Shown: positions 1 to 64,000 of the stretch, one piece after another
How the letters are laid out: the number at the start of each line of letters is the position of its first letter
Numbering within the stretch: position 1 is the stretch's first letter
DNA from: Telmatospirillum sp.
GTDB lineage: Bacteria > Pseudomonadota > Alphaproteobacteria > Rhodospirillales > Magnetospirillaceae
DNA: 64,000 bases
Assembly (NCBI GenBank): GCA_009712185.1
Contig: WASQ01000075.1
Location: forward strand, 1 to 64,000
Direction: 5' to 3'
The notes under the pieces: model-generated
The model's input: only the letters and a program-made list of their open reading frames with translations
Told to the model about the DNA's origin: nothing
Databases searched by the model: none
Program-made: the position numbers and the translations under genes

Positions 1-52
1 GCCCAATCCCTTCCCCCACCCCATTCCCCGATTCTGTCACCAAGGAAATCCC

Positions 53-1108
53 ATGGCTGAAGTCACGATCGCCGGTGTCCGCAAGTCCTTCGGCGCGCCC
101 CATGTCATCCGCGGCGTCGATATCGATATCGACGCCGGAGAGTTCGTCATCCTGGTGGGACCGTCGGGGTGCGGAAAATCGACCCTTCTGCGCATGATCG
201 CAGGCCTTGAGACCATCACGGCGGGCGAAATCCGCATCGGCGGCCGCGTCGTCAACGAGGTCCCGCCCAAGGACCGCGACATCGCCATGGTGTTTCAGAA
301 CTATGCGCTCTATCCGCATATGACGGTGGCGGACAACATGGCCTTCTCCCTGAAGCTCAAGAAGGCGCCGAAACCGGAAATCGACAGCCGCATCGCCCAT
401 GCGGCCTCGATCCTGGGACTGTCCGGGCTCCTGGACCGCTATCCGCGCCAATTGTCGGGCGGACAGCGCCAGCGTGTCGCCATGGGCCGGGCCATCGTTC
501 GCGATCCCCAGGTGTTCCTGTTCGATGAACCGCTGTCCAATCTCGATGCCAAGCTTCGCGTTTCCATGCGCGCCGAGATCAAGGAACTGCACCAGCGCCT
601 CAAGACCACCACCGTCTATGTCACCCATGACCAGATCGAGGCGATGACCATGGCGGAAAAGATCGTCGTCATGCATGACGGGATCGTTGAACAGATCGGC
701 GCGCCGCTTGAGCTTTACGACCGTCCAGCCAACCTGTTCGTGGCGGAATTCATCGGCTCTCCCGCTATGAACACGCTGAAGGGCCGGGTCGACCTTGGCG
801 AATTCGTCAGCGACAAGGGCCTGCGCCTGCCCCTGTCCCCCGCCCCGGCCGGGCTTGGCGGGCCGGCGACGCTGGGCATCCGCCCGGAGCATCTGCGCCT
901 CGGGAGCGGAGGCTTTCCGGCGCACGTCCAGATCGTTGAACCGACGGGGTCGGAAACCCAGATCGTGGTGGATGCCGCCGGCCACACCATCACCTGCCTT
1001 CTGCGCGAGCGGGTCTCCATCCGGCGGGGCGACACTGTTTCAATCAGCGCCCAGCCCGGTCACATCCACCTGTTCGACGGAGAAACCGGCGTTCGCGTCA
1101 CGGACTGA
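53..1108 (+). CDS. Sugar-type ABC transporter ATP-binding protein (MalK/UgpC family)
   Basis: This is the cytoplasmic ATPase that powers an importer of the carbohydrate or glycerol-3-phosphate class. The 351-residue protein has a Walker A motif GPSGCGKST at about residues 36-44, the Q-loop region [10 protein letters not shown] typical of the MalK/UgpC family, the ABC signature [14 protein letters not shown], Walker [12 protein letters not shown], the H-loop [12 protein letters not shown], and a C-terminal TOBE/OB-fold regulatory region from about residue 235. Length and motif order match the family. The ATG follows CAAGGAAATCCC. Its permease and binding-protein partners are not seen and would lie left of the window, so the substrate cannot be assigned. 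The 3' end overlaps the convergent YjbR-like gene by 11 bases. Confidence 0.93.
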
Positions 1109-1472
1109 CAGACATCTGCCCGGCGAGATCCCGGTCCGGAGGCCGCCGGTCGAGGACGGCATGCAACCCGCGTGACGCCCCCAGACGCCAGGAAATCCCC
1201 AGAAGATCGCAGCTCAGCGCCTCCGGCATCCGGTCCAGCCAGAGGCGCGTCCATCCGTGACGGCCCCAATGGGGCTCGACCTCGCAGGCGTCGGCATATT
1301 CCGACATCAGCCACGCCTGCCGGCCGAGCGGCAGTTTCACCAGTCCCGTCGCGCCGTCGCGCGACAATTGGGCGAAGGTCCTGCCTTCCACCCTGAAGGC
1401 GGCGGCTCCGAAGTGGTTCTGCTCCACCGCATGGGGAAAAAACAACGCACGACGTCGAAAGACCTCTGACAT
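1098..1472 (-). CDS. MmcQ/YjbR-like protein
   Basis: A 124-residue protein whose pattern fits the MmcQ/YjbR (CyaY-like fold) family: an early [15 protein letters not shown] strand pair, a central LKLPL-type segment, a [12 protein letters not shown] stretch and a C-terminal helix containing LLGISWRL. Members are small, often annotated as DNA-binding by fold, but their biochemical role is not established. The ATG at 1472 is preceded by a weak purine-rich stretch (GGGGGAACGG). It converges with the ABC ATPase gene and overlaps its end, so the two transcripts run into each other with no terminator between them. Confidence 0.8.
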
Positions 1473-1533
1473 TCCGTTCCCCCGAACTCCGTCATTGGGA
1501 AAAGCGCCCCCCGGGAACGCCTTTTATGCATTA

Positions 1534-1561
1534 ATGTTATGCCAGCCATGCGTTCAGACAA
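1534..1561 (-). promoter_or_regulatory. Possible sigma-70-type promoter for the YjbR-like gene
   Basis: Read on the minus strand: TTGTCT (1561-1556), a 16-base spacer, then TAACAT (1539-1534), which would start transcription about 55 bases upstream of the ATG at 1472. This is pattern matching only; the sequence between 1473 and 1750 shows nothing else. Confidence 0.35.
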
Positions 1562-1750
1562 GAACATCCGGAGGTTGTGCGATAAAATTCTCAGGCGGCA
1601 CCGTCTCCCCGCCTCGTCCGCCTCCTTTTCAGACACCGGGACGACCGTTTTGGCGTCAGCAGCAGGACGGCGTCACCTCTGACGGCGCACGGTTTAATAC
1701 CATAGCGTGTAGCTCGACCCACCCGCCGCGGGCTCCGTTGCGACCGGTCC

Positions 1751-2284
1751 TCAGACCGTGTCGTTGGTGCGTGACGGATGCAAAAGGCCCATGACGATCA
1801 CATCGAGCCAGCGGCCATCGATGAAAATGGCCCGCCGGAGGACCCCTTCCGTCGCAAAGCCCAGCCGGGCGTAAAGGGCCACCGCGCGAGGATTGTTCTC
1901 GAAGACCGTGAGGCCGATCCGGCTGAGGTTGAGATGTTTCCAGCAATAGTCGATAGCGAGCAGCATCGCCTCGGTGCCGAATCCCCGGCCGCGGTCGCAC
2001 GCGTCACCAATGCGGATTCCCAGCATGGCGGACCGGTGTATCGGGTCGATGTTCAGAATCTGGACATAGCCGATGATTTGCGTCGCGCCGATCCGGCGGA
2101 TGGCGAAAAACACCCGCGTCGGATCATTGCCCCGGTTGAACCACAGTTCCTCCTGGCTTTTCCAAACGGCCGGCCGATAGGCCTCGTTCAGCTTTGCGGC
2201 GTCGAGATCATCCGACCAGCGAAACAGTAACGGAAAATCCGCCGGCAGAATCGGCCCCAAAGACACCAAGGCCCCGCAAATCAT
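1751..2284 (-). CDS. GNAT-family N-acetyltransferase (RimJ/RimL-like)
   Basis: A 177-residue single-domain acetyltransferase that would transfer an acetyl group from acetyl-CoA to an amine; the acceptor is unknown. The N-terminal part has the LGPILPADFPLLFRWSDD pattern, the acetyl-CoA-binding core is GIRIGDACDRGRGFGTEAM (motif A, equivalent to Q/RxxGxG/A), followed by NLSRIGLTVFENNPRAVALYARLGF, typical of the RimJ/RimL group. The start chosen is the ATG at 2284 (MICGALVSLG), preceded by AAAGGGATCAACC; the frame stays open upstream, but that extension has no family similarity. No functional neighbour gives the substrate. Confidence 0.88.
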   Translation of the reverse strand: MICGALVSLGPILPADFPLLFRWSDDLDAAKLNEAYRPAVWKSQEELWFNRGNDPTRVFFAIRRIGATQIIGYVQILNIDPIHRSAMLGIRIGDACDRGRGFGTEAMLLAIDYCWKHLNLSRIGLTVFENNPRAVALYARLGFATEGVLRRAIFIDGRWLDVIVMGLLHPSRTNDTV

Positions 2285-2651
2285 GGTTGATCCCTTTATT
2301 TCGGATAAAGCGCCGGAGGCCCCTTCGGCGCCAGGGAAAAACGGCGGCGAAGAACGATCGCGGCGGCGCAGAGTCCGCCATCCTAGAGTGGCCGCATGTC
2401 CAAACGATGACAAATTCAGGCGCGATTTGTAACAGTCTGTTTCAACCGCCAAATAACGGCTCCACCGACGGACCGCCCAGGCCCGGACCCGGATCCGCGG
2501 AGCCCGTCCTTTTCCTTGAACATCAGGGAGATGACCCCGGTCCGACCGGGACTCCGCCTGGAACCCGCTGAAATTCCGCCCCATCCCCATAACATATTGG
2601 TGAAACAATTTTGGGAGACAATTCACTGCGTAATTTAACCGGACAGATCCC
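2285..2651. other. Intergenic region between divergent GNAT and TPR-sulfotransferase genes
   Basis: About 370 bases separate the two divergently transcribed genes and must hold both promoters. The segment at 2590-2640 is AT-richer than its surroundings (CATAACATATTGG, ACAATTTTGGG). I see no convincing -35/-10 pair, no inverted repeat of note and no small gene. Confidence 0.6.
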
Positions 2652-5132
2652 TTGACCACCAGCGACGACCCTCTTTTCCAACCGCCGGCACCGTCTCCCG
2701 CGGCTGTCCGGCCGACGCCCGGGCAGATCGCCTTCGCCGGCGCGCTGGCGGTGCATCGTCTGGGCAGGATCGCCGAAGCGGCCGATCTTTACGCCGACCT
2801 TCTCCGCCGCTGGCCCGCCCACATTCCGGCGCTTTGCTGCCTGTCGTTGTGCCGGCTCCAGACCGGCCGCGCCGCCGACGCCATCGAGGCGGGTCTGCGG
2901 GCGGCCAGCCTCGATGCCAACTCCTCCGAAGCCTGGTTCTGTCTTGCCAATGCGCAGGCGGCGGCCGGCCGCCTGGACGACGCCAGCGCCAGTTTCATGA
3001 GATTGCTGACACTGACCCCCGGATCCGCCGAAGGGCACAATAATCTCGGCAATGTTCTGACGGCGCAGGGACAGACCGACGCCGCCGCCGGCTTTTTTTC
3101 CGCAGCGCTCCGCCTTCGCCCCGATTATGCGGAGGCCTATTACAACCTCGGCAATCTGCTGATCGCGGCCGGACGCCCCTCCGATGCGCGGCCCTATTTC
3201 GAACGGGCGGTCCGGATCGCGCCCGGGTTCGTCCAGGCATTGAACAATCTGGGGGCCACGCTGACGGCGCTGGAACGGCCGCAGGAGGCCCTTTCCGTCC
3301 TCGCCCGGGCGATCGCGCTCAACCCGGACTATGCCGACGCCCGCTTCAATCTCGGCAACGCGTTCCTCGCCAGCGGCCGACCGGCCGAGGCGGTTCCCCA
3401 TTTCCAGGCCGCCATCGCCAGCGATCCGGGCAATGTCGGCGCTTACGCCAATCTTGGTTTCGCCTTTCTGATGATCAACCGGACGGGCGCCACCGTCGTC
3501 GTCCTGGACCACGCCCATCATCTTCTGCCGCAATCGGGCCCCATCCTGGTCAATCTCGGCAACGCGCTGATCGCCGTCGGCCGCCCGGAGGAGGCCCGCC
3601 ACTGCTATGACCGCGCCGTCACCCTGGATCCGGGCGACATGGACGCCCTGGTCGGCAGGGGAAACGGTCTCGTCGCCCTGAAGCGGCTGGAGGAAGCGAT
3701 CGTCTGCTATCAGGCGGTCCTGGCCTCCCGCGATGATTTCGCCGAGGCGCACAGCAATCTCGGGGCGGCTTTTCAAGGTGTCGACCGGCTGGAGGAGTCC
3801 CGCGCCCACCTGCGCCGCGCCATCGCCCTGAAGCCGCAATCCGCCAATCCCTACGACAATCTCGGCACCACCCTTCAGACCCTCGGCCACGCCGCGGAGG
3901 CCCGGACCGCCTACGCCCGCGCGATCGTCCTGGCCCCGTCAGACCCCAGGCCCCACAACAATCTCGGGATCGCGCTGACGGAATGCGGGCGCTTCGAAGA
4001 CGCACGCGAACGCTTCCTGACGGCAGTCGCCCTTGATCCCGCGAATGGACATTTCCACCGCATGCTGGCAGAGGCCGGTCCCGTCCACCCCCTCCATCTG
4101 CACCAGATGGAAGAGCTTCTTCGCGACCATCCGGGCCTTCCGGAAACCGACTGCATCGAATTACTGTTCGCCCTCTGGAAGGCCTACAATGATGCAGGCC
4201 GGCCAGACGAGGCCATGAGGGCGCTGATCGAAGGCAACCGGCGCAAAAGGGCGACCTTTTCCTTTGACGGCGGCGCCCCGGCAGCGGCGCATGCCCGCAT
4301 CCGGACCGCTTTCCCGGCCGGGCGGCTGGCGACCCCGGAATGGACAGGCCCGGAATGGACAGGCCCGGAATGGACGGGCCCGGAATGGACGGGCCCGGCG
4401 CCGGGACCGGTTCCGCTTTTCATCGTCGGCATGCCGCGATCCGGCACCACCCTTATCGAACAGATCCTCGCCAGTCACCCGCAGGTTTTCGCTGCCGGGG
4501 AACTGCGGGATCTGCGGCGCCTCGCGGACCGGCTGGGCGGGTTTCCGGAGTGCGTGCCAGGCCTTCCGCCCGGCCGGCTCGCCCGCCTCGGCGCCGACTA
4601 TCTGGCCGGCTTGAGATCCCGCGCCCCCGGTTTTCCGGTCGTGGTGGACAAGATGCCGGGCAATTTCCAGTTGATCGGCCTGATCCGCCTCGCCCTGCCC
4701 CAGGCCCGCATCGTTCATGCCGTCCGCGATCCCGTCGACACCTGCCTGTCCTGCTATTCGCGACTGTTCGCCGGACCGCAACCCTGGTCTTACGATCTTG
4801 GAGACCTGGGCCGGCATTACCGCGCCTATGCCTCTTTGATGGATTATTGGCGGGCGGCCCTGCCCGAGGGCGTCATGATCGACGTCCGCTATGAGGACCT
4901 TGTTGCCGACATCAGGGGGCAGGCCGGGCGGTTGCTGGCCCATTGCGGTCTTCCCTGGGACGACCGTTGCCTCGCCTTTCACCGCACCGAACGCGTTGTC
5001 AGAACGGCGAGCGCCACCCAGGTCCGCCGGCCGCTCTACACCAGTTCGGTGGGGCGGGCCCGGCAATGGGGCCCGCTGCTGCAACCGCTGCTGGAGGCGC
5101 TGAACGGCACGGACGGGCCGTCCGGCGGGTGA
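2652..5132 (+). CDS. TPR-repeat sulfotransferase
   Basis: An 826-residue two-part protein. Residues about 20-480 are a run of roughly a dozen tetratricopeptide repeats with recurring N-L-G-N and A-x-x-x-Y/F-x-x-A-L-x-L-x-P patterns. From about residue 588 there is a sulfotransferase domain starting with FIVGMPRSGTTLIEQ, the 5'-phosphosulfate loop that binds PAPS, and continuing through VDKMPGNF and VHAVRDPVDTCLS. It would transfer sulfate to an unidentified acceptor chosen through the TPR scaffold. The start is a TTG at 2652; a stop codon lies seven codons upstream and no in-frame ATG fits, but the ribosome site is weak. The linker carries four EWTGP units. Its stop (TGA) abuts the stop of the convergent cusA gene with no gap. 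Confidence 0.9.
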   Translation: MTTSDDPLFQPPAPSPAAVRPTPGQIAFAGALAVHRLGRIAEAADLYADLLRRWPAHIPALCCLSLCRLQTGRAADAIEAGLRAASLDANSSEAWFCLANAQAAAGRLDDASASFMRLLTLTPGSAEGHNNLGNVLTAQGQTDAAAGFFSAALRLRPDYAEAYYNLGNLLIAAGRPSDARPYFERAVRIAPGFVQALNNLGATLTALERPQEALSVLARAIALNPDYADARFNLGNAFLASGRPAEAVPHFQAAIASDPGNVGAYANLGFAFLMINRTGATVVVLDHAHHLLPQSGPILVNLGNALIAVGRPEEARHCYDRAVTLDPGDMDALVGRGNGLVALKRLEEAIVCYQAVLASRDDFAEAHSNLGAAFQGVDRLEESRAHLRRAIALKPQSANPYDNLGTTLQTLGHAAEARTAYARAIVLAPSDPRPHNNLGIALTECGRFEDARERFLTAVALDPANGHFHRMLAEAGPVHPLHLHQMEELLRDHPGLPETDCIELLFALWKAYNDAGRPDEAMRALIEGNRRKRATFSFDGGAPAAAHARIRTAFPAGRLATPEWTGPEWTGPEWTGPEWTGPAPGPVPLFIVGMPRSGTTLIEQILASHPQVFAAGELRDLRRLADRLGGFPECVPGLPPGRLARLGADYLAGLRSRAPGFPVVVDKMPGNFQLIGLIRLALPQARIVHAVRDPVDTCLSCYSRLFAGPQPWSYDLGDLGRHYRAYASLMDYWRAALPEGVMIDVRYEDLVADIRGQAGRLLAHCGLPWDDRCLAFHRTERVVRTASATQVRRPLYTSSVGRARQWGPLLQPLLEALNGTDGPSGG
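4335..4394 (+). repeat. Four tandem 15-bp repeats in the sulfotransferase linker
   Basis: Four head-to-tail units of CCGGAATGGACRGGC, two with A followed by two with G at the variable base. Being 15 bases long they keep the frame and encode EWTGP four times, at about residues 562-582, exactly between the TPR and sulfotransferase domains. Confidence 0.97.
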
Positions 5133-8100
5133 TCAGCGCCCGTGGAACAGAACGCGTTCCTTGATCAGGGCGTAAACAGCCGGAATGACGATCAGGGTCA
5201 GCACCGTCGAGGACACCATGCCGCCCACCATCGGCACCGCGATCCGGCGCATCACCTCCGATCCCGTGCCCGTGCTCCAGAGGATCGGCAGCAGCCCGGC
5301 CATGATGGCGACCACCGTCATCATCTTGGGGCGCACGCGTTCCACCGCCCCCTCCATGATGGCGCCATAGAGATCGGCCCGGGTCAGGACCGCCCCTTCG
5401 GCCCGGCGGCGGTCCAGAACCGCGGCCAGGGCGTGATCGAGATAGATCAGCATGACGACGCCCGTTTCCGCCGCGACACCCGCCAGCGCGATGAAGCCCA
5501 CCGCCACCGCGACGCTCATATTGTAGCCCAGTCCCCACATCAGCCAGAGCCCGCCCACCAGCGAAAACGGCAGCGACAGCATGACGATCAGTGTTTCGGT
5601 CATACGCCGGAAATTGAGGTAGAGAAGCAGGAAGATCACGAAGATCGTCACCGGAACCACGACCATCATCTTCGCCTTGGCGCGTTCCATATATTCGAAC
5701 TGCCCGCTCCAGGTGACGAAATAACCGGGCGGCATCGGGACGGCGTCCGCCACCGCGCGCCGGGCATCGGCGACATAGCCGCCGATATCGCGCCCCCGGA
5801 TGTCGACATAGATATAGGTCGCGAGCAGGGCGTTCTCGGTGCGGATGGTGGACGGCCCCCGGGTGCGCGTGACGGACGCCAGTTGCCCCAGCGGAATATG
5901 CTGGCCGTCGGCGGCGGGCACCAGGACGCGGGTGGCGATCGCCTCGGGGTCGCTGCGGAAATCCCGGGGATAGCGGACATTGACCGAGAAGCGCTCGCGC
6001 CCCTCCACGGCGGTGGTTACCGGTTCTCCGCCCAGCGCGGTCTGGATCACCTCCTGCAGGTCCCCGACCGTGAGGCCGAAGCGGGCGAGGGCGTCGCGGT
6101 CGGGCTCGATCTCGATATAGTAGCCACCGACGATCCGCTCGGCATAGGCGCTGGTGGTGCCGGGAACGGACCGCACCACCTGTTCGATCCGTTCCGCCAG
6201 CTTTTCCATCTCCGCCAGATCGCGGCCGAACACCTTGATCCCGACCGGCGTCCGGATGCCGGTGGACAGCATGTCGATCCGCCCCTTCAGCGGCATGGTC
6301 CAGGCATTGCTGACCCCGGGCAGCGTCAGCGCCCTGTCCATCTCGGCGATCAGCCGGTCCACCGTCATTCCGGCAGGCCAGTCCGCCTCAGGCTTCAGGG
6401 TGATCACGGTTTCGAACATCTCGGTCGGCGCCGGATCGGTGGCCGTGTCGATGCGGCCGGCTTTGCCGAACACCGTGGCAACCTCCGGGAAGCTTTTGAT
6501 GATTCTGTCCTGGGTCTGCAGAAGTTCGGCGGCCTTGGTGACCGACACCCCGGGCAGGGTGGTCGGCATGAACAGCAGCGATCCCTCGTTCAGCGTCGGC
6601 ATGAACTCCGACCCGACGCGGGTCGCCGGGTAGAGGGATACGCCCAGGATGACGACGGCGGCCAGGATCGCCGGTCCCTTGGCGCCGAGAACGGCGCGGA
6701 TCACCGGGCGGTAAAGCGCGATCAACGCCCTGTTCAGCGGATTGCGCGCCTCCGGCAGGATCCGCCCCCGGATGAACAGGGCCATCAGCACCGGCACCAG
6801 CGTCACCGACAGCAGGGCGGCGCCGGCCATCGCAAAGGTCTTGGTATAAGCCAGCGGCTTGAACATCCGGCCCTCCTGCGATTCCAGGGTGAAAACCGGC
6901 AGAAAGGACACGGTGATGATCAGGAGGCCGAAAAACAATGACGGCCCGACCTCCACGGCCGCGTCGATCAGCGCCTGGACCCGGCTCTGTTCCGGGGCCC
7001 GCCGTTCGAGATGTTTGTGCGCGTTCTCGATCATCACGATGGCGGCGTCCACCATGGCCCCGACGGCGATGGCTATTCCCCCCAGGCTCATGATGTTGGA
7101 TGACAGACCGAGAGCGGACATCACCAAAATGGCGATCAGGACGCCCACCGGCAGCATCAGAATGGCCACCAGGGCGCTCGGGACATGCAGCAGGAACAGA
7201 ACGCAGACCAGGGCGACGATCAGGCTTTCCTCCACCAGCGTATGGCGCAGCGTCGCCACCGCCCGCAGGATCAGATCGGAACGGTCATAGACGGCCGAAA
7301 TGGTGACGCCCTCGGGCAGGCCTCCGGCGATATCGGACAGCTTCTGCTTGACGGACCGGATCACGTCCAGGGCGTTCTGCCCATAACGCTGGACGGCGAC
7401 TCCGCTGACCGCCTCCCCCTCACCGTTCAGTTCGGCAATCCCGCGGCGCTCGTCCGGCCCCAGTTCCACCCGGGCGACGTCACGCAGCAGCACGGGCGTG
7501 CCGTTTTCCGCTTTCAGGACGATGGAACCGATATCGCGGATCCCCCGCAAATATCCCCGGCCACGCACGATGAACTCGGTCTCCGCCATTTCAATGGAAC
7601 GGCCGCCGACATCGGTATTGCTGGCCCGGATCGCCGCCCCCACCCGGCTGAGCGGAATGTTGTAGGACTGCAATTTTCGGGGATCGACCACGACCTGATA
7701 TTGCTGCACGAAACCGCCGACGCCGGCGACCTCCGCCACACCCTCCGCCTTGGCGAGCTGGTAGCGCAGAAACCAGTCCTGGAGGGTGCGCAATTCCGCC
7801 AGGGTCCGGTTGCGGGCCTGAACGACATACTGATAGACCCAGCCGACGCCCGTCGCGTCCGGCCCCAGCGATGGCGTCACCCCGGCCGGCAGTTTCCGGG
7901 CGGCGAAATTCAGATATTCGAGAACGCGCGAACGGGCCCAGTAGATATCGGTACCATCCTCGAAAACCACATAGACGAAACTGCTGCCGAAGGTGGAAAA
8001 CCCGCGGACCACTTTGGATTTCGGAACCGACAGCATGGCGGTGGTCAGGGGATAGGTCACCTGATCCTCGACAACCTGGGGCGCCTGGCCCGGATAGTCC

Positions 8101-8252
8101 GTGTAAAGGATCACCTGGGTGTCCGAAAGATCGGGAAGGGCGTCCAGGGGCAGATGCAGGGTGGCATAGATCCCGGCCGCCACCACCAGGGCCGTGCCCA
8201 GGAGAACGACCACGGCATTGCGCACCGACCACCGGATAATGCTGGAAATCAT
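5133..8252 (-). CDS. cusA: CusA-type Cu(I)/Ag(I) efflux RND permease
   Basis: The 1039-residue inner-membrane proton antiporter of a tripartite heavy-metal efflux pump. It has the RND layout of two halves, each with one N-terminal membrane helix, a large periplasmic loop and five to six further helices. The helix-4 motif GAMVDAAIVMIENAHK is the monovalent-metal (CusA/SilA) form rather than the CzcA divalent form. Three methionines aligned by context with the CusA metal-binding triad are present (in LLFMPTTLPG, DPAPTEMFET and GRIDMLSTGI). The ATG at 8252 has AAGGACG eight bases upstream and gives the expected MISSIIRWSVRN terminus; a TTG 21 bases upstream is less likely. It is the last gene of the efflux operon. 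Confidence 0.96.
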   Translation of the reverse strand: MISSIIRWSVRNAVVVLLGTALVVAAGIYATLHLPLDALPDLSDTQVILYTDYPGQAPQVVEDQVTYPLTTAMLSVPKSKVVRGFSTFGSSFVYVVFEDGTDIYWARSRVLEYLNFAARKLPAGVTPSLGPDATGVGWVYQYVVQARNRTLAELRTLQDWFLRYQLAKAEGVAEVAGVGGFVQQYQVVVDPRKLQSYNIPLSRVGAAIRASNTDVGGRSIEMAETEFIVRGRGYLRGIRDIGSIVLKAENGTPVLLRDVARVELGPDERRGIAELNGEGEAVSGVAVQRYGQNALDVIRSVKQKLSDIAGGLPEGVTISAVYDRSDLILRAVATLRHTLVEESLIVALVCVLFLLHVPSALVAILMLPVGVLIAILVMSALGLSSNIMSLGGIAIAVGAMVDAAIVMIENAHKHLERRAPEQSRVQALIDAAVEVGPSLFFGLLIITVSFLPVFTLESQEGRMFKPLAYTKTFAMAGAALLSVTLVPVLMALFIRGRILPEARNPLNRALIALYRPVIRAVLGAKGPAILAAVVILGVSLYPATRVGSEFMPTLNEGSLLFMPTTLPGVSVTKAAELLQTQDRIIKSFPEVATVFGKAGRIDTATDPAPTEMFETVITLKPEADWPAGMTVDRLIAEMDRALTLPGVSNAWTMPLKGRIDMLSTGIRTPVGIKVFGRDLAEMEKLAERIEQVVRSVPGTTSAYAERIVGGYYIEIEPDRDALARFGLTVGDLQEVIQTALGGEPVTTAVEGRERFSVNVRYPRDFRSDPEAIATRVLVPAADGQHIPLGQLASVTRTRGPSTIRTENALLATYIYVDIRGRDIGGYVADARRAVADAVPMPPGYFVTWSGQFEYMERAKAKMMVVVPVTIFVIFLLLYLNFRRMTETLIVMLSLPFSLVGGLWLMWGLGYNMSVAVAVGFIALAGVAAETGVVMLIYLDHALAAVLDRRRAEGAVLTRADLYGAIMEGAVERVRPKMMTVVAIMAGLLPILWSTGTGSEVMRRIAVPMVGGMVSSTVLTLIVIPAVYALIKERVLFHGR

Positions 8253-8291
8253 GGTTATTTCGTCCTTGGGCAAAAACGACCGGGAGGGGTC

Positions 8292-9758
8292 TTACGGCTT
8301 CTGGAAGCCTTTGAGCGCGGCGCGCAGATTGCTTTCGGCGTCGATCAGGAAATTGGCGCTGGTCACCACGGTTTCGCCTGCGGCCACCCCCTGACGGATT
8401 TCGACGAAACCGTCGGCGCGGGCGCCGGTCGCGACCTCGCGCGGCTCGAACCGTCCCTCGCCGCGCTGGACCAGAACCACCCGTTTCGTCCCCGAATCCA
8501 GCAGCGCCTCTTCCGGGACCGCCAGAACCTCGTCACTGGAGGCGCCGGCGGCGATGTCCACCGCGCCGAACAGGGCCGGCTTCAGGCGAAGATCGCGATT
8601 CGCGAGTTCGATCCGCACGCGGGCCGTCCGCGTCTGGGCGGTCAGCACGGGATAGATGAAGGTCACGGTTCCGGTAAAACTTTCTCCCGGCAACGCCTGG
8701 AAGGCCGCCCGGGCGGTCTGCCCCAGATGGATGAAGGGAAGCTCCTGTTCCGAGACCTCGGCGATCAACCAGACGTCGGACAGATCGGCGATCCGGTAAA
8801 GGACGTCGCCCGGCTGAAACCGCTGTCCCTGCACGACCGCCTTTTCCAGGATCACTCCGCCGGCCGGCGCGGTCAGCGCCAGGGTGCGCGCCACACCGCC
8901 CTTCCCCATCAGCCGCGAAAGTTCCGCCGTGTCGATACCCCAGTTCCTGAGCCGTTGCAGGGCGCCATCGACCAACGACCGGGCGGCGGCGCGCGCCTCG
9001 GGCGAGGCATCGGCCGGCAGGGAACCCAGACTGCCCCGGGCCGCGAGATACTCCTCCTGGGCCAGCACCAGATCCGGGCTGTAGACATCCATCAACGGCT
9101 GGGACCGCCGGACCGCCTGCCCGGTCTGATCGACCAGCAGCCGTTCCACATATCCCTCGAAGCGGGGGGCGACGACCTTGAGGCGCCGCTCATCCACCTC
9201 CACCGTCCCGGCCGCCCGCACCGTATGGGTGAGCCGCCGGAGTTCGGCCGGGGCCGTGCGGACCCCCAGCGTCTGAACCCGGTCGGGCGAAATCCGGATG
9301 ACGGAACCGCCCTCGTCGTCCCCCTCATAGACAGGGACATAATCCATGCCCATCGGGTCTTTTTTCGGAACCGGCGAGGTGTCGGCAAGGCCCATCGGAT
9401 TGCGGTAATAAAGAATGCGCCCGCGCGGCGCCGATCCGGCCGGCGCCGGGGACGCGGGCGCGGCAACGGATTGCGCGCCGTCGTCGGCATAGACGGCGAC
9501 GAAATCCCGTCCCTCGGCATCCTTGCGCGGCGTGGGCGAATAGTCGGGCTTTCCCGTGGGGTCCTGATAATAGGCGATGGTCCCCCCGCCTGCCGGGCCG
9601 GACACCGGATGGGGAACCGGCGTCCCGGCCGGATCCGTCCCGCCGATCGTCGGGCGGTCCGATCCCGACCGGCCCAGCCAGTAGCCGCCGCCGCCGGCGG
9701 CGACAACAAGGCTCGCGGCGACAAGGCTCGCGGCGACAGGAAGACGTCGAGGGGTCAC
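8292..9758 (-). CDS. cusB: CusB-type periplasmic adaptor of metal efflux pump
   Basis: A 488-residue membrane-fusion protein bridging CusA and the outer-membrane channel. After an N-terminal membrane anchor (about residues 8-27) come two tandem heavy-metal-binding modules, the second with the NPMG...DPMGMDYVPVY pattern and the first degenerate (YYQDPTGKPDYSP), then barrel-sandwich, alpha-hairpin (about residues 230-290) and beta-barrel regions. Start is a GTG at 9758 preceded by GGGAGGTGAACT; the GTGA overlaps the stop of cusC, implying coupled translation. The anchor segment is partly encoded by a 15-bp tandem duplication. The gap to cusA is short (39 bases). Confidence 0.95.
   Translation of the reverse strand: MTPRRLPVAASLVAASLVVAAGGGGYWLGRSGSDRPTIGGTDPAGTPVPHPVSGPAGGGTIAYYQDPTGKPDYSPTPRKDAEGRDFVAVYADDGAQSVAAPASPAPAGSAPRGRILYYRNPMGLADTSPVPKKDPMGMDYVPVYEGDDEGGSVIRISPDRVQTLGVRTAPAELRRLTHTVRAAGTVEVDERRLKVVAPRFEGYVERLLVDQTGQAVRRSQPLMDVYSPDLVLAQEEYLAARGSLGSLPADASPEARAAARSLVDGALQRLRNWGIDTAELSRLMGKGGVARTLALTAPAGGVILEKAVVQGQRFQPGDVLYRIADLSDVWLIAEVSEQELPFIHLGQTARAAFQALPGESFTGTVTFIYPVLTAQTRTARVRIELANRDLRLKPALFGAVDIAAGASSDEVLAVPEEALLDSGTKRVVLVQRGEGRFEPREVATGARADGFVEIRQGVAAGETVVTSANFLIDAESNLRAALKGFQKP
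9707..9736 (-). repeat. Two tandem 15-bp repeats inside the CusB membrane anchor
   Basis: Two identical head-to-tail copies of a 15-base unit (CAAGGCTCGCGGCGA on the plus strand). On the coding strand this gives the repeated peptide in VAASLVAASLVV, lengthening the hydrophobic anchor by five residues without changing frame. Confidence 0.95.
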
Positions 9759-11023
9759 AGTTCACCTCCCACCAGTTTTTCGATTTCCGCCAGACGGATC
9801 TGTTGCTCGAACTCGGCCTTCAGAAGATCCAGACCGGCCAGCCGCCACTGCTGCTCCGCCGACAGCACGGTGGCGAAGTCTCCCCGGCCGACCTCGTAGG
9901 CGTGGACCGCGCTTTCGAACCGGAGCCTGGCCGCCGGAAGCACCCCCTCGGCGGTCAGTTTCGCGGTCTGGCGGGCGGTTTTCAGCGCCCAGTAGGCCTC
10001 GCTCATCGCATTGGCGACCGCCAAACGGCGCGCTTCGCGCCGGGCCCGCGCCGCTCCGGCCGTGGCCTTGGCCTCCGCCACCTGGGAGTCGTGAAGGTCC
10101 CCCCGGATCGGCAGGGTGATCTCCAGCATCCCCTCGTACCCCGAAAACCGTCCATAGGACTTCACACCGCCGAGGCTGACGGCGATGTCGGGATACCAGC
10201 CGCGATCCGCCAGATCGGCGCTGCGTTCGGCCGAAACCTCCCCCGCCGCCTCGGCACGGAGATCGGGATTGAACCGTTCCGCCCGCGCCGACAGCTCTTC
10301 CAGGTCCAGACGGGCGGGGATCGCCCGCATCACCGGCGTCTCGATGATCGGCGCGCCGGGATCGCGTCCGATCAGGGTATTGAGACGGGCCCGGAAACCA
10401 TGGCGCTGACCGGTCAGGGCGGATAGTTCGGCCTCCATCCGGGTGCGTTCGATTTCGGCACCGGCGGCCTCCTGCTGGCTGCCGCTTCCCTGGGCATACC
10501 GGGCCGACGCCGCGCGGGCGACCGCGGTCAGGCGCGGAAGCAGTTCGCGGTCCAGGTCCGCGGCCTCATGGACCTGATGATAGTCCGCGTAGGCCGCCTT
10601 GACGCGGGCGACCAGTTCGTTTTCAGCCACGACTTTCAGTGCCGCGGCCCGGCCGGCGTCGGCTTCGGCGATCGCACGCTTCAGGTCACGCTTGCCCCAG
10701 AGGGGAAATTCCTGTTGCAGAAAGATTTTGTCGGTCCGCGCGAACTGGCTGGGCAAATAGCTGTCGCCCCCCCGCGGGATATCCATCGCCTGCCACTGCA
10801 ATTTCGGATCGGGGAGACTGTCGGCGCCGGCCACGCGCGCCGCGGCGGCTTCGGCTTCCAGGGCCGCCACGGCGACATCGGGTCCCGACCGCCGTGCCAT
10901 GGCGATCATCGCGTCAAGATCGGCAGCGTCGCCGGAGGAAACCTCCCCCGCGACGGAACCGGCCGCGGCGGCGCTTCCCGCCAGCAGCGACCAAAGGCTG
11001 AAGACCGCCAAGATCCGGTGCAT
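9755..11023 (-). CDS. cusC: TolC-family outer-membrane channel of the metal efflux pump
   Basis: A 422-residue outer-membrane efflux protein with a signal peptide (MHRILAVFSLWSLLAGSAAAAG). The body is made of two related halves rich in long Ala/Glu/Arg helices (for example VARVKAAYADYHQVHEAADLD and the C-terminal LLKAEFEQQIRLAEIEKLVGG), as in the OEP/TolC fold. The ATG at 11023 is chosen over one six codons upstream because CAGGAGGGCTCA lies directly before it and because it gives a clean signal peptide. It is translationally coupled to cusB by a 4-base overlap and is the second gene of the operon. Confidence 0.92.
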   Translation of the reverse strand: MHRILAVFSLWSLLAGSAAAAGSVAGEVSSGDAADLDAMIAMARRSGPDVAVAALEAEAAAARVAGADSLPDPKLQWQAMDIPRGGDSYLPSQFARTDKIFLQQEFPLWGKRDLKRAIAEADAGRAAALKVVAENELVARVKAAYADYHQVHEAADLDRELLPRLTAVARAASARYAQGSGSQQEAAGAEIERTRMEAELSALTGQRHGFRARLNTLIGRDPGAPIIETPVMRAIPARLDLEELSARAERFNPDLRAEAAGEVSAERSADLADRGWYPDIAVSLGGVKSYGRFSGYEGMLEITLPIRGDLHDSQVAEAKATAGAARARREARRLAVANAMSEAYWALKTARQTAKLTAEGVLPAARLRFESAVHAYEVGRGDFATVLSAEQQWRLAGLDLLKAEFEQQIRLAEIEKLVGGEL

Positions 11024-11202
11024 TGAGCCCTCCTGGGGCATCGGGCGCGTTCGGCCCGCAAATGAAGGAGCGGAGGTGAAGGCCTCTCTGGAACCCCGGT
11101 CGGGATCCGGGCCCGGCTTTCGCGGAGGCGGACGCCACCGGCGATCCTCTCAGGCCGGGGCGCTTTTCCGTCGCGCCGGGACCACCCCAACCCGCTTCGG
11201 GA

Positions 11203-11616
11203 TCACTTCATCGCCATGAACGGAACGTCGCCGGTCACGGTTCCGGTTTCGCCCTGAACCTTGGCGGACAGCTTCAAGATCCAGTTTCCGGCCATGGAGA
11301 CGTCGGCCTGGAACGGATATTCGCCCGACACCGCGGGCTTCAGGGCCGTCACCTTGCCCGCCATGGGGGCCATGCCGGACATCGGCATTTCGAGCCGGGC
11401 CCCGAAGATCACCGCGTCGGCAACCGGTTTGTTGTCCGGCAGATGGATGAGACGGACGGCGATCCTGGTGTCGGGAGCGGCGGCCACATGCGGCGACACC
11501 GCCTCGAATCGGTAGTCTTTCGGATCGGCCAGCGCCGGGGTCGCGGCCTGGGCCAGCAGGGAGAGACCGGTGACGAGGGGAAGCGCCCAAAGGCGGACAG
11601 GGACAGGGGTGCGCAT
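11203..11616 (-). CDS. FixH/YtkA-like secreted protein of the copper efflux operon
   Basis: A 137-residue exported protein. Residues 1-30 are a signal peptide ending ALA-DPKDYRFE. The remainder is an immunoglobulin-like beta-sandwich of the FixH/YtkA type, with RIAVRLIHLPDNKPVADAVIFGARLEMPMSGM, a Met-rich turn (MPMSGMAPMAGK) and GNWILKLSAKVQ. The methionine cluster could bind Cu(I), which fits its place as first gene of the cus operon, but that role is inferred. The start at 11616 follows CGGAGAAAGCAC. It lies 179 bases upstream of cusC; no terminator is visible between them. Confidence 0.85.
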   Translation of the reverse strand: MRTPVPVRLWALPLVTGLSLLAQAATPALADPKDYRFEAVSPHVAAAPDTRIAVRLIHLPDNKPVADAVIFGARLEMPMSGMAPMAGKVTALKPAVSGEYPFQADVSMAGNWILKLSAKVQGETGTVTGDVPFMAMK

Positions 11617-11728
11617 GTGCTTTCTCCGGATGGCGGGCCGGCTCGTCCGGATGCCTTTTATGTCGGGTACCCGGTTTCGGCCACGAGGAAAACCGATGGC
11701 CATGCTTACCGTCCGGAGAGGACGAAGA

Positions 11729-11758
11729 CCCGTAACGAAATGTAACATTTGGTACGGG
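11729..11758. promoter_or_regulatory. Inverted repeat in the cus/ygiQ divergent control region
   Basis: An AT-centred dyad: AAATGT-A-ACATTT in the middle (11738-11750) flanked by CCCGTA on the left and TACGGG on the right, with a one-base offset between inner and outer arms. It lies 113 bases upstream of the FixH-like start and 129 bases upstream of ygiQ. It is the best operator candidate for the efflux operon; the regulator is not encoded in this window. Confidence 0.5.
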
Positions 11759-11886
11759 CGTCCGTTGCGGATCCCGGTGATCGTCCCCGCGACCGCGGAT
11801 CTGTCGGGAAAACTTCCAATGCGCGCCGTCATTGCCTATGATCCGGCCGCACCTCCCCCAACAGACCGGAGCCGACGAGCAGCGCC

Positions 11887-13959
11887 ATGGACAGCGCCAA
11901 GCCGATTACCAGCTATCGCCGTTACTGGGCCCACCGTTTCGGCACCGCGCCTTTCCTGCCCATGTCCCGGGCGGAAATGGACGAGCTTGGCTGGGACAGT
12001 TGCGACATCGTTCTGGTTACCGGCGACGCCTATGTCGACCATCCGAGCTTTGGCATGGCCATCATCGGCCGGGTGCTGGAGGCGCAGGGTTTCAGGGGCG
12101 GTATCATCGCGCAGCCCGACTGGACGGCGGCCGACGCCTTCGCCCGGCTGGGCCGCCCGAACCTGTTCTTCGGCATCACCGGCGGCAATATGGACTCGAT
12201 GGTGAACCATTACACCTCGGACCGCCGGCTGCGGCACAATGACAGCTACACCCCCGACGACGCCCCGGGCCGGCGGCCCGACCGCGCGGTGATCGTCTAC
12301 TCCCAGCGGTGCCGGGAAGCCTTCCGCGACGTGCCCGTCGTGCTGGGCGGCATCGAGGCCTCGCTCCGCCGCATCGCCCACTATGACTACTGGTCCGACA
12401 AGGTCCGCCGCTCCATCCTGTTCGACAGCAAAGCCGATCTGCTGGTGTTCGGAAATGGCGAACGGGCCATCATCGACATCGCCCACCGGCTGGGCCGGGG
12501 GGAGCCGGTCTCCGCCATCGATGATTTGCGCGGCACCGCCTTCCTGCGCGACGGGGTCCCCGACGGCTGGACCGTCCTGGCCCGCGACAGCATCGAGGAT
12601 GCGCCGGAGGATCACACCGGCGAGACCGTGATTCCGGGGCGGACCGCCGTCCGCCTGCCCTCCTTCGAACAGGTGCGCGACGATCCGGCGATCTATGCGC
12701 ATGCCTCGCGCCTTCTGCATCAGGAAGCCAATCCGGGCAACGCCCGACCGCTGATCCAGCGTCATGGCGACCGCGAGGTCTGGCTGAACCCGCCGCCGAT
12801 CCCGCTGACGACGCCGGAAATGGACTGGGTTTACGCCCTGCCCTATGCGCGCGCGCCCCATCCGGACTATGGCGACGCGCGGATCGCCGCCTGGGAAATG
12901 ATCCGGTTTTCCGTCAATATCATGCGCGGATGCTTCGGAGGATGCTCCTTCTGTTCGATCACCGAGCATGAAGGCCGGATCATCCAGAACCGGTCGGAGG
13001 AGTCGATCCTGACGGAGATCGAGGCCATCCGCGACAAGGTCAAGGGCTTCACCGGAATCATCTCGGACCTGGGCGGTCCGACCGCCAACATGTACCGGCT
13101 GGCCTGCAAGGACCGCCGCACCGAAAGCCTGTGCCGACGCCCCTCCTGCGTCTATCCGGACATCTGCAAGAACCTTGACACCGACCATAGCGCCCTGATC
13201 GCCCTTTACCGCAAGGCGCGCGCCCTTCCCGGGATCAAGAGGATCCATGTGGCGTCCGGCCTGCGCTACGACCTTGCGGTGCGGAGCCCGGCCTATGTCA
13301 AGGAACTGGTCACCCATCATGTCGGCGGCTATCTGAAGATCGCGCCCGAGCACACCGAGGCGGGGCCGCTGTCCAAGATGATGAAGCCCGGCATCGGCAC
13401 CTATGACCGCTTCAAGGCACTGTTCGATAAATTCGCCCGCGAGGCCGGCAAGGAACTTTATCTGATTCCCTATTTCATCGCGGCCCATCCCGGCACCACC
13501 GACGAGGACATGATGAATCTGGCGCTTTGGCTGAAGCGCAACGGCTACCGCGCCGATCAGGTTCAGACCTTCCTGCCCTCTCCCATGTCGCTGTCGGCGG
13601 CGATGTATTACAGCGGACGCAATCCGCTGCGCCCGGTCCGCCGGTCGGGAAGCGAGGAGGTCACGACCGCCAGGGGGCTGAAACAGCGCCGCCTCCACAA
13701 GGCGTTCCTGCGCTACCATGACGCCGAGCACTGGCCGGTCCTGCGCGAGGCGCTGAAACGGATGGGCCGGGCCGATCTGATCGGACCGGGCAAGCATCAG
13801 CTTGTCCCGTCCTGGCAGCCCGCCGGTACCGGCAATGCCGGGGGCGAAGGATCGCGGACCGGACGCAAACATGGCGGACAGAAATTCCTCACCCAGCAGA
13901 CGACGCAATCGCGCCGCCCCGGGCTTTCCCCCCGGCGGAAACGGCCGGGCGGGGGATGA
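11887..13959 (+). CDS. ygiQ: YgiQ-family radical SAM protein
   Basis: A 690-residue radical SAM protein of the UPF0313/YgiQ family. An N-terminal B12-binding-like region (about residues 40-230, with [23 protein letters not shown]) is followed by the radical SAM core with the 4Fe-4S cluster motif in [18 protein letters not shown] (about residues 350-357) and by conserved stretches such as [17 protein letters not shown] and [20 protein letters not shown]. The reaction it catalyses is not established. The ATG is preceded by GAGCAGCGCC. The last 45 residues are basic and probably disordered. It converges with the alcohol dehydrogenase gene. Confidence 0.93.
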
Positions 13960-13983
13960 CGCCGTCGCCCGGCATCCGTAAGC

Positions 13984-14009
13984 CCCTGTGATCGGTTCCG
14001 GTCACAGGG
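13984..14009. terminator. Hairpin between convergent ygiQ and alcohol dehydrogenase genes
   Basis: Arms CCCTGTGA and TCACAGGG with a 10-base loop, located in the short gap between the two stop codons and covering the dehydrogenase stop. It has no T-run on either side, so it is a weak bidirectional terminator candidate. Confidence 0.4.
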
Positions 14010-15156
14010 CGCGGGTCAGGATCTCCGCCATCTCTCCAGGGGTCAGCGCGATCGGATTGCCCTTCATGCTGCTGGCCGCCGAGGCCTTGGCGATGACCTG
14101 ATCGAAATCCCCGGGCGCCACCCCCATGTCGCCCAAACCCGACAGAGCCAGATCGGCACAGAGATCCCGGGTCCAGGCTGCCCCGGCCGCGGCGTCGGCG
14201 GAGGCGGTTCCGCACAGGATCCGGCCCACCTCATCATAGCGGGCCAGGGCGGGATTTCCCGGATCGCGGGCCGACAGGGCGGCCACATTCATCGTCATCA
14301 CATGCGGCAGCAAGGCGGCGCAGATGGCGCCATGGGGTGCGTCGAACATGCCGCCCAGCACGCCGGCGAAGCCATGCACGGCCCCCAGTTTCGCGTTGGC
14401 AAGAGCCAGTCCGCCGAACAGACTGACGACGGCCATGTCCTCACGCGCCGTCGCATCCGCCCCGTTCCGGAATGCCTGGCGGAGAGAACGGGCGGCCCTC
14501 GCCATCCCTTCGCGGCAGAAGCCGTCCGTGACCGGATTGGCGGCGGCGGAAACGAAGGGTTCCATGACCTGCGTCAGGGCGTCGAGTCCGGTGGCGGCCG
14601 TCACCGACGGCGGCAGGCCGATCGTCAGTTCGGGATCGACGATGACCAGGGCCGGCAGAAGAAACGGGCTCCGGAGGCTGACTTTGACGCGGTGCGCCGG
14701 CGAACTTAGGACCGCGTTCCTCGTCACCTCCGCCCCGGTGCCCGAGGTGGTCGGAATGGCGATCAGAGGCAACGACGGGCAGGCAAGCGAGCGGCCGCGA
14801 CCGATGACTTCGAGATAATCAAGCAGGTTCCCCGGGTTCGTCAGCATCGCCGCGATTGCCTTGGCCGCGTCGAGAGCGCTGCCGCCGCCGAACCCGATCA
14901 CCAGATCGCAGCCATGGGCCCGGCCCAGGGCCACGCCCTCCTCCACCGTCGCGATCGAGGGCTCTCCCGCCACTTTGCAGATCGCGGCCGCGACGCCGCC
15001 CGCGGACAACGCGGCCAGCAGCGGCCCGGCCCGGCCGCCGGACGCCCCGGTCACCACCAGGGCCCGCCGCCCCATTGCCGCCGCAAGCGGCCCGGCCTCG
15101 GCCACCCGCCCCCGGCCGAACAGGATCCGGCCGGCGGTCGCGAAATCGAAAGTCAT
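14002..15156 (-). CDS. Iron-containing (group III) alcohol dehydrogenase
   Basis: A 384-residue NAD(P)-dependent dehydrogenase of the Fe-ADH family, interconverting an alcohol and an aldehyde or ketone. The N-terminal dinucleotide-binding half contains VIGFGGGSALDAAKAIA (about residues 85-101) and IPTTSGTGAEVTRNAV; the metal-binding half contains TGLDALTQVMEP and AVHGFAGVLGGMFDAPHGAICA, which supply the conserved histidines. The ATG at 15156 is preferred, with GGAAAGGA at good spacing; an ATG three codons upstream sits directly on that site. It is a single gene transcribed against both neighbours, so the substrate is unknown. Confidence 0.93.
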   Translation of the reverse strand: MTFDFATAGRILFGRGRVAEAGPLAAAMGRRALVVTGASGGRAGPLLAALSAGGVAAAICKVAGEPSIATVEEGVALGRAHGCDLVIGFGGGSALDAAKAIAAMLTNPGNLLDYLEVIGRGRSLACPSLPLIAIPTTSGTGAEVTRNAVLSSPAHRVKVSLRSPFLLPALVIVDPELTIGLPPSVTAATGLDALTQVMEPFVSAAANPVTDGFCREGMARAARSLRQAFRNGADATAREDMAVVSLFGGLALANAKLGAVHGFAGVLGGMFDAPHGAICAALLPHVMTMNVAALSARDPGNPALARYDEVGRILCGTASADAAAGAAWTRDLCADLALSGLGDMGVAPGDFDQVIAKASAASSMKGNPIALTPGEMAEILTRAL

Positions 15157-15312
15157 GGCAGACATCCTTTCCAGTTCCGGTGCAAGGACACGCCAAAACG
15201 GGCGCGTGTGCAAGCCCGGCCGGGACGTCCCCGCGAAGGACGGGGCGGCGCCGGCCGGCTGCCGGCTGAAGCATCCCTTGCCAAGGCCGACCGGGCGTTG
15301 TAGGCAGGCTGC

Positions 15313-16050
15313 ATGTATTGGGGAAAAATCATCGGGACCCTGGCGGGGTTCGGCCTGGGACACGGGCTTCTGGGGGCCGTGGCCGGTGCCGCCGTGGGCC
15401 ATTGGGCGGATCTCCGCCTGGCCCGTCTGATCCGCGGCGATGGCCCCCTTTTGTCCCGTCGCGCCGAGAAACAGCGGATCTTTTCGACCTCCGTGGTCTC
15501 GCTGGCGGCCAAGCTGTCGAAGGCCGACGGCCCGGTCACGCGGCACGAGGTGGACGCCTTCAAGGCCGAGTTCGTCATTCCGCCGTCGGAACGGGCGGGC
15601 ATCGCGGCGATTTTCGACGACGCCAGACGCGATGCCCGGGATTTCGAACCGCATGCCCGGAGGCTGGCGGCCGCGTTCGGATCCGATCGCGCGCTTCTGG
15701 CGGAGGTCCTGGATTCGCTGACCCGTGTCGCGACGGCCGACGGCCCCCTGACGCCTCCCGAAATCGCCTTCCTGAAACGCGTCACGACGATTTTCGGCCT
15801 TCCCGAGCGTCAATTCGGTGGACGCTCCGTCGTCCTTGTGACATCCAACCCCTACGATGTCCTGGGCGTTGCTCCCGGGTCCCCGATGACCGAGATCAAA
15901 GCCGCCTGGCGACGTCTCACCCGTGAAAACCACCCGGATACCCTGATGGCAAAAGGCATGCCCGCCGACCACGTCGCATTTGCAACCCGGAAAATGGCTG
16001 AAATCAACGCCGCCTATGACCGCATCCGCGCCGAAAGGGGGGACGCCTGA
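15313..16050 (+). CDS. DjlA-like membrane co-chaperone (TerB domain plus J domain)
   Basis: A 245-residue protein. The N-terminus has a glycine-rich hydrophobic segment (about residues 5-30), the single membrane anchor expected of DjlA. A TerB-like helical domain follows (about 45-165, with AAKLSKADGPVTRHEVDAFK and its duplicate LTRVATADGPLTPPEI). A J domain occupies about 178-242 and carries the DnaK-stimulating HPD motif in RENHPDTL. It would recruit DnaK at the inner membrane. Its stop overlaps the ATG of the following ABC-F gene by one base (TGATG), so the two are probably co-translated. The ATG is preceded by GTAGGCAGGCTGC. Confidence 0.9.
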   Translation: MYWGKIIGTLAGFGLGHGLLGAVAGAAVGHWADLRLARLIRGDGPLLSRRAEKQRIFSTSVVSLAAKLSKADGPVTRHEVDAFKAEFVIPPSERAGIAAIFDDARRDARDFEPHARRLAAAFGSDRALLAEVLDSLTRVATADGPLTPPEIAFLKRVTTIFGLPERQFGGRSVVLVTSNPYDVLGVAPGSPMTEIKAAWRRLTRENHPDTLMAKGMPADHVAFATRKMAEINAAYDRIRAERGDA

Positions 16051-17861
16051 TGGCCCCGCCCCCCCTTCTCGCCCTGCGGGGCGGCTTCGTCACCTTCGGC
16101 GGCCGCCCCCTGTTCACGGGCGTCACCATGCAGGTCGGCCGGGGTGAGAAATGCTGCCTCGTCGGCCGCAACGGCAGCGGCAAGTCGACATTGCTCAAGG
16201 TGCTGGCGGGATTGCAGCCGCTGGACCAGGGAGAGCTGTTCCGTCAGCCCGGCATCCGGCTCGCCTATCTGGACCAGGATCCGGTGATCGCCGCCCCCAC
16301 GGTGGCCGCCTGGGTCGCCGAGGGATTGCCGGAGGCGGAGCGCGACCAGCGTTACCGGGTGGACACGCTGCTGGAGGCGCTCTCCGTCGACGGCGGACGG
16401 GCGCCGGATCATCTGTCCGGTGGCGAACGGCGCCGCGCCGCCCTGGCCCGCGCCCTGGTCGGCGAACCGGACGCCCTGCTTCTGGACGAGCCGACCAACC
16501 ATCTCGACCTGCCGACCATCCTGTGGCTGGAGACCCAGTTGCAGCCCTACAAGGGCGCCCTGGTGATGATCAGCCACGACCGCGCCTTCCTTGGCAATGT
16601 GTCGCGTCAGACGCTGTGGCTCGACCGCGGGATCGTCCGGCGCGCCGAGACGGGGTTCGCCGGATTCGAAAGCTGGCAGGAGGAGGTCTATGCCGCCGAG
16701 GAGGCGGAACAGGACCGCATGGACAAACGCCTGGAGGCAGAGACCCATTGGCTGCACCGGGGCGTCACCGCCCGGCGGAAACGCAACATGGGGCGCCTCA
16801 GGGCCCTTCTGGCGCTGCGCCAGGAAAAGGCGGAGCGGATCAAGGTCCAGGGATCCGTGCGCCTCGACGTCGAATCGGGCGAGGTGTCGGGCAAGATGGT
16901 CATCGAGGCCCGGGGGATCGTGAAGGCGTTCGCCGACAAGGTGATCACCCGGGGGTTTTCCACCCGCATCTCGCGGGGCGACCGCGTCGGCCTGATCGGA
17001 CCCAACGGCGCCGGCAAGACCACCCTGCTGAAGATGCTGACCGGGATGCTGGAGCCCGATTCCGGTTCCGTGCGCCTGGGGACCAATCTTCAGATCACGG
17101 TGGTCGACCAGCACCGCGCGCAACTCGACCCCGAGGCGACGGTCTGGGACACCCTGACCGACAAGGCCGGGGACTATGTTTCCGTGCGCGGCACGCCGCG
17201 CCATGTGATGAGCTATCTGAGGGACTTCCTGTTCGAGGACCGGCAGGCCCATTCGCCGGTGAAGTCGCTGTCCGGCGGCGAACGCAATCGCCTGCTGCTG
17301 GCGAAGCTGCTGGCGAAACCCTCCAATCTTCTGGTCCTGGACGAGCCGACCAACGATCTCGACATGGACACCCTGGATCTGCTGGAGGAAATGCTGGCCG
17401 ACTATGACGGCACCCTTCTGCTGGTCAGCCATGACCGTGATTTCCTCGACCGCCTGGTCACCAGCGTGATCGCCGTCGAGGGGGACGGCGTGGTCGAGGA
17501 ACATGTCGGCGGTTATTCCGACTATCTGCACCACAAGGCGTCGGTCGCGGCGCCGGCCGCCAAGCCGGCCGCACGCTCTCCGGCTGCGGCGGCGCCCCGC
17601 CCCAGGGTCGTGACCAAGCTCAGTTACAAGGAAAACCGCGAACTGGAGGAGCTGCCGGCCCTTCAGGAAAAACTGTCGGGGGAAATCGCGGCGCTGGAGA
17701 CCGAAATGGCCGACCCCGGTCTTTACAGCCGCAACCCCGACCGGTTCACCGCCGCCTCCGACCGCCTGATGGCGGCGCGCGCCGAACTGGCCGCGGCCGA
17801 GGAACGATGGCTGGAACTGGAGATGAAGCGGGAGGAACTGGCGGGCGGAGCGCGGGGATGA
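16050..17861 (+). CDS. uup: ABC-F family ATPase (Uup-like)
   Basis: A 603-residue soluble protein with two ABC ATPase cassettes in one chain. The first has GRNGSGKST, LSGGERRRAALARAL and LLLDEPTNHLD; the second has GPNGAGKTT, LSGGERNRLLLAKLL and LVLDEPTNDLD. A linker (about residues 200-270) joins them, and a C-terminal charged coiled-coil (about residues 525-603) is the feature of the Uup subfamily, whose members act on branched DNA or on the ribosome. It has no membrane segments, so it is not a transporter. It is coupled to the genes on both sides (one-base overlap upstream, ATGA overlap downstream). Confidence 0.9.
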   Translation: MAPPPLLALRGGFVTFGGRPLFTGVTMQVGRGEKCCLVGRNGSGKSTLLKVLAGLQPLDQGELFRQPGIRLAYLDQDPVIAAPTVAAWVAEGLPEAERDQRYRVDTLLEALSVDGGRAPDHLSGGERRRAALARALVGEPDALLLDEPTNHLDLPTILWLETQLQPYKGALVMISHDRAFLGNVSRQTLWLDRGIVRRAETGFAGFESWQEEVYAAEEAEQDRMDKRLEAETHWLHRGVTARRKRNMGRLRALLALRQEKAERIKVQGSVRLDVESGEVSGKMVIEARGIVKAFADKVITRGFSTRISRGDRVGLIGPNGAGKTTLLKMLTGMLEPDSGSVRLGTNLQITVVDQHRAQLDPEATVWDTLTDKAGDYVSVRGTPRHVMSYLRDFLFEDRQAHSPVKSLSGGERNRLLLAKLLAKPSNLLVLDEPTNDLDMDTLDLLEEMLADYDGTLLLVSHDRDFLDRLVTSVIAVEGDGVVEEHVGGYSDYLHHKASVAAPAAKPAARSPAAAAPRPRVVTKLSYKENRELEELPALQEKLSGEIAALETEMADPGLYSRNPDRFTAASDRLMAARAELAAAEERWLELEMKREELAGGARG

Positions 17862-18580
17862 TCGGGCGGCCGTCGCCCAATTTCGACGCCCGCCCCGACG
17901 ACACTCCGATCGACATGCTGGTGCTGCATTATACCGGCATGCCGGGCCGGGACGAGGCGCTGGCCCGGCTGACCGACCCGGCGGCCGAGGTTTCCGCGCA
18001 TTACCTGATCGACGAGGACGGCACCTGTTATGCCCTGGTCGCGGAGGAGCATCGTGCCTGGCACGCCGGACGGTCGTTCTGGCGGGGCTGGCGCAATGTG
18101 AATGCCCGCTCGATCGGCATCGAACTGGTCAATCCGGGACATGAGTTCGGATACCGCCCCTTCCCCGAGGCGCAGATGGCGTCGCTGATCGCACTGGCCG
18201 GCGGCATCCTGGACCGTCACCCGATCCCGGCGCGCAATGTCGTCGCCCATTCCGATATTGCGCCGACGCGCAAGGAGGATCCGGGCGAATTGTTCGACTG
18301 GCCCGGACTGGCGCAGGCCGGCATCGGACTTTGGCCCGCCCCCGGACGATTGTCCGGACGCCCCTCCGCCGGCAGCGGACATGGCGATGGCGACAGCGGA
18401 TGGATCCGCCGGCTGGCCCTTCTCGGATACGATATCGGAATGCCCGAAAAGGACGGGAAAGTGGCTGCGAAAGCGGCCCTGAAGGCCTTCCAGCGCCATT
18501 TCCGCCCCGCCTGTCTGGACGGCGTTCCTGACCCGGAAACATTGGACAGGATTTGCATCCTTTGTTCCATGATCCCGTGA
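17858..18580 (+). CDS. N-acetylmuramoyl-L-alanine amidase (AmiD/AmpD-type) with peptidoglycan-binding domain
   Basis: A 240-residue enzyme that cleaves the amide bond between N-acetylmuramic acid and L-alanine. The Amidase_2 domain covers about residues 15-155. Probable zinc ligands are the histidine in MLVLHYTGM and the histidine and aspartate in VAHSDIAPTRKEDPGELFDW, the latter a close match to the AmiD signature. A helical peptidoglycan-binding domain (about 175-235) follows. No signal peptide is visible, so the location is uncertain: cytoplasmic recycling or a non-classical route. The ATG at 17858 overlaps the previous stop (ATGA). Confidence 0.9.
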   Translation: MIGRPSPNFDARPDDTPIDMLVLHYTGMPGRDEALARLTDPAAEVSAHYLIDEDGTCYALVAEEHRAWHAGRSFWRGWRNVNARSIGIELVNPGHEFGYRPFPEAQMASLIALAGGILDRHPIPARNVVAHSDIAPTRKEDPGELFDWPGLAQAGIGLWPAPGRLSGRPSAGSGHGDGDSGWIRRLALLGYDIGMPEKDGKVAAKAALKAFQRHFRPACLDGVPDPETLDRICILCSMIP

Positions 18581-18767
18581 CAAGTCCTTGTGACGACTGT
18601 TTTTTTGCCGTAAAAGTCGGATAGACGGGCGCTGACGACAGACAACACAGCGACTCACGGCCACAAAAAATTCGCCAGATGTGATAACCATCACACCAGT
18701 CACCGTAAAGTATTTATTTTCCGAAGACTTGCTTCCATTTTGCGCACCCTGGCACGCAACGGAACGC

Positions 18768-18796
18768 TTGCGCTCGGGCGCCGGAAAGCCTAGCTT
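18768..18796 (+). promoter_or_regulatory. Sigma-70-type promoter of rnpB
   Basis: TTGCGC (18768-18773), a 17-base spacer, then TAGCTT (18791-18796). The predicted start falls at about 18803, which is where the P1 stem of RNase P RNA begins. The agreement between the promoter and the RNA end supports both. Confidence 0.65.
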
Positions 18797-18803
18797 CCGG
18801 GTC

Positions 18804-19218
<415 letters not shown>

Positions 19219-19677
19219 AAAACTCCCAGTCCAAACGCCAGGCCGCGACGTTTGCAGCGGGACGCCGGCGGACCCCGCCCCGGGTTCGCCCGGCAGGACA
19301 GCCGGCGCGGTCAGGAATGAAGCCCCCGGTATGCCAATGAAACCAAGGGTCGGGGCCATCCGGAGGGCATCCGGGACAGGGGGAACGCGCTTGGGACTTG
19401 ACAGGGAACGGAGAACGAACGAGTCTCGACAGCTACGTTCACATCACGCCACAAAGGCATGGAAAAAAAGGATTTTCAGCCTTTCAATGAATTACAAGAA
19501 AAGTTCGGTCTCGATTGTAAGAAAATGCCGCTTCGCCTTGATTTTTTAGTGCGGAACGATTGACGGCCCATCTTTTCCCATGATATCCCATATCAACCCA
19601 GTGAACGCCACCATCATGCCTGAACGGTGGCCGTCGCACGGGCGGGCGAAATCAGGGAGCTTCGGGGCGGACGACGG
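19219..19677 (+). other. Long leader and control region upstream of mraZ
   Basis: About 460 bases without a gene between rnpB and mraZ. A perfect -35 (TTGACA, 19398-19403) has no convincing -10 behind it. The stretch 19450-19560 is AT-richer than its surroundings and probably contains the dcw promoter, but I cannot place it. Four phased CCCA motifs follow at 19567-19600. No clear terminator of rnpB is visible. Confidence 0.6.
19567..19600 (-). promoter_or_regulatory. Four phased TGGG repeats, probable MraZ operator
   Basis: CCCA occurs at 19567-19570, 19577-19580, 19587-19590 and 19597-19600, a period of exactly 10 bases, equal to TGGG on the minus strand. MraZ of E. coli is known to bind TGGG-type direct repeats with 10-base period upstream of its own gene. 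The array lies about 80 bases before the mraZ start, which suggests autorepression of the dcw operon. Confidence 0.7.
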
Positions 19678-20163
19678 ATGGCATTGTTCGTTTCCACCTA
19701 CGTCAACAAAATCGATCGGAAGGGACGGGTTTCCGTGCCGGCGACCTTTCGTGCTGCCCTGGGAAGCCCGACCCAGCAGAGCCTTGTCCTCTATCCCTCG
19801 TTCACGCTGCCCGCCATCGAGGGATGCGGCATCGAGTTCCTGGAACAGCTCGCTGAAAGCACATCGACCTCCTTCGATCTGTTCTCGACCGAACAGGACG
19901 ACATCAACACCCTGATTTTCTCGTCGTCGCATCAGCTCGCCTGGGATCCCGAAGGCCGGATCATCCTGCCCGAGGAGGTGATCGCCCACGCCAACATCAC
20001 CGAGTTCGCCGCCTTTGTCGGCAAAGGCCGGACCTTCCAGGTGTGGGAGCCCGAGGCCCTGAAAGCGCACACGGCCGAGGCGCGTGCCCGCGCCCTCAAG
20101 AACCGCCCGCAGATCGCCCTCAAACCCCAGACCCGCGCCCCGCAGGGCCCGGAGGACAAGTGA
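19678..20163 (+). CDS. mraZ: MraZ transcriptional regulator of the dcw cluster
   Basis: A 161-residue DNA-binding protein with two SpoVT/AbrB-like (MraZ) domains, at about residues 5-60 and 80-130. Visible motifs are [20 protein letters not shown] in the first and [19 protein letters not shown] in the second, each with the D-x-x-G-R signature. It forms ring-shaped oligomers and normally represses its own operon. The start is the ATG at 19678 ([11 protein letters not shown]), matching family length; a GTG 51 bases upstream in the same frame lacks family similarity. It is coupled to rsmH by a GTGA overlap. Confidence 0.95.
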
Positions 20164-21122
20164 CCGCCGCCCCCCACATCCCGGTGCTTCTGGCGGAGGT
20201 CGTCACCGGCCTCTCCCCCCGGCAGGGCGCGGTTTACGTGGACGGAACCTTCGGCGCCGGCGGCTATTCCCGTGCCCTGCTGGACGCCGCGGACTGCACC
20301 GTTTTCGGCATCGACCGCGATCCCGGGGCCGAGGCCCGCGGCCGGGAACTCTCCGGGCGCTATGGCGACCGGTTCGCGCTTCTGCCCGGCCGTTTCGGCG
20401 ACATGGACGCTTTGCTCGCCGAACGGGGCATCGGCGCGGTCGACGGGGTCACTCTTGATCTCGGCGTTTCCTCGATGCAGATCGACGAGGCGGAGCGCGG
20501 CTTCTCCTTCCAGAAGGACGGTCCGCTCGACATGCGGATGGAACGGGCCGGCGTCAGTGCCGCCGATCTCGTGAACACCCTGCCGGAGGCCGAGCTCGCC
20601 GACATCCTTTGGCGTTTCGGCGAGGAACGTCACTCCCGCCGCATCGCGCGCGCCATCGTCGCCGACCGCCGCGAGACACCGTTCGAAACGACCCGCCAGC
20701 TGGCGGAGCTGATCCGGCGCATCGTCCCCCGGTCCGGGGACGGCATCGATCCGGCCACCCGCGCCTTCCAGGGCCTCAGGATCGCCGTCAATGACGAGAT
20801 GGGCGAAATCGATCGCGGGCTAGCCGCCGCCGAGCGGCTGCTGCGCCCCGCCGGACGTCTGGCCGTGGTGTCGTTCCATTCGCTGGAGGATCGCGCGGTC
20901 AAGGACTTCCTGCGCCGGCGCAGCGGCGGGGACGCGCGGCCCAGCCGGCACCAGCCGGTGGCTTCCGCCGCCGCCGCCCCCAGCTTCCGTCTGATCGGTC
21001 GCAAGGCCGTCCAGCCGGGACCGGACGAACTGGCCCGCAATCCGCGGGCGCGTTCCTCGCGCCTGCGCGTTGCCGAACGGCTGTCGGCTCCGGCCTGGAC
21101 GACGGATGGAGGTGCCTCATGA
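20160..21122 (+). CDS. rsmH: 16S rRNA (cytosine-1402-N4) methyltransferase RsmH
   Basis: A 320-residue SAM-dependent methyltransferase that modifies C1402 in the ribosomal P site. The N-terminal [10 protein letters not shown] and the SAM loop [14 protein letters not shown] are diagnostic, followed by [18 protein letters not shown] and the C-terminal [16 protein letters not shown]. The GTG at 20160 is taken as start because it overlaps the mraZ stop (GTGA) and gives [11 protein letters not shown]; the frame remains open 39 codons upstream inside mraZ, without similarity. The downstream ftsL start overlaps its stop (ATGA). Confidence 0.96.
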
Positions 21123-21898
21123 TGCGCGCCGCCACCATCCTTTGGGCCGCCCTCGCCGCGGTCGCCGGAACGGGTCTCTTCATGCTGAAATATGAGGTCC
21201 AGGCCCAGGAGCAGCGTCTGTCCGGCCTGCGCAAGGACATCATGGAGGCGCAGGAACAGATCCATGTCCTGAAGGCGGAGTGGAGCTATCTGAACGAGCC
21301 GGCGCGCCTTCGCGAACAGGCGGAGCGGCACCTTGGCCTGCATCCGCTGAAGCCGTCGCAGATCACCACCATCGCCGCCCTGCCGATGCGCGACCCGACG
21401 GTTCCGGATGCGGTCTCCGGAGAGGCCACCCCTCCGGCCGTTCCGGTTCCACAGGCGCCCCAGGTCAGCCGCCGCGCGCCACAACCCGGCATGCCGGCGC
21501 TTCAGACGCCCCGTCAGGTCCCCGCCGTCCGCCCGCCGGTGGCGCCTCTCCCGGCGCCGTCGCGTCCGGCGCGCAGCATGACCGCCGGAGTGACCGTCCC
21601 GGCCCCGGGCGGCGCCCCTGCCGCCGGAGCCCCGCAAAAAGCGCCGCAGCCGAAGGGGACCGCGCTCGCCCAGACCAAATCCGCGCCCCCGGTCCGTACC
21701 GCCGCCGTCAAACCGGTCCCGAAACCGACCGTGAAGCCCGCCACTCCGCAAAAGCCGGCGCCGGCGCCGGTGCCCGCCGCGGGACCGCAGACCTATGCCA
21801 AGGCTCCGGTCCAGCCGCAGAACAACGGCAATGTGATGGTGATCAAATCCCCGGCTCTGGCCGAGCCGGAGGTTGCAAGCACAAGGGTAAGGCCATGA
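21119..21898 (+). CDS. ftsL: Cell division protein FtsL with long Pro/Ala-rich tail
   Basis: A 259-residue bitopic membrane protein of the divisome. Residues 1-22 form a membrane helix, and about 25-75 a leucine-zipper-like coiled coil ([21 protein letters not shown], then [24 protein letters not shown]), the normal FtsL body that pairs with FtsB and activates FtsWI. The remaining 165 or so residues are Pro/Ala/Lys-rich and of low complexity, so the protein is about twice as long as E. coli FtsL. Starts ATGATG behind GGAGGTGCCTC. It is overlapped at both ends (ATGA with rsmH and ftsI). Identity rests on position, topology and coiled coil. Confidence 0.88.
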
Positions 21899-23652
21899 TC
21901 CGCCTGTTCGGACGACATCCAGAGACCTATACCGACCAGGACGCCGGCGATCCCGGCACCCTCCATATCGAGGGCGTGCGCAAGCGCGCCATCGAGACCG
22001 GGCGGACGCGCCTTATCGTCACCGGCGCGATGTTCACGCTGGCCTTTTGCGTGATCGCCGGACGCATGGTGGACGTCACCATGCTGAAGGGGGTTTCGGC
22101 CAAGCCCTCCTATCAGACGCGCAGCACCGATCTTGAGATCGATCGCGCCGACATCGTCGACCGCAACGGCGTTCTTTTAGCCACCAGCCTCCCATCCGTC
22201 TCGCTTTACGCCCACCCGCGCGAAATCGTCGACAAGGCCGAGGCCGCCGAAAAAGTGGCCCGCGTGCTGCCCGACATCAATGCGGCCGAACTTCGGACGA
22301 AACTCCAGGGCGACCGGGCCTTCCTCTATCTGCGGCGCAATCTGACGCCCAAGCAGGAATATGCGATCAACGCGCTTGGCATTCCCGGTCTCTATTTCGA
22401 AAAGACCGAAAAGCGCGTCTATCCGCAGAGCGAACTGGCCGCTCATGTCGTCGGTCTGACCGATCTCGACAACAAGGGCATCGCGGGCATCGAGAAGACC
22501 TTCGAGAACGAGCTGATGGCGAGGCGCGATCCGCTGCGCCTGTCGATCGACATCCGCGTCCAGACCATTTTGCGCAACGAACTGGCGAAGACGGTCGCCG
22601 ACTTCCATGCCATCGGCGCCACCGGCATGGTGATGGACGTCACCACCGGCGAACTTCTCGCCCTGGTGTCGCTGCCCGATTACAACCCCAACAATCTCGC
22701 CTCGGCGACCCCGGTGGCGATGTTCAATCGCGCGACGCTCGGCGTTTACGAGATGGGCAGCACCTTCAAGCTGTTCAACACGGCGGCGGCGCTTGATGCC
22801 GGCACCGCGACGCTGACCAGCACCTATGACGTGATGCACCGGATCAAGGTGGCGCGGTTCGAGATCTATGACTACCACCCGGAGAACCATCCGCTGACCG
22901 TGGCGGAGATCCTGAAGGTGTCCTCCAACATCGGCTCGGCGCGCATGGCCCTCGACCTCGGGGTCGAAAACCAGAAGGCATTCCTGACGCGGGTCGGCCT
23001 GACCCGGCCGGCCGCCGTCGAACTGCCTGAAATCGGCGCGCCCCTGGTGCCCAACCCCTGGCGCGAGATCAACAGCATGACGATCTCCTACGGCCATGGC
23101 ATGGCGGTGTCGCCGTTGCATATGATGACGGGGGTCAGCGCCCTGGTGAACGGCGGCATCTTCCATCCCGCGACCCTGCTGAAACACGATCCCGACCAGC
23201 CGATCCCGGGCCAGCGGGTATTGAAGCCCGAGACCTCGAAGGTCATGCGCGACCTGATGCGCATGGTGGTGACAGAGGGAACCGGCGGCAAGGCCGCCGT
23301 GCCGGGTTATGAGGTCGGCGGCAAAACCGGCACCGCCGAAAAGAACGGGGCCGGCGGCTACCATCACAAGAGCCTGCTGTCCTCCTTCATCGCCACCTTC
23401 CCGACATCCAATCCCCGGTATCTGGTGCTGGCGATGATCGACGAACCCCAGGGCACCAAGGAAAGCTACGGCTTCGCCACCGCGGGCTGGACGGCGGCAC
23501 CGGCGGTCGGCCGCGTGATCGCCGAAATCGGACCGCTTCTCGGCATCGTTCCGACGCCTGAGCTGTCCGACCGGGAAAAGGACAAGGCCCGCGTGGCGAC
23601 CGACGCCTCCGGCAAATCGCATCGGGAGGTGACTTTTGCCAAAGCTGAGTGA
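21895..23652 (+). CDS. ftsI: Septal peptidoglycan transpeptidase FtsI (PBP3)
   Basis: A 585-residue class B penicillin-binding protein that crosslinks septal peptidoglycan. A membrane helix lies at about residues 40-60 (TRLIVTGAMFTLAFCVIAGRMV), followed by the dimerisation region with RADIVDRNGVLLATS. The transpeptidase domain carries the active-site serine in EMGSTFKLFN, the SxN motif in KVSSNIGSARM and KTGT in GGKTGTAEK. The start is ATG 21895, which overlaps the ftsL stop and follows GGGTAAGGCC; the frame is open upstream through ftsL but that part is not FtsI. The 3' end overlaps murE by 17 bases. Confidence 0.96.
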   Translation: MIRLFGRHPETYTDQDAGDPGTLHIEGVRKRAIETGRTRLIVTGAMFTLAFCVIAGRMVDVTMLKGVSAKPSYQTRSTDLEIDRADIVDRNGVLLATSLPSVSLYAHPREIVDKAEAAEKVARVLPDINAAELRTKLQGDRAFLYLRRNLTPKQEYAINALGIPGLYFEKTEKRVYPQSELAAHVVGLTDLDNKGIAGIEKTFENELMARRDPLRLSIDIRVQTILRNELAKTVADFHAIGATGMVMDVTTGELLALVSLPDYNPNNLASATPVAMFNRATLGVYEMGSTFKLFNTAAALDAGTATLTSTYDVMHRIKVARFEIYDYHPENHPLTVAEILKVSSNIGSARMALDLGVENQKAFLTRVGLTRPAAVELPEIGAPLVPNPWREINSMTISYGHGMAVSPLHMMTGVSALVNGGIFHPATLLKHDPDQPIPGQRVLKPETSKVMRDLMRMVVTEGTGGKAAVPGYEVGGKTGTAEKNGAGGYHHKSLLSSFIATFPTSNPRYLVLAMIDEPQGTKESYGFATAGWTAAPAVGRVIAEIGPLLGIVPTPELSDREKDKARVATDASGKSHREVTFAKAE

Positions 23653-25090
23653 ACTGACAGGCGCCGCGCAGGGGGCCCCTCTCCCCGGAACCGACTGCGA
23701 CATCCGGGGACTGACGGCTGATTCGCGCGCCGTCGGCCCCGGTTTCCTGTTCGCCGCCCTGCCGGGCACCCGGGCCGACGGACGGTCTTTCATCGATGAC
23801 GCGGTGGCCCGGGGCGCCGTTGCGGTCCTGGCCCCGCCGGGAACCCGGATCGACCGGGACGACGTCCGTCTCGTCACGGACGACAATCCGCGCCGCCAGT
23901 TCTCTCTGATGGCCGCCCGCTTCCACCCCCGCCAGCCGGGGGTGATGGTTGCGGTCACCGGCACCAATGGAAAAACCTCGGTCGCCCATTTCTCCCGGCA
24001 GATCTGGACCCGGCTGGGTCTGGCCGCCGCCAGCCTGGGGACCATCGGCGTCACTGCGCCCGGCCGCGAGGAAAAGGGGTCCCTGACAACGCCGGATCCG
24101 GTCACGCTGCATCGGACCCTGGACGAACTGGCGGCGGACGGAGTGACCCATGCGGCGTTCGAGGCGTCGAGCCACGGGCTGGACCAGTTCCGCCTGGACG
24201 GGGTCCATGTCCGCGCGGCCGCCTTCACCAATCTCACCCGCGACCATCTCGACTATCATGGCAGCATGGAGGCCTACCGCCAGGCCAAGGCCCGGCTGTT
24301 CACCGAGGTGATGGCCCCGGGCGGCACCGCCGTGATCAATGCGGATTCGCCGGAGGCCGGATATTTTTCGGCCACGGCGCGCGCCCATGGCCACCGGGTC
24401 ATGACCGTCGGCGCCGCCGGCGCCGACATCAGGATCATCGAAGCGGTCGCCACCCCCGGGGGCCAGGACATCGACCTGTCTGTGGCCGGGCAGCTTTACC
24501 AACTACATCTGCCGCTGGCCGGCTCCTTCCAGGCGGCCAATATCGTGGCCGCTCTGGGACTGGTCATCGCCACCGGCGCGGATCCCGCCGCCGCGGTCGG
24601 GACTCTCCCCACCCTTGAGGAAGTTCCCGGCCGGCTGCAGAAAGTGGCGACCACCGCGGCCGGCGCCACGATCTATGTCGATTTCGCCCACACTCCCGAC
24701 GGGCTGGAGACCGCGCTCAAGGCGCTGCGCCCCCATGTCCGGGGCCGGCTGGTGGTGGTTTTCGGCTGTGGCGGCGACCGGGACAAGGGCAAGCGTCCTC
24801 TGATGGGGGCCATCGCCGCCAATCTCGCCGACACGGTCTTCGTCACCGACGACAATCCCCGCACGGAGAACGCCGCCGAGATCCGCGCCCAGGTGATGGC
24901 CGCCTGCCCCGGCGCGACCGAAGTGGACGACCGGGGACAGGCGATCCGTCTGGCTGTCCGCGGTCTGGCCGCGGGCGACCTGCTTGTGCTGGCGGGAAAG
25001 GGACATGAAACCGGCCAGATCCTCGGCGACAGGGTCCTGCCCTTCAGCGATCCCGCCGAAGCGCGCCGCGCGGTGGAGGACCTGGCATGA
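23636..25090 (+). CDS. murE: UDP-MurNAc-L-Ala-D-Glu:meso-diaminopimelate ligase MurE
   Basis: A 484-residue ATP-dependent ligase adding the third residue of the peptidoglycan stem peptide. It has the N-terminal uridine-binding region, the ATP loop GTNGKTS at about residue 108, and near the C-terminus DDNPRTENAAEI, the DNPR motif that selects meso-diaminopimelate rather than lysine. The start is a TTG at 23636 with an excellent site (GGGAGGTGACT) just upstream, inside the end of ftsI; no ATG fits. It is joined to murF by an ATGA overlap. Confidence 0.95.
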   Translation: MPKLSELTGAAQGAPLPGTDCDIRGLTADSRAVGPGFLFAALPGTRADGRSFIDDAVARGAVAVLAPPGTRIDRDDVRLVTDDNPRRQFSLMAARFHPRQPGVMVAVTGTNGKTSVAHFSRQIWTRLGLAAASLGTIGVTAPGREEKGSLTTPDPVTLHRTLDELAADGVTHAAFEASSHGLDQFRLDGVHVRAAAFTNLTRDHLDYHGSMEAYRQAKARLFTEVMAPGGTAVINADSPEAGYFSATARAHGHRVMTVGAAGADIRIIEAVATPGGQDIDLSVAGQLYQLHLPLAGSFQAANIVAALGLVIATGADPAAAVGTLPTLEEVPGRLQKVATTAAGATIYVDFAHTPDGLETALKALRPHVRGRLVVVFGCGGDRDKGKRPLMGAIAANLADTVFVTDDNPRTENAAEIRAQVMAACPGATEVDDRGQAIRLAVRGLAAGDLLVLAGKGHETGQILGDRVLPFSDPAEARRAVEDLA

Positions 25091-26514
25091 TCCCGGTGCT
25101 GTGGTCCGCGGGCGACGCCCAGGCCGCGACCCGCGGCCGCCTTTCCGGCCGTCCCTGGCAGGCGGCGGGGGTTTCGATCGACAGCCGCAGCGTGATGACC
25201 GGCGATCTGTTCATTGCGCTGGCCGGCCCCAATCACGACGGTCATGACCATGTTGCGGCGGCCCTGGCGGCCGGGGCCGCGGCCGCCATGGTGCATCGCA
25301 TCCCGGCCGGGCTCTCCCCGGACGCGCCGCTGCTGATCGTCGCCGACACCCGGGTCGGGCTCGAGGCGCTGGCCGCCGCCGCCCGCGCCCGCTCGTCGGC
25401 CCGGATCGTCGCCGTCACCGGCAGCGTGGGCAAGACCGGCACCAAGGAGATGCTGCGGCTGATTCTGGCTGGCGCCGGTCCGGCCCATGTCACCCAGGGC
25501 AATCTCAACAATCACTGGGGCGTGCCGCTGTCGCTCGCCCGTCTGCCGCGCGAGGCGTGCTTCGCGGTGTTCGAACTGGGCATGAATCATGTCGGCGAAA
25601 TCGCGCCATTGACCTGCCTCGTGCGGCCCCATGTCGCGGTCATCACCAGCATCGAGGCGGTGCATCTGGCGCATTTTGCCTCGACCCGCCAGATCGCCGA
25701 GGCGAAGGCCGAGATCTTCCTCGGCGTCGAACCCGGCGGGCTTGCCGTTCTGCCGCGCGACAACCGCCATTTCAATTTCCTGTGCGACGCCGCGCGGGCG
25801 GCAGGCATCCGCCATGTCGAGGGTTTCGGCCATCATATCGACGCCGATGCCCGCCTTCTCGATGCCGCCGTCGACCCGGCCGCGACCCTGGTCTTCGCCC
25901 TCATTGGCGACGATGCCCTGAGCTACCGCGTGGGCGTGCCCGGTATGCAGTGGGCCACCAACAGTCTGGCCGCACTTCTGGCCGCCCGCGCCGTCGGGGT
26001 CGCGCCCGGTCGGGGCGCGCCGGCCCTGTCCGGCATGACCGCGCCCAGGGGACGCGGCGCCCGCAAGTGCCTTCCCTGGCACGGCGGCAGCATTGTCGTC
26101 ATCGACGAGTCCTACAACGCCTCGCCCGTGTCCATGCGCGCGGCGATCTCCGCCCTGGGCCTGGCCGAGCGCCCGCGCGACGGCCGGCGCATCGCGGTGC
26201 TGGGCGACATGCTGGAATTGGGGGAGACCTCCCCAACGCTGCATGCCGGACTTGCCGAGACATTGGTCGAACAGAGGATCGATCTGGTGTTCACTGCCGG
26301 CGCTCTGATGCGCCATCTCCACGATGCCCTGCCGGAGGACCGCCGTGGCGGCCATGCCGGGGACGCCGACAGCGCGGCCCTCGCGGTCTGCCGCGCGCTC
26401 AAGGCGGGCGACGTGGTGATGGTCAAGGGGTCGGCCGGCAGCGCCATGGGTCGTGTTGTCAAGAAGCTCGAGGAAATGGCTGCGGCAAGCCTGCCGACCG
26501 TCGCCGGGACCTAG
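25087..26514 (+). CDS. murF: UDP-MurNAc-tripeptide:D-Ala-D-Ala ligase MurF
   Basis: A 475-residue Mur ligase that attaches D-alanyl-D-alanine, the last cytoplasmic step of stem-peptide synthesis. Features: the N-terminal GVSIDSRSVMTGDLFIALAG segment, the ATP loop GSVGKTGTKE at about residue 117, FELGMNHVGEI, and the C-terminal VIDESYNASPVSMRAAI and VLGDMLELG. The ATG overlaps the murE stop. A gap of 17 bases containing GAGGAGAAG leads to mraY. Confidence 0.95.
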   Translation: MIPVLWSAGDAQAATRGRLSGRPWQAAGVSIDSRSVMTGDLFIALAGPNHDGHDHVAAALAAGAAAAMVHRIPAGLSPDAPLLIVADTRVGLEALAAAARARSSARIVAVTGSVGKTGTKEMLRLILAGAGPAHVTQGNLNNHWGVPLSLARLPREACFAVFELGMNHVGEIAPLTCLVRPHVAVITSIEAVHLAHFASTRQIAEAKAEIFLGVEPGGLAVLPRDNRHFNFLCDAARAAGIRHVEGFGHHIDADARLLDAAVDPAATLVFALIGDDALSYRVGVPGMQWATNSLAALLAARAVGVAPGRGAPALSGMTAPRGRGARKCLPWHGGSIVVIDESYNASPVSMRAAISALGLAERPRDGRRIAVLGDMLELGETSPTLHAGLAETLVEQRIDLVFTAGALMRHLHDALPEDRRGGHAGDADSAALAVCRALKAGDVVMVKGSAGSAMGRVVKKLEEMAAASLPTVAGT

Positions 26515-26531
26515 AGGAGAAGCCCTGATAC

Positions 26532-27620
26532 ATGCTTTACAACCTGTTGTTTCCGCTGGCTGATCAGGTCGGCCTCTTCAATCTGTTCAAATACATCACC
26601 TTCCGTACCGGCGGAGCGGTGGCGACGGCGCTTCTCATCTCGTTCCTGGCGGGTCCCGCGGTCATCCGCTGGCTCAAGCGCAAGCAGGGGCACGGCCAGC
26701 CGATCCGGACCGACGGCCCGGAAACCCATCTGCTGACCAAAAAGGGAACGCCCACCATGGGCGGCTTCCTGATTTTGCTGGCGGTGACACTGTCGACCCT
26801 GCTCTGGGCCGACCTGACCAATCCCTATGTCTGGATCGTCCTGATGGTGACGCTGGGGTATGGGCTGATCGGCTTCACCGACGACTATCTGAAGGTCAGC
26901 AAGCGCAACACCAAGGGCCTTCCCGGCAAGCTGAAGCTGGCGGGACAGATCGTGATCGCCTGCGTCGCCGCCGGCCTGATCACCCGGCTGGCGCCGGAGC
27001 AACTGTCCACCGCGATGACCGTCCCCTTCTTCAAGAATGTGCTGCTGCAACTGGGCTGGGGCTATCTGGCGATGGCGGTCTTCGTCATGGTCGGCGCGTC
27101 GAACGCGGTCAATATCACGGACGGCCTCGACGGTCTCGCGACCGTGCCGGTGATGATCGCGTCCGGCGTTTTCGCCCTGATCTCCTATCTGGTCGGCCAT
27201 GCCGTGTTCGCCAACTATCTGCAGATCCATCATGTCCCCGGCGCCAGCGAACTGGCCGTTTTCTGCGGTGCGCTGGTGGGGGCGGGCCTGGGTTTTCTGT
27301 GGTTCAACGCCCCGCCGGCGCTGGTCTTCATGGGCGACACCGGATCGCTCGCCATGGGCGGCGCACTGGGCGCCATGAGCGTCGTCACCAAGCATGAGAT
27401 CGTGCTCGCCATCGTGGGGGGTCTGTTCGTGCTCGAAACGGTGTCGGTGATCGTTCAGGTGGCGTCCTACAAACTGACCGGCAAGCGCGTCTTCCGGATG
27501 GCCCCGATCCACCATCACTTCGAAAAAAAGGGATGGGCCGAACCCACCGTGGTCATCCGTTTCTGGATCATCGCCTCGATCCTGGCCCTGGCCGGGCTCT
27601 CCACCCTGAAGCTGCGGTGA
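26532..27620 (+). CDS. mraY: Phospho-MurNAc-pentapeptide transferase MraY
   Basis: A 362-residue polytopic inner-membrane enzyme that moves phospho-MurNAc-pentapeptide onto undecaprenyl phosphate to make lipid I. About ten hydrophobic helices are visible. Signature motifs are KKGTPTMGG near the N-terminus, the catalytic [30 protein letters not shown] and the late MAPIHHHFE loop. The length is normal. The ATG follows GGAGAAGCCCTGATAC. Confidence 0.97.
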
Positions 27621-27627
27621 GGCGGTC

Positions 27628-29013
27628 ATGGCTCTCGTTCCCTTCCTTCAGGGCAGAACAGTCGCGGTGATGGGTCTCGGCCGGTCCGGGACCTCGGCCG
27701 CGCGCGCCCTGACGGAAAGCGGCGCCAGGGTCCTGGTCTGGGACGACCGGGCCGACGCCAGGGCGCGGGCCCAGGCCGACGGGCTGTTCGTCGCCGATCT
27801 GGCCCATACCGACCTGTCGGGCCTTGCCCTGATGGTCTGGAGTCCCGGCATTCCCCACCCCCATCCGCCGCGCCATCCGGTGGCGGAACGGGCCCGCAGC
27901 CTGGGGGTACGTCTGGTGTGCGACGTCGATCTCCTGCTGACCGCCGCCAGGGCCGCGCAAAGCGTCGGCATCACCGGCACCAATGGCAAATCGACGACGA
28001 CAACTCTCACCGCCCATGTCCTGGCCGCGGCGGGCCGGCAGACCGCGGTCGGCGGCAATCTCGGCACGCCCGCGCTCGACCTGCCCACGCTGGACGGCCA
28101 GGGGACCTATGTCCTGGAACTGTCCTCCTACCAGTTGGAGCTGCTGGACCGTGCGGGCTTCGACGTGGCGGTGCTGCTCAATATCACGCCGGACCATCTG
28201 GGCCGCCACGGCGGTCTCGACGGATATGTCGCGGCCAAGGCCAGCCTGTTCGACCGCCTGCGTCCGGGCGGCGTGGCAATCGTCGGCACCGATGACATCC
28301 ACGGACGCGACATCGCGCACCGGCTGGCCGGGAAAGCCCGGGTGGTTCCCCTGTCGGTTGAAAGGCCGGTCGGCGGCGGCGTATTCGCGCCCGACGGCAT
28401 CCTGACCGATGACAGCGAGGGCGGCGCCCGGCGGATCATCGACCTGTCCGCCCTGCCCCACCTTCCCGGCCGGCACAACTGGCAGAATGCCTGCGCCGCC
28501 TATGCCGTCGCCCGCGCCCGGGGGATCGCCCCGGAAGACATCGCCCGGGCGATCGAAAGCTATCCCGGGCTGGCCCATCGCCAGGAACTGGTCGGACGCA
28601 TCGGCCCCGTCGCCTATGTCAACGACAGCAAGGGCACCAACGCCGATGCCGCCGAGAAGGCTCTGCTCTGCTATGACAATATCTACTGGATCCTGGGCGG
28701 ACAGCCCAAGGAGGGCGGGATCGACAGCCTGGCTCCGCTGTTTCCGCGCGTCCGGAAGGCCTTTCTGATCGGCGACGCCACCGACGCCTTCGCCGCCACG
28801 CTGAAGGACAGGGTCGCGACGGAACGCTGCGGCACGCTGGATGTGGCGGTCGGGCGCGCCCATGCCTGCGCCCAGGCGGACGGCCTGCCGGGGGCGGTCG
28901 TGCTGCTGTCCCCGGCCTGCGCCTCCTGGGACCAGTTCAAAAGTTTCGAACATCGGGGTGACGTGTTCCGCACTCTGGTCGGCCGTCTGAGCGCCGGGGG
29001 GAAAGCCGCATGA
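27628..29013 (+). CDS. murD: UDP-MurNAc-L-Ala:D-glutamate ligase MurD
   Basis: A 461-residue Mur ligase that adds D-glutamate. It opens with a Rossmann-type nucleotide fold (VAVMGLGRSGTSAARAL), has the ATP loop ITGTNGKSTTT at about residue 117, LELSSYQLE, ITPDHLGRHGG, then the C-terminal VNDSKGTNADAAEKAL and ILGGQPKEGGIDSL, both typical of MurD. The ATG at 27628 sits seven bases after mraY and follows GTGAGGCGGTC. The stop overlaps ftsW (ATGA). Confidence 0.96.
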   Translation: MALVPFLQGRTVAVMGLGRSGTSAARALTESGARVLVWDDRADARARAQADGLFVADLAHTDLSGLALMVWSPGIPHPHPPRHPVAERARSLGVRLVCDVDLLLTAARAAQSVGITGTNGKSTTTTLTAHVLAAAGRQTAVGGNLGTPALDLPTLDGQGTYVLELSSYQLELLDRAGFDVAVLLNITPDHLGRHGGLDGYVAAKASLFDRLRPGGVAIVGTDDIHGRDIAHRLAGKARVVPLSVERPVGGGVFAPDGILTDDSEGGARRIIDLSALPHLPGRHNWQNACAAYAVARARGIAPEDIARAIESYPGLAHRQELVGRIGPVAYVNDSKGTNADAAEKALLCYDNIYWILGGQPKEGGIDSLAPLFPRVRKAFLIGDATDAFAATLKDRVATERCGTLDVAVGRAHACAQADGLPGAVVLLSPACASWDQFKSFEHRGDVFRTLVGRLSAGGKAA

Positions 29014-30134
29014 TCCTGCTCGGGCGCACAGACACCTCCGTCATCGGCCGCTGGTGGTGGACCGTCGATCGCTGGACCATGGCGGCGCTGGCCGGTCTGG
29101 TCGCCGTCGGCGCCCTTCTGATCATGGCCGCAAGCCCGGCGGTGGCCGAACGCATCGGCGCCGACCACTTTCATTTCGTGCGCCGCCAGTTCGTCTTCCT
29201 GCCTCCGGCATTGATGGTGATTTTCGCGGTGTCCCTGCTGTCGCCCCGCAATATCCGGCGGCTCGCCTGCTTCGGCTTCCTGGCCGCCGTGGCCCTGATG
29301 GCCATGACCCTGCTGGTCGGCCAGGAAATCAAGGGCGCCACCCGCTGGGTCTCGCTTGCCGGGATCTCCGTCCAGCCGTCCGAATTCGTCAAGCCCTGCT
29401 TCGCCGTGGTCGCCGCCTGGATGTTTTCCGAACAGCGTCTCAGCGAGAATTTTCCCGGTAATATCGTCGCGGTCGGCCTCTACCTCATGGTCGCCTGCCT
29501 GCTGCTGCTGCAACCCGACGTCGGCATGACCCTGGTGGTGTCCTCCGTCTGGTTCGTCGAGTTCTTTCTGGCCGGGCTGCCGGTCCTCTGGGTGCTGATG
29601 GGCATGATCGGCGGACTGGCGGGACTGGTCGGCGCCTATTTCACCTTCAGCCATGTGGCCAGCCGCATCGACCGCTTCCTCGATCCCTCGGCCGGCGACA
29701 GCTATCAGGTGACGACGGCGCTTCAGGCGTTCCATTACGGCGGCTTCTTCGGGCGCGGCCCCGGCGAGGGCCGGGGCAAGGCGGTTCTGCCCGACGCCCA
29801 TACCGATTTCATCATGGCGGTGGCCGGCGAGGAGTTCGGGCTGATTCTCTGCCTGCTGGTGGTGGGGCTGTTCGCCTTCATCGTGCTGCGCGGTTTCGCC
29901 CGCATGCTGACCGAGGAAAATCTGTTCATCCTTCTCGCCACATCCGGCCTGCTGGTGCAGTTCGGCCTCCAGGCGATCATCAACATGGCCTCCACCCTGC
30001 ATCTGATGCCCACCAAAGGCATGACGCTGCCCTTCATTTCCTATGGCGGGTCCTCGATGCTGGCGCTGGCGCTCGGCATGGGCATGGTGCTGGCCCTGAC
30101 GCGCAAGCGCTACGGACGGGAGGGCTGGGAATGA
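29010..30134 (+). CDS. ftsW: Septal peptidoglycan polymerase FtsW (SEDS family)
   Basis: A 374-residue integral membrane glycosyltransferase of the SEDS family that polymerises lipid II at the septum together with FtsI. About nine to ten membrane helices are evident. Family motifs include KGATRWVSLAGISVQPSEFVK, then GRGPGEGRGKAVLPDAHTDFI with the catalytic-region aspartate, and the C-terminal LPFISYGGSSM. The N-terminus (about residues 1-20) is cytoplasmic. Overlaps of four bases link it to murD and murG. Confidence 0.96.
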   Translation: MILLGRTDTSVIGRWWWTVDRWTMAALAGLVAVGALLIMAASPAVAERIGADHFHFVRRQFVFLPPALMVIFAVSLLSPRNIRRLACFGFLAAVALMAMTLLVGQEIKGATRWVSLAGISVQPSEFVKPCFAVVAAWMFSEQRLSENFPGNIVAVGLYLMVACLLLLQPDVGMTLVVSSVWFVEFFLAGLPVLWVLMGMIGGLAGLVGAYFTFSHVASRIDRFLDPSAGDSYQVTTALQAFHYGGFFGRGPGEGRGKAVLPDAHTDFIMAVAGEEFGLILCLLVVGLFAFIVLRGFARMLTEENLFILLATSGLLVQFGLQAIINMASTLHLMPTKGMTLPFISYGGSSMLALALGMGMVLALTRKRYGREGWE

Positions 30135-31252
30135 GCGCGTCTCCTCGCCCGATTCTGCTGACCGCCGGCGGCACCGGCGGACATGTCTTTCCCGCCGAGG
30201 CCCTGGCCGCCGAACTGGCCGGGCGCGGCCGGACCCTGGCATTCGTGACGGATCGGCGGGGCCAGGCCTATGGCGGCGCCCTCGGCCGGGTCGACATCCA
30301 TCGCATCAGTGCCGGCGGCATCGCCGGGCGGGGCCCTCTCGCCCGGCTGGCATCGATCGCCGCCCTGGGACTGGGCTTTCTTCAGGCGCGCGCCCTGATC
30401 CGCCGTCTGTCCCCGGCCGCGATCGTCGGATTCGGCGGGTACGCCTCGGTTCCCGCCATGGCGGCCGGCGCCTGGACCGGCGTGCCGACCCTGATGCATG
30501 AACAGAACGCCGTTCTGGGCCGTGCCAACCGGATGCTCGCCGGGCGTGCCGATCTGATTGCCACCTCCTTTGCCGACGTCAGCCATGTCGCCCCGGGGAA
30601 CCGGGACAAAATCGTCCATGTCGGCATGCCGGTCCGGCCCGCCGTGGCCGCCCGCCGCGAGGGCGAGACGCCGCTGCTGTCCGCCGACGGCCCCATCCGG
30701 ATCGTCGTTCTGGGGGGATCGCAGGGCGCCCGCATCCTGTCGGAGGTCATTCCGGCGGCCCTGACCGCTCTGCCAGAGGCCCTGCGCCGGCGCCTCCATC
30801 TGGCCCAGCAATGCCGGCCCGAGGACCTGGACATGGTCCGCCGCGCCTATGAGGGCAGCGGCATCGAGGCGACCCTGGCCTCCTTCTTCGACGACATTCC
30901 CGACCGGTTGGGCAGCGCGCATCTGGTGATCGCCCGGTCGGGCGCCTCGACCGTCGCCGAACTGACGACGCTGGGCCGCCCGTCGATCCTCGTCCCCTAT
31001 GCCTTTGCCGTCGACGATCATCAGACCGCCAATGCCCGCGCGCTGGAACGCGCGGGCGCCGCGTGGCTGATCCCGCAGCCGGCCTTCGACGCCGACACTC
31101 TCGGCCGGCGCCTTCTGTCCCTGTTCTCCGATCCCGCTCAGCTCGCCAGGGCGGCGGCAAACGCCCGTGCGGCCGGCATTCCCGATGCCGCACGACGCCT
31201 AGCCGACCTTGTCGACCACCTGACCGGGGCCACTTCTGAGGTTGTTCCATGA
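30131..31252 (+). CDS. murG: UDP-GlcNAc transferase MurG
   Basis: A 373-residue membrane-associated GT-B glycosyltransferase that adds GlcNAc to lipid I, giving lipid II. The N-terminal [17 protein letters not shown] is the family hallmark; others are [24 protein letters not shown] and [14 protein letters not shown]. The donor-binding C-terminal half has [23 protein letters not shown]. It is joined by ATGA overlaps to ftsW and murC. Confidence 0.97.
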
Positions 31253-32685
31253 GATCCCTGCCGCTTTCCATCGGCACCGTCCATTTCGTCGGCATCGGCG
31301 GCATCGGCATGAGCGGCATCGCCGAGGTCATGCATAATCTGGGCTATGACGTCCAGGGATCGGACATCGCCGCCAATGCCAATGTGAAACGCCTGCGCGG
31401 TCTCGGGATCACCGTCCAGATCGGTCATGCCGAGGAAAATCTGGGAGATGCCCGGGTCGTCGTGATCTCGTCCGCCGTCAAGGCGGACAATCCCGAGGTG
31501 GTCGCAGCCCGCAGCCGGCTGGTCCCGGTGGTTCGCCGCGCCGAAATGCTGGCGGAGCTGATGCGGCTCAAATGGGCGATTGCCATCGGTGGCACCCACG
31601 GCAAAACCACGACCACATCGCTGATCGCGGCGATGCTGGACGCCGCCGGGGTCGATCCCACCGTCATCAACGGCGGCATCATCAACGCCTATGGCACCAA
31701 CGCCCGCCTGGGCGCCGGCGACTGGGCGGTGGTGGAGGCCGACGAATCCGACGGCACCTTCACCAAGCTGCCGGCAACGATCGCGGTCGTCACCAACATC
31801 GACCCCGAACATCTCGATTTCTACGGTACCTTCGAAAAGGTCCGCGACGCCTTCCGGACCTTCGTCGAGAACATCCCCTTCTACGGCTTCGCGGCGCTTT
31901 GCATCGACCATCCCGAGGTCCAGGCCCTGCTGCCCAGGGTGCCGGACCGCAAGATCATCACCTACGGCTTCAATCCCCAGGCCGACGTGCGCGCCGCCAA
32001 TGTGACGATCACCCCCGAGGGCGCGACCTATGACGTCGTCATCACCGACCGGCTGCATGGCACGCGGCGCACCATCGAGGGCGTCCGCCTGCCGATGCAC
32101 GGACGGCACAATGTCCAGAATTCCCTGGCCGCCGTCGCCGTGGCCACCGAACTGGGTTATTCCGACGAGGTCGTGCGCAACGGCCTCGGAACCTTCGCCG
32201 GCGTCAAGCGGCGGTTCACCCGGACCGGGGAGAGCGGCGGCGTCACCGTGATCGACGATTACGGCCATCATCCGGTTGAGATCGCCGCGGTGCTGCGGGC
32301 CGCCCGCGACGCCACCCGGGGCCGGGTCATCGCCGTCGTTCAGCCGCACCGCTTCACCCGCCTCAAGAGCCTGTTCGAGGAATTCTGCACCTGCTTCAAC
32401 GACGCCGACGCCGTTGTCGTCGCCGACGTCTATCCGGCCGGAGAGACCCCCATTGAAGGGGTCAACCGCGATGCGCTGGTCGACGGCCTGCGATCGCACG
32501 GGCATCACAAGGTGCTGGCCCTGCCGACCGCCGACTCCCTGGCCGGGATCGTCCATGCCGAAGCCGAACCGGGCGATCTGGTGGTCTGCCTCGGCGCCGG
32601 CAGCATTTCCACCTGGGCGCATGCCCTGCCGGCGCAACTCGACGCGCTGGCGGCCGGCGCCCCTCTGCCGAAACCGGGGGAATAG
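31249..32685 (+). CDS. murC: UDP-MurNAc:L-alanine ligase MurC
   Basis: A 478-residue Mur ligase, the first of the four amino-acid ligases. It begins with the nucleotide fold [22 protein letters not shown], has the ATP loop [12 protein letters not shown] at about residue 122, [22 protein letters not shown], and the late [18 protein letters not shown] and [11 protein letters not shown] motifs specific to MurC. The ATG overlaps murG. Only three bases separate its stop from murB. Confidence 0.97.
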
Positions 32686-32688
32686 CCG

Positions 32689-33612
32689 ATGACGGCCGCC
32701 TCCGCATCCCCCCTGATCGACCGTCTGCCCCCGGTGCGCGGGCGTCTTGAGGCCAATGCCAACCTGGCCCGGACGACCTGGTTCCGGGTCGGCGGCCCGG
32801 CCGAGGTCCTGTTCCGGCCGTCCGACGCCGATGATCTGGCGGCCTTCCTGGCGGCCCGGCCGCGGGACATTCCGGTGACGGTGGTGGGCGTCGGCTCCAA
32901 TCTTCTGGTCAGGGACGGCGGAGTGCCGGGCGTCGTGATCCGGCTTGGCCGCGAATTCGCCGCAATCGACATCGAGGATGACCGCCTTCTCGTCGGTGCC
33001 GGCGCCCTTGACCTCACCGTGTCGACCGCCGCCTGGGAAGCCGGCCTGACCGGACTGGAGTTCCTGTCCGGCGTGCCGGGAACCATCGGTGGAGCGCTGC
33101 GCATGAACGCCGGAGCCTACGGCGGCGAGATGAAGGACATTACCCTGGCCGCCCGGGCCCTCGACGGAAACGGCGTCATGCAGGACCTGGATCCGGCGGC
33201 CCTGGGCTTCGCCTACCGGCACTCCGACGTCGCGGCGGACTGGATCTTCATCGACGCCCTGCTCCAGGCAAGCCGGGACGAGGCCGAGGCGATTGCGGGA
33301 CGGATGGCCGCCATCCGGACGATGCGCGAGGACAGCCAGCCGCTGCGGACCCGCACCGGTGGTTCGACCTTCGCCAATCCTCCGGGACACAAGGCCTGGC
33401 AGCTGATCGATGCCGCCGGCTGCCGCGGCCTGACCCGCGGCGGCGCCCAGGTTTCAGAAAAACATTGCAATTTTCTTATTAACACCGGTACCGCCAGCGC
33501 GGCCGATATCGAGGACCTGGGCGAAGAGGTTCGCCGCAGGGTTTTCGACACATCGGGGGTCACGCTGCATTGGGAAATCCGCCGTATCGGCCTTCGAGAC
33601 AGGAATGAATAG
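32689..33612 (+). CDS. murB: UDP-N-acetylenolpyruvoylglucosamine reductase MurB
   Basis: A 307-residue FAD enzyme that reduces UDP-GlcNAc-enolpyruvate to UDP-MurNAc. The FAD-binding region includes [15 protein letters not shown] and [16 protein letters not shown]; the substrate domain has [27 protein letters not shown]. Toward the C-terminus [21 protein letters not shown] and [14 protein letters not shown] match the type I MurB pattern. The ATG follows GGGGGAATAGCCG. Confidence 0.96.
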
Positions 33613-33613
33613 A

Positions 33614-34534
33614 ATGAGCAAGCGTGTTGTCGTCCTGATGGGGGGATTCTCGGTCGAGCGCGAGGTGTCGCTGGTCTCCGGCGCCGCCGTGGCGGGCGCC
33701 CTGGAGAAGGCCGGGTATGCCGTTGCCACCATCGACGTGCGACGCGACCTGCGCACATTGGTGGGCGGCCTGATCGCGGCCAAGCCCGCCGTGGTGTTCA
33801 ACGCCCTGCATGGCCGCTACGGCGAGGATGGATCGATCCAGGGCATCCTCGATATCATGCGGATCCCCTACACCCATTCCGGACTTCTGGCTTCGGCGCT
33901 CGCGATGGACAAGCCGATGGCCAAGCAGGCCTTCACCGCCGCCGGCATTCCGGTTCCGGAAGGAAAGATCGTCTCGAAGGCCGACATCCTGGCGGGTGAT
34001 GTCCTGCCGCGTCCCTATGTCCTGAAGCCCCTGAACGAGGGCTCCTCCGTCGGCGTCCACATCGTCAGGGAGGGTGACAATGCCAGCCCGCTTGAGGGCG
34101 GGGACTGGCCCTTCGGCGATTTCGCCATGGCGGAACGTTTCATTCCCGGCCGCGAACTGACGGTCGGCGTCATGGGCGACAAGGCGCTGGGCGTCACGGA
34201 AATCACGTCGGAGCGCGGCTTTTACGATTACACCGCGAAATACGCGCCCGGTGGATCGGTGCATCTGATCCCCGCCCCCTTGCCGCCGGCGGTGTTCGAG
34301 CGCGCGAAGGCGCTTTCGGTCAAGGCGCATCAGACATTGGGCTGCCGGGGCGTCAGCCGCGCCGACCTCCGCTATGACGACAGCAAGGGCGAGGATGGTC
34401 TTTATGTTCTGGAGGTCAACACCCAGCCCGGCATGACCAGCACCTCGCTGGTCCCCGAACAGGCCGCGCATGCCGGCATCAGCTTTGTCGATCTCGTGAC
34501 CTGGATGGTGGAGGCCGCCCGATGCGACGGATGA
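33614..34534 (+). CDS. ddl: D-alanine:D-alanine ligase
   Basis: A 306-residue ATP-grasp ligase that makes D-Ala-D-Ala for MurF. The N-terminus VVVLMGGFSVEREVSLVSG is the family signature; FNALHGRYGEDGSIQGIL, KPLNEGSSVGVHIV, and the C-terminal metal-binding LEVNTQPGMTSTSLVPEQA follow. Two ATGs lie nine bases apart; the second (33614, MSKRVVV) is preferred because AGGA lies nine bases before it and abuts the first, and because it gives the typical length. Confidence 0.95.
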   Translation: MSKRVVVLMGGFSVEREVSLVSGAAVAGALEKAGYAVATIDVRRDLRTLVGGLIAAKPAVVFNALHGRYGEDGSIQGILDIMRIPYTHSGLLASALAMDKPMAKQAFTAAGIPVPEGKIVSKADILAGDVLPRPYVLKPLNEGSSVGVHIVREGDNASPLEGGDWPFGDFAMAERFIPGRELTVGVMGDKALGVTEITSERGFYDYTAKYAPGGSVHLIPAPLPPAVFERAKALSVKAHQTLGCRGVSRADLRYDDSKGEDGLYVLEVNTQPGMTSTSLVPEQAAHAGISFVDLVTWMVEAARCDG

Positions 34535-35463
34535 ACGACATCACCATCGACTTCGACGGACATCTGGATCCGGCCGCACCGGCCGGCCGCCCGGCCAGAG
34601 GCGGACGCGGATCCCGCCTGCTGTTGCATCGGCGCTGGTTCTCGCCGATCCAGCGCCGCAGGATGCGCCATGCGACAGTGGCCCTGCTGGTGATCGGCGG
34701 CGGACTGGTGTTTCCGGCATGGCTCGTCCGCTCCGGAACCGGCGCCCATCTCTACGAAAACCTGTCCCACGAGGCGATCGCGCTTTCGGGCCGCGCCGGC
34801 TTCCGTGTCGAGGACATTTTCGTCGAAGGCCGTACCCGCACCCCGCGCGACCAGATCATGAACGCGCTTCGGATCGAGCGCGGCGATCCGATCCTCGGCA
34901 TCGACCTCGCCGCCACCCGGCAGCGGCTGGAGGAGATCTCCTGGGTCAAGTCCGCAAGCATCGAACGGCGTCTGCCCGGTATCGTCCATCTCCGGATCAG
35001 CGAACGCGCCCCGATCGTTCTCTGGCAGAATCAGGGGCGTTATTACCTTGTGGACCGCGAGGGCCAGATCGTCGGCGACGAGATCGAGGAATATGCCGAT
35101 CTGCCTTTGATGGTAGGCGAAGGCGCGCCCGACCATGCCGCAGAGCTGATTGATCTTTTGAATTCGGAACCCGACCTGAAAAAGCGGGTCAAGGCGGCGC
35201 AGTGGGTCGGCGACCGGCGCTGGAATGTCACGCTGGATCGCACCAGCGGCGGCATCGACGTCCGGCTGCCGGAGGACGAGCCGCAGACGGCCTGGCATGC
35301 GCTGGCGGGGTTCGACCGCGACCAAAGTCTACTGGAACGAAAGGTGACACTGATCGATATGCGTCTGCCTGACCGGCTGATCGTCCGTTCGTCCGGGGGA
35401 GCCGAGGAATCGGCGATCGCCGTTCCCCTGAAACGCAAGCCTCACCCCGGCAAGGACGCATGA
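34522..35463 (+). CDS. ftsQ: Cell division protein FtsQ
   Basis: A 313-residue bitopic divisome protein. A basic cytoplasmic region (about 1-50) is followed by one membrane helix (about residues 51-70, ATVALLVIGGGLVFPAWLV), a POTRA domain (about 90-165: FRVEDIFVEGRTRTPRDQI through RLPGIVHLRISERAP) and the FtsQ beta domain. It recruits FtsL and FtsB. The ATG at 34522 is preferred since GGAGG lies eight bases upstream; a second ATG at 34531 forms an ATGA overlap with the ddl stop and is also possible. Confidence 0.92.
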   Translation: MRRMNDITIDFDGHLDPAAPAGRPARGGRGSRLLLHRRWFSPIQRRRMRHATVALLVIGGGLVFPAWLVRSGTGAHLYENLSHEAIALSGRAGFRVEDIFVEGRTRTPRDQIMNALRIERGDPILGIDLAATRQRLEEISWVKSASIERRLPGIVHLRISERAPIVLWQNQGRYYLVDREGQIVGDEIEEYADLPLMVGEGAPDHAAELIDLLNSEPDLKKRVKAAQWVGDRRWNVTLDRTSGGIDVRLPEDEPQTAWHALAGFDRDQSLLERKVTLIDMRLPDRLIVRSSGGAEESAIAVPLKRKPHPGKDA

Positions 35464-36725
35464 GCACCATGCCCAAAGCGAAACTGCGCCACGGACTGAT
35501 CGCAGCCCTTGACGTCGGCACCACCAAGGTGTGCTGCTTCATCGCGCGCACCACGGACGACGGCAATCTGCGCGTGGTGGGGATCGGCCATCAACTGTCG
35601 CGCGGCATGCGCAACGGCGCGGTTGTCGATATGGAGGAGGCGGAAACCGCCATCCGCGCAGCCGTCGACGCGGCCGAGCAGATGGCTGAGGACCGGGTCC
35701 GTGAAGTCCTGGTCAATGTGTCCGGCGGCCAGCCTGTGTCGAACAATGTGACGGTCGAGGTCGCGGTCAACGGCCATGAGATCGGCGACCAGGACATTCG
35801 CCGGATGCTGGATCATGCGCGGCATCACGCGCAGAGCTCCGAGCGCGATCTGATCCATTCGATTCCGATCGGATTCACGGTGGACGGCAATGACGGTATC
35901 CGCGACCCGCGCGGCATGTTCGGCGACAGCCTGGCCGTCACCATCCATCTGGTCAGCGCCAACCCCGGACCGGTTCGCAATCTGTCGACGGTCGTCCACC
36001 GATGCCACCTCGACATCGAGGCGCGGGTCGCGTCCGCCTATGCCTCCGGTCTCGCCTGCCTGGTCGATGACGAACGGGATCTTGGCGTGACCTGCATCGA
36101 TATGGGAGGCGGCACCACCACCATCGCGGTTTTCCAGGGCGGCCATCTGATGCACACGGACACCATTCCGGTGGGCGGCGTCCATGTGACCAACGACATC
36201 GCACGCGGCCTGTCGACGCCTCTGGTGCACGCGGAACGCATGAAAACGCTTTACGGCAGCGCCCTGCCCTCCCCGTCCGACGACCGGGAAATCCTGAAAG
36301 TTCCCCTGGTCGGGGAGGATGAGGACGGAGCGACCAACCAGGTGCCCCGTTCCATGCTGGTGCAGATCATCCAGCCACGCCTGGAGGAAACGTTCGAACT
36401 TGTCCGCAGCCATCTGGAGGCGGGCGGATTCGACAAGATCGCCGGACGACGTGTCGTTCTCACCGGCGGGGCCGCGCAGATGCAGGGGGCACGCGATCTG
36501 GCGGCGATGGTTCTCGACAAACAGGTCCGGCTTGGCCGTCCGATCGGCATGCAGGGACTTCCGGAAGCGACGAACGGACCGGCCTTTTCGACCTGTGCCG
36601 GACTGCTGCGATACGCCGTCCTCAGCGGACAGGCCGATACGCAGACCCGTTCGGCGCGGCCACAGCAGGTTGCGGAGGGTGGGCGATTGTCACGGATCGG
36701 CTCATGGCTGCGCAAAAACTTCTGA
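35460..36725 (+). CDS. ftsA: Cell division protein FtsA
   Basis: A 421-residue actin-like ATPase that tethers FtsZ to the membrane. It shows the phosphate-1 motif LIAALDVGTTKVCCFIA, the SHS2 insertion (about 85-165), phosphate-2 GVTCIDMGGGTTTIAVF, and the adenosine motif VVLTGGAAQMQGARDLA. The last 15 residues (RLSRIGSWLRKNF) form an amphipathic helix, the membrane-targeting sequence. The ATG overlaps the ftsQ stop (ATGA). The 55-base gap to ftsZ holds no terminator. Confidence 0.96.
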   Translation: MSTMPKAKLRHGLIAALDVGTTKVCCFIARTTDDGNLRVVGIGHQLSRGMRNGAVVDMEEAETAIRAAVDAAEQMAEDRVREVLVNVSGGQPVSNNVTVEVAVNGHEIGDQDIRRMLDHARHHAQSSERDLIHSIPIGFTVDGNDGIRDPRGMFGDSLAVTIHLVSANPGPVRNLSTVVHRCHLDIEARVASAYASGLACLVDDERDLGVTCIDMGGGTTTIAVFQGGHLMHTDTIPVGGVHVTNDIARGLSTPLVHAERMKTLYGSALPSPSDDREILKVPLVGEDEDGATNQVPRSMLVQIIQPRLEETFELVRSHLEAGGFDKIAGRRVVLTGGAAQMQGARDLAAMVLDKQVRLGRPIGMQGLPEATNGPAFSTCAGLLRYAVLSGQADTQTRSARPQQVAEGGRLSRIGSWLRKNF

Positions 36726-36780
36726 CATGTAAAAGCACGCACGACACGTTCACACGATATTCAGCGCGGAGGGTACCACG

Positions 36781-38460
36781 ATGATCAATTTCCATCCCAG
36801 CAACACCGGAGAGCTAAAGCCCCGGATCACCGTGATCGGCGTCGGCGGTGCCGGCGGCAACGCGGTCAACAACATGATCCAGTCGCATCTTGAGGGGGTC
36901 GAGTTCATCGTCGCCAATACCGATGCCCAGTCGATGGCGCAGTCCAGGACCGACCGGCGCATCCAGCTCGGCGCCAACGTGACCCAGGGACTGGGCGCGG
37001 GCGCCCGGCCGGATATCGGCCGTGCCGCCGCGGAAGAGGCGCTGGAGGAGATCATCGCCCAGATGCAGGGCAGCAACATGGTCTTCATCACCGCCGGGAT
37101 GGGCGGCGGCACCGGCACCGGCGCCGCCCCGGTGATCGCACGGGCGGCCCGCGAGCATGGCATCCTGACGCTTGGCGTGGTGACCAAACCCTTCAACTTC
37201 GAAGGACAGCACCGCATGCGTCTGGCAGAGGCCGGGATCGAGGAACTGTCGCAATATGTCGACACCCTGATCATCATCCCGAACCAGAACCTGTTCCGCA
37301 TCGCGTCTGAGCGCACGACCTTCGCCGACGCCTTCAAGATGGCCGACGATGTGCTGTATTCGGGCGTGCGCGGCGTCACCGATCTGATGATCATGCCAGG
37401 CCTGATCAACCTCGACTTCGCCGACATCCGGACCGTGATGAGCGAGATGGGCAAGGCGATGATGGGCACCGGCGAGGCCGAGGGCGAGAAGCGGGCGCTG
37501 GATGCGGCTGAAGCCGCCATCAACAACCCGCTGCTGGAGGACATCTCCATGAAGGGCGCGCGCGGCGTGCTCATCAACATCACCGGCGGCCTGGACATGA
37601 CCCTGTTCGAGGTCGACGAGGCGGCCAACCGCATCCGCGACGAAGTCGACCCGGACGCGAACATCATCTTCGGTTCGACCTTCGACGAGAAGCTGGAAGG
37701 CAAGATGCGGATCTCGGTCGTCGCCACCGGCATCGAGGCCGCATCCCAGGCGCAGCCGCGCCCGACCCTGATCTCGCTGGTCGATCAGAAGCGCCAGGCG
37801 CAGCCGTCGCTCGCCGTCAAGTCCGGCCCGACCCTGGCCGAGCGTGTCGCCGGCACCGCGCCGATCTTCCACGGCGCCGCCACCGCCGCCCAGCCGACCA
37901 CGGTGCATGAGGACGCCCTCGACGCCGCCCTGGCGCCGCAGCCCGCCGTCGCCCAGACCGAGGCCCAGCCGGCGATGACCCGGGCGGAGACCGTCCCGGC
38001 GTTTTCGGCCCGGACCGAGCCGGCCCCGGTCCTGCGGACCGAGCCCACCCTGTCGATCCGCGCCGAACCGTCTCTCCGGCCGGAGCCGTCGCTGCGGGCC
38101 GATCCGGCGCAAGGCAGCCTCCGGATGGAAAGCCCGGCACCGCGCGCCGAGCACCGCCCCGCCGCACCGGCGGCCAGCTACGCTGTCGCCAGCCAGCGTC
38201 CCCAGCCCGAGCCGGAACCGGCGCGCGAGCCGCACCGGCGCAGCAGCTTCCTGAACCGCCTGGCGGGTCATGTGAAGCCGGCCGCCCACCATGCCCCGGC
38301 GCAACCGCAACCTCAGCCGGCCGCCCCCGAGGCCCCGGCCGAACGCGCGGCCCAGGTCACGCCCTCGACCCGGATCAGCCCGGCGGACCGCCTGCCGACG
38401 TCGCGCAATGACGAGGATCTGCTCGAGATCCCGGCTTTCCTGCGTCGTCAGGCAAACTGA
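36781..38460 (+). CDS. ftsZ: Cell division GTPase FtsZ
   Basis: A 559-residue tubulin homologue that forms the Z ring. The GTPase core (about residues 12-320) has [14 protein letters not shown], the tubulin signature [13 protein letters not shown], and the T7 loop [14 protein letters not shown]. Residues about 335-540 are a long Ala/Pro/Glu-rich linker with repeated EP-containing units, longer than the E. coli linker as is common in alphaproteobacteria. The C-terminal peptide [12 protein letters not shown] binds FtsA and other partners. The ATG follows GCGGAGGGTACCACG. It is the last gene of the dcw operon and is followed by a strong terminator. Confidence 0.98.
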
Positions 38461-38497
38461 CCGGCAGGTGCCCCCGGGCACCGGGCGGGAAATGACA

Positions 38498-38542
38498 AAG
38501 GGCGTGACGCGGATGACCTCCGTGTCACGCCCTTCCCTTTTT
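38498..38542 (+). terminator. Rho-independent terminator after ftsZ
   Basis: A long stem (GGGCGTGACGCGGA pairing with TCCGTGTCACGCCC, one wobble pair, extended by AA/TT) with a 5-base loop, followed by CCCTTTTT. It ends the dcw transcript. A second small GC hairpin (GGTGCCC/GGGCACC, 38467-38482) precedes it. Confidence 0.92.
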
Positions 38543-38727
38543 CGCCCGCGCCGGACCGCGGCAACGACCAACTTACAATTGATGACCGATGATCACCATC
38601 TCCGGAAAGCTCCACCGGATCGGACTGAAACAGTTAACATCTGTTTTCGGGCGCTTTCAACTAACATATTGTTTTTAAACGATTTAAACTAAACTGGTCA
38701 GTGTAATAAATCGTAACAATGATTGAT

Positions 38728-38756
38728 TTGAGCGCTTCCGCGGCCGCTGTTAGATC
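38728..38756 (+). promoter_or_regulatory. Promoter of lpxC
   Basis: TTGAGC (38728-38733), a 17-base spacer and TAGATC (38751-38756) inside an AT-rich stretch, giving a start near 38763 and a leader of about 33 bases. Together with the terminator after ftsZ it separates lpxC from the dcw operon. The rest of the 335-base gap shows nothing further. Confidence 0.55.
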
Positions 38757-38795
38757 TATAGCGTCAAAATCAGTTGTATCTTGAAGGTTTCCTTT

Positions 38796-39827
38796 ATGTT
38801 CGACAGCGGCGTGCCCTTTGAAAGCTTCCCGGCCCCCGGATCCGACGGTCTGGCCCAGCAGTCGCCGATCTTCGCAGGCGCCCCCTCCGGCGCCCAGAGG
38901 CAAAAGACTCTGAAGAGCGCCATCAGCTGCACCGGCGTCGGCCTGCATTCGGGCGCCAAAGTGACCATGTCGCTGCGTCCGGCCGCCCCGGACACCGGGA
39001 TCGTGTTCCGTCGCACCGATATCACCGGCGGCGGCGCCATCATTCCGGCGCTTTGGTCGAATGTGTCGGACACCCGCCTCAACACCAGCATTTCCAATTC
39101 CAAGGGTGTCGGTGTCCACACGATCGAACATCTGATGGCCGCCCTGGCGGGCATGGGTGTCGACAATGTGTTCGTCGATATCAATGGCCCCGAGGTTCCG
39201 GTCATGGACGGCAGCTCCGCGCCGTTCCTGTTTCTGATCGAATGCGCGGGCCTGACCGAACAGCACGCCCCGCGCCGCGCGATCCGGATCCTGAAGCGGG
39301 TTCAGGTGGTCGATGGCGACCGCCGCGCCACACTGACGCCCGGCTCCAGTTTTTCCCTCCGGGTCGAGATCGATTTCCCGGTCGAGGCGATCGGCCGGCA
39401 GGAGTGCTATCTGCCTCTGACCGCCAGCTCCTTCAAGGAGGAGGTCAGCCGCGCCCGCACCTTCGGTTTTGAACGGGAGGTGGCCGCCATGCATGCCGCC
39501 GGCCTCGGAAAAGGCGGCACCCTGGACAATGCCGTGGTCATCGCCAATGACGGAGAGAAGGTCCTGAACGAGGGCGGCCTGCGCTACGAGGACGAGTTCG
39601 TCCGTCATAAGACCCTGGATGCGGTCGGCGATCTTGCCCTTGCCGGCGCCCCGATCATCGGTCACTTCCATGGTGTCCGGAGCGGTCACGCGATCAACAA
39701 CCGTCTGCTCCGCGCCCTGTTCGCCGATCGCGGCGCCTGGACCATGGTCCCCCTGGGGGATGCAGAAGTGCAGGCTTCCGCCATTTTTGCCGCCCGGCGC
39801 CCACTGGTCGCGGCGATCTCCGCCTGA
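38796..39827 (+). CDS. lpxC: UDP-3-O-acyl-GlcNAc deacetylase LpxC
   Basis: A 343-residue zinc amidase that performs the committed step of lipid A synthesis. The N-terminal domain has [20 protein letters not shown] and [13 protein letters not shown], with a zinc-ligand histidine; the second domain has [15 protein letters not shown] and [19 protein letters not shown], supplying the other histidine, the aspartate and the catalytic histidine. The ATG at 38796 follows GAAGGTTTCCTTT; a TTG five codons upstream is less likely. The N-terminus is some 40 residues longer than the conserved core and Ser/Pro-rich. Confidence 0.96.
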
Positions 39828-39851
39828 GCCTTCAGCTCGTTGTCGATTTCG

Positions 39852-39890
39852 CGGGCCGGCGTGATATAGTCTCGCCGGCCCGAATCGTTT
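39852..39890 (+). terminator. Terminator-like hairpin between lpxC and bamD
   Basis: Perfect 10-base arms (CGGGCCGGCG and CGCCGGCCCG) around an 11-base loop, followed by AATCGTTTT. It could end or attenuate the lpxC transcript. The loop itself contains TATAGT, a possible -10 for bamD, though no -35 lies at good spacing. Confidence 0.7.
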
Positions 39891-39903
39891 TCCAGAGCAG
39901 GTA

Positions 39904-40725
39904 ATGTCTATCCACCTCAATTCCCGCGTGCTCGCCGCAGTCTTCGCCATCGTCACGTTCCTGCCGTTCCTTGGTGGTTGTGCCGGAGACGATCCCGTCA
40001 AAGAAAATTACAAGGAGCTTCCGGTTGAGGAGCTCTACAACAATGCGATGGATCTTCTGAAAGATGGATCCTACGACAAGGCGGCCCGCGCCTTCGATGA
40101 GGTGGAACGCCAGCCCCCCTATTCGGTCTGGGCGACCAAGGCGCAGCGCATGGCCGCCTATTCGCATTACGAACACAACAAGTTCGATGATGCGATCAAT
40201 TCACTGGACCGGTTCATCCAGCTCCACCCGGGGCATAAGGACGCCGCCTACGCCTACTATCTGAAGGCGCTGTGCTTCTACGAGCAGATCGCCGACGTCA
40301 ACCGCGACCAGAGGATGACGGCGAACGCGCTCAAATCGTTGCAGGAGGTCGTGGATCGCTTCCCGACCAGCAAATATGCCCGCGATGCCCGGATGAAGGC
40401 CGATCTGGCCCGCGACCATCTGGCCGGCAAGGAAATGGCGGTCGGACGCTGGTACGAGCAGCAGGGCCAGTATCTCGCGGCGATCAACCGTTACCGGCTG
40501 GTCCTCGACAATTACCAGACCACCACCCATGTGCCGGAAGCGCTGCACCGGCTGGCAGAATGCTACGAAACGCTGGGCCTTCAGGATGAGGCGCAGAAGG
40601 TTGCGGCCGTCCTTGGCTACAACTACCCCGGCGATCAGTGGTACGCCGACAGCTACAAGCTCGTGAAGGGACTGGCGCCGAAACCGGACCAGGAGGACCA
40701 CGGCTGGTTCGGCTGGCTGTGGTGA
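39904..40725 (+). CDS. bamD: Outer-membrane protein assembly factor BamD
   Basis: A 273-residue lipoprotein of the BAM complex, which inserts beta-barrel proteins into the outer membrane. The signal peptide ends in a lipobox (FLGGC, acylated cysteine at about residue 26). The mature part is a series of about five TPR-like repeats, including YNNAMDLLKDGSYDKAARAFDEVERQPPYS and AYAYYLKALCFYEQI, with the conserved RYPTS-type segment present as RFPTSKYARDA. The ATG follows AGAGCAGGTA. It is followed closely by recN on the same strand. Confidence 0.95.
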   Translation: MSIHLNSRVLAAVFAIVTFLPFLGGCAGDDPVKENYKELPVEELYNNAMDLLKDGSYDKAARAFDEVERQPPYSVWATKAQRMAAYSHYEHNKFDDAINSLDRFIQLHPGHKDAAYAYYLKALCFYEQIADVNRDQRMTANALKSLQEVVDRFPTSKYARDARMKADLARDHLAGKEMAVGRWYEQQGQYLAAINRYRLVLDNYQTTTHVPEALHRLAECYETLGLQDEAQKVAAVLGYNYPGDQWYADSYKLVKGLAPKPDQEDHGWFGWLW

Positions 40726-40737
40726 CCGGCGCGCGCC

Positions 40738-44614
<3,877 letters not shown>

Positions 44615-44621
44615 TTCATTT

Positions 44622-44645
44622 GGGCCCGGATCTTGATCCGGGCCC
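44622..44645 (+). terminator. Palindromic hairpin after ligA
   Basis: Perfect 11-base arms (GGGCCCGGATC and GATCCGGGCCC) separated by TT, eight bases after the ligA stop. The T-run is displaced (TTATGTTTTT some 15 bases later), so termination efficiency is uncertain. Confidence 0.65.
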
Positions 44646-44833
44646 CCTCCCTCCCCTTATGTTTTTCTCAGTCCCCGTGATCGCAGGGTTTGCGGAGATC
44701 AGACCAGCCCAACCCCGGGTGTCCAGGGAATCCCGGACGGGCAGACGCGGAGGACGGCGGCAGACGGGCGTGACGCGCACCCGCGCGGACAACTCCGGCC
44801 GCCCTTTTACCCCGGATCCAGGGAGGACAGCCT

Positions 44834-45271
44834 ATGATCGTCAAGACCGTCCTGAAGCAAAAAGGGAACAACGACGTCGCCACCGTGACCCCCGACATGC
44901 CGGTTATGGAGGCGGCCAGAGCCTTGCATTCCAAACGTATCGGCGCCTTGGTGGTGATCGGAGCGGAAAACAGAATCGTCGGCATCCTGTCGGAACGCGA
45001 CATCGTGCGAGGCATGGCGTTGAACGACGGCCGGATGGACACCCTCAAGGTTCATGACCTGATGACCAGTTCGGTGCTGGTCTGTAACCCGGACGACTCG
45101 CTCGACCTGTTGATGGGCATCATGACAAACCGTCGTGTGCGCCATCTTCCGGTTGTCGAGCACAATCGGCTGGTCGGGATCGTCACCATCGGCGACGTGG
45201 TCAAGGCCCGCCTGGAGGACGCCACCATGCAGGTCGATTCGCTGCGCGATTATGTGATGACCGCCCGTTAG
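44834..45271 (+). CDS. Tandem CBS-domain protein
   Basis: A 145-residue stand-alone CBS pair. The two domains lie at about residues 8-65 (VATVTPDMPVMEAARALHSKRIGALVVI, ending GILSERDIVRGM) and 75-135 (VLVCNPDDSLDLLMGIMTNRRVRHLPVV, ending GIVTIGDVVKARL). Such pairs bind adenine nucleotides and usually sense energy state; the target is unknown. The ATG follows an excellent site, CAGGGAGGACAGCCT. It is monocistronic as far as can be seen. Confidence 0.93.
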   Translation: MIVKTVLKQKGNNDVATVTPDMPVMEAARALHSKRIGALVVIGAENRIVGILSERDIVRGMALNDGRMDTLKVHDLMTSSVLVCNPDDSLDLLMGIMTNRRVRHLPVVEHNRLVGIVTIGDVVKARLEDATMQVDSLRDYVMTAR

Positions 45272-45665
45272 GGGCTGGCGCGACACCATCGCGTCAGGTA
45301 CCAGGGCCCTGTCATGGCCGCATCCGCTCCGGCGGTGTCGGACACCGCCTGGGGCTTGTGCCGGTCTTGCGCGGATCGGGACCGGGCGGCGCAGTCCGCA
45401 TCCGCCCCGGGACCGGGTTTCGCGCCCCTGGTTTCGCGCCGGCCAGGGCGCAGGACCGGGAACCGGTCGGCCTGGTCCCGATGAGCGGTTCTTATCGAGA
45501 CAAGTCTTATCGAGACAGATCTTATCGAAACAGGGCCTCAGTGCTGATGGACGGAGTTCCGGTCCGCTCCGGTTACCGCGGGCCGGGGATGGGACGGCGG
45601 ATAGCATGGCTCCGTGGCGTTGAAAAAGAGCTTTGCTAACCTTTTCCTTCGGCTACAATCCGCCG
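45272..45665. other. Intergenic region with a 15-bp tandem repeat
   Basis: About 390 bases between the CBS gene and the pentapeptide-repeat gene. It is GC-rich with short dyads (GGCGGTGTCGGACACCGCC around 45332-45350) and includes three tandem 15-base units at 45490-45534. At its right end TACAAT (45654-45659) lies seven bases before the ATG of the pentapeptide gene, a possible -10 element for a leaderless transcript. Open frames across the region look like chance. Confidence 0.55.
45490..45534. repeat. Three tandem 15-bp repeats
   Basis: TCTTATCGAGACAAG, TCTTATCGAGACAGA and TCTTATCGAAACAGG lie head to tail and differ at three positions (10, 14 and 15). The region appears non-coding, so the 15-base period here is not explained by frame preservation. 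Confidence 0.93.
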
Positions 45666-46184
45666 ATGTCCCCCTCTCGTTCCCGTCTTACATTCCCGCC
45701 CTTCCTCATCCTGCTGTCCGTTCTTGAATGGACGGGCGCGGCCTTGGCGGCCGACTGCACCCAGCCGCCCGGCCCGGGAGTGGACTGGCAGAGATGCTAT
45801 GTTGACGGCCGCGATCTGCAAGGCAAGGTTCTGACCGGCGCCCGTCTGATCGACGGCAGCTTCGAACGGTCCAACCTCAGCAAGGCGGACCTGACCCGCG
45901 CCAGCGGATACCATGCGAAGTTCATCAGTTCGATTCTGGCCGGCGCGCGCCTGGACGATGGAACATTCCCGGAGGCCGACTTCACCCGGGCCGACCTGAC
46001 CGGCGCCAGCCTGCGCAACGCGGATCTGCGCCGGGCCCGCTTTTTCCGGGCCAATCTGACGGGGGCCGACCTGACCGGCGCGAAGACGCTGGGAGCCGAC
46101 ATGCTGAATGCGGACCTGTCCGGAGCAACCTGGACGGATGGCAAGCATATCTGCGCTCCCGGATCGATCGGACAGTGCAATTGA
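45666..46184 (+). CDS. Secreted pentapeptide-repeat protein
   Basis: A 172-residue protein with a signal peptide (about residues 1-28, hydrophobic core FPPFLILLSVLEWTGAALA) followed by pentapeptide repeats of the A(D/N)LxX type from about residue 45 to 155 (for example LSKADLTRAS, ADFTRADLTGASLRNADLRRARFFRANLTGADLTGA), which build a right-handed quadrilateral helix. Two cysteines flank the repeats and may form disulfides. The function is unknown; it is likely periplasmic. The ATG at 45666 gives a clean signal peptide, but no ribosome site is visible. Its stop overlaps the next gene's start region, implying coupling to the diguanylate cyclase. Confidence 0.82.
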   Translation: MSPSRSRLTFPPFLILLSVLEWTGAALAADCTQPPGPGVDWQRCYVDGRDLQGKVLTGARLIDGSFERSNLSKADLTRASGYHAKFISSILAGARLDDGTFPEADFTRADLTGASLRNADLRRARFFRANLTGADLTGAKTLGADMLNADLSGATWTDGKHICAPGSIGQCN

Positions 46185-47281
46185 CGCCGCCGGCCGCATC
46201 CCCGTCGTCGGGCTACCCACGCCCCGACGAGGACTTTCCGAGTGCCTTGCGGCAGGCGCGGTCGGCCGTCGACCTGCTGGCCCAGCTCAAGATACCCCCG
46301 AGCCCGGCGCGCTTTGTGGTGCTGTTCAATCATCAGGGCGGCGCCATGCCCGATCTGTCCCGGGCGGTCAACCGGCTGATGTCCCACGACCGGCTGACGG
46401 CGACGGGTCTGGACGAGCTTTATGACGAATTCTTCACGCGCTTCCTTGAGGAGGAGCAGTTGCGCGAGGCCAGCCGCCGCATCGGCCGCACGGTGGCCGA
46501 GGTCGCGGACTGCCTGGGGGCCGCCAGCGGATCCGCGAAGCGCTACGGGTCGGTGCTGGCGGGCTTTTCCACCTCGGCCGAACAGATCGCCAGCCTGTCG
46601 CCCGCCAATCTGCGCATGTTCGCAGAGCTTTCGAACGCCATCGGCACTGTTCTCAGCGAAACCCGCAAGATGTCCGATACCAATCGCATTCTGGAAGAGC
46701 GGTTACAGCTTTCCGGTCGGGAAATCGAAATCCTTCGCGAACATCTCGATTTGCTGGAACGCGAGGCCGGACTGGACGGACTGACCGGGATCGCCAACCG
46801 CAAAAGTTTCGACATCGTCCTGCGCGAGGCCATCGCCCAGGCCCAGCGCGAGGAACAGCCCCTGTCCCTGCTGATGATCGACATCGACCATTTCAAGATC
46901 TTCAACGACGCCCATGGGCACCAGATGGGCGACAATGTCCTGAAACTGGTCGCCCGTTACATGCGCGAATGCGTCAAGGGCAGGGACACCGTCGCGCGTT
47001 ATGGCGGCGAGGAGTTCACCATCATCCTGCCGCACACACGCCTGGATGCCGCGGTCCAGGCCGCCAATCTGATCCGCCACCATGTTTCGTCGAAAAAGGT
47101 GGTCAACCGGCGGACCGGTGCCAACCTGGGGCAGATCACCCTGTCCATCGGCGTCGCCGAATACCGGCCGGGTGAACCGTCGTCCGAGCTGGTGCACCGC
47201 GCCGATGAAGCGCTCTATCTCGCCAAAGGCAGCGGCCGCGACAAGGTCGCATCGGAATCCGAAATCCCGACCCACGCCTGA
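46175..47281 (+). CDS. Diguanylate cyclase (GGDEF) with helical N-terminal region
   Basis: A 368-residue soluble protein making c-di-GMP from two GTP. Residues about 20-190 are helical and lack a recognised sensor domain; a coiled coil at about 170-195 leads into the GGDEF domain (about 196-358). The active loop is GGEEF at residues 277-281, with DIDHFKIFNDAHGH for metal and base binding. The position of the product-inhibition I-site reads KGRD (268-271) instead of RxxD, so feedback inhibition may be weak. The GTG start at 46175 overlaps the pentapeptide gene by 10 bases; a TTG at 46181 is an alternative. Confidence 0.92.
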   Translation: MQLTPPAASPSSGYPRPDEDFPSALRQARSAVDLLAQLKIPPSPARFVVLFNHQGGAMPDLSRAVNRLMSHDRLTATGLDELYDEFFTRFLEEEQLREASRRIGRTVAEVADCLGAASGSAKRYGSVLAGFSTSAEQIASLSPANLRMFAELSNAIGTVLSETRKMSDTNRILEERLQLSGREIEILREHLDLLEREAGLDGLTGIANRKSFDIVLREAIAQAQREEQPLSLLMIDIDHFKIFNDAHGHQMGDNVLKLVARYMRECVKGRDTVARYGGEEFTIILPHTRLDAAVQAANLIRHHVSSKKVVNRRTGANLGQITLSIGVAEYRPGEPSSELVHRADEALYLAKGSGRDKVASESEIPTHA

Positions 47282-47364
47282 CAGGCCCGCCCACCCCGCG
47301 TTCCCACGTCCCTGATCTGCCCCCGATGCCATGCCTCCAGCAGGCCTGCCATTGCAGGCTTCGC

Positions 47365-47413
47365 TTGACTTGAATGTACCGATAGGTACATATTGTACCT
47401 ATCGGTACATTCA
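47365..47413 (+). promoter_or_regulatory. Promoter overlapped by a perfect palindromic operator
   Basis: TTGACT (47365-47370) and ACATAT (47388-47393, 17-base spacer) form the promoter. A perfect inverted repeat covers the spacer, the -10 and the start: arm TGAATGTACCGATAGGTACA (47371-47390), centre TAT, then the exact reverse complement (47394-47413). The ribosome site AAGGAG of the next gene starts at its right edge. This is the expected layout for autorepression by the TetR protein encoded two genes on. Confidence 0.88.
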
Positions 47414-47424
47414 AGGAGACTCCC

Positions 47425-47892
47425 ATGACCACCACGATCATCGCCCCTCCTTTCACCCGGGAAAGCGCGACCCGGAAGGTCCGCATGGCGGAGGACGCCT
47501 GGAACGGCCGGGATCCGGCCAGGGTGGCGGAGGCTTATACGCCCGACAGTCAGTGGCGTAACCGTGCGGAATTCGTGGCCGGACGCAACGAGATCGTGGC
47601 GTTCCTCACCCGCAAATGGGCGAAGGAGTTGGACTATCGCCTGATCAAGGAACTGTGGGCGTTCGGAGACGACCGCATCGCCGTGCGCTATGCCTATGAA
47701 TGGCGTGACGACAGCGGAACCTGGTTCCGGTCTTACGGCAACGAGAACTGGGAGTATGACGGAGCGGGCTTGATGCGGCGGCGCTTTTCCTGCATCAACG
47801 ACCTGCCGATCCACGAAGCGGACCGCAAGTTCCATTGGCCGGCGGGCCCTCGCCCCGACGGGCATCCCGGTCTGACCGACCTGGGGCTGTAA
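47425..47892 (+). CDS. NTF2-like protein (DUF1348 family)
   Basis: A 155-residue cone-shaped NTF2-like protein of the DUF1348 type. Typical elements are the first helix [31 protein letters not shown], then [39 protein letters not shown] and [26 protein letters not shown]. Members are often in detoxification or stress operons but have no agreed reaction. It is well placed for translation (AAGGAG, 6-base spacing) and is the first gene after a palindromic operator, with the TetR gene 17 bases downstream. Its substrate or inducer is unknown. Confidence 0.9.
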
Positions 47893-47909
47893 CCGAACGG
47901 AGACCCTGC

Positions 47910-48476
47910 ATGCGGATCCTTGCCGAACGCGCCGACATCATTCCCCAGTTGGCCGAAGTGTTTCGGACCTTCGGCTATGAGGGAACGTCCCTCAGCCGGA
48001 TCACGGAACGGACCGGCCTTGGCAAGGGCAGCCTCTACCACTTCTTTCCCGGCGGCAAGGAGGAGATGGCGAGTGCGGTCCTGGCCGATATCGACGACTG
48101 GTTCGAGAGGGAGGTTTTCACCCCCCTGCTTCGCGAAACGCCCGAAAACGGTCTGGCCGGCATGTGGAAAGCCGTCCGGTGCTATTTTCAATCGGGGGGG
48201 CGGATCTGTCTGGTCGGCGCTTTCGCCCTGGACGGAACCCGGGACCGCTTCGCCGCCGGGATCGCGGGATATTTCGGCCGATGGACGGGCGCGCTGACGA
48301 CCACCCTGGTCCGGGCGGGCTGGACCGACCGGGCGGCGGAAGACGCGGCCCGGGACGCTGTTCTGGGAATCCAGGGGGCGCTTGTCCTGGCCCGCGCGAT
48401 GAATGATCCTGCCTTGTTCTCCGGGGCGGTCGATCGCCTGGAAGCCCGGTTGCGCCAACCGGCCCCCTCCCGGTAG
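47910..48476 (+). CDS. TetR-family repressor
   Basis: A 188-residue regulator. The N-terminal helix-turn-helix spans about residues 5-50 (IIPQLAEVFRTFGYEGTSLSRITERTGLGKGSLYHFFPGGKEEM), a clear TetR/AcrR signature. The C-terminal half is helical and binds an unknown ligand; its style (GGRICLVGAFALDGTRDRF) resembles YcdC/LmrA-like TetR proteins. The ATG at 47910 follows ACGGAGACCCTGC. It is co-transcribed with the NTF2-like gene and probably binds the palindrome at 47371-47413. Confidence 0.92.
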   Translation: MRILAERADIIPQLAEVFRTFGYEGTSLSRITERTGLGKGSLYHFFPGGKEEMASAVLADIDDWFEREVFTPLLRETPENGLAGMWKAVRCYFQSGGRICLVGAFALDGTRDRFAAGIAGYFGRWTGALTTTLVRAGWTDRAAEDAARDAVLGIQGALVLARAMNDPALFSGAVDRLEARLRQPAPSR

Positions 48477-48587
48477 CACAGCCCTGCGCCGTCGCCTGGG
48501 AAAGATTCCGGCGGGGACGCCGGGGCCAACGGGATACGCCGAACAACAGCGCGGGCCATGCCTGTATCCGCACCCCGCCCTTTTTTC

Positions 48588-48615
48588 TTGGACAGGACCC
48601 GGGAACAGATATAGT
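48588..48615 (+). promoter_or_regulatory. Promoter of the UvrD/PcrA-type helicase gene
   Basis: TTGGAC (48588-48593), a 16-base spacer and TATAGT (48610-48615). The start would fall within about two bases of the ATG at 48624, so the transcript would be leaderless or nearly so. Confidence 0.6.
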
Positions 48616-48623
48616 ACGGAATT

Positions 48624-50909
48624 ATGTCCGATCCCTTTGATCTTTCCGATGACGAGCCGGTGCCGGCCCCGACCGGCGGCGCCCGGCCGCGGGCGTCCGC
48701 GGCGACGCCCTGGCTTGACGGTCTCAATCCCGAACAACGGCAGGCGGTGGAGACCACCGAGGGGCCGGTGCTGGTGTTGTCCGGCGCCGGAACCGGCAAG
48801 ACCCGGGTGCTGACCACCCGACTGGCCCACATCCTGATGTCGGGCAAAGCGAGACCCTGGAATCTGTTGGCGGTCACTTTCACCAACAAGGCCGCGCGGG
48901 AAATGCGCGAACGCGTGGCGGCGATGGTCGGACCCGCGGCCGAGCAGCTCTGGCTGGGCACATTCCATGCGCTCGGCGTGCGCATGCTGCGCCGGCATGG
49001 CAAACTGATCGGGCTTGAGTCCAATTTCACCATTCTGGATACCGACGACCAGTTGCGGCTTTTGAAGCAGGTCATGGAGGCGGCCCGGGTCGACCAGAAA
49101 CGGTGGCCGGCCCAGGCCCTGATGGGCAGTATCCAGCGCTGGAAAGACCGCGGTCTGACGCCGGCCCAGGTCAATGCCGGGGAGGCCGGGGATTTCGCCG
49201 CCGGCCGCGCTCAGCAGCTTTACCAGGCTTACCAGGATCGTCTTCTGGCGCTCAACGCCTGCGATTTCGGCGACCTTCTGCTGCATTGCCTGGCGCTGTT
49301 CCGCGATCCGCAGCATCGCGAGATTCTGGCCGACTATCAGCAACAGTTCCGTTACATCCTGGTCGATGAGTATCAGGACACCAACGTCGCCCAGTATCTG
49401 TGGCTGCGCCTTCTGGCCCAGGCCCACAAAAACATCTGCTGCGTCGGCGACGACGATCAGTCGATTTATTCCTGGCGCGGGGCCGAGGTCGGCAACATCC
49501 TGAAGTTCGAGAAGGACTTTCCCGGGGCCAAAGTGGTCCGGCTGGAAGCCAATTACCGCTCCACCCCGGCCATTCTGGCGGCCGCCTCCGGCCTGATCAG
49601 CCACAACGAGGACCGGCTCGGCAAGACCCTGCGCCCCGGTGACGACACCCGTCCGCAGGGAGATCCGGTGGTCATCCGGGGGCTTTGGGACGGCGAGGAG
49701 GAAGCCCGCTGGGTGGTCGAGGAAATCGAGGCGCGCCATCGCGACGGCACGCCTCTCGACCAGATCGCCATCCTGGTCCGGGCCGGCTTCCAGACCCGCG
49801 AGTTCGAGGAACGCCTGATCACCACCGGCATTCCCTACCGGGTGATCGGCGGCCTCAGGTTCTACGAACGCCAGGAGATCCGTGACGCCCTGGCCTATTT
49901 CCGCGTCGTGGCGCAGCCGGCCGACGATCTGGCATTCGAGCGGATCGTCAATGTGCCGAAGCGCGGCCTGGGCGATGCGACGCTGCAGGCCATGCATGTC
50001 CTGGCCCGCGCGCGGGGCATCGGGCTGGTGGCCGCGGCCCGCGAACTGGTGACGACCGACGAGTTAAAACCCAAGGCCCGCGCCACCCTGGGCGCGCTGA
50101 TCGCCGATTTCGACCGCTGGCGTGGCCTGATGCCGGCCATGCCGCACGCGGATCTGGCTCAGACAATCCTGGACGAGTCGGGCTATACCGGGATGTGGCG
50201 GGCGGAAAAGTCCCCCGACGCCCAGGGCCGCGTCGAAAATCTGAAGGAACTGACCTCCGCCATGGAGGAGTTTGAAAGCCTGCCGGGCTTCCTTGAGCAT
50301 GTCAGCCTGGTCATGGAGAATGACGAGAAGACGGACGTCGCCAGGGTCAATGTGATGACCCTTCACGGCGCCAAGGGACTGGAGTTCGACGTGGTCTTCC
50401 TTCCCGGCTGGGAGGAGGGCGTGTTCCCCCACCAGCGGGCCATGGAGGAAACCGGCCTCAGGGGCCTCGAGGAGGAACGCCGGCTGGCCTATGTCGGCCT
50501 GACGCGGGCGCGGCGCCGGGTCTTCGTGTCCTATGCCGCCAACCGCCGGATCTACAATCAGTGGCAGAACAACCTGCCGTCCCGGTTCATTGAGGAAATC
50601 CCCGGGGAGAGTTCGGAGAGACTGGCCGACAAGGGATTGTTCGGCGGTGTCTCGGAACAGGCCTCCGGCTGGGAGAGCGGCTGGGGCGGCGGCTACCCCA
50701 GCCAGCGGCGGCGTGAACGGATAATCGAGGATGCGGTGTCCGAATACAAGGGATCGGCGCCGAAGGACGGCTATGCGCCGGGCGACCGCGTCCGCCACGC
50801 GAAATTCGGCTATGGCCGGATCCAGAGCGTCGACGGCAACAAGCTTGAGATCGTTTTTGACACGGCCGGTGTGAAGAAGGTGATCGACAGTTTCATCACG
50901 CCCGCCTAA
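48624..50909 (+). CDS. uvrD: UvrD/PcrA-type superfamily 1 DNA helicase
   Basis: A 761-residue 3'-to-5' helicase for excision repair and clearing of replication forks. Motif Q and motif I: LNPEQRQAVE and GAGTGKTRVL (about residues 35-63); motif II VDEYQDTN; motif III DDDQSIYSWRGAEVGNI; motif IV LEANYRSTPAIL; motif V VMTLHGAKGLEFDVVFLPGWEEGVFPH; motif VI EERRLAYVGLTRARRR. A C-terminal Tudor-like module (about 715-761, YAPGDRVRHAKFGYGRIQSVDG) is the RNA polymerase-binding region known in PcrA/UvrD. The first 25 residues are Pro/Ala-rich. Confidence 0.95.
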   Translation: MSDPFDLSDDEPVPAPTGGARPRASAATPWLDGLNPEQRQAVETTEGPVLVLSGAGTGKTRVLTTRLAHILMSGKARPWNLLAVTFTNKAAREMRERVAAMVGPAAEQLWLGTFHALGVRMLRRHGKLIGLESNFTILDTDDQLRLLKQVMEAARVDQKRWPAQALMGSIQRWKDRGLTPAQVNAGEAGDFAAGRAQQLYQAYQDRLLALNACDFGDLLLHCLALFRDPQHREILADYQQQFRYILVDEYQDTNVAQYLWLRLLAQAHKNICCVGDDDQSIYSWRGAEVGNILKFEKDFPGAKVVRLEANYRSTPAILAAASGLISHNEDRLGKTLRPGDDTRPQGDPVVIRGLWDGEEEARWVVEEIEARHRDGTPLDQIAILVRAGFQTREFEERLITTGIPYRVIGGLRFYERQEIRDALAYFRVVAQPADDLAFERIVNVPKRGLGDATLQAMHVLARARGIGLVAAARELVTTDELKPKARATLGALIADFDRWRGLMPAMPHADLAQTILDESGYTGMWRAEKSPDAQGRVENLKELTSAMEEFESLPGFLEHVSLVMENDEKTDVARVNVMTLHGAKGLEFDVVFLPGWEEGVFPHQRAMEETGLRGLEEERRLAYVGLTRARRRVFVSYAANRRIYNQWQNNLPSRFIEEIPGESSERLADKGLFGGVSEQASGWESGWGGGYPSQRRRERIIEDAVSEYKGSAPKDGYAPGDRVRHAKFGYGRIQSVDGNKLEIVFDTAGVKKVIDSFITPA

Positions 50910-51004
50910 GACCTGAAATGGAAAGATGGTTCAGCGCCCCGCCCGCCCGGGCGGCGCAGGAACCGGTCGGGTTCCATTGTGTTTGATTCGAAGAAGGCAG
51001 CCTC

Positions 51005-51925
51005 ATGTCCAAATCCCATCCCGACGTCTGGCGTGTCGCCGTCGTCGTCCCCTTGAACGCGATCGAACTCTACGAGCCGATCCTGGAGCGCTGCGCCCAG
51101 GCGGTGTCCTGGTTCCTGGACGACCCGACGTCCGACGAGAGCGACGAAAAGGTGCTGTGGCGGCTGGAGGGATATTCGAAGACCCCCGTCGATCGTGCCG
51201 CCGTCGAGAGCGATCTGGCGATGGCCGCCGTGACGGCCGGTCGGACCGCGCCCACGCTGGTGGTCGAACAGATCGCCGGCATCGACTGGGTCTCCGCCAA
51301 TCTGCGCGACTTCCCCCCGATTGCGGCCGGCCGGTTCTTTGTCCACGGCTCCCATTACGACGGCATCATTCCCGCCGGCAGCATTCCGCTGCTGATCGAC
51401 GCGGGAACCGCTTTCGGCTCGGGCGAGCATGCCACCACCTTCGGCTGCCTGACCGCGATCGACCGCCTGCTTCGCCGCCGGCGTTTCCACCGTCCGCTGG
51501 ACCTGGGATGCGGATCGGGCATTCTGGCCTTAGCCATCGCCAAGGCGGCGGCGATCCGGGTTCAGGCCGCGGACATCGACCCCGTGTCCGTGTCGGTCGC
51601 CCGCAAGAACGCTCGCCGGAACGGTGCGGCAGCCCGGGTCCGGGCCACCGGCAGCGATGGCTACCGCAGCCGCGTGATCGCGAAGCGGCGCCCCTATGAC
51701 CTGATCGTCGCCAACATCCTGGCGCGCCCGCTGGTCGCCATGGCGGCCGACCTGGGACGTCATCTGGCGCCCGACGGGATCGCCGTCCTGTCCGGCCTGC
51801 TGAACCGTCAGGAGCGCCTGGTCCTGGCGGCGCACCGCATGCAGGGTCTGTCGCTGCTGGGCCGCATCCGGATCGACGGCTGGTCGACCCTGGTGCTGGC
51901 GCGCACCCCCAGAGCCCGGATCTGA
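51005..51925 (+). CDS. prmA: Ribosomal protein L11 methyltransferase PrmA
   Basis: A 306-residue SAM-dependent enzyme that methylates lysines and the N-terminus of ribosomal protein L11. An N-terminal L11-recognition domain (about residues 5-80) precedes the catalytic part with AGTAFGSGEHATT (about 135-147), the SAM loop LDLGCGSGILALAIAK and the acceptor-site motif VANILARPL. The ATG follows AAGAAGGCAGCCTC. It lies in a 115-base gap arrangement after the helicase and is followed by a small hairpin (GGGGC/GCCCC, 51969-51985). Confidence 0.94.
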   Translation: MSKSHPDVWRVAVVVPLNAIELYEPILERCAQAVSWFLDDPTSDESDEKVLWRLEGYSKTPVDRAAVESDLAMAAVTAGRTAPTLVVEQIAGIDWVSANLRDFPPIAAGRFFVHGSHYDGIIPAGSIPLLIDAGTAFGSGEHATTFGCLTAIDRLLRRRRFHRPLDLGCGSGILALAIAKAAAIRVQAADIDPVSVSVARKNARRNGAAARVRATGSDGYRSRVIAKRRPYDLIVANILARPLVAMAADLGRHLAPDGIAVLSGLLNRQERLVLAAHRMQGLSLLGRIRIDGWSTLVLARTPRARI

Positions 51926-52025
51926 GCGGATGACCTTATAAAAGCCGCCGGACGGCCTGTCTGGCGAGGGGGCAAAAGACGCCCCATCTCTTTGTTCCGA
52001 CCATGGACATCAAGGACACTCCATC

Positions 52026-53822
52026 GTGCAAAGCGTTATCAACCGGCTTGAAACAGCATCGGAGCGCCTGCAACGGCTGCGCGCTCTTCTCGCCGAACGG
52101 GGACTGGAGGGATTCGTGGTTCCCCACAGCGACGAGCATCAGGGTGAATACATCCCCCCGTCGGCGGAACGGCTGGCCTGGCTGACCGGGTTCACCGGCT
52201 CCGCCGGTATGGCCATCGTCCTTGCCGCGCGCGCGGCGCTGTTCGTGGACGGACGCTATACGATCCAGGCAGCGAGCCAGTCGGACACCGGCCTTTACGA
52301 ACAATGCCATCTGATCGAGCAGCCGCCTCACCGCTGGCTGGCCGAAACGGCGCCGGCCGGCGCCCGCATCGGGTACGATCCCTGGCTGCACACCGCCCAG
52401 GGCGTTGATCAGCTTCGCGCCGCCTGTGCCAAGGCCGGCGCCCATCTGGTGGCCTGCGAGGACTCGCCGCTGGATGCCGCCTGGACCGACCGTCCTGCGG
52501 CGCCTCTGGCCGCGGCGGTTCCCCAGCCGGTGGAATTCGCCGGCCGGTCTTCGGAGCAGAAGCGGGCCGATCTGGCGCGCGCGCTGGAGGCGGAGGCCAT
52601 CGACGCCGCCGTATTGTCGGCGCCCGAATCGATCGCATGGCTTCTGAACCTGCGGGGTGGCGATGTGCCTTTCACTCCGATGCCGCTGTCCTTCGGGCTG
52701 GTCCACAAGGATGGGACCGTCGACCTGTTCATCGCCCCGGAAAAACTCTCCGCCGGCACCCGCCGTCATCTCGGCAATGCGGTGCGGATCGGCACGCCGG
52801 CCGATCTGGCCGGGGCGCTGGATCGCTTGTCGGGCAAAAAAGTCCGTCTGGATCAGGCCTCGGCGCCCGCATGGATCGGCGACCGTCTGACCTCGTCCGG
52901 CGCCCGGGTGGATCTGGGGGCCGACTTCTGCGCCCTGCCCCGCGCCTGCAAGAACGACGTGGAACTGGACGGATCCCGTCGCGCCCATCTGCGCGACGGT
53001 GCCGCCCTGACGCGGTTTCTCGCCTGGCTTCAGGATGCCGCGCTCACAGGGGACCTCACGGAAATCGCGGCGGCCGACCGGCTGGAGCAGTTCCGGGCCG
53101 GCGGACAGCACTTCCGCGGCCTCAGCTTTTCGACCATCTCGGCCGCCGGTCCCCATGCGGCCCTGCCCCACTACCATGCGACACCGGACAGCGACCGGCG
53201 GCTGGCGAAGGGCGAGCTTTATCTCGTCGATTCCGGCGGGCAATATCTGGACGGCACCACCGACGTCACGCGGACCGTCGCCATCGGTCCGGCCGGGGCG
53301 GAGGAACGACGGCGGTTCACCCAGGTTCTGAAAGGCCATATCGCCCTGGCCCGCTGCCGGTTCCCGAAGGGAACGACCGGCAGCCAGATCGATTGTCTGG
53401 CGCGTGTGGCGCTATGGGCGGACGGTGTCGATTTCGACCATGGCACGGGTCACGGCGTCGGCAGCTATCTCAGCGTCCATGAAGGGCCGCAGCGGATCGC
53501 CAAGGCGCCCAACAGCCATCCCCTGCTGCCCGGCATGGTGCTGTCCGACGAGCCTGGATATTACAAGGAAGGCGCCTATGGGATCCGTATCGAGAATCTT
53601 CTCGCGGTCCGGAAAGACGACACGGGCGGGGATCGCGAGTTCTTCTCGTTCGAGACCCTGACCCTGGCGCCCATCGATCTCGCGCTCATCGACAGGACCC
53701 TGCTGACGGACGAGGAGGCGGCCTGGCTCAATGCCTATCACGGCCGCGTCAGAACCGAACTGACTCCTCTGCTGGACGGTCCGACCGCCGACTGGCTGGC
53801 CCGGGCGACAAAGGCGATCTGA
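52026..53822 (+). CDS. Aminopeptidase P family protein (M24B)
   Basis: A 598-residue Xaa-Pro aminopeptidase of the long three-domain type. Two creatinase-like N-terminal domains (about residues 10-135 and 160-300) precede the pita-bread metallopeptidase domain (about 305-530). Metal ligands appear in order: the aspartates in DSGGQYLDGTTDVTRT, the histidine in HGTGHGVGSYLSVHEGP, and glutamates in SDEPGYYKEGAYGIRIENL and FETLTLAPID. It is cytoplasmic, with no signal peptide. The GTG start at 52026 is preceded by AAGGACACTCCATC. Confidence 0.93.
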   Translation: MQSVINRLETASERLQRLRALLAERGLEGFVVPHSDEHQGEYIPPSAERLAWLTGFTGSAGMAIVLAARAALFVDGRYTIQAASQSDTGLYEQCHLIEQPPHRWLAETAPAGARIGYDPWLHTAQGVDQLRAACAKAGAHLVACEDSPLDAAWTDRPAAPLAAAVPQPVEFAGRSSEQKRADLARALEAEAIDAAVLSAPESIAWLLNLRGGDVPFTPMPLSFGLVHKDGTVDLFIAPEKLSAGTRRHLGNAVRIGTPADLAGALDRLSGKKVRLDQASAPAWIGDRLTSSGARVDLGADFCALPRACKNDVELDGSRRAHLRDGAALTRFLAWLQDAALTGDLTEIAAADRLEQFRAGGQHFRGLSFSTISAAGPHAALPHYHATPDSDRRLAKGELYLVDSGGQYLDGTTDVTRTVAIGPAGAEERRRFTQVLKGHIALARCRFPKGTTGSQIDCLARVALWADGVDFDHGTGHGVGSYLSVHEGPQRIAKAPNSHPLLPGMVLSDEPGYYKEGAYGIRIENLLAVRKDDTGGDREFFSFETLTLAPIDLALIDRTLLTDEEAAWLNAYHGRVRTELTPLLDGPTADWLARATKAI

Positions 53823-53927
53823 TCGGGTTGGGCGGGCCCTCCGGCCACAGCCGCCCGAAGGGGCTGGAAAAGGGACCGGGCCGGCCGGCGTGAGGCCGCA
53901 GTCCGTCATGCCGGCCGCCACGGGAAC

Positions 53928-53950
53928 GGGGGAATGGCGTCCATTCCCCC
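53928..53950 (+). terminator. Perfect hairpin downstream of the aminopeptidase P gene
   Basis: Arms GGGGGAATGG and CCATTCCCCC with loop CGT, about 105 bases after the stop codon. There is no T-run, so it may stabilise a 3' end rather than terminate. Confidence 0.45.
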
Positions 53951-54068
53951 CGACGCCTCCCCGCAGGACTATCCGTCGCTCTGCGGGACGCGGGGGGCCA
54001 TGGTTCTGAAAAAACGATGGGGCCGCAATCAATGATTGCCGTCGTCACCCGCTCGTCCAGAGTCTGAC

Positions 54069-54176
54069 GCACTGATCCTTCCGAATGAATCAGTGCACTC
54101 GATACCCGCTTCCGAGCCTGTGAAAAAGTGGTTCAAATCACTCTTTGGGCCATCGCGCCACTGATGGCGCACGCCC
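54069..54176 (+). repeat. Multi-hairpin element, copy A
   Basis: In order: hairpin 1 with arms GCACTGAT (54069-54076) and ATCAGTGC (54089-54096); a 17-base spacer; GAGCC (54114-54118); a small second hairpin (AGTG/CACT around 54127-54142); then the core TTGGGCCATCGCGCCA-CT-GATGGCGC-AC-GCCC (54145-54176), which itself folds (GCCATC/GATGGC). Copy B, at 63824-63918 on the other strand, has the same order of parts and matches the 32-base core at 28 positions. It matches no family I recognise. Confidence 0.75.
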
Positions 54177-54642
54177 ACAGGACGGGCAGCCCGCCAGCGA
54201 TGAGCACTCTCCACCAAGGGTCGATATCAGATGTCTGTGGTCCGGCACCGCCGTCCCACGATTCCCATCAAACAGCGCGAATCGGAAGAGATCGTCGCTG
54301 GTCGGCGAGAGATGAGGGATCAACACCGGGTAGAATGTCATCGCTTAATGTTATTACAAATAAACATTCCCCCTCCGTAACGACACAGAAGTAATGACCG
54401 GACATCCAGATCGCCGGCAGCCAAGTCACGTCACTGAATTCCAACCTTGACGACTGGCGATTATTGTCTTTTCATCGTTGGTAAATATTGACCGTTTGCT
54501 TTTAGCATAACGAAGAATGATAATAATTTTCTCTTCATATTTATTTATAAAAAAATAAAAATGAGGCGAATATTAAAAATTAAGAGGTATATATAAATAA
54601 TTTAATATTAAAATAAAATTCTTCGGAACGGGGAGGATAGCA

Positions 54643-56331
54643 ATGCTGCGCCTGAACCATGTGAGCATCGCCAAGAGACTCTGGCTGCTCGTGTTCGTCT
54701 CCTTCGCAATTCTGCTGATCCAGACCTATGACCGATTGCGAACGGTCAGCGACCAGATGTATGCGGCCCGTCTCGAGAAGGTCCGCAGCGTTGTGGAAAG
54801 CGGCCACGCCATTGTCAGCCATTACAGCGACCTCGCGGCCAAGGGCGGGATGCCGATTGAGGCGGCGCAGGCCGCGGCGAAGGAGGCCCTGTCGGCGATC
54901 CGTTATTCGGGATCGGATTACCTGTTCATCACCGATGCCGAGGTCCGGACGGTGATGAACGGGGCACGGCCGGACATGAACGGCCAGGACCAGAGCGGCG
55001 TCAAGGACAGCGACGGCAGGTTTTTCGTCCGCGAGATGGTGACCATCGCCCGGGCCAAAGGCGACAGCACGGTCGAATACCGCTTTCCCAGACCCGGGTC
55101 CTCCACCCCCGTCCGCAAACTGTCCTACTCGAAACAGCTTGCCGCCTGGGGCTGGACCATTGGATCGGGGGTCTATATTGACGACATCGACGCGGCCATC
55201 CGCTCCGAGATGATCGTACAGGGCGGCGTCACCCTGGCTTCCCTTGTCATTCTGACGGTGGCGGGACTGTTCATCGGCCGGGCCATTTCCCGCCCGATCA
55301 CCACATTGACCGATCAGATGCGGCGCTTAGCGGGCGGGGATCTGACCGTCGAACCGGCCTCCGACCAGGGCGCCGAAATCGGCGCGATGCAGGAGGCCGT
55401 CCGGGTTTTCAAAGACAACGCCGTCGCCGTCAAACGCCTGACCGACGAACAGAAGGAAAGCGCGGTCCGGTCCGCCGAGGAGCGACGGGTCATGCTGGCC
55501 ACCCTGTCAGACGATTTTGAACGGTCCGTCACCGGGATCGTCGACCGCCTGACGGCGGCCACCACCCATATGCGATCCACCGCCGAGGCCATGGCCGCGA
55601 CCGCGGATGATGCCTCGCACCGGTCCGACCTTGTCACCTCGGCGTCCGAGGAGACCTCTTCCAGCGTGCAGACCGTGGCCTCCGCCACCGAGGAACTCAG
55701 TGCCTCGATCGGAGAGATCGCCCGTCAGGTCCATCAATCCTCCGACATCTCACGCGAAGCCGTGGAGGCGGCGGAACGGACAGGCGCCATGGTGCGGGAT
55801 CTGTCCGAGGCCGCCCAGAAGATCGGCGATGTCGTCAGCCTGATCGACGACATCGCCGCGCAAACCAACCTTCTGGCCCTGAACGCCACCATCGAGGCGG
55901 CCCGGGCCGGCGAGGCCGGCAAAGGCTTCGCCGTGGTCGCGGGCGAGGTCAAAAGCCTCGCCAACCAGACCGCCCGGGCCACCGGCGATATCGCCAGCCA
56001 GGTTGCCGCCGTCCAGGAGGCCACGCGCGAAACCGCCGGAGCGGTCGGCACGATCACCGCCACCATCGGCCGGATCAGCGAGATCACGCAGACCATCGCC
56101 TCGGCCGTCGAACAGCAGGGTGCCGCCACACGGGAAATCACCAACAGCACCCAGACCACGGCGGCGGGAACGGCGACGGTCGCCCGGACGCTGGAAGAGG
56201 TCGCCAGCGCGGCGACCGATGCCGGGAAGGCGGCCCGCCTCGTGCTGGACGAAGCCGGAGATCTGGCCCGGGATTCCCAGACGCTGAAAGAGGCTGTCGA
56301 CCGGTTCCTGGCCGGCATCCGTGCCGCCTGA
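54643..56331 (+). CDS. Methyl-accepting chemotaxis protein with Cache sensor domain
   Basis: A 562-residue chemoreceptor. The first membrane helix (about 10-26) is followed by a periplasmic single-Cache domain (about 35-180, with [20 protein letters not shown] and [18 protein letters not shown]), the second helix (about 192-212), a HAMP domain (about 213-266) and a long signalling coiled coil. The hairpin tip [33 protein letters not shown] that contacts CheA and CheW is intact. The ligand is unknown. The ATG follows GGGGAGGATAGCA. It is preceded by an 820-base AT-rich control region and has no chemotaxis genes nearby. Confidence 0.94.
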
Positions 56332-56439
56332 GCCCCGCGGCCGCCCCTCCCCCCATGCGTCGCCGTCAGACCGGCCCGCTTGGGGGAGGGGCGCCATCGG
56401 GACGACGGCGCCCCATTCCGGGAGGCAAAAAATCCGGTG

Positions 56440-56481
56440 ACGACCTGGATCAAAGCCAAAACGCGCAAAAGCCGATACTGT
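56440..56481 (+). promoter_or_regulatory. Possible FNR/CRP-type activated promoter of the globin-HD-GYP gene
   Basis: ACGACCTGGATCAA (56440-56453) matches the FNR-type sequence TTGACCTGGATCAA at 12 of 14 positions. TACTGT (56476-56481) could be the -10; the implied start near 56488 puts the box centre at -41.5, the standard class II activator position. The left half-site lacks the first two bases. Confidence 0.45.
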
Positions 56482-56548
56482 TTCGCGAACCGCGAGTGTC
56501 TCGCGTCCGCGATGTCCCGCAAGGCAACAGCAGGAGACGGCCCGCCCC

Positions 56549-57679
56549 ATGTCGATGAAACTGGACCAGTGGATCTCTCTCCTGCGCATTGACGCGTCCA
56601 CGGTCGCGACCCTCAGAGAGTTCGCGCCCATGGTCGAGCCGCATATGGATCGCATCCTCGACACCTTTTATGCGCATCTGGCCGCCGGAGAGGAGGCGCC
56701 CCGGCTGTTCGGCTCCACGGACATGATCCGGCACGCCCGCGCCGCGCAACGTCACCACTGGATGACCTATGTCCTCGCGGGCCGGTTCGATCAGTCCTAT
56801 TTCGACGCGGCCCGGGCGATCGGCCGCAGCCACAACCGTGTCGGCGTCGACCTGATGATGTTCACAGGCGCCTATTCGGTGGTTCAGAACGAGCTGACCG
56901 GTCTGGCCTGCGGCCTCTGCTGCGACGGGCGTGGCGGGACTCTGCGGTTGATCCAGGCCATCAATCAGGCGGTTTTTCTCGACATGGGGCTCGCCGTTTC
57001 CGCCTACTACGACATTTTCGTCGGCGCTCTGGAGGATATGTCCAACGAGCTGAATTTCAGCCTCGCCCGGGCCGGAGAATTCCGCGACAACGAAACCGGC
57101 CTGCATCTGATCCGCATGAGCCGGATGTGCCATGCCCTGGCGCTGGCGATCGGCCGCGATGCGAAATGGGCACAGATGATCCTGGTGGCCAGCCCCCTGC
57201 ATGACGTGGGCAAGATCGGCATTCCCGACAGCATTCTGCTGAAGCCCGGAACCCTGGACGAGGAAGAACGCGAAACCATGCGCCGCCACCCCGTCATTGG
57301 CGGATCGATCATTCCCGATCACAGCGCCGAGGTCATCGGCATGGCCCGACGGATCTCGCTCACTCACCATGAGCGCTGGGACGGAACCGGCTATCCCACG
57401 GGACTCAAGGGCGAGGAGATTCCCCTGGAGGGGCGGATCGCCGCGATCTGCGACGTCTATGACGCGCTTCTCTCCGCCCGCCCCTACAAGGCCGCCTGGG
57501 AAAAGGACCGGGTGACCGCCTATCTTCGGGACAACGCCGGGCGTCACTTCGACCCGGCCCTGGTCTCGGCATTTCTGTCGATCCAGGACGATATCGACGA
57601 TATCCAGCGCCTGTTCGCCGAAGAGACCGGGGGGCCACGCCCGCACGCACCCGGCGTGGACGGCCCCCGGACCTACTGA
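56549..57679 (+). CDS. Globin-coupled HD-GYP protein (probable oxygen-responsive c-di-GMP phosphodiesterase)
   Basis: A 376-residue soluble protein. The N-terminal half (about residues 5-165) is a protoglobin/globin-coupled sensor fold: ILDTFYAHL and the heme-pocket segment AIGRSHNRVGVDLMMFTGAY, in which H95 is the likely proximal heme ligand. The C-terminal half (about 178-360) is an HD-GYP domain with HD at 218-219 in HDVGKIGIPDSIL and HHERWDGTGYP at 273-283, so the metal site and the GYP motif are intact. It would degrade c-di-GMP under control of O2, CO or NO. The ATG at 56549 has GGAG 13 bases upstream; a second ATG lies at 56555. It converges with the next gene. Confidence 0.88.
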   Translation: MSMKLDQWISLLRIDASTVATLREFAPMVEPHMDRILDTFYAHLAAGEEAPRLFGSTDMIRHARAAQRHHWMTYVLAGRFDQSYFDAARAIGRSHNRVGVDLMMFTGAYSVVQNELTGLACGLCCDGRGGTLRLIQAINQAVFLDMGLAVSAYYDIFVGALEDMSNELNFSLARAGEFRDNETGLHLIRMSRMCHALALAIGRDAKWAQMILVASPLHDVGKIGIPDSILLKPGTLDEEERETMRRHPVIGGSIIPDHSAEVIGMARRISLTHHERWDGTGYPTGLKGEEIPLEGRIAAICDVYDALLSARPYKAAWEKDRVTAYLRDNAGRHFDPALVSAFLSIQDDIDDIQRLFAEETGGPRPHAPGVDGPRTY

Positions 57680-57702
57680 GGGCGCCCCGGGGAAGCGCCG
57701 GA

Positions 57703-58227
57703 TCAGATCATCTGGCCGATGGATCCGAACGTCGGGGCGGCGGAATCGCCGGACTGGAAATACTGGATGGAGACGGCCCTGCCCGTCGCCTTTTCAATGT
57801 CGCCCGCGAGAGCCTGAGTGACCTGGCCCATATCGTTACTGGACGACAACCTGCTGTCGGAGCCGATGTCGGGGCCCGACCAGACCCCCGCCTCCGGCCA
57901 GACGCCACCCAGCAGTTTTCCGGTCCCGGCATCCCGGATCACCGCGAAAGCCCTGCTGTCATTTTGGGCGGCGGTTTTCGCCGCATCCGGAGCCCGGATC
58001 AGATCCGACTGCAAAGCCAGCATCTGGGCCGAGGACAGGTGGACCGCCGGAGCGAAACCGGATAATGGCCGGGATTGCAACGCGCCAGACGCGCTGTCCG
58101 GCTCCGACCGCCCCAGATCCGGCGCGGTATCGCCATCGGCCACGGCCCCGGCCGGCCGGGCCGTCACTGAGGGCCTGAGAACGGAGTATGGGCTCGCGCC
58201 GGCACTCCCGTTGACCATGATCGACAT
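57703..58227 (-). CDS. Unknown 174-residue protein behind a sigma-54-type promoter
   Basis: I do not recognise this protein. It has no signal peptide or membrane helix. The first 70 residues are low-complexity (Ser/Ala/Pro-rich) and probably disordered; the rest has a helix (SSAQMLALQSDLIRAPDAAK), an AFAVIRDAGTGKLLGGVWPEAG strand-turn-strand segment and a Gly/Ser-rich end. Translation signals are strong: GAGGAG six bases before the ATG. A near-consensus sigma-54 promoter lies 39 bases upstream, and a hairpin terminator isolates it from the secretion genes. Genes under sigma-54 in this class are often flagellar or nitrogen-related, but nothing here proves either. Confidence 0.72.
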   Translation of the reverse strand: MSIMVNGSAGASPYSVLRPSVTARPAGAVADGDTAPDLGRSEPDSASGALQSRPLSGFAPAVHLSSAQMLALQSDLIRAPDAAKTAAQNDSRAFAVIRDAGTGKLLGGVWPEAGVWSGPDIGSDSRLSSSNDMGQVTQALAGDIEKATGRAVSIQYFQSGDSAAPTFGSIGQMI

Positions 58228-58265
58228 AGAGCTCTCCTCACCGAAAACGCGAATACCCTGTCAAA

Positions 58266-58281
58266 AGCAAATTCCATGCCA
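58266..58281 (-). promoter_or_regulatory. Near-consensus sigma-54 promoter
   Basis: On the minus strand TGGCATG-GAAT-TTGCT matches TGGCACG-N4-TTGCW with one change; GG and GC elements have the required 10-base separation. Transcription would start near 58254, 27 bases before the ATG at 58227. A TTGACA immediately downstream has no matching -10, so a sigma-70 promoter is less likely. Confidence 0.7.
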
Positions 58282-58319
58282 TTGACTCTAAAAACTGCAG
58301 CACCCTCGACACAAAAGAA

Positions 58320-58351
58320 AAACGGGTATTTCACAAACGAAATACCCGTTT
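58320..58351 (-). terminator. Rho-independent terminator after the RTX-like gene
   Basis: Perfect 13-base arms (AAACGGGTATTTC and GAAATACCCGTTT, 6-base loop). On the minus strand it is followed at once by TTTCTTTTG, the right orientation to end the transcript of the RTX-like gene located upstream on that strand. Confidence 0.85.
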
Positions 58352-58513
58352 AAGTAGCATTTGCAGGCATCGGCTTGTCGGCAAAATTTTCCCATGTGGA
58401 AGATTTTACAGCCCGGCGGTTATCGCGTCCGCCCCGCCACAATTTTGCGATTCTTCGTCGAGGAAACGACGATCCGCCCGGTTTCCGGGATAAGTGACAG
58501 AATGGGAAAGCAC

Positions 58514-59422
58514 TCAGGCGACAAGCGCATGGGCGCTGCGACCGGTCCACCCCCCACTGGTGTCGCCAAAAGCGTGGGCGTCCGCACGGCCGGCGGCGGC
58601 GGCAATCCTTGCGGCATTCGCAACGGTCCCATGGCTGATCATATCGGACAACATCCCCTGAGAATCCGAAAGAGCGGCGCTACTTTGCAGAAGCGGCAGC
58701 GCGCCTGACAGGTCGCCCCCGACCACAGCAGCCGCAGACGATGCCGTCACGCCGGGCGTGGTCGCCGGTGGCGGCCTCAAACCGCTGATATTGTAGCCCT
58801 TTCCATCCGACCCATAGACAAAGTCGATGGTGTACAGCCCGCCCAAACCTTGATTGGTAATAACGACCCCGTGCTGATTTTGCAAATCCGACGCAGAAAA
58901 CAACCACAAGTCGTTCCCATGCCACGCATAATCGAGATTCGTCGAAACCGTATTTTGGAAAAAAATCGAATTAGTCCCATTCACATTACTGTCTATGCTC
59001 TGATTTATTGTAGATTTGTTAGCCGTTGCGTCAAATTGGTAGTAATTATTGTTACCGTTTCCCCCCCACATTATGTTCGTCCCGTAATACGCCACAAGAC
59101 GGTCGTTTCCAGCCGCCCCCTGGATCGTATTCGTCGCGTTGGGATCCTCCCCCCCGATCAGGGTATCGTTGCCGGCAAAATACTGCGGATTGCTGCCAAG
59201 GGGCACCGTGCTCGCAAAGCCGAACACAACTCCGCCCCCCATATAGCCGTCCAGATAGTCGTTGCCGGTCCCACCGTGGAGCATGTCCCAGTATTTCGTT
59301 CCATAAATCGTATCTCCGGAGTCATTTCCGTCGATCTCGAACGCATTGGTTCCATCCGTCGGAAATGGCTGATTCCGATAATCAGCGTATGTACTTCCGG
59401 CAGGAACAGTTAAAATAGACAT
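58514..59422 (-). CDS. RTX-like protein, candidate type I secretion substrate
   Basis: A 302-residue protein with glycine-rich nonapeptide-like repeats at about residues 30-125: GGTGNDYLDG, FAGNDTLIGG, GAAGNDRLVA and MWGGNGNNNYYQF, resembling the calcium-binding beta-roll of RTX proteins but few and degenerate. A beta-rich middle follows; the last 80 residues are Ala/Ser-rich and end in HALVA, where a C-terminal secretion signal would be. There is no N-terminal signal peptide. The ATG at 59422 follows AGGAGGTGTGT. It lies directly downstream of the hlyB/hlyD pair on the same strand. The gene is AT-richer than its neighbours. Function beyond secretion is unknown. Confidence 0.78.
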   Translation of the reverse strand: MSILTVPAGSTYADYRNQPFPTDGTNAFEIDGNDSGDTIYGTKYWDMLHGGTGNDYLDGYMGGGVVFGFASTVPLGSNPQYFAGNDTLIGGEDPNATNTIQGAAGNDRLVAYYGTNIMWGGNGNNNYYQFDATANKSTINQSIDSNVNGTNSIFFQNTVSTNLDYAWHGNDLWLFSASDLQNQHGVVITNQGLGGLYTIDFVYGSDGKGYNISGLRPPPATTPGVTASSAAAVVGGDLSGALPLLQSSAALSDSQGMLSDMISHGTVANAARIAAAAGRADAHAFGDTSGGWTGRSAHALVA

Positions 59423-59714
59423 ACACACCTCCTATATATTGCCATTATTGGCTAATAAATATGAGAAGATGACCATATGGGCCATTAAACGATACCATGC
59501 CCATCAAAACCCAGCCTCTCCAACCAACCTGCGCAGATCGGAACCGGCCAGCGCAACCCTCATGCGCCGGGTGGGTTTTCCTGAAATCCTTGGGCTGGCG
59601 CCCTCCATCCGCTCTCAACCCCTCATCGGGCCAGCCTGTCGGTAACGACCGGCAGCAGCAACCCAATGAACACCCTGAGGTTAACTAAATATGCAAGACC
59701 ATCATCATTAATTC

Positions 59715-61160
59715 TCACCTTTCATCAAACGACTCACTGAGCGTCTTCAGCAATGGAGATAGAATATAATTTATAACATGGCGTTTACCTGTATTTATTT
59801 CAACGACAACAGACATTCCAGGCTTCAATTCAACGTCTCTTCCATCTATTATCATTGACGATTTGTTGATCGAAACCCTGGCGCTATACGCATAATCATT
59901 TCCAGTGTCCTCGGTCACATTGCGCTCCATACCCGCACGCTTATTCTCGCCATCCGGAACAATAGCGTCACTGGAAAGGCCGGAGACCCGTCCAGCCACC
60001 AACCCGTAATGGGTGAAATTGAAGGCATCGACTTTGATCTCCGCCGTCTGACCGGCGTGGACAAACCCGATGTCACGATTCGCGACAAGAGCTTCGATCT
60101 CCAATCGGCTGTCCCGTGGGACGATGACCATAAGAATCTGCCCCGGCGTCACCACTCCGCCGATCGTATGTACGGCAATCTGTTGCACGGTTCCGTCGAC
60201 CGGAGCCGTCAGAGATTGAAGCCCGCGGCGCTGTGCCGCCTTAGCCATCTCCGCACCATGCTCCGCCGCGGAAGCCTTCGATCGGGCCAGATCCTCCAGC
60301 ACCCCCTTGCGGTATTCGGCCGCGGCCTGTGCCCGTTGGCGATCCAAGGATGCGAGTGCCTGTAGGGCGCCATCCCGTCTTTGACGCAGCACCAACAGCT
60401 CGTGTTGTTGCTCGACCACGGCCTGTTCGGCCTGAAGGTAAAGAAGCCGGGATCCCAATTCGCGTCGGAACAGTTCGGCACGGATATCCCGTTGCTGTTC
60501 CAGTAACGGCAAGACCGCTTTGATTTTGTCCGTTGCCGCGGCGGCCTCCGCCTCCTCGGCGCGCTTCTGAGCAACCAGACGATCAAAGGACTCCATTTTT
60601 GCGTCATGCTCTGCCGACTGAACGTCCATCCGCCGCCGCGCCACGGAAACGAGCTCCGGATCAGCGCCGTCTGGCGGGGCGAAGGCGTTGATATTCCCCA
60701 CCGCTAAAGCGTCGAGACGCGCCACATCGAGGCGGTCTTGCAGGAAATCTCCGGAAAGTCGCCGCTCTTCTGCCGCGTTGATTGTCGGATCAAGTTCAAC
60801 CAACAGATCGCCGGCCTTGACGGCCTGCCCCTCGTTCACATGAATGGCATTGATGATCCCGCCCTCAAAGGGCTGGACGACTTTCGTCTTTCCGCCTGGA
60901 ATAATCCGACCTGGCGCTGTCGCCACAATGTCGACGGTCCCGACCGACGCCCAAATCAACGCAGCGACAAGAAAAGCGACAATTGTCGCAGCGGCCGCCC
61001 TGGCGGTCGGCGAGGCCGGTGTATCCAGGATTTCCAAGGCGGCTGGTAAAAATTCCCTTTCCTCGGATCGGCGGCGCGGTCCCCGATTTCCACTCGTCGC
61101 CCGCCCCCCCGTCTCAGCCGGCTTCGTTGAGACCGGCTTGGATGCGATAAAGCGCAGCAT
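59715..61160 (-). CDS. HlyD-family membrane fusion protein of a type I secretion system
   Basis: A 481-residue periplasmic adaptor. A cytoplasmic N-terminus of about 55 residues, rich in basic residues, precedes one membrane helix (about 57-77, AAATIVAFLVAALIWASVGTV). The HlyD pattern follows: VQPFEGGIINAIHVNEGQAVKAGDLLVELD, a long alpha-hairpin (about 140-300), LTAPVDGTVQQIAVHTIGGVVTPGQ and the C-terminal FNFTHYGLVAGRV and ELKPGMSVVVEINTGKR. It connects the HlyB transporter to a TolC-type channel, which is not encoded next to it. The start overlaps the end of hlyB by 47 bases. The 292-base gap to the RTX-like gene shows no clear signal. Confidence 0.95.
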   Translation of the reverse strand: MLRFIASKPVSTKPAETGGRATSGNRGPRRRSEEREFLPAALEILDTPASPTARAAAATIVAFLVAALIWASVGTVDIVATAPGRIIPGGKTKVVQPFEGGIINAIHVNEGQAVKAGDLLVELDPTINAAEERRLSGDFLQDRLDVARLDALAVGNINAFAPPDGADPELVSVARRRMDVQSAEHDAKMESFDRLVAQKRAEEAEAAAATDKIKAVLPLLEQQRDIRAELFRRELGSRLLYLQAEQAVVEQQHELLVLRQRRDGALQALASLDRQRAQAAAEYRKGVLEDLARSKASAAEHGAEMAKAAQRRGLQSLTAPVDGTVQQIAVHTIGGVVTPGQILMVIVPRDSRLEIEALVANRDIGFVHAGQTAEIKVDAFNFTHYGLVAGRVSGLSSDAIVPDGENKRAGMERNVTEDTGNDYAYSARVSINKSSMIIDGRDVELKPGMSVVVEINTGKRHVINYILSPLLKTLSESFDER

Positions 61161-63264
61161 AACGCCCCCCTGTCCGGATCAGCTCCTCGTGGGTTCCATC
61201 CTCGACAATGCGCCCTTGCTCGACCGTGATGATGCGATCGGCGCTCCTTACGGTTGATAGCCGGTGCGCGATGATCAGAACCGTCCGCCCCTCGGAGATG
61301 GCACGCATGTTCGCCTGAATGATTTGCTCGCTCTCGCAATCAAGAGCGCTTGTCGCCTCGTCAAGAATCAGGATCCGGGGATTGGAAACCAGCGCTCTCG
61401 CGATCGCGATCCGCTGTTTCTGCCCGCCGGAAAGCGACGTTCCCCGTTCACCAATGATGGTGTCGTACCCCTGAGGCAGACGGGTGATAAACTCGTGGGC
61501 TCCCGCGAGGGTCGCCGCATGAATAATCCTGTCGGAGGGAATCGATGGATCGACCAACGCAATGTTCTCGCGAACTGACCTGTTGAACAGCACATTTTCC
61601 TGAAGAACGACGCCGATCCGACGCCTGAGCCAAGTCGGATCTATGGTCGCGAGATCGGTGCCATCGACAAACACCCGACCGCTTTCCGGAACATAGAAAC
61701 GCTGGATCAGCTTGACCAACGTACTTTTCCCCGATCCGGACGGTCCAACGATTCCCAAAATCTGCCCTGACGGAATGGACAGGGAAATCGCCGATAAAGC
61801 CTGTGGCAGATCCGGCCGAAATCGGAATGTCACATTGTCCAACCGAATATCACCGCGCAGGGGTGGGAGGCCCGATCGGGACGACCGGAGACTGGGTTCG
61901 GGCTGGGTGTTAAGAATGTCCCCCAACCGGTCCATGGAAAGCCGGACCTGTTGAAAGTCCTGCCAAAGGTTGGCGAGCCGCAAGATCGGACTGGTTGTCT
62001 GACTTGCCAACATGTTGAAGGCAACCAGTTCGCCAACCGTCATATCATTCGCCATGACGAGACGCGCGCCGACAAAAAGAATAGCGACGGCACTCAGTTT
62101 ATTGACCAGCGTGATTGTCTGTATTGCTATGGTTCCCAGAATTTGAGTCTGGAAACTCAGATCCACGTAGCAGGAGAGCTGTTCCTCCCAATGACGCTGG
62201 AGCTCCGGCTCAATTGCCATCGCCTTGATTGTCTCGACACCGGTAACGCTCTCGACAAGGAGAGACTGGTTCTCCGCTCCGCGTCGGAAGCGCTCGTTCA
62301 ACCTGTCCCTCAGAATCGGCGTCACAATAACACTCACAGTCACAATAATTGGAAATGTGACGACAACAACGAATGTCAACACTGGACTATAAATAAACAT
62401 AACGCACAAAAATAAAATTGAAAATATGACATCCAAGATAAATGTAATTGTTGATCCTGTAAGAAATTGTCTTATATTTTCGAGCTCTCGCACACGCGCA
62501 ACGGAATCTCCAACACGACGCGATTCAAAATATGAGATAGGAAGTGAAAATAAATGGCGAAATAATCGAGCACCTAGTTCGACGTCAATTCTATTGGCAG
62601 TATGTGAAAAAATGTACGTCCGCAGCCCGCCAAGGACCACATCAAATATGGACAAAATTCCGAGGCCGACAGCAAGGACCTCAAGCGTACTCAAACCTCG
62701 GTGGACGAGAACTTTATCAATGACGACTTGAAAAAACAGAGGAGAGATAAGAGCAAAAATCTGTAAAAATAACGATGAAATAAGAACTTCACAAAATATT
62801 AATCGATATTTATAAATTGCAGAAGCAAACCATCCAAGACCAAATCTGGCTGATTTTAGGTCCCCCAATCGAATCCGCCGGGCAACCAGGACCATCCGCC
62901 CACTCCAGATCGCGTCCAAATCCTCAAGACGCATGATAACTGGCCTGGAATTCAAAGGGTCCTGAACAACAACGCGATCACCCCCGACACGACCAAGGAC
63001 CAGAAAGCCCCCGCTTTTCAGTTCCATGATTGCCGGAGGAAGAATATTTCTTATTCGATCAACAGAACTTCGAACGATCCGGGCCTTTACGGGAAACTGC
63101 CTTGCGGCCCGAACCAAAAGTTCTGCCGTCAAAAATCCGGCCCCGCCTTGCTCGTGATGAATTGCGGTTTCATCGACCGCAATCCCCAAAAACTGGAGAG
63201 ACAATGCCAATGCTGCCGCACCGGAACTGCGCCCATCATCTACACACATAGCAATAGACGTCAT
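61114..63264 (-). CDS. HlyB-type ABC transporter of a type I secretion system
   Basis: A 716-residue ABC exporter. The N-terminal 130 residues form a C39-like domain lacking the catalytic cysteine (SGAAALALSLQFLGI where peptidases have a Cys), as in HlyB, so it docks rather than cleaves the substrate. Six membrane helices lie at about 150-430. The ATPase has GPSGSGKST, LSGGQKQRIAIARAL, LILDEATSALD and IAHRLST. The ATG at 63264 is preferred to a GTG five codons upstream, although neither has a good ribosome site. The membrane-domain part (about 62300-62830) is clearly AT-richer than the ATPase part. Confidence 0.94.
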   Translation of the reverse strand: MTSIAMCVDDGRSSGAAALALSLQFLGIAVDETAIHHEQGGAGFLTAELLVRAARQFPVKARIVRSSVDRIRNILPPAIMELKSGGFLVLGRVGGDRVVVQDPLNSRPVIMRLEDLDAIWSGRMVLVARRIRLGDLKSARFGLGWFASAIYKYRLIFCEVLISSLFLQIFALISPLFFQVVIDKVLVHRGLSTLEVLAVGLGILSIFDVVLGGLRTYIFSHTANRIDVELGARLFRHLFSLPISYFESRRVGDSVARVRELENIRQFLTGSTITFILDVIFSILFLCVMFIYSPVLTFVVVVTFPIIVTVSVIVTPILRDRLNERFRRGAENQSLLVESVTGVETIKAMAIEPELQRHWEEQLSCYVDLSFQTQILGTIAIQTITLVNKLSAVAILFVGARLVMANDMTVGELVAFNMLASQTTSPILRLANLWQDFQQVRLSMDRLGDILNTQPEPSLRSSRSGLPPLRGDIRLDNVTFRFRPDLPQALSAISLSIPSGQILGIVGPSGSGKSTLVKLIQRFYVPESGRVFVDGTDLATIDPTWLRRRIGVVLQENVLFNRSVRENIALVDPSIPSDRIIHAATLAGAHEFITRLPQGYDTIIGERGTSLSGGQKQRIAIARALVSNPRILILDEATSALDCESEQIIQANMRAISEGRTVLIIAHRLSTVRSADRIITVEQGRIVEDGTHEELIRTGGRYAALYRIQAGLNEAG

Positions 63265-63773
63265 ATGTCCGCGCCCCACACTGACATATTAATGAATAAT
63301 TTCCCCAATATCTCTTTTTTAATACCGCATTTACCATCATTACACTTTAAGTCCTATTTTTGTCGATAGGATACAACTCATATCTTCAGAACTTTCCGAA
63401 TGAACATTCTACATATGACGAAAGCAATTTTTAGTTGCTTGCGATACAACCAATGAGGGAGATGGCTCATCGCGAATTGCCCCCAAGCCCCAGTCTCGCG
63501 CGGATGCAGGCGAGGCCCATACTGCCGAAAGATCGAACGACGCCGATGGTGGACGGAAGGTGATTTTAAAAACGCCGACGACCGGGACGGACACGGCATC
63601 CGTGCTGGTCATGCAGGCGTCTGAACTTCTTTAGATTTCGGCTTTGGAGAAACGGGACGAAGCGGCATCAATGGTCCCGCGGAGAATGACCGGTGGCACG
63701 GACGATCACGCGGCCAGATCACCACACGCGGAAAGACAGCAAGGAGGTCGCGCCCCGCGCCGGGCCGAATGAT

Positions 63774-63810
63774 CCCAAGTCTCGATGAGGATAAGTCATC
63801 GAGACTTGGG
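63774..63810. repeat. Perfect 15-bp inverted repeat
   Basis: Arms CCCAAGTCTCGATGA (63774-63788) and TCATCGAGACTTGGG (63796-63810) around a 7-base loop. It adjoins copy B of the multi-hairpin element and has no T-run. Confidence 0.93.
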
Positions 63811-63823
63811 CAGGCTCACCCTC

Positions 63824-63918
63824 GGGCCCGCGCCATCGTTGGCGCGATGGCCCAAGGGTTTCGGAGAAACCTGGCTCAAGGCCGTTTGAGGGCATGGTGA
63901 TCGGTGCCGATCACCATG
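63824..63918 (-). repeat. Multi-hairpin element, copy B
   Basis: Read on the minus strand: hairpin 1 with perfect 12-base arms CATGGTGATCGG and CCGATCACCATG (63918-63893); a 15-base spacer; GAGCC (63877-63873); a second hairpin (GGTTT-CTCCG-AAACC); then the core TTGGGCCATCGCGCCA-AC-GATGGCGC-GG-GCCC (63855-63824). The order and spacing match copy A at 54069-54176, while hairpin 1 differs in sequence but keeps pairing. It begins nine bases after the stop of the partial gene at the window edge. Confidence 0.75.
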
Positions 63919-63926
63919 ATTGGGTA

Positions 63927-64000
63927 TTAGTCCCCCGCCCAGTCGGGCATCGCGACGCGCCGTTCACCCCGGATCTTGTTCAGCCGCGCCACATGGGCGA
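63927..64000 (-). CDS. C-terminal end of a gene cut by the window edge
   Basis: On the minus strand one frame is open from the edge to a TAA at 63929-63927 and reads AHVARLNKIRGERRVAMPDWAGD as its last 23 residues. The other two frames close within 12 codons. The product cannot be identified from this stretch. Confidence 0.4.
   Translation of the reverse strand, partial: AHVARLNKIRGERRVAMPDWAGD

Follow-up and report, generated by a model that had tools for sequence, protein, structure and literature searches.

A 174-aa open reading frame of no recognised family lies behind a near-consensus sigma-54 element in the window, the whole 64-kb stretch of DNA analysed here. The locus raises two questions: whether the element is a real promoter, and which activator would open it. 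Sigma-54 control is all-or-none and activator-dependent; for this reason, a strict promoter would offer a testable expression condition for an orphan gene that has few other features.

A probable sigma-54 promoter and its genome-wide class

The sigma-54 (RpoN) promoter consensus is TGGCACG-N4-TTGCW (PMC3538637). A consensus scan and genome-wide pattern counts identified the putative -24/-12 promoter TGGCATG-GAAT-TTGCT (TGGCATGGAATTTGCT) at 58281-58266 on the minus strand. As a sequence-only reading had claimed, it differs from the consensus at one base (C to T at position 6). TGGCATGGAATTTGCT was the only site in the 64-kb window with at most one mismatch to TGGCACGN4TTGCW; about 0.45 such sites are expected per 64 kb by chance, so the window by itself gives weak support. 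The bacterium's own genome (6.11 Mb, 153 contigs) was searched with the pattern TGGCAYG-N4-TTGCW, the same pattern read backwards serving as control. There were 15 sites versus 0 for the reversed pattern. When two bases were relaxed to any letter, the numbers were 41 and 19. The T variant TGGCATG was present in 6 of the 15 strict sites, that of the orphan and five others. Thus, the orphan's site departs from known sigma-54 promoters in a base that recurs among the strict sites of this genome, and resembles them in its spacing and placement.

Translation of the DNA downstream of each strict site revealed a co-directional ORF in all 15 cases. The genes concerned include nifH, one behind a nif-cluster promoter just after nifA, and flagellin (Flagellin_N). 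The products of four (L002, L011, L012, L015) end in PEP-CTERM-like tails. Others, named by eye from sequence, are short-chain fatty acid transporter-like, enoyl-CoA hydratase-like and ECF-type sigma factor-like, among more. RpoN itself is encoded in the genome (524-aa frame, E 2.4e-67). Although the evidence from the single window is weak, the genome-wide count of 15 versus 0, the co-directional ORFs and the presence of RpoN settle the class of the site, and TGGCATGGAATTTGCT is very probably a real sigma-54 promoter. The promoter is of a well-known, ordinary kind; the gene behind it is an unusual orphan. The 15 strict sites also provide a concise prediction of the RpoN regulon in this bacterium. 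One of them (L005, contig C75:3492) drives a 456-aa protein rich in Ala, Gln and Pro, the first 160 residues of which had no Pfam match.

The transcription unit and its product

The orphan gene has an ATG start and occupies 57703-58227 on the minus strand. With the predicted +1 set 12 nt downstream of the -12 C, at 58255, its predicted 5′ leader is 28 nt long (58228-58255, minus strand) and contains a GAGGAG ribosome-binding site; the sequence-only reading had put the predicted start 27 bases before the gene. Upstream, a strong intrinsic terminator of the neighbouring RTX gene (58351-58320, minus strand) consists of a perfect 13-bp inverted repeat followed by the T-tract TTCTTTT, which bears out the proposal that a terminator separates the orphan from the secretion genes. 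The RTX gene (58514-59428, minus strand), behind this terminator, encodes a short RTX-repeat protein of 304 aa. Downstream, a convergent protoglobin/HD-GYP gene (56549-57679, plus strand) has its stop codon 23 bp from that of the orphan, indicating that the orphan is monocistronic. Own promoter and ribosome-binding site, upstream terminator and convergent downstream gene agree with the earlier description of an independent unit. On these features of the DNA, there is good support for a single-gene unit that is transcribed independently, depends on sigma-54 and an activator, and belongs to no recognised family.

The gene neighbourhood is not conserved in the genus. The convergent gene probably encodes a c-di-GMP phosphodiesterase that senses oxygen, its protoglobin domain being N-terminal and its HD-GYP domain C-terminal; in the genus, matches were confined to the HD-GYP part and none was a full-length orthologue. 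A search of 55 family genomes found nothing homologous to the RTX protein at E <= 1e-10.

The codon score of the orphan was 0.16 bits/codon with a GC3 of 0.80, and that of the antisense ORF was ~0.01. Well-known neighbours scored higher (HD-GYP gene, 0.46; HlyD, 0.22). The codon signal is positive but modest, and the ORF is likely rather than proven to be coding; taking all features together, we consider that the gene is most probably real. The earlier statement that the product belongs to no recognised family held up: profile and sequence searches of Pfam, NCBIfam, PHROGs and PDB sequences gave no hit. No credible homologue was found among 60 relatives, 55 genomes of the family and 317 genomes of the order, nor any homologue in species-level genome contig, plasmid, phage or viral contig collections. 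The weak matches that these searches returned look like chance, being short, of low complexity or in frames with stops. The orphan's resemblance to FlaG/FlgM-like flagellar proteins was our presumption; no profile matched it, and this identity was rejected.

The protein has a pI of 4.8, contains no cysteine and is rich in Ala, Ser and Gly. Two structure models, one of the whole protein and one of the domain alone, were both folded without an alignment. The single-sequence model predicted disorder for residues 1-90 and a beta-beta-beta-alpha-beta domain at residues ~93-158; the domain modelled alone adopted the same predicted fold (pLDDT 67, pTM 0.60). Comparison with solved structures gave weak, mostly antibody-like matches, with Z at most 4.1 (best Z 3.9 for the domain, whose model has the pLDDT of 67), and viral structure models gave no match with E < 0.001. 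With weak matches only, the small predicted domain appears to match no solved fold, and we claim none.

Candidate activator sites upstream

The stretch 58410-58376, which reads TGTAAAATCTTCCACATGGGAAAATTTTGCCGACA on the gene strand, contains two candidate activator sites. Together they form a new candidate enhancer at -155 to -121, which includes an exact NifA core and overlaps an imperfect PrsR box in reverse orientation.

NifA has TGT-N10-ACA as its established site, which most often falls within ~150 bp of the start (PMC7294313), or as a rule no less than 100 bp upstream (PMC2820453). A pattern search found this core in TGTAAAATCTTCCACA (58395-58410, minus strand; -155 to -140). Shuffled upstream DNA yielded TGT-N10-ACA in 1.3% of cases. 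Only three of the 15 strict sites have the core at -50 to -250: those of nifH (-99), of a HAD-phosphatase/aminotransferase operon (-107) and of the orphan. Genome-wide, TGGC-N7-TTGC was paired with TGT-N10-ACA at nifH, an iscA/nifU-type operon, fixA, the HAD operon and the orphan, and the reversed control gave no pair. Two further weak-looking pairs at longer spacing lie apparently inside coding sequence, so such pairing also arises by chance. nifB likewise has TGT-N10-ACA upstream, and NifA is encoded in the genome (712 bits vs a cut-off of 529).

Several features speak against NifA. For nifH, the nifU-type operon, fixA and nifB, the site begins with TGTCG and is found between -74 and -103; that of the orphan is farther out (-155) and lacks this flank. 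The orphan's upstream stretch also looks like a PrsR box, there is no orthologue to show conservation, and the coding signal is modest. No good IHF site was found between the candidate NifA site and the orphan promoter (best match, 7/9); the nifH promoter has a perfect IHF site, and that of fixA, too, is without a good one. On balance, the pattern evidence makes NifA the best activator lead, albeit a tentative one. The HAD operon promoter (L004/L059, contig C54:16418) combines its strict sigma-54 site and core with downstream genes for a HAD-type phosphatase, an aminotransferase and a hydrolase, and a sigma-54 response regulator gene is located on the same contig (C54).

The second candidate concerns PrsR, the PEP-CTERM regulator. 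In the description by Haft et al. (PMC1569441), PEP-CTERM genes carry a 17-nt motif that ends with TTTACA and precedes the sigma-54 site by 32-92 nt; in that regulon, a gene typically forms an operon of its own and has a long upstream region (PMC1569441). We rebuilt a PrsR-box matrix from a scan of public genomes, using 28 promoters (L070-L149) of genes whose products have PEP-CTERM-like tails. The consensus across these many genomes was TGTCGRnAAAYTTTACA. In the same 28 promoters, the spacers between box and sigma-54 site fall mainly into two groups, 51-54 and 61-65 nt, which differ by roughly one helical turn. The matrix detected a partial PrsR-type box at the orphan, TGTCGGCAAAATTTTCC (58376-58392, plus strand), inverted relative to the gene. 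Its score of 16.0 was the highest of 285 window segments, and shuffles reached 16.0 in 1.3%. The PEP-CTERM gene L012, one of the strict-site genes, carries a good box (20.0 of a possible 28.4). A motif that seemed common to the orphan, flagellin (L010) and L012 was rejected, only the L012 copy being a PrsR box at proper distance. A near-copy of the L012 box, TGTCGGGAAAACTTCC, is present at 11802-11817 of the window, upstream of a gene at ~11887; the consensus scan found no adjacent sigma-54 site, and the copy is probably due to chance.

Proposed control and alternative explanations

The reading that we tentatively prefer, while rating it somewhat below an even chance, is that the orphan is a single-gene RpoN-dependent unit with NifA as its most likely activator and a lineage-specific accessory protein as its product. 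RpoN-RNA polymerase would occupy 58281-58266 as a closed complex, which an activator bound ~120-155 bp upstream would open to allow transcription from ~58255. The activator would most likely be NifA at the TGT-N10-ACA core (58410-58395), which would place expression under nitrogen-fixing, low-oxygen conditions. Opening may proceed without IHF, given that a good site for it is lacking. We would expect the product to be a lineage-specific accessory protein, small, acidic, free of cysteine and half disordered. The stronger version, that a species-only gene has been captured by the NifA-RpoN regulon and supplies a new small accessory protein needed only during nitrogen fixation, is possible but rather doubtful.

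The orphan could instead be a sigma-54 unit of the PEP-CTERM regulon, with PrsK-phosphorylated PrsR binding 58376-58392 and the protein being co-produced with exopolysaccharide and surface proteins. The genome carries a PrsR gene (676 bits vs a cut-off of 503), which immediately follows a histidine-kinase gene placed as PrsK would be, and four of the 15 strict sites drive proteins with PEP-CTERM-like tails. The best-scoring segment of the window, rarely equalled by shuffles, and the single-gene layout typical of the regulon (PMC1569441) point the same way. However, the box runs in the reverse orientation and lacks two of its six core bases (TTTACA reads TTTTCC), its 94-nt gap to the promoter exceeds the maximum of 92 (mean 63) in PMC1569441, and the product has neither a signal peptide nor a PEP-CTERM tail; we regard this explanation as improbable. 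Some other activator could act on a real promoter, FlbD, NtrC or one of ~14 others, the upstream motifs being coincidental. The genome encodes ~18 enhancer-binding proteins (NifA, NtrC, FlbD and PrsR among them), flagellin has a strict sigma-54 site, and each upstream motif at the orphan has a chance level of ~1%. On the other hand, the closest NtrC-site match has five mismatches, no element is common specifically to the orphan and flagellin upstream regions, and no flagellar gene stands beside the orphan, although a chemoreceptor gene does lie at 54643-56331. This alternative is unlikely, yet not negligible. A search for upstream motifs common to the orphan and the other 14 sigma-54 promoters gave nothing above shuffles, and a tandem 17-nt repeat at 58379/58435 was dismissed as chance level (~0.5 expected by our own estimate). 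Among the candidate activators, we rank NifA first and PrsR second, a limited share going to the others. The sequence-only reading had envisaged 'flagellar, nitrogen or stress' control; the exact NifA core, the partial PrsR-type box and the lack of an element common specifically to the orphan and flagellin narrow the choice only slightly.

Two further explanations concern the promoter and the product. The match to a promoter may be accidental, or the ORF may be a lineage-specific frame, young or decaying, that has no conserved function. The failure to find a homologue in any collection searched, the modest codon signal and the 0.45 chance sites with at most one mismatch per 64 kb are compatible with this. 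Against it stand the genome-wide excess of 15 to 0, the correct strand, intergenic placement and leader length, the good ribosome-binding site, and an open frame with GC3 0.80 that outscores its antisense frame; we judge it quite improbable. Compatible with any of the regulatory readings is the notion that the adjacent type I secretion system, whose ABC and HlyD genes are located at 59715-63279, exports the orphan protein. The protein is acidic, cysteine-free and rich in Gly, Ser and Ala, with no signal peptide visible. However, it lacks the RTX nonapeptide repeats present in the 304-aa neighbour, which is the obvious substrate, and it has a separate promoter with a terminator in between. Export may occur but is unlikely, and none of the sequence features tested supports it.

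Relation to known regulons

pnfA of Pseudomonas stutzeri A1501 is a NifA-RpoN regulon gene of unknown function (PMC2820453). Like pnfA, the orphan has a -24/-12 element, an upstream TGT-N10-ACA and a product of unknown function. Unlike pnfA, which is nif-linked and for which other diazotrophs carry homologues, the gene here is an orphan with no link to nif, and its TGT-N10-ACA is distant and lacks the local flanking bases. The PrsR/RpoN-dependent PEP-CTERM genes (PMC1569441; pepA, PMC9850573) share with the orphan a monocistronic layout, a long upstream region, a sigma-54 site and a box-like element; the orphan differs from them in its inverted and imperfect box, its overlong spacer and a product that is not a PEP-CTERM protein. 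If driven by NifA, the orphan would stand as an uncommon example of nitrogen-fixation control extending to a lineage-specific gene whose fold is unknown and which is unlinked to the nif cluster. The candidate enhancer and two named activators, NifA and PrsR, go beyond the sequence-only reading. Elsewhere in the window, adjacent palindromes TGTACCGATAGGTACA (47375-47390) and TGTACCTATCGGTACA (47394-47409), with 3 bp between them, form an operator-like tandem.
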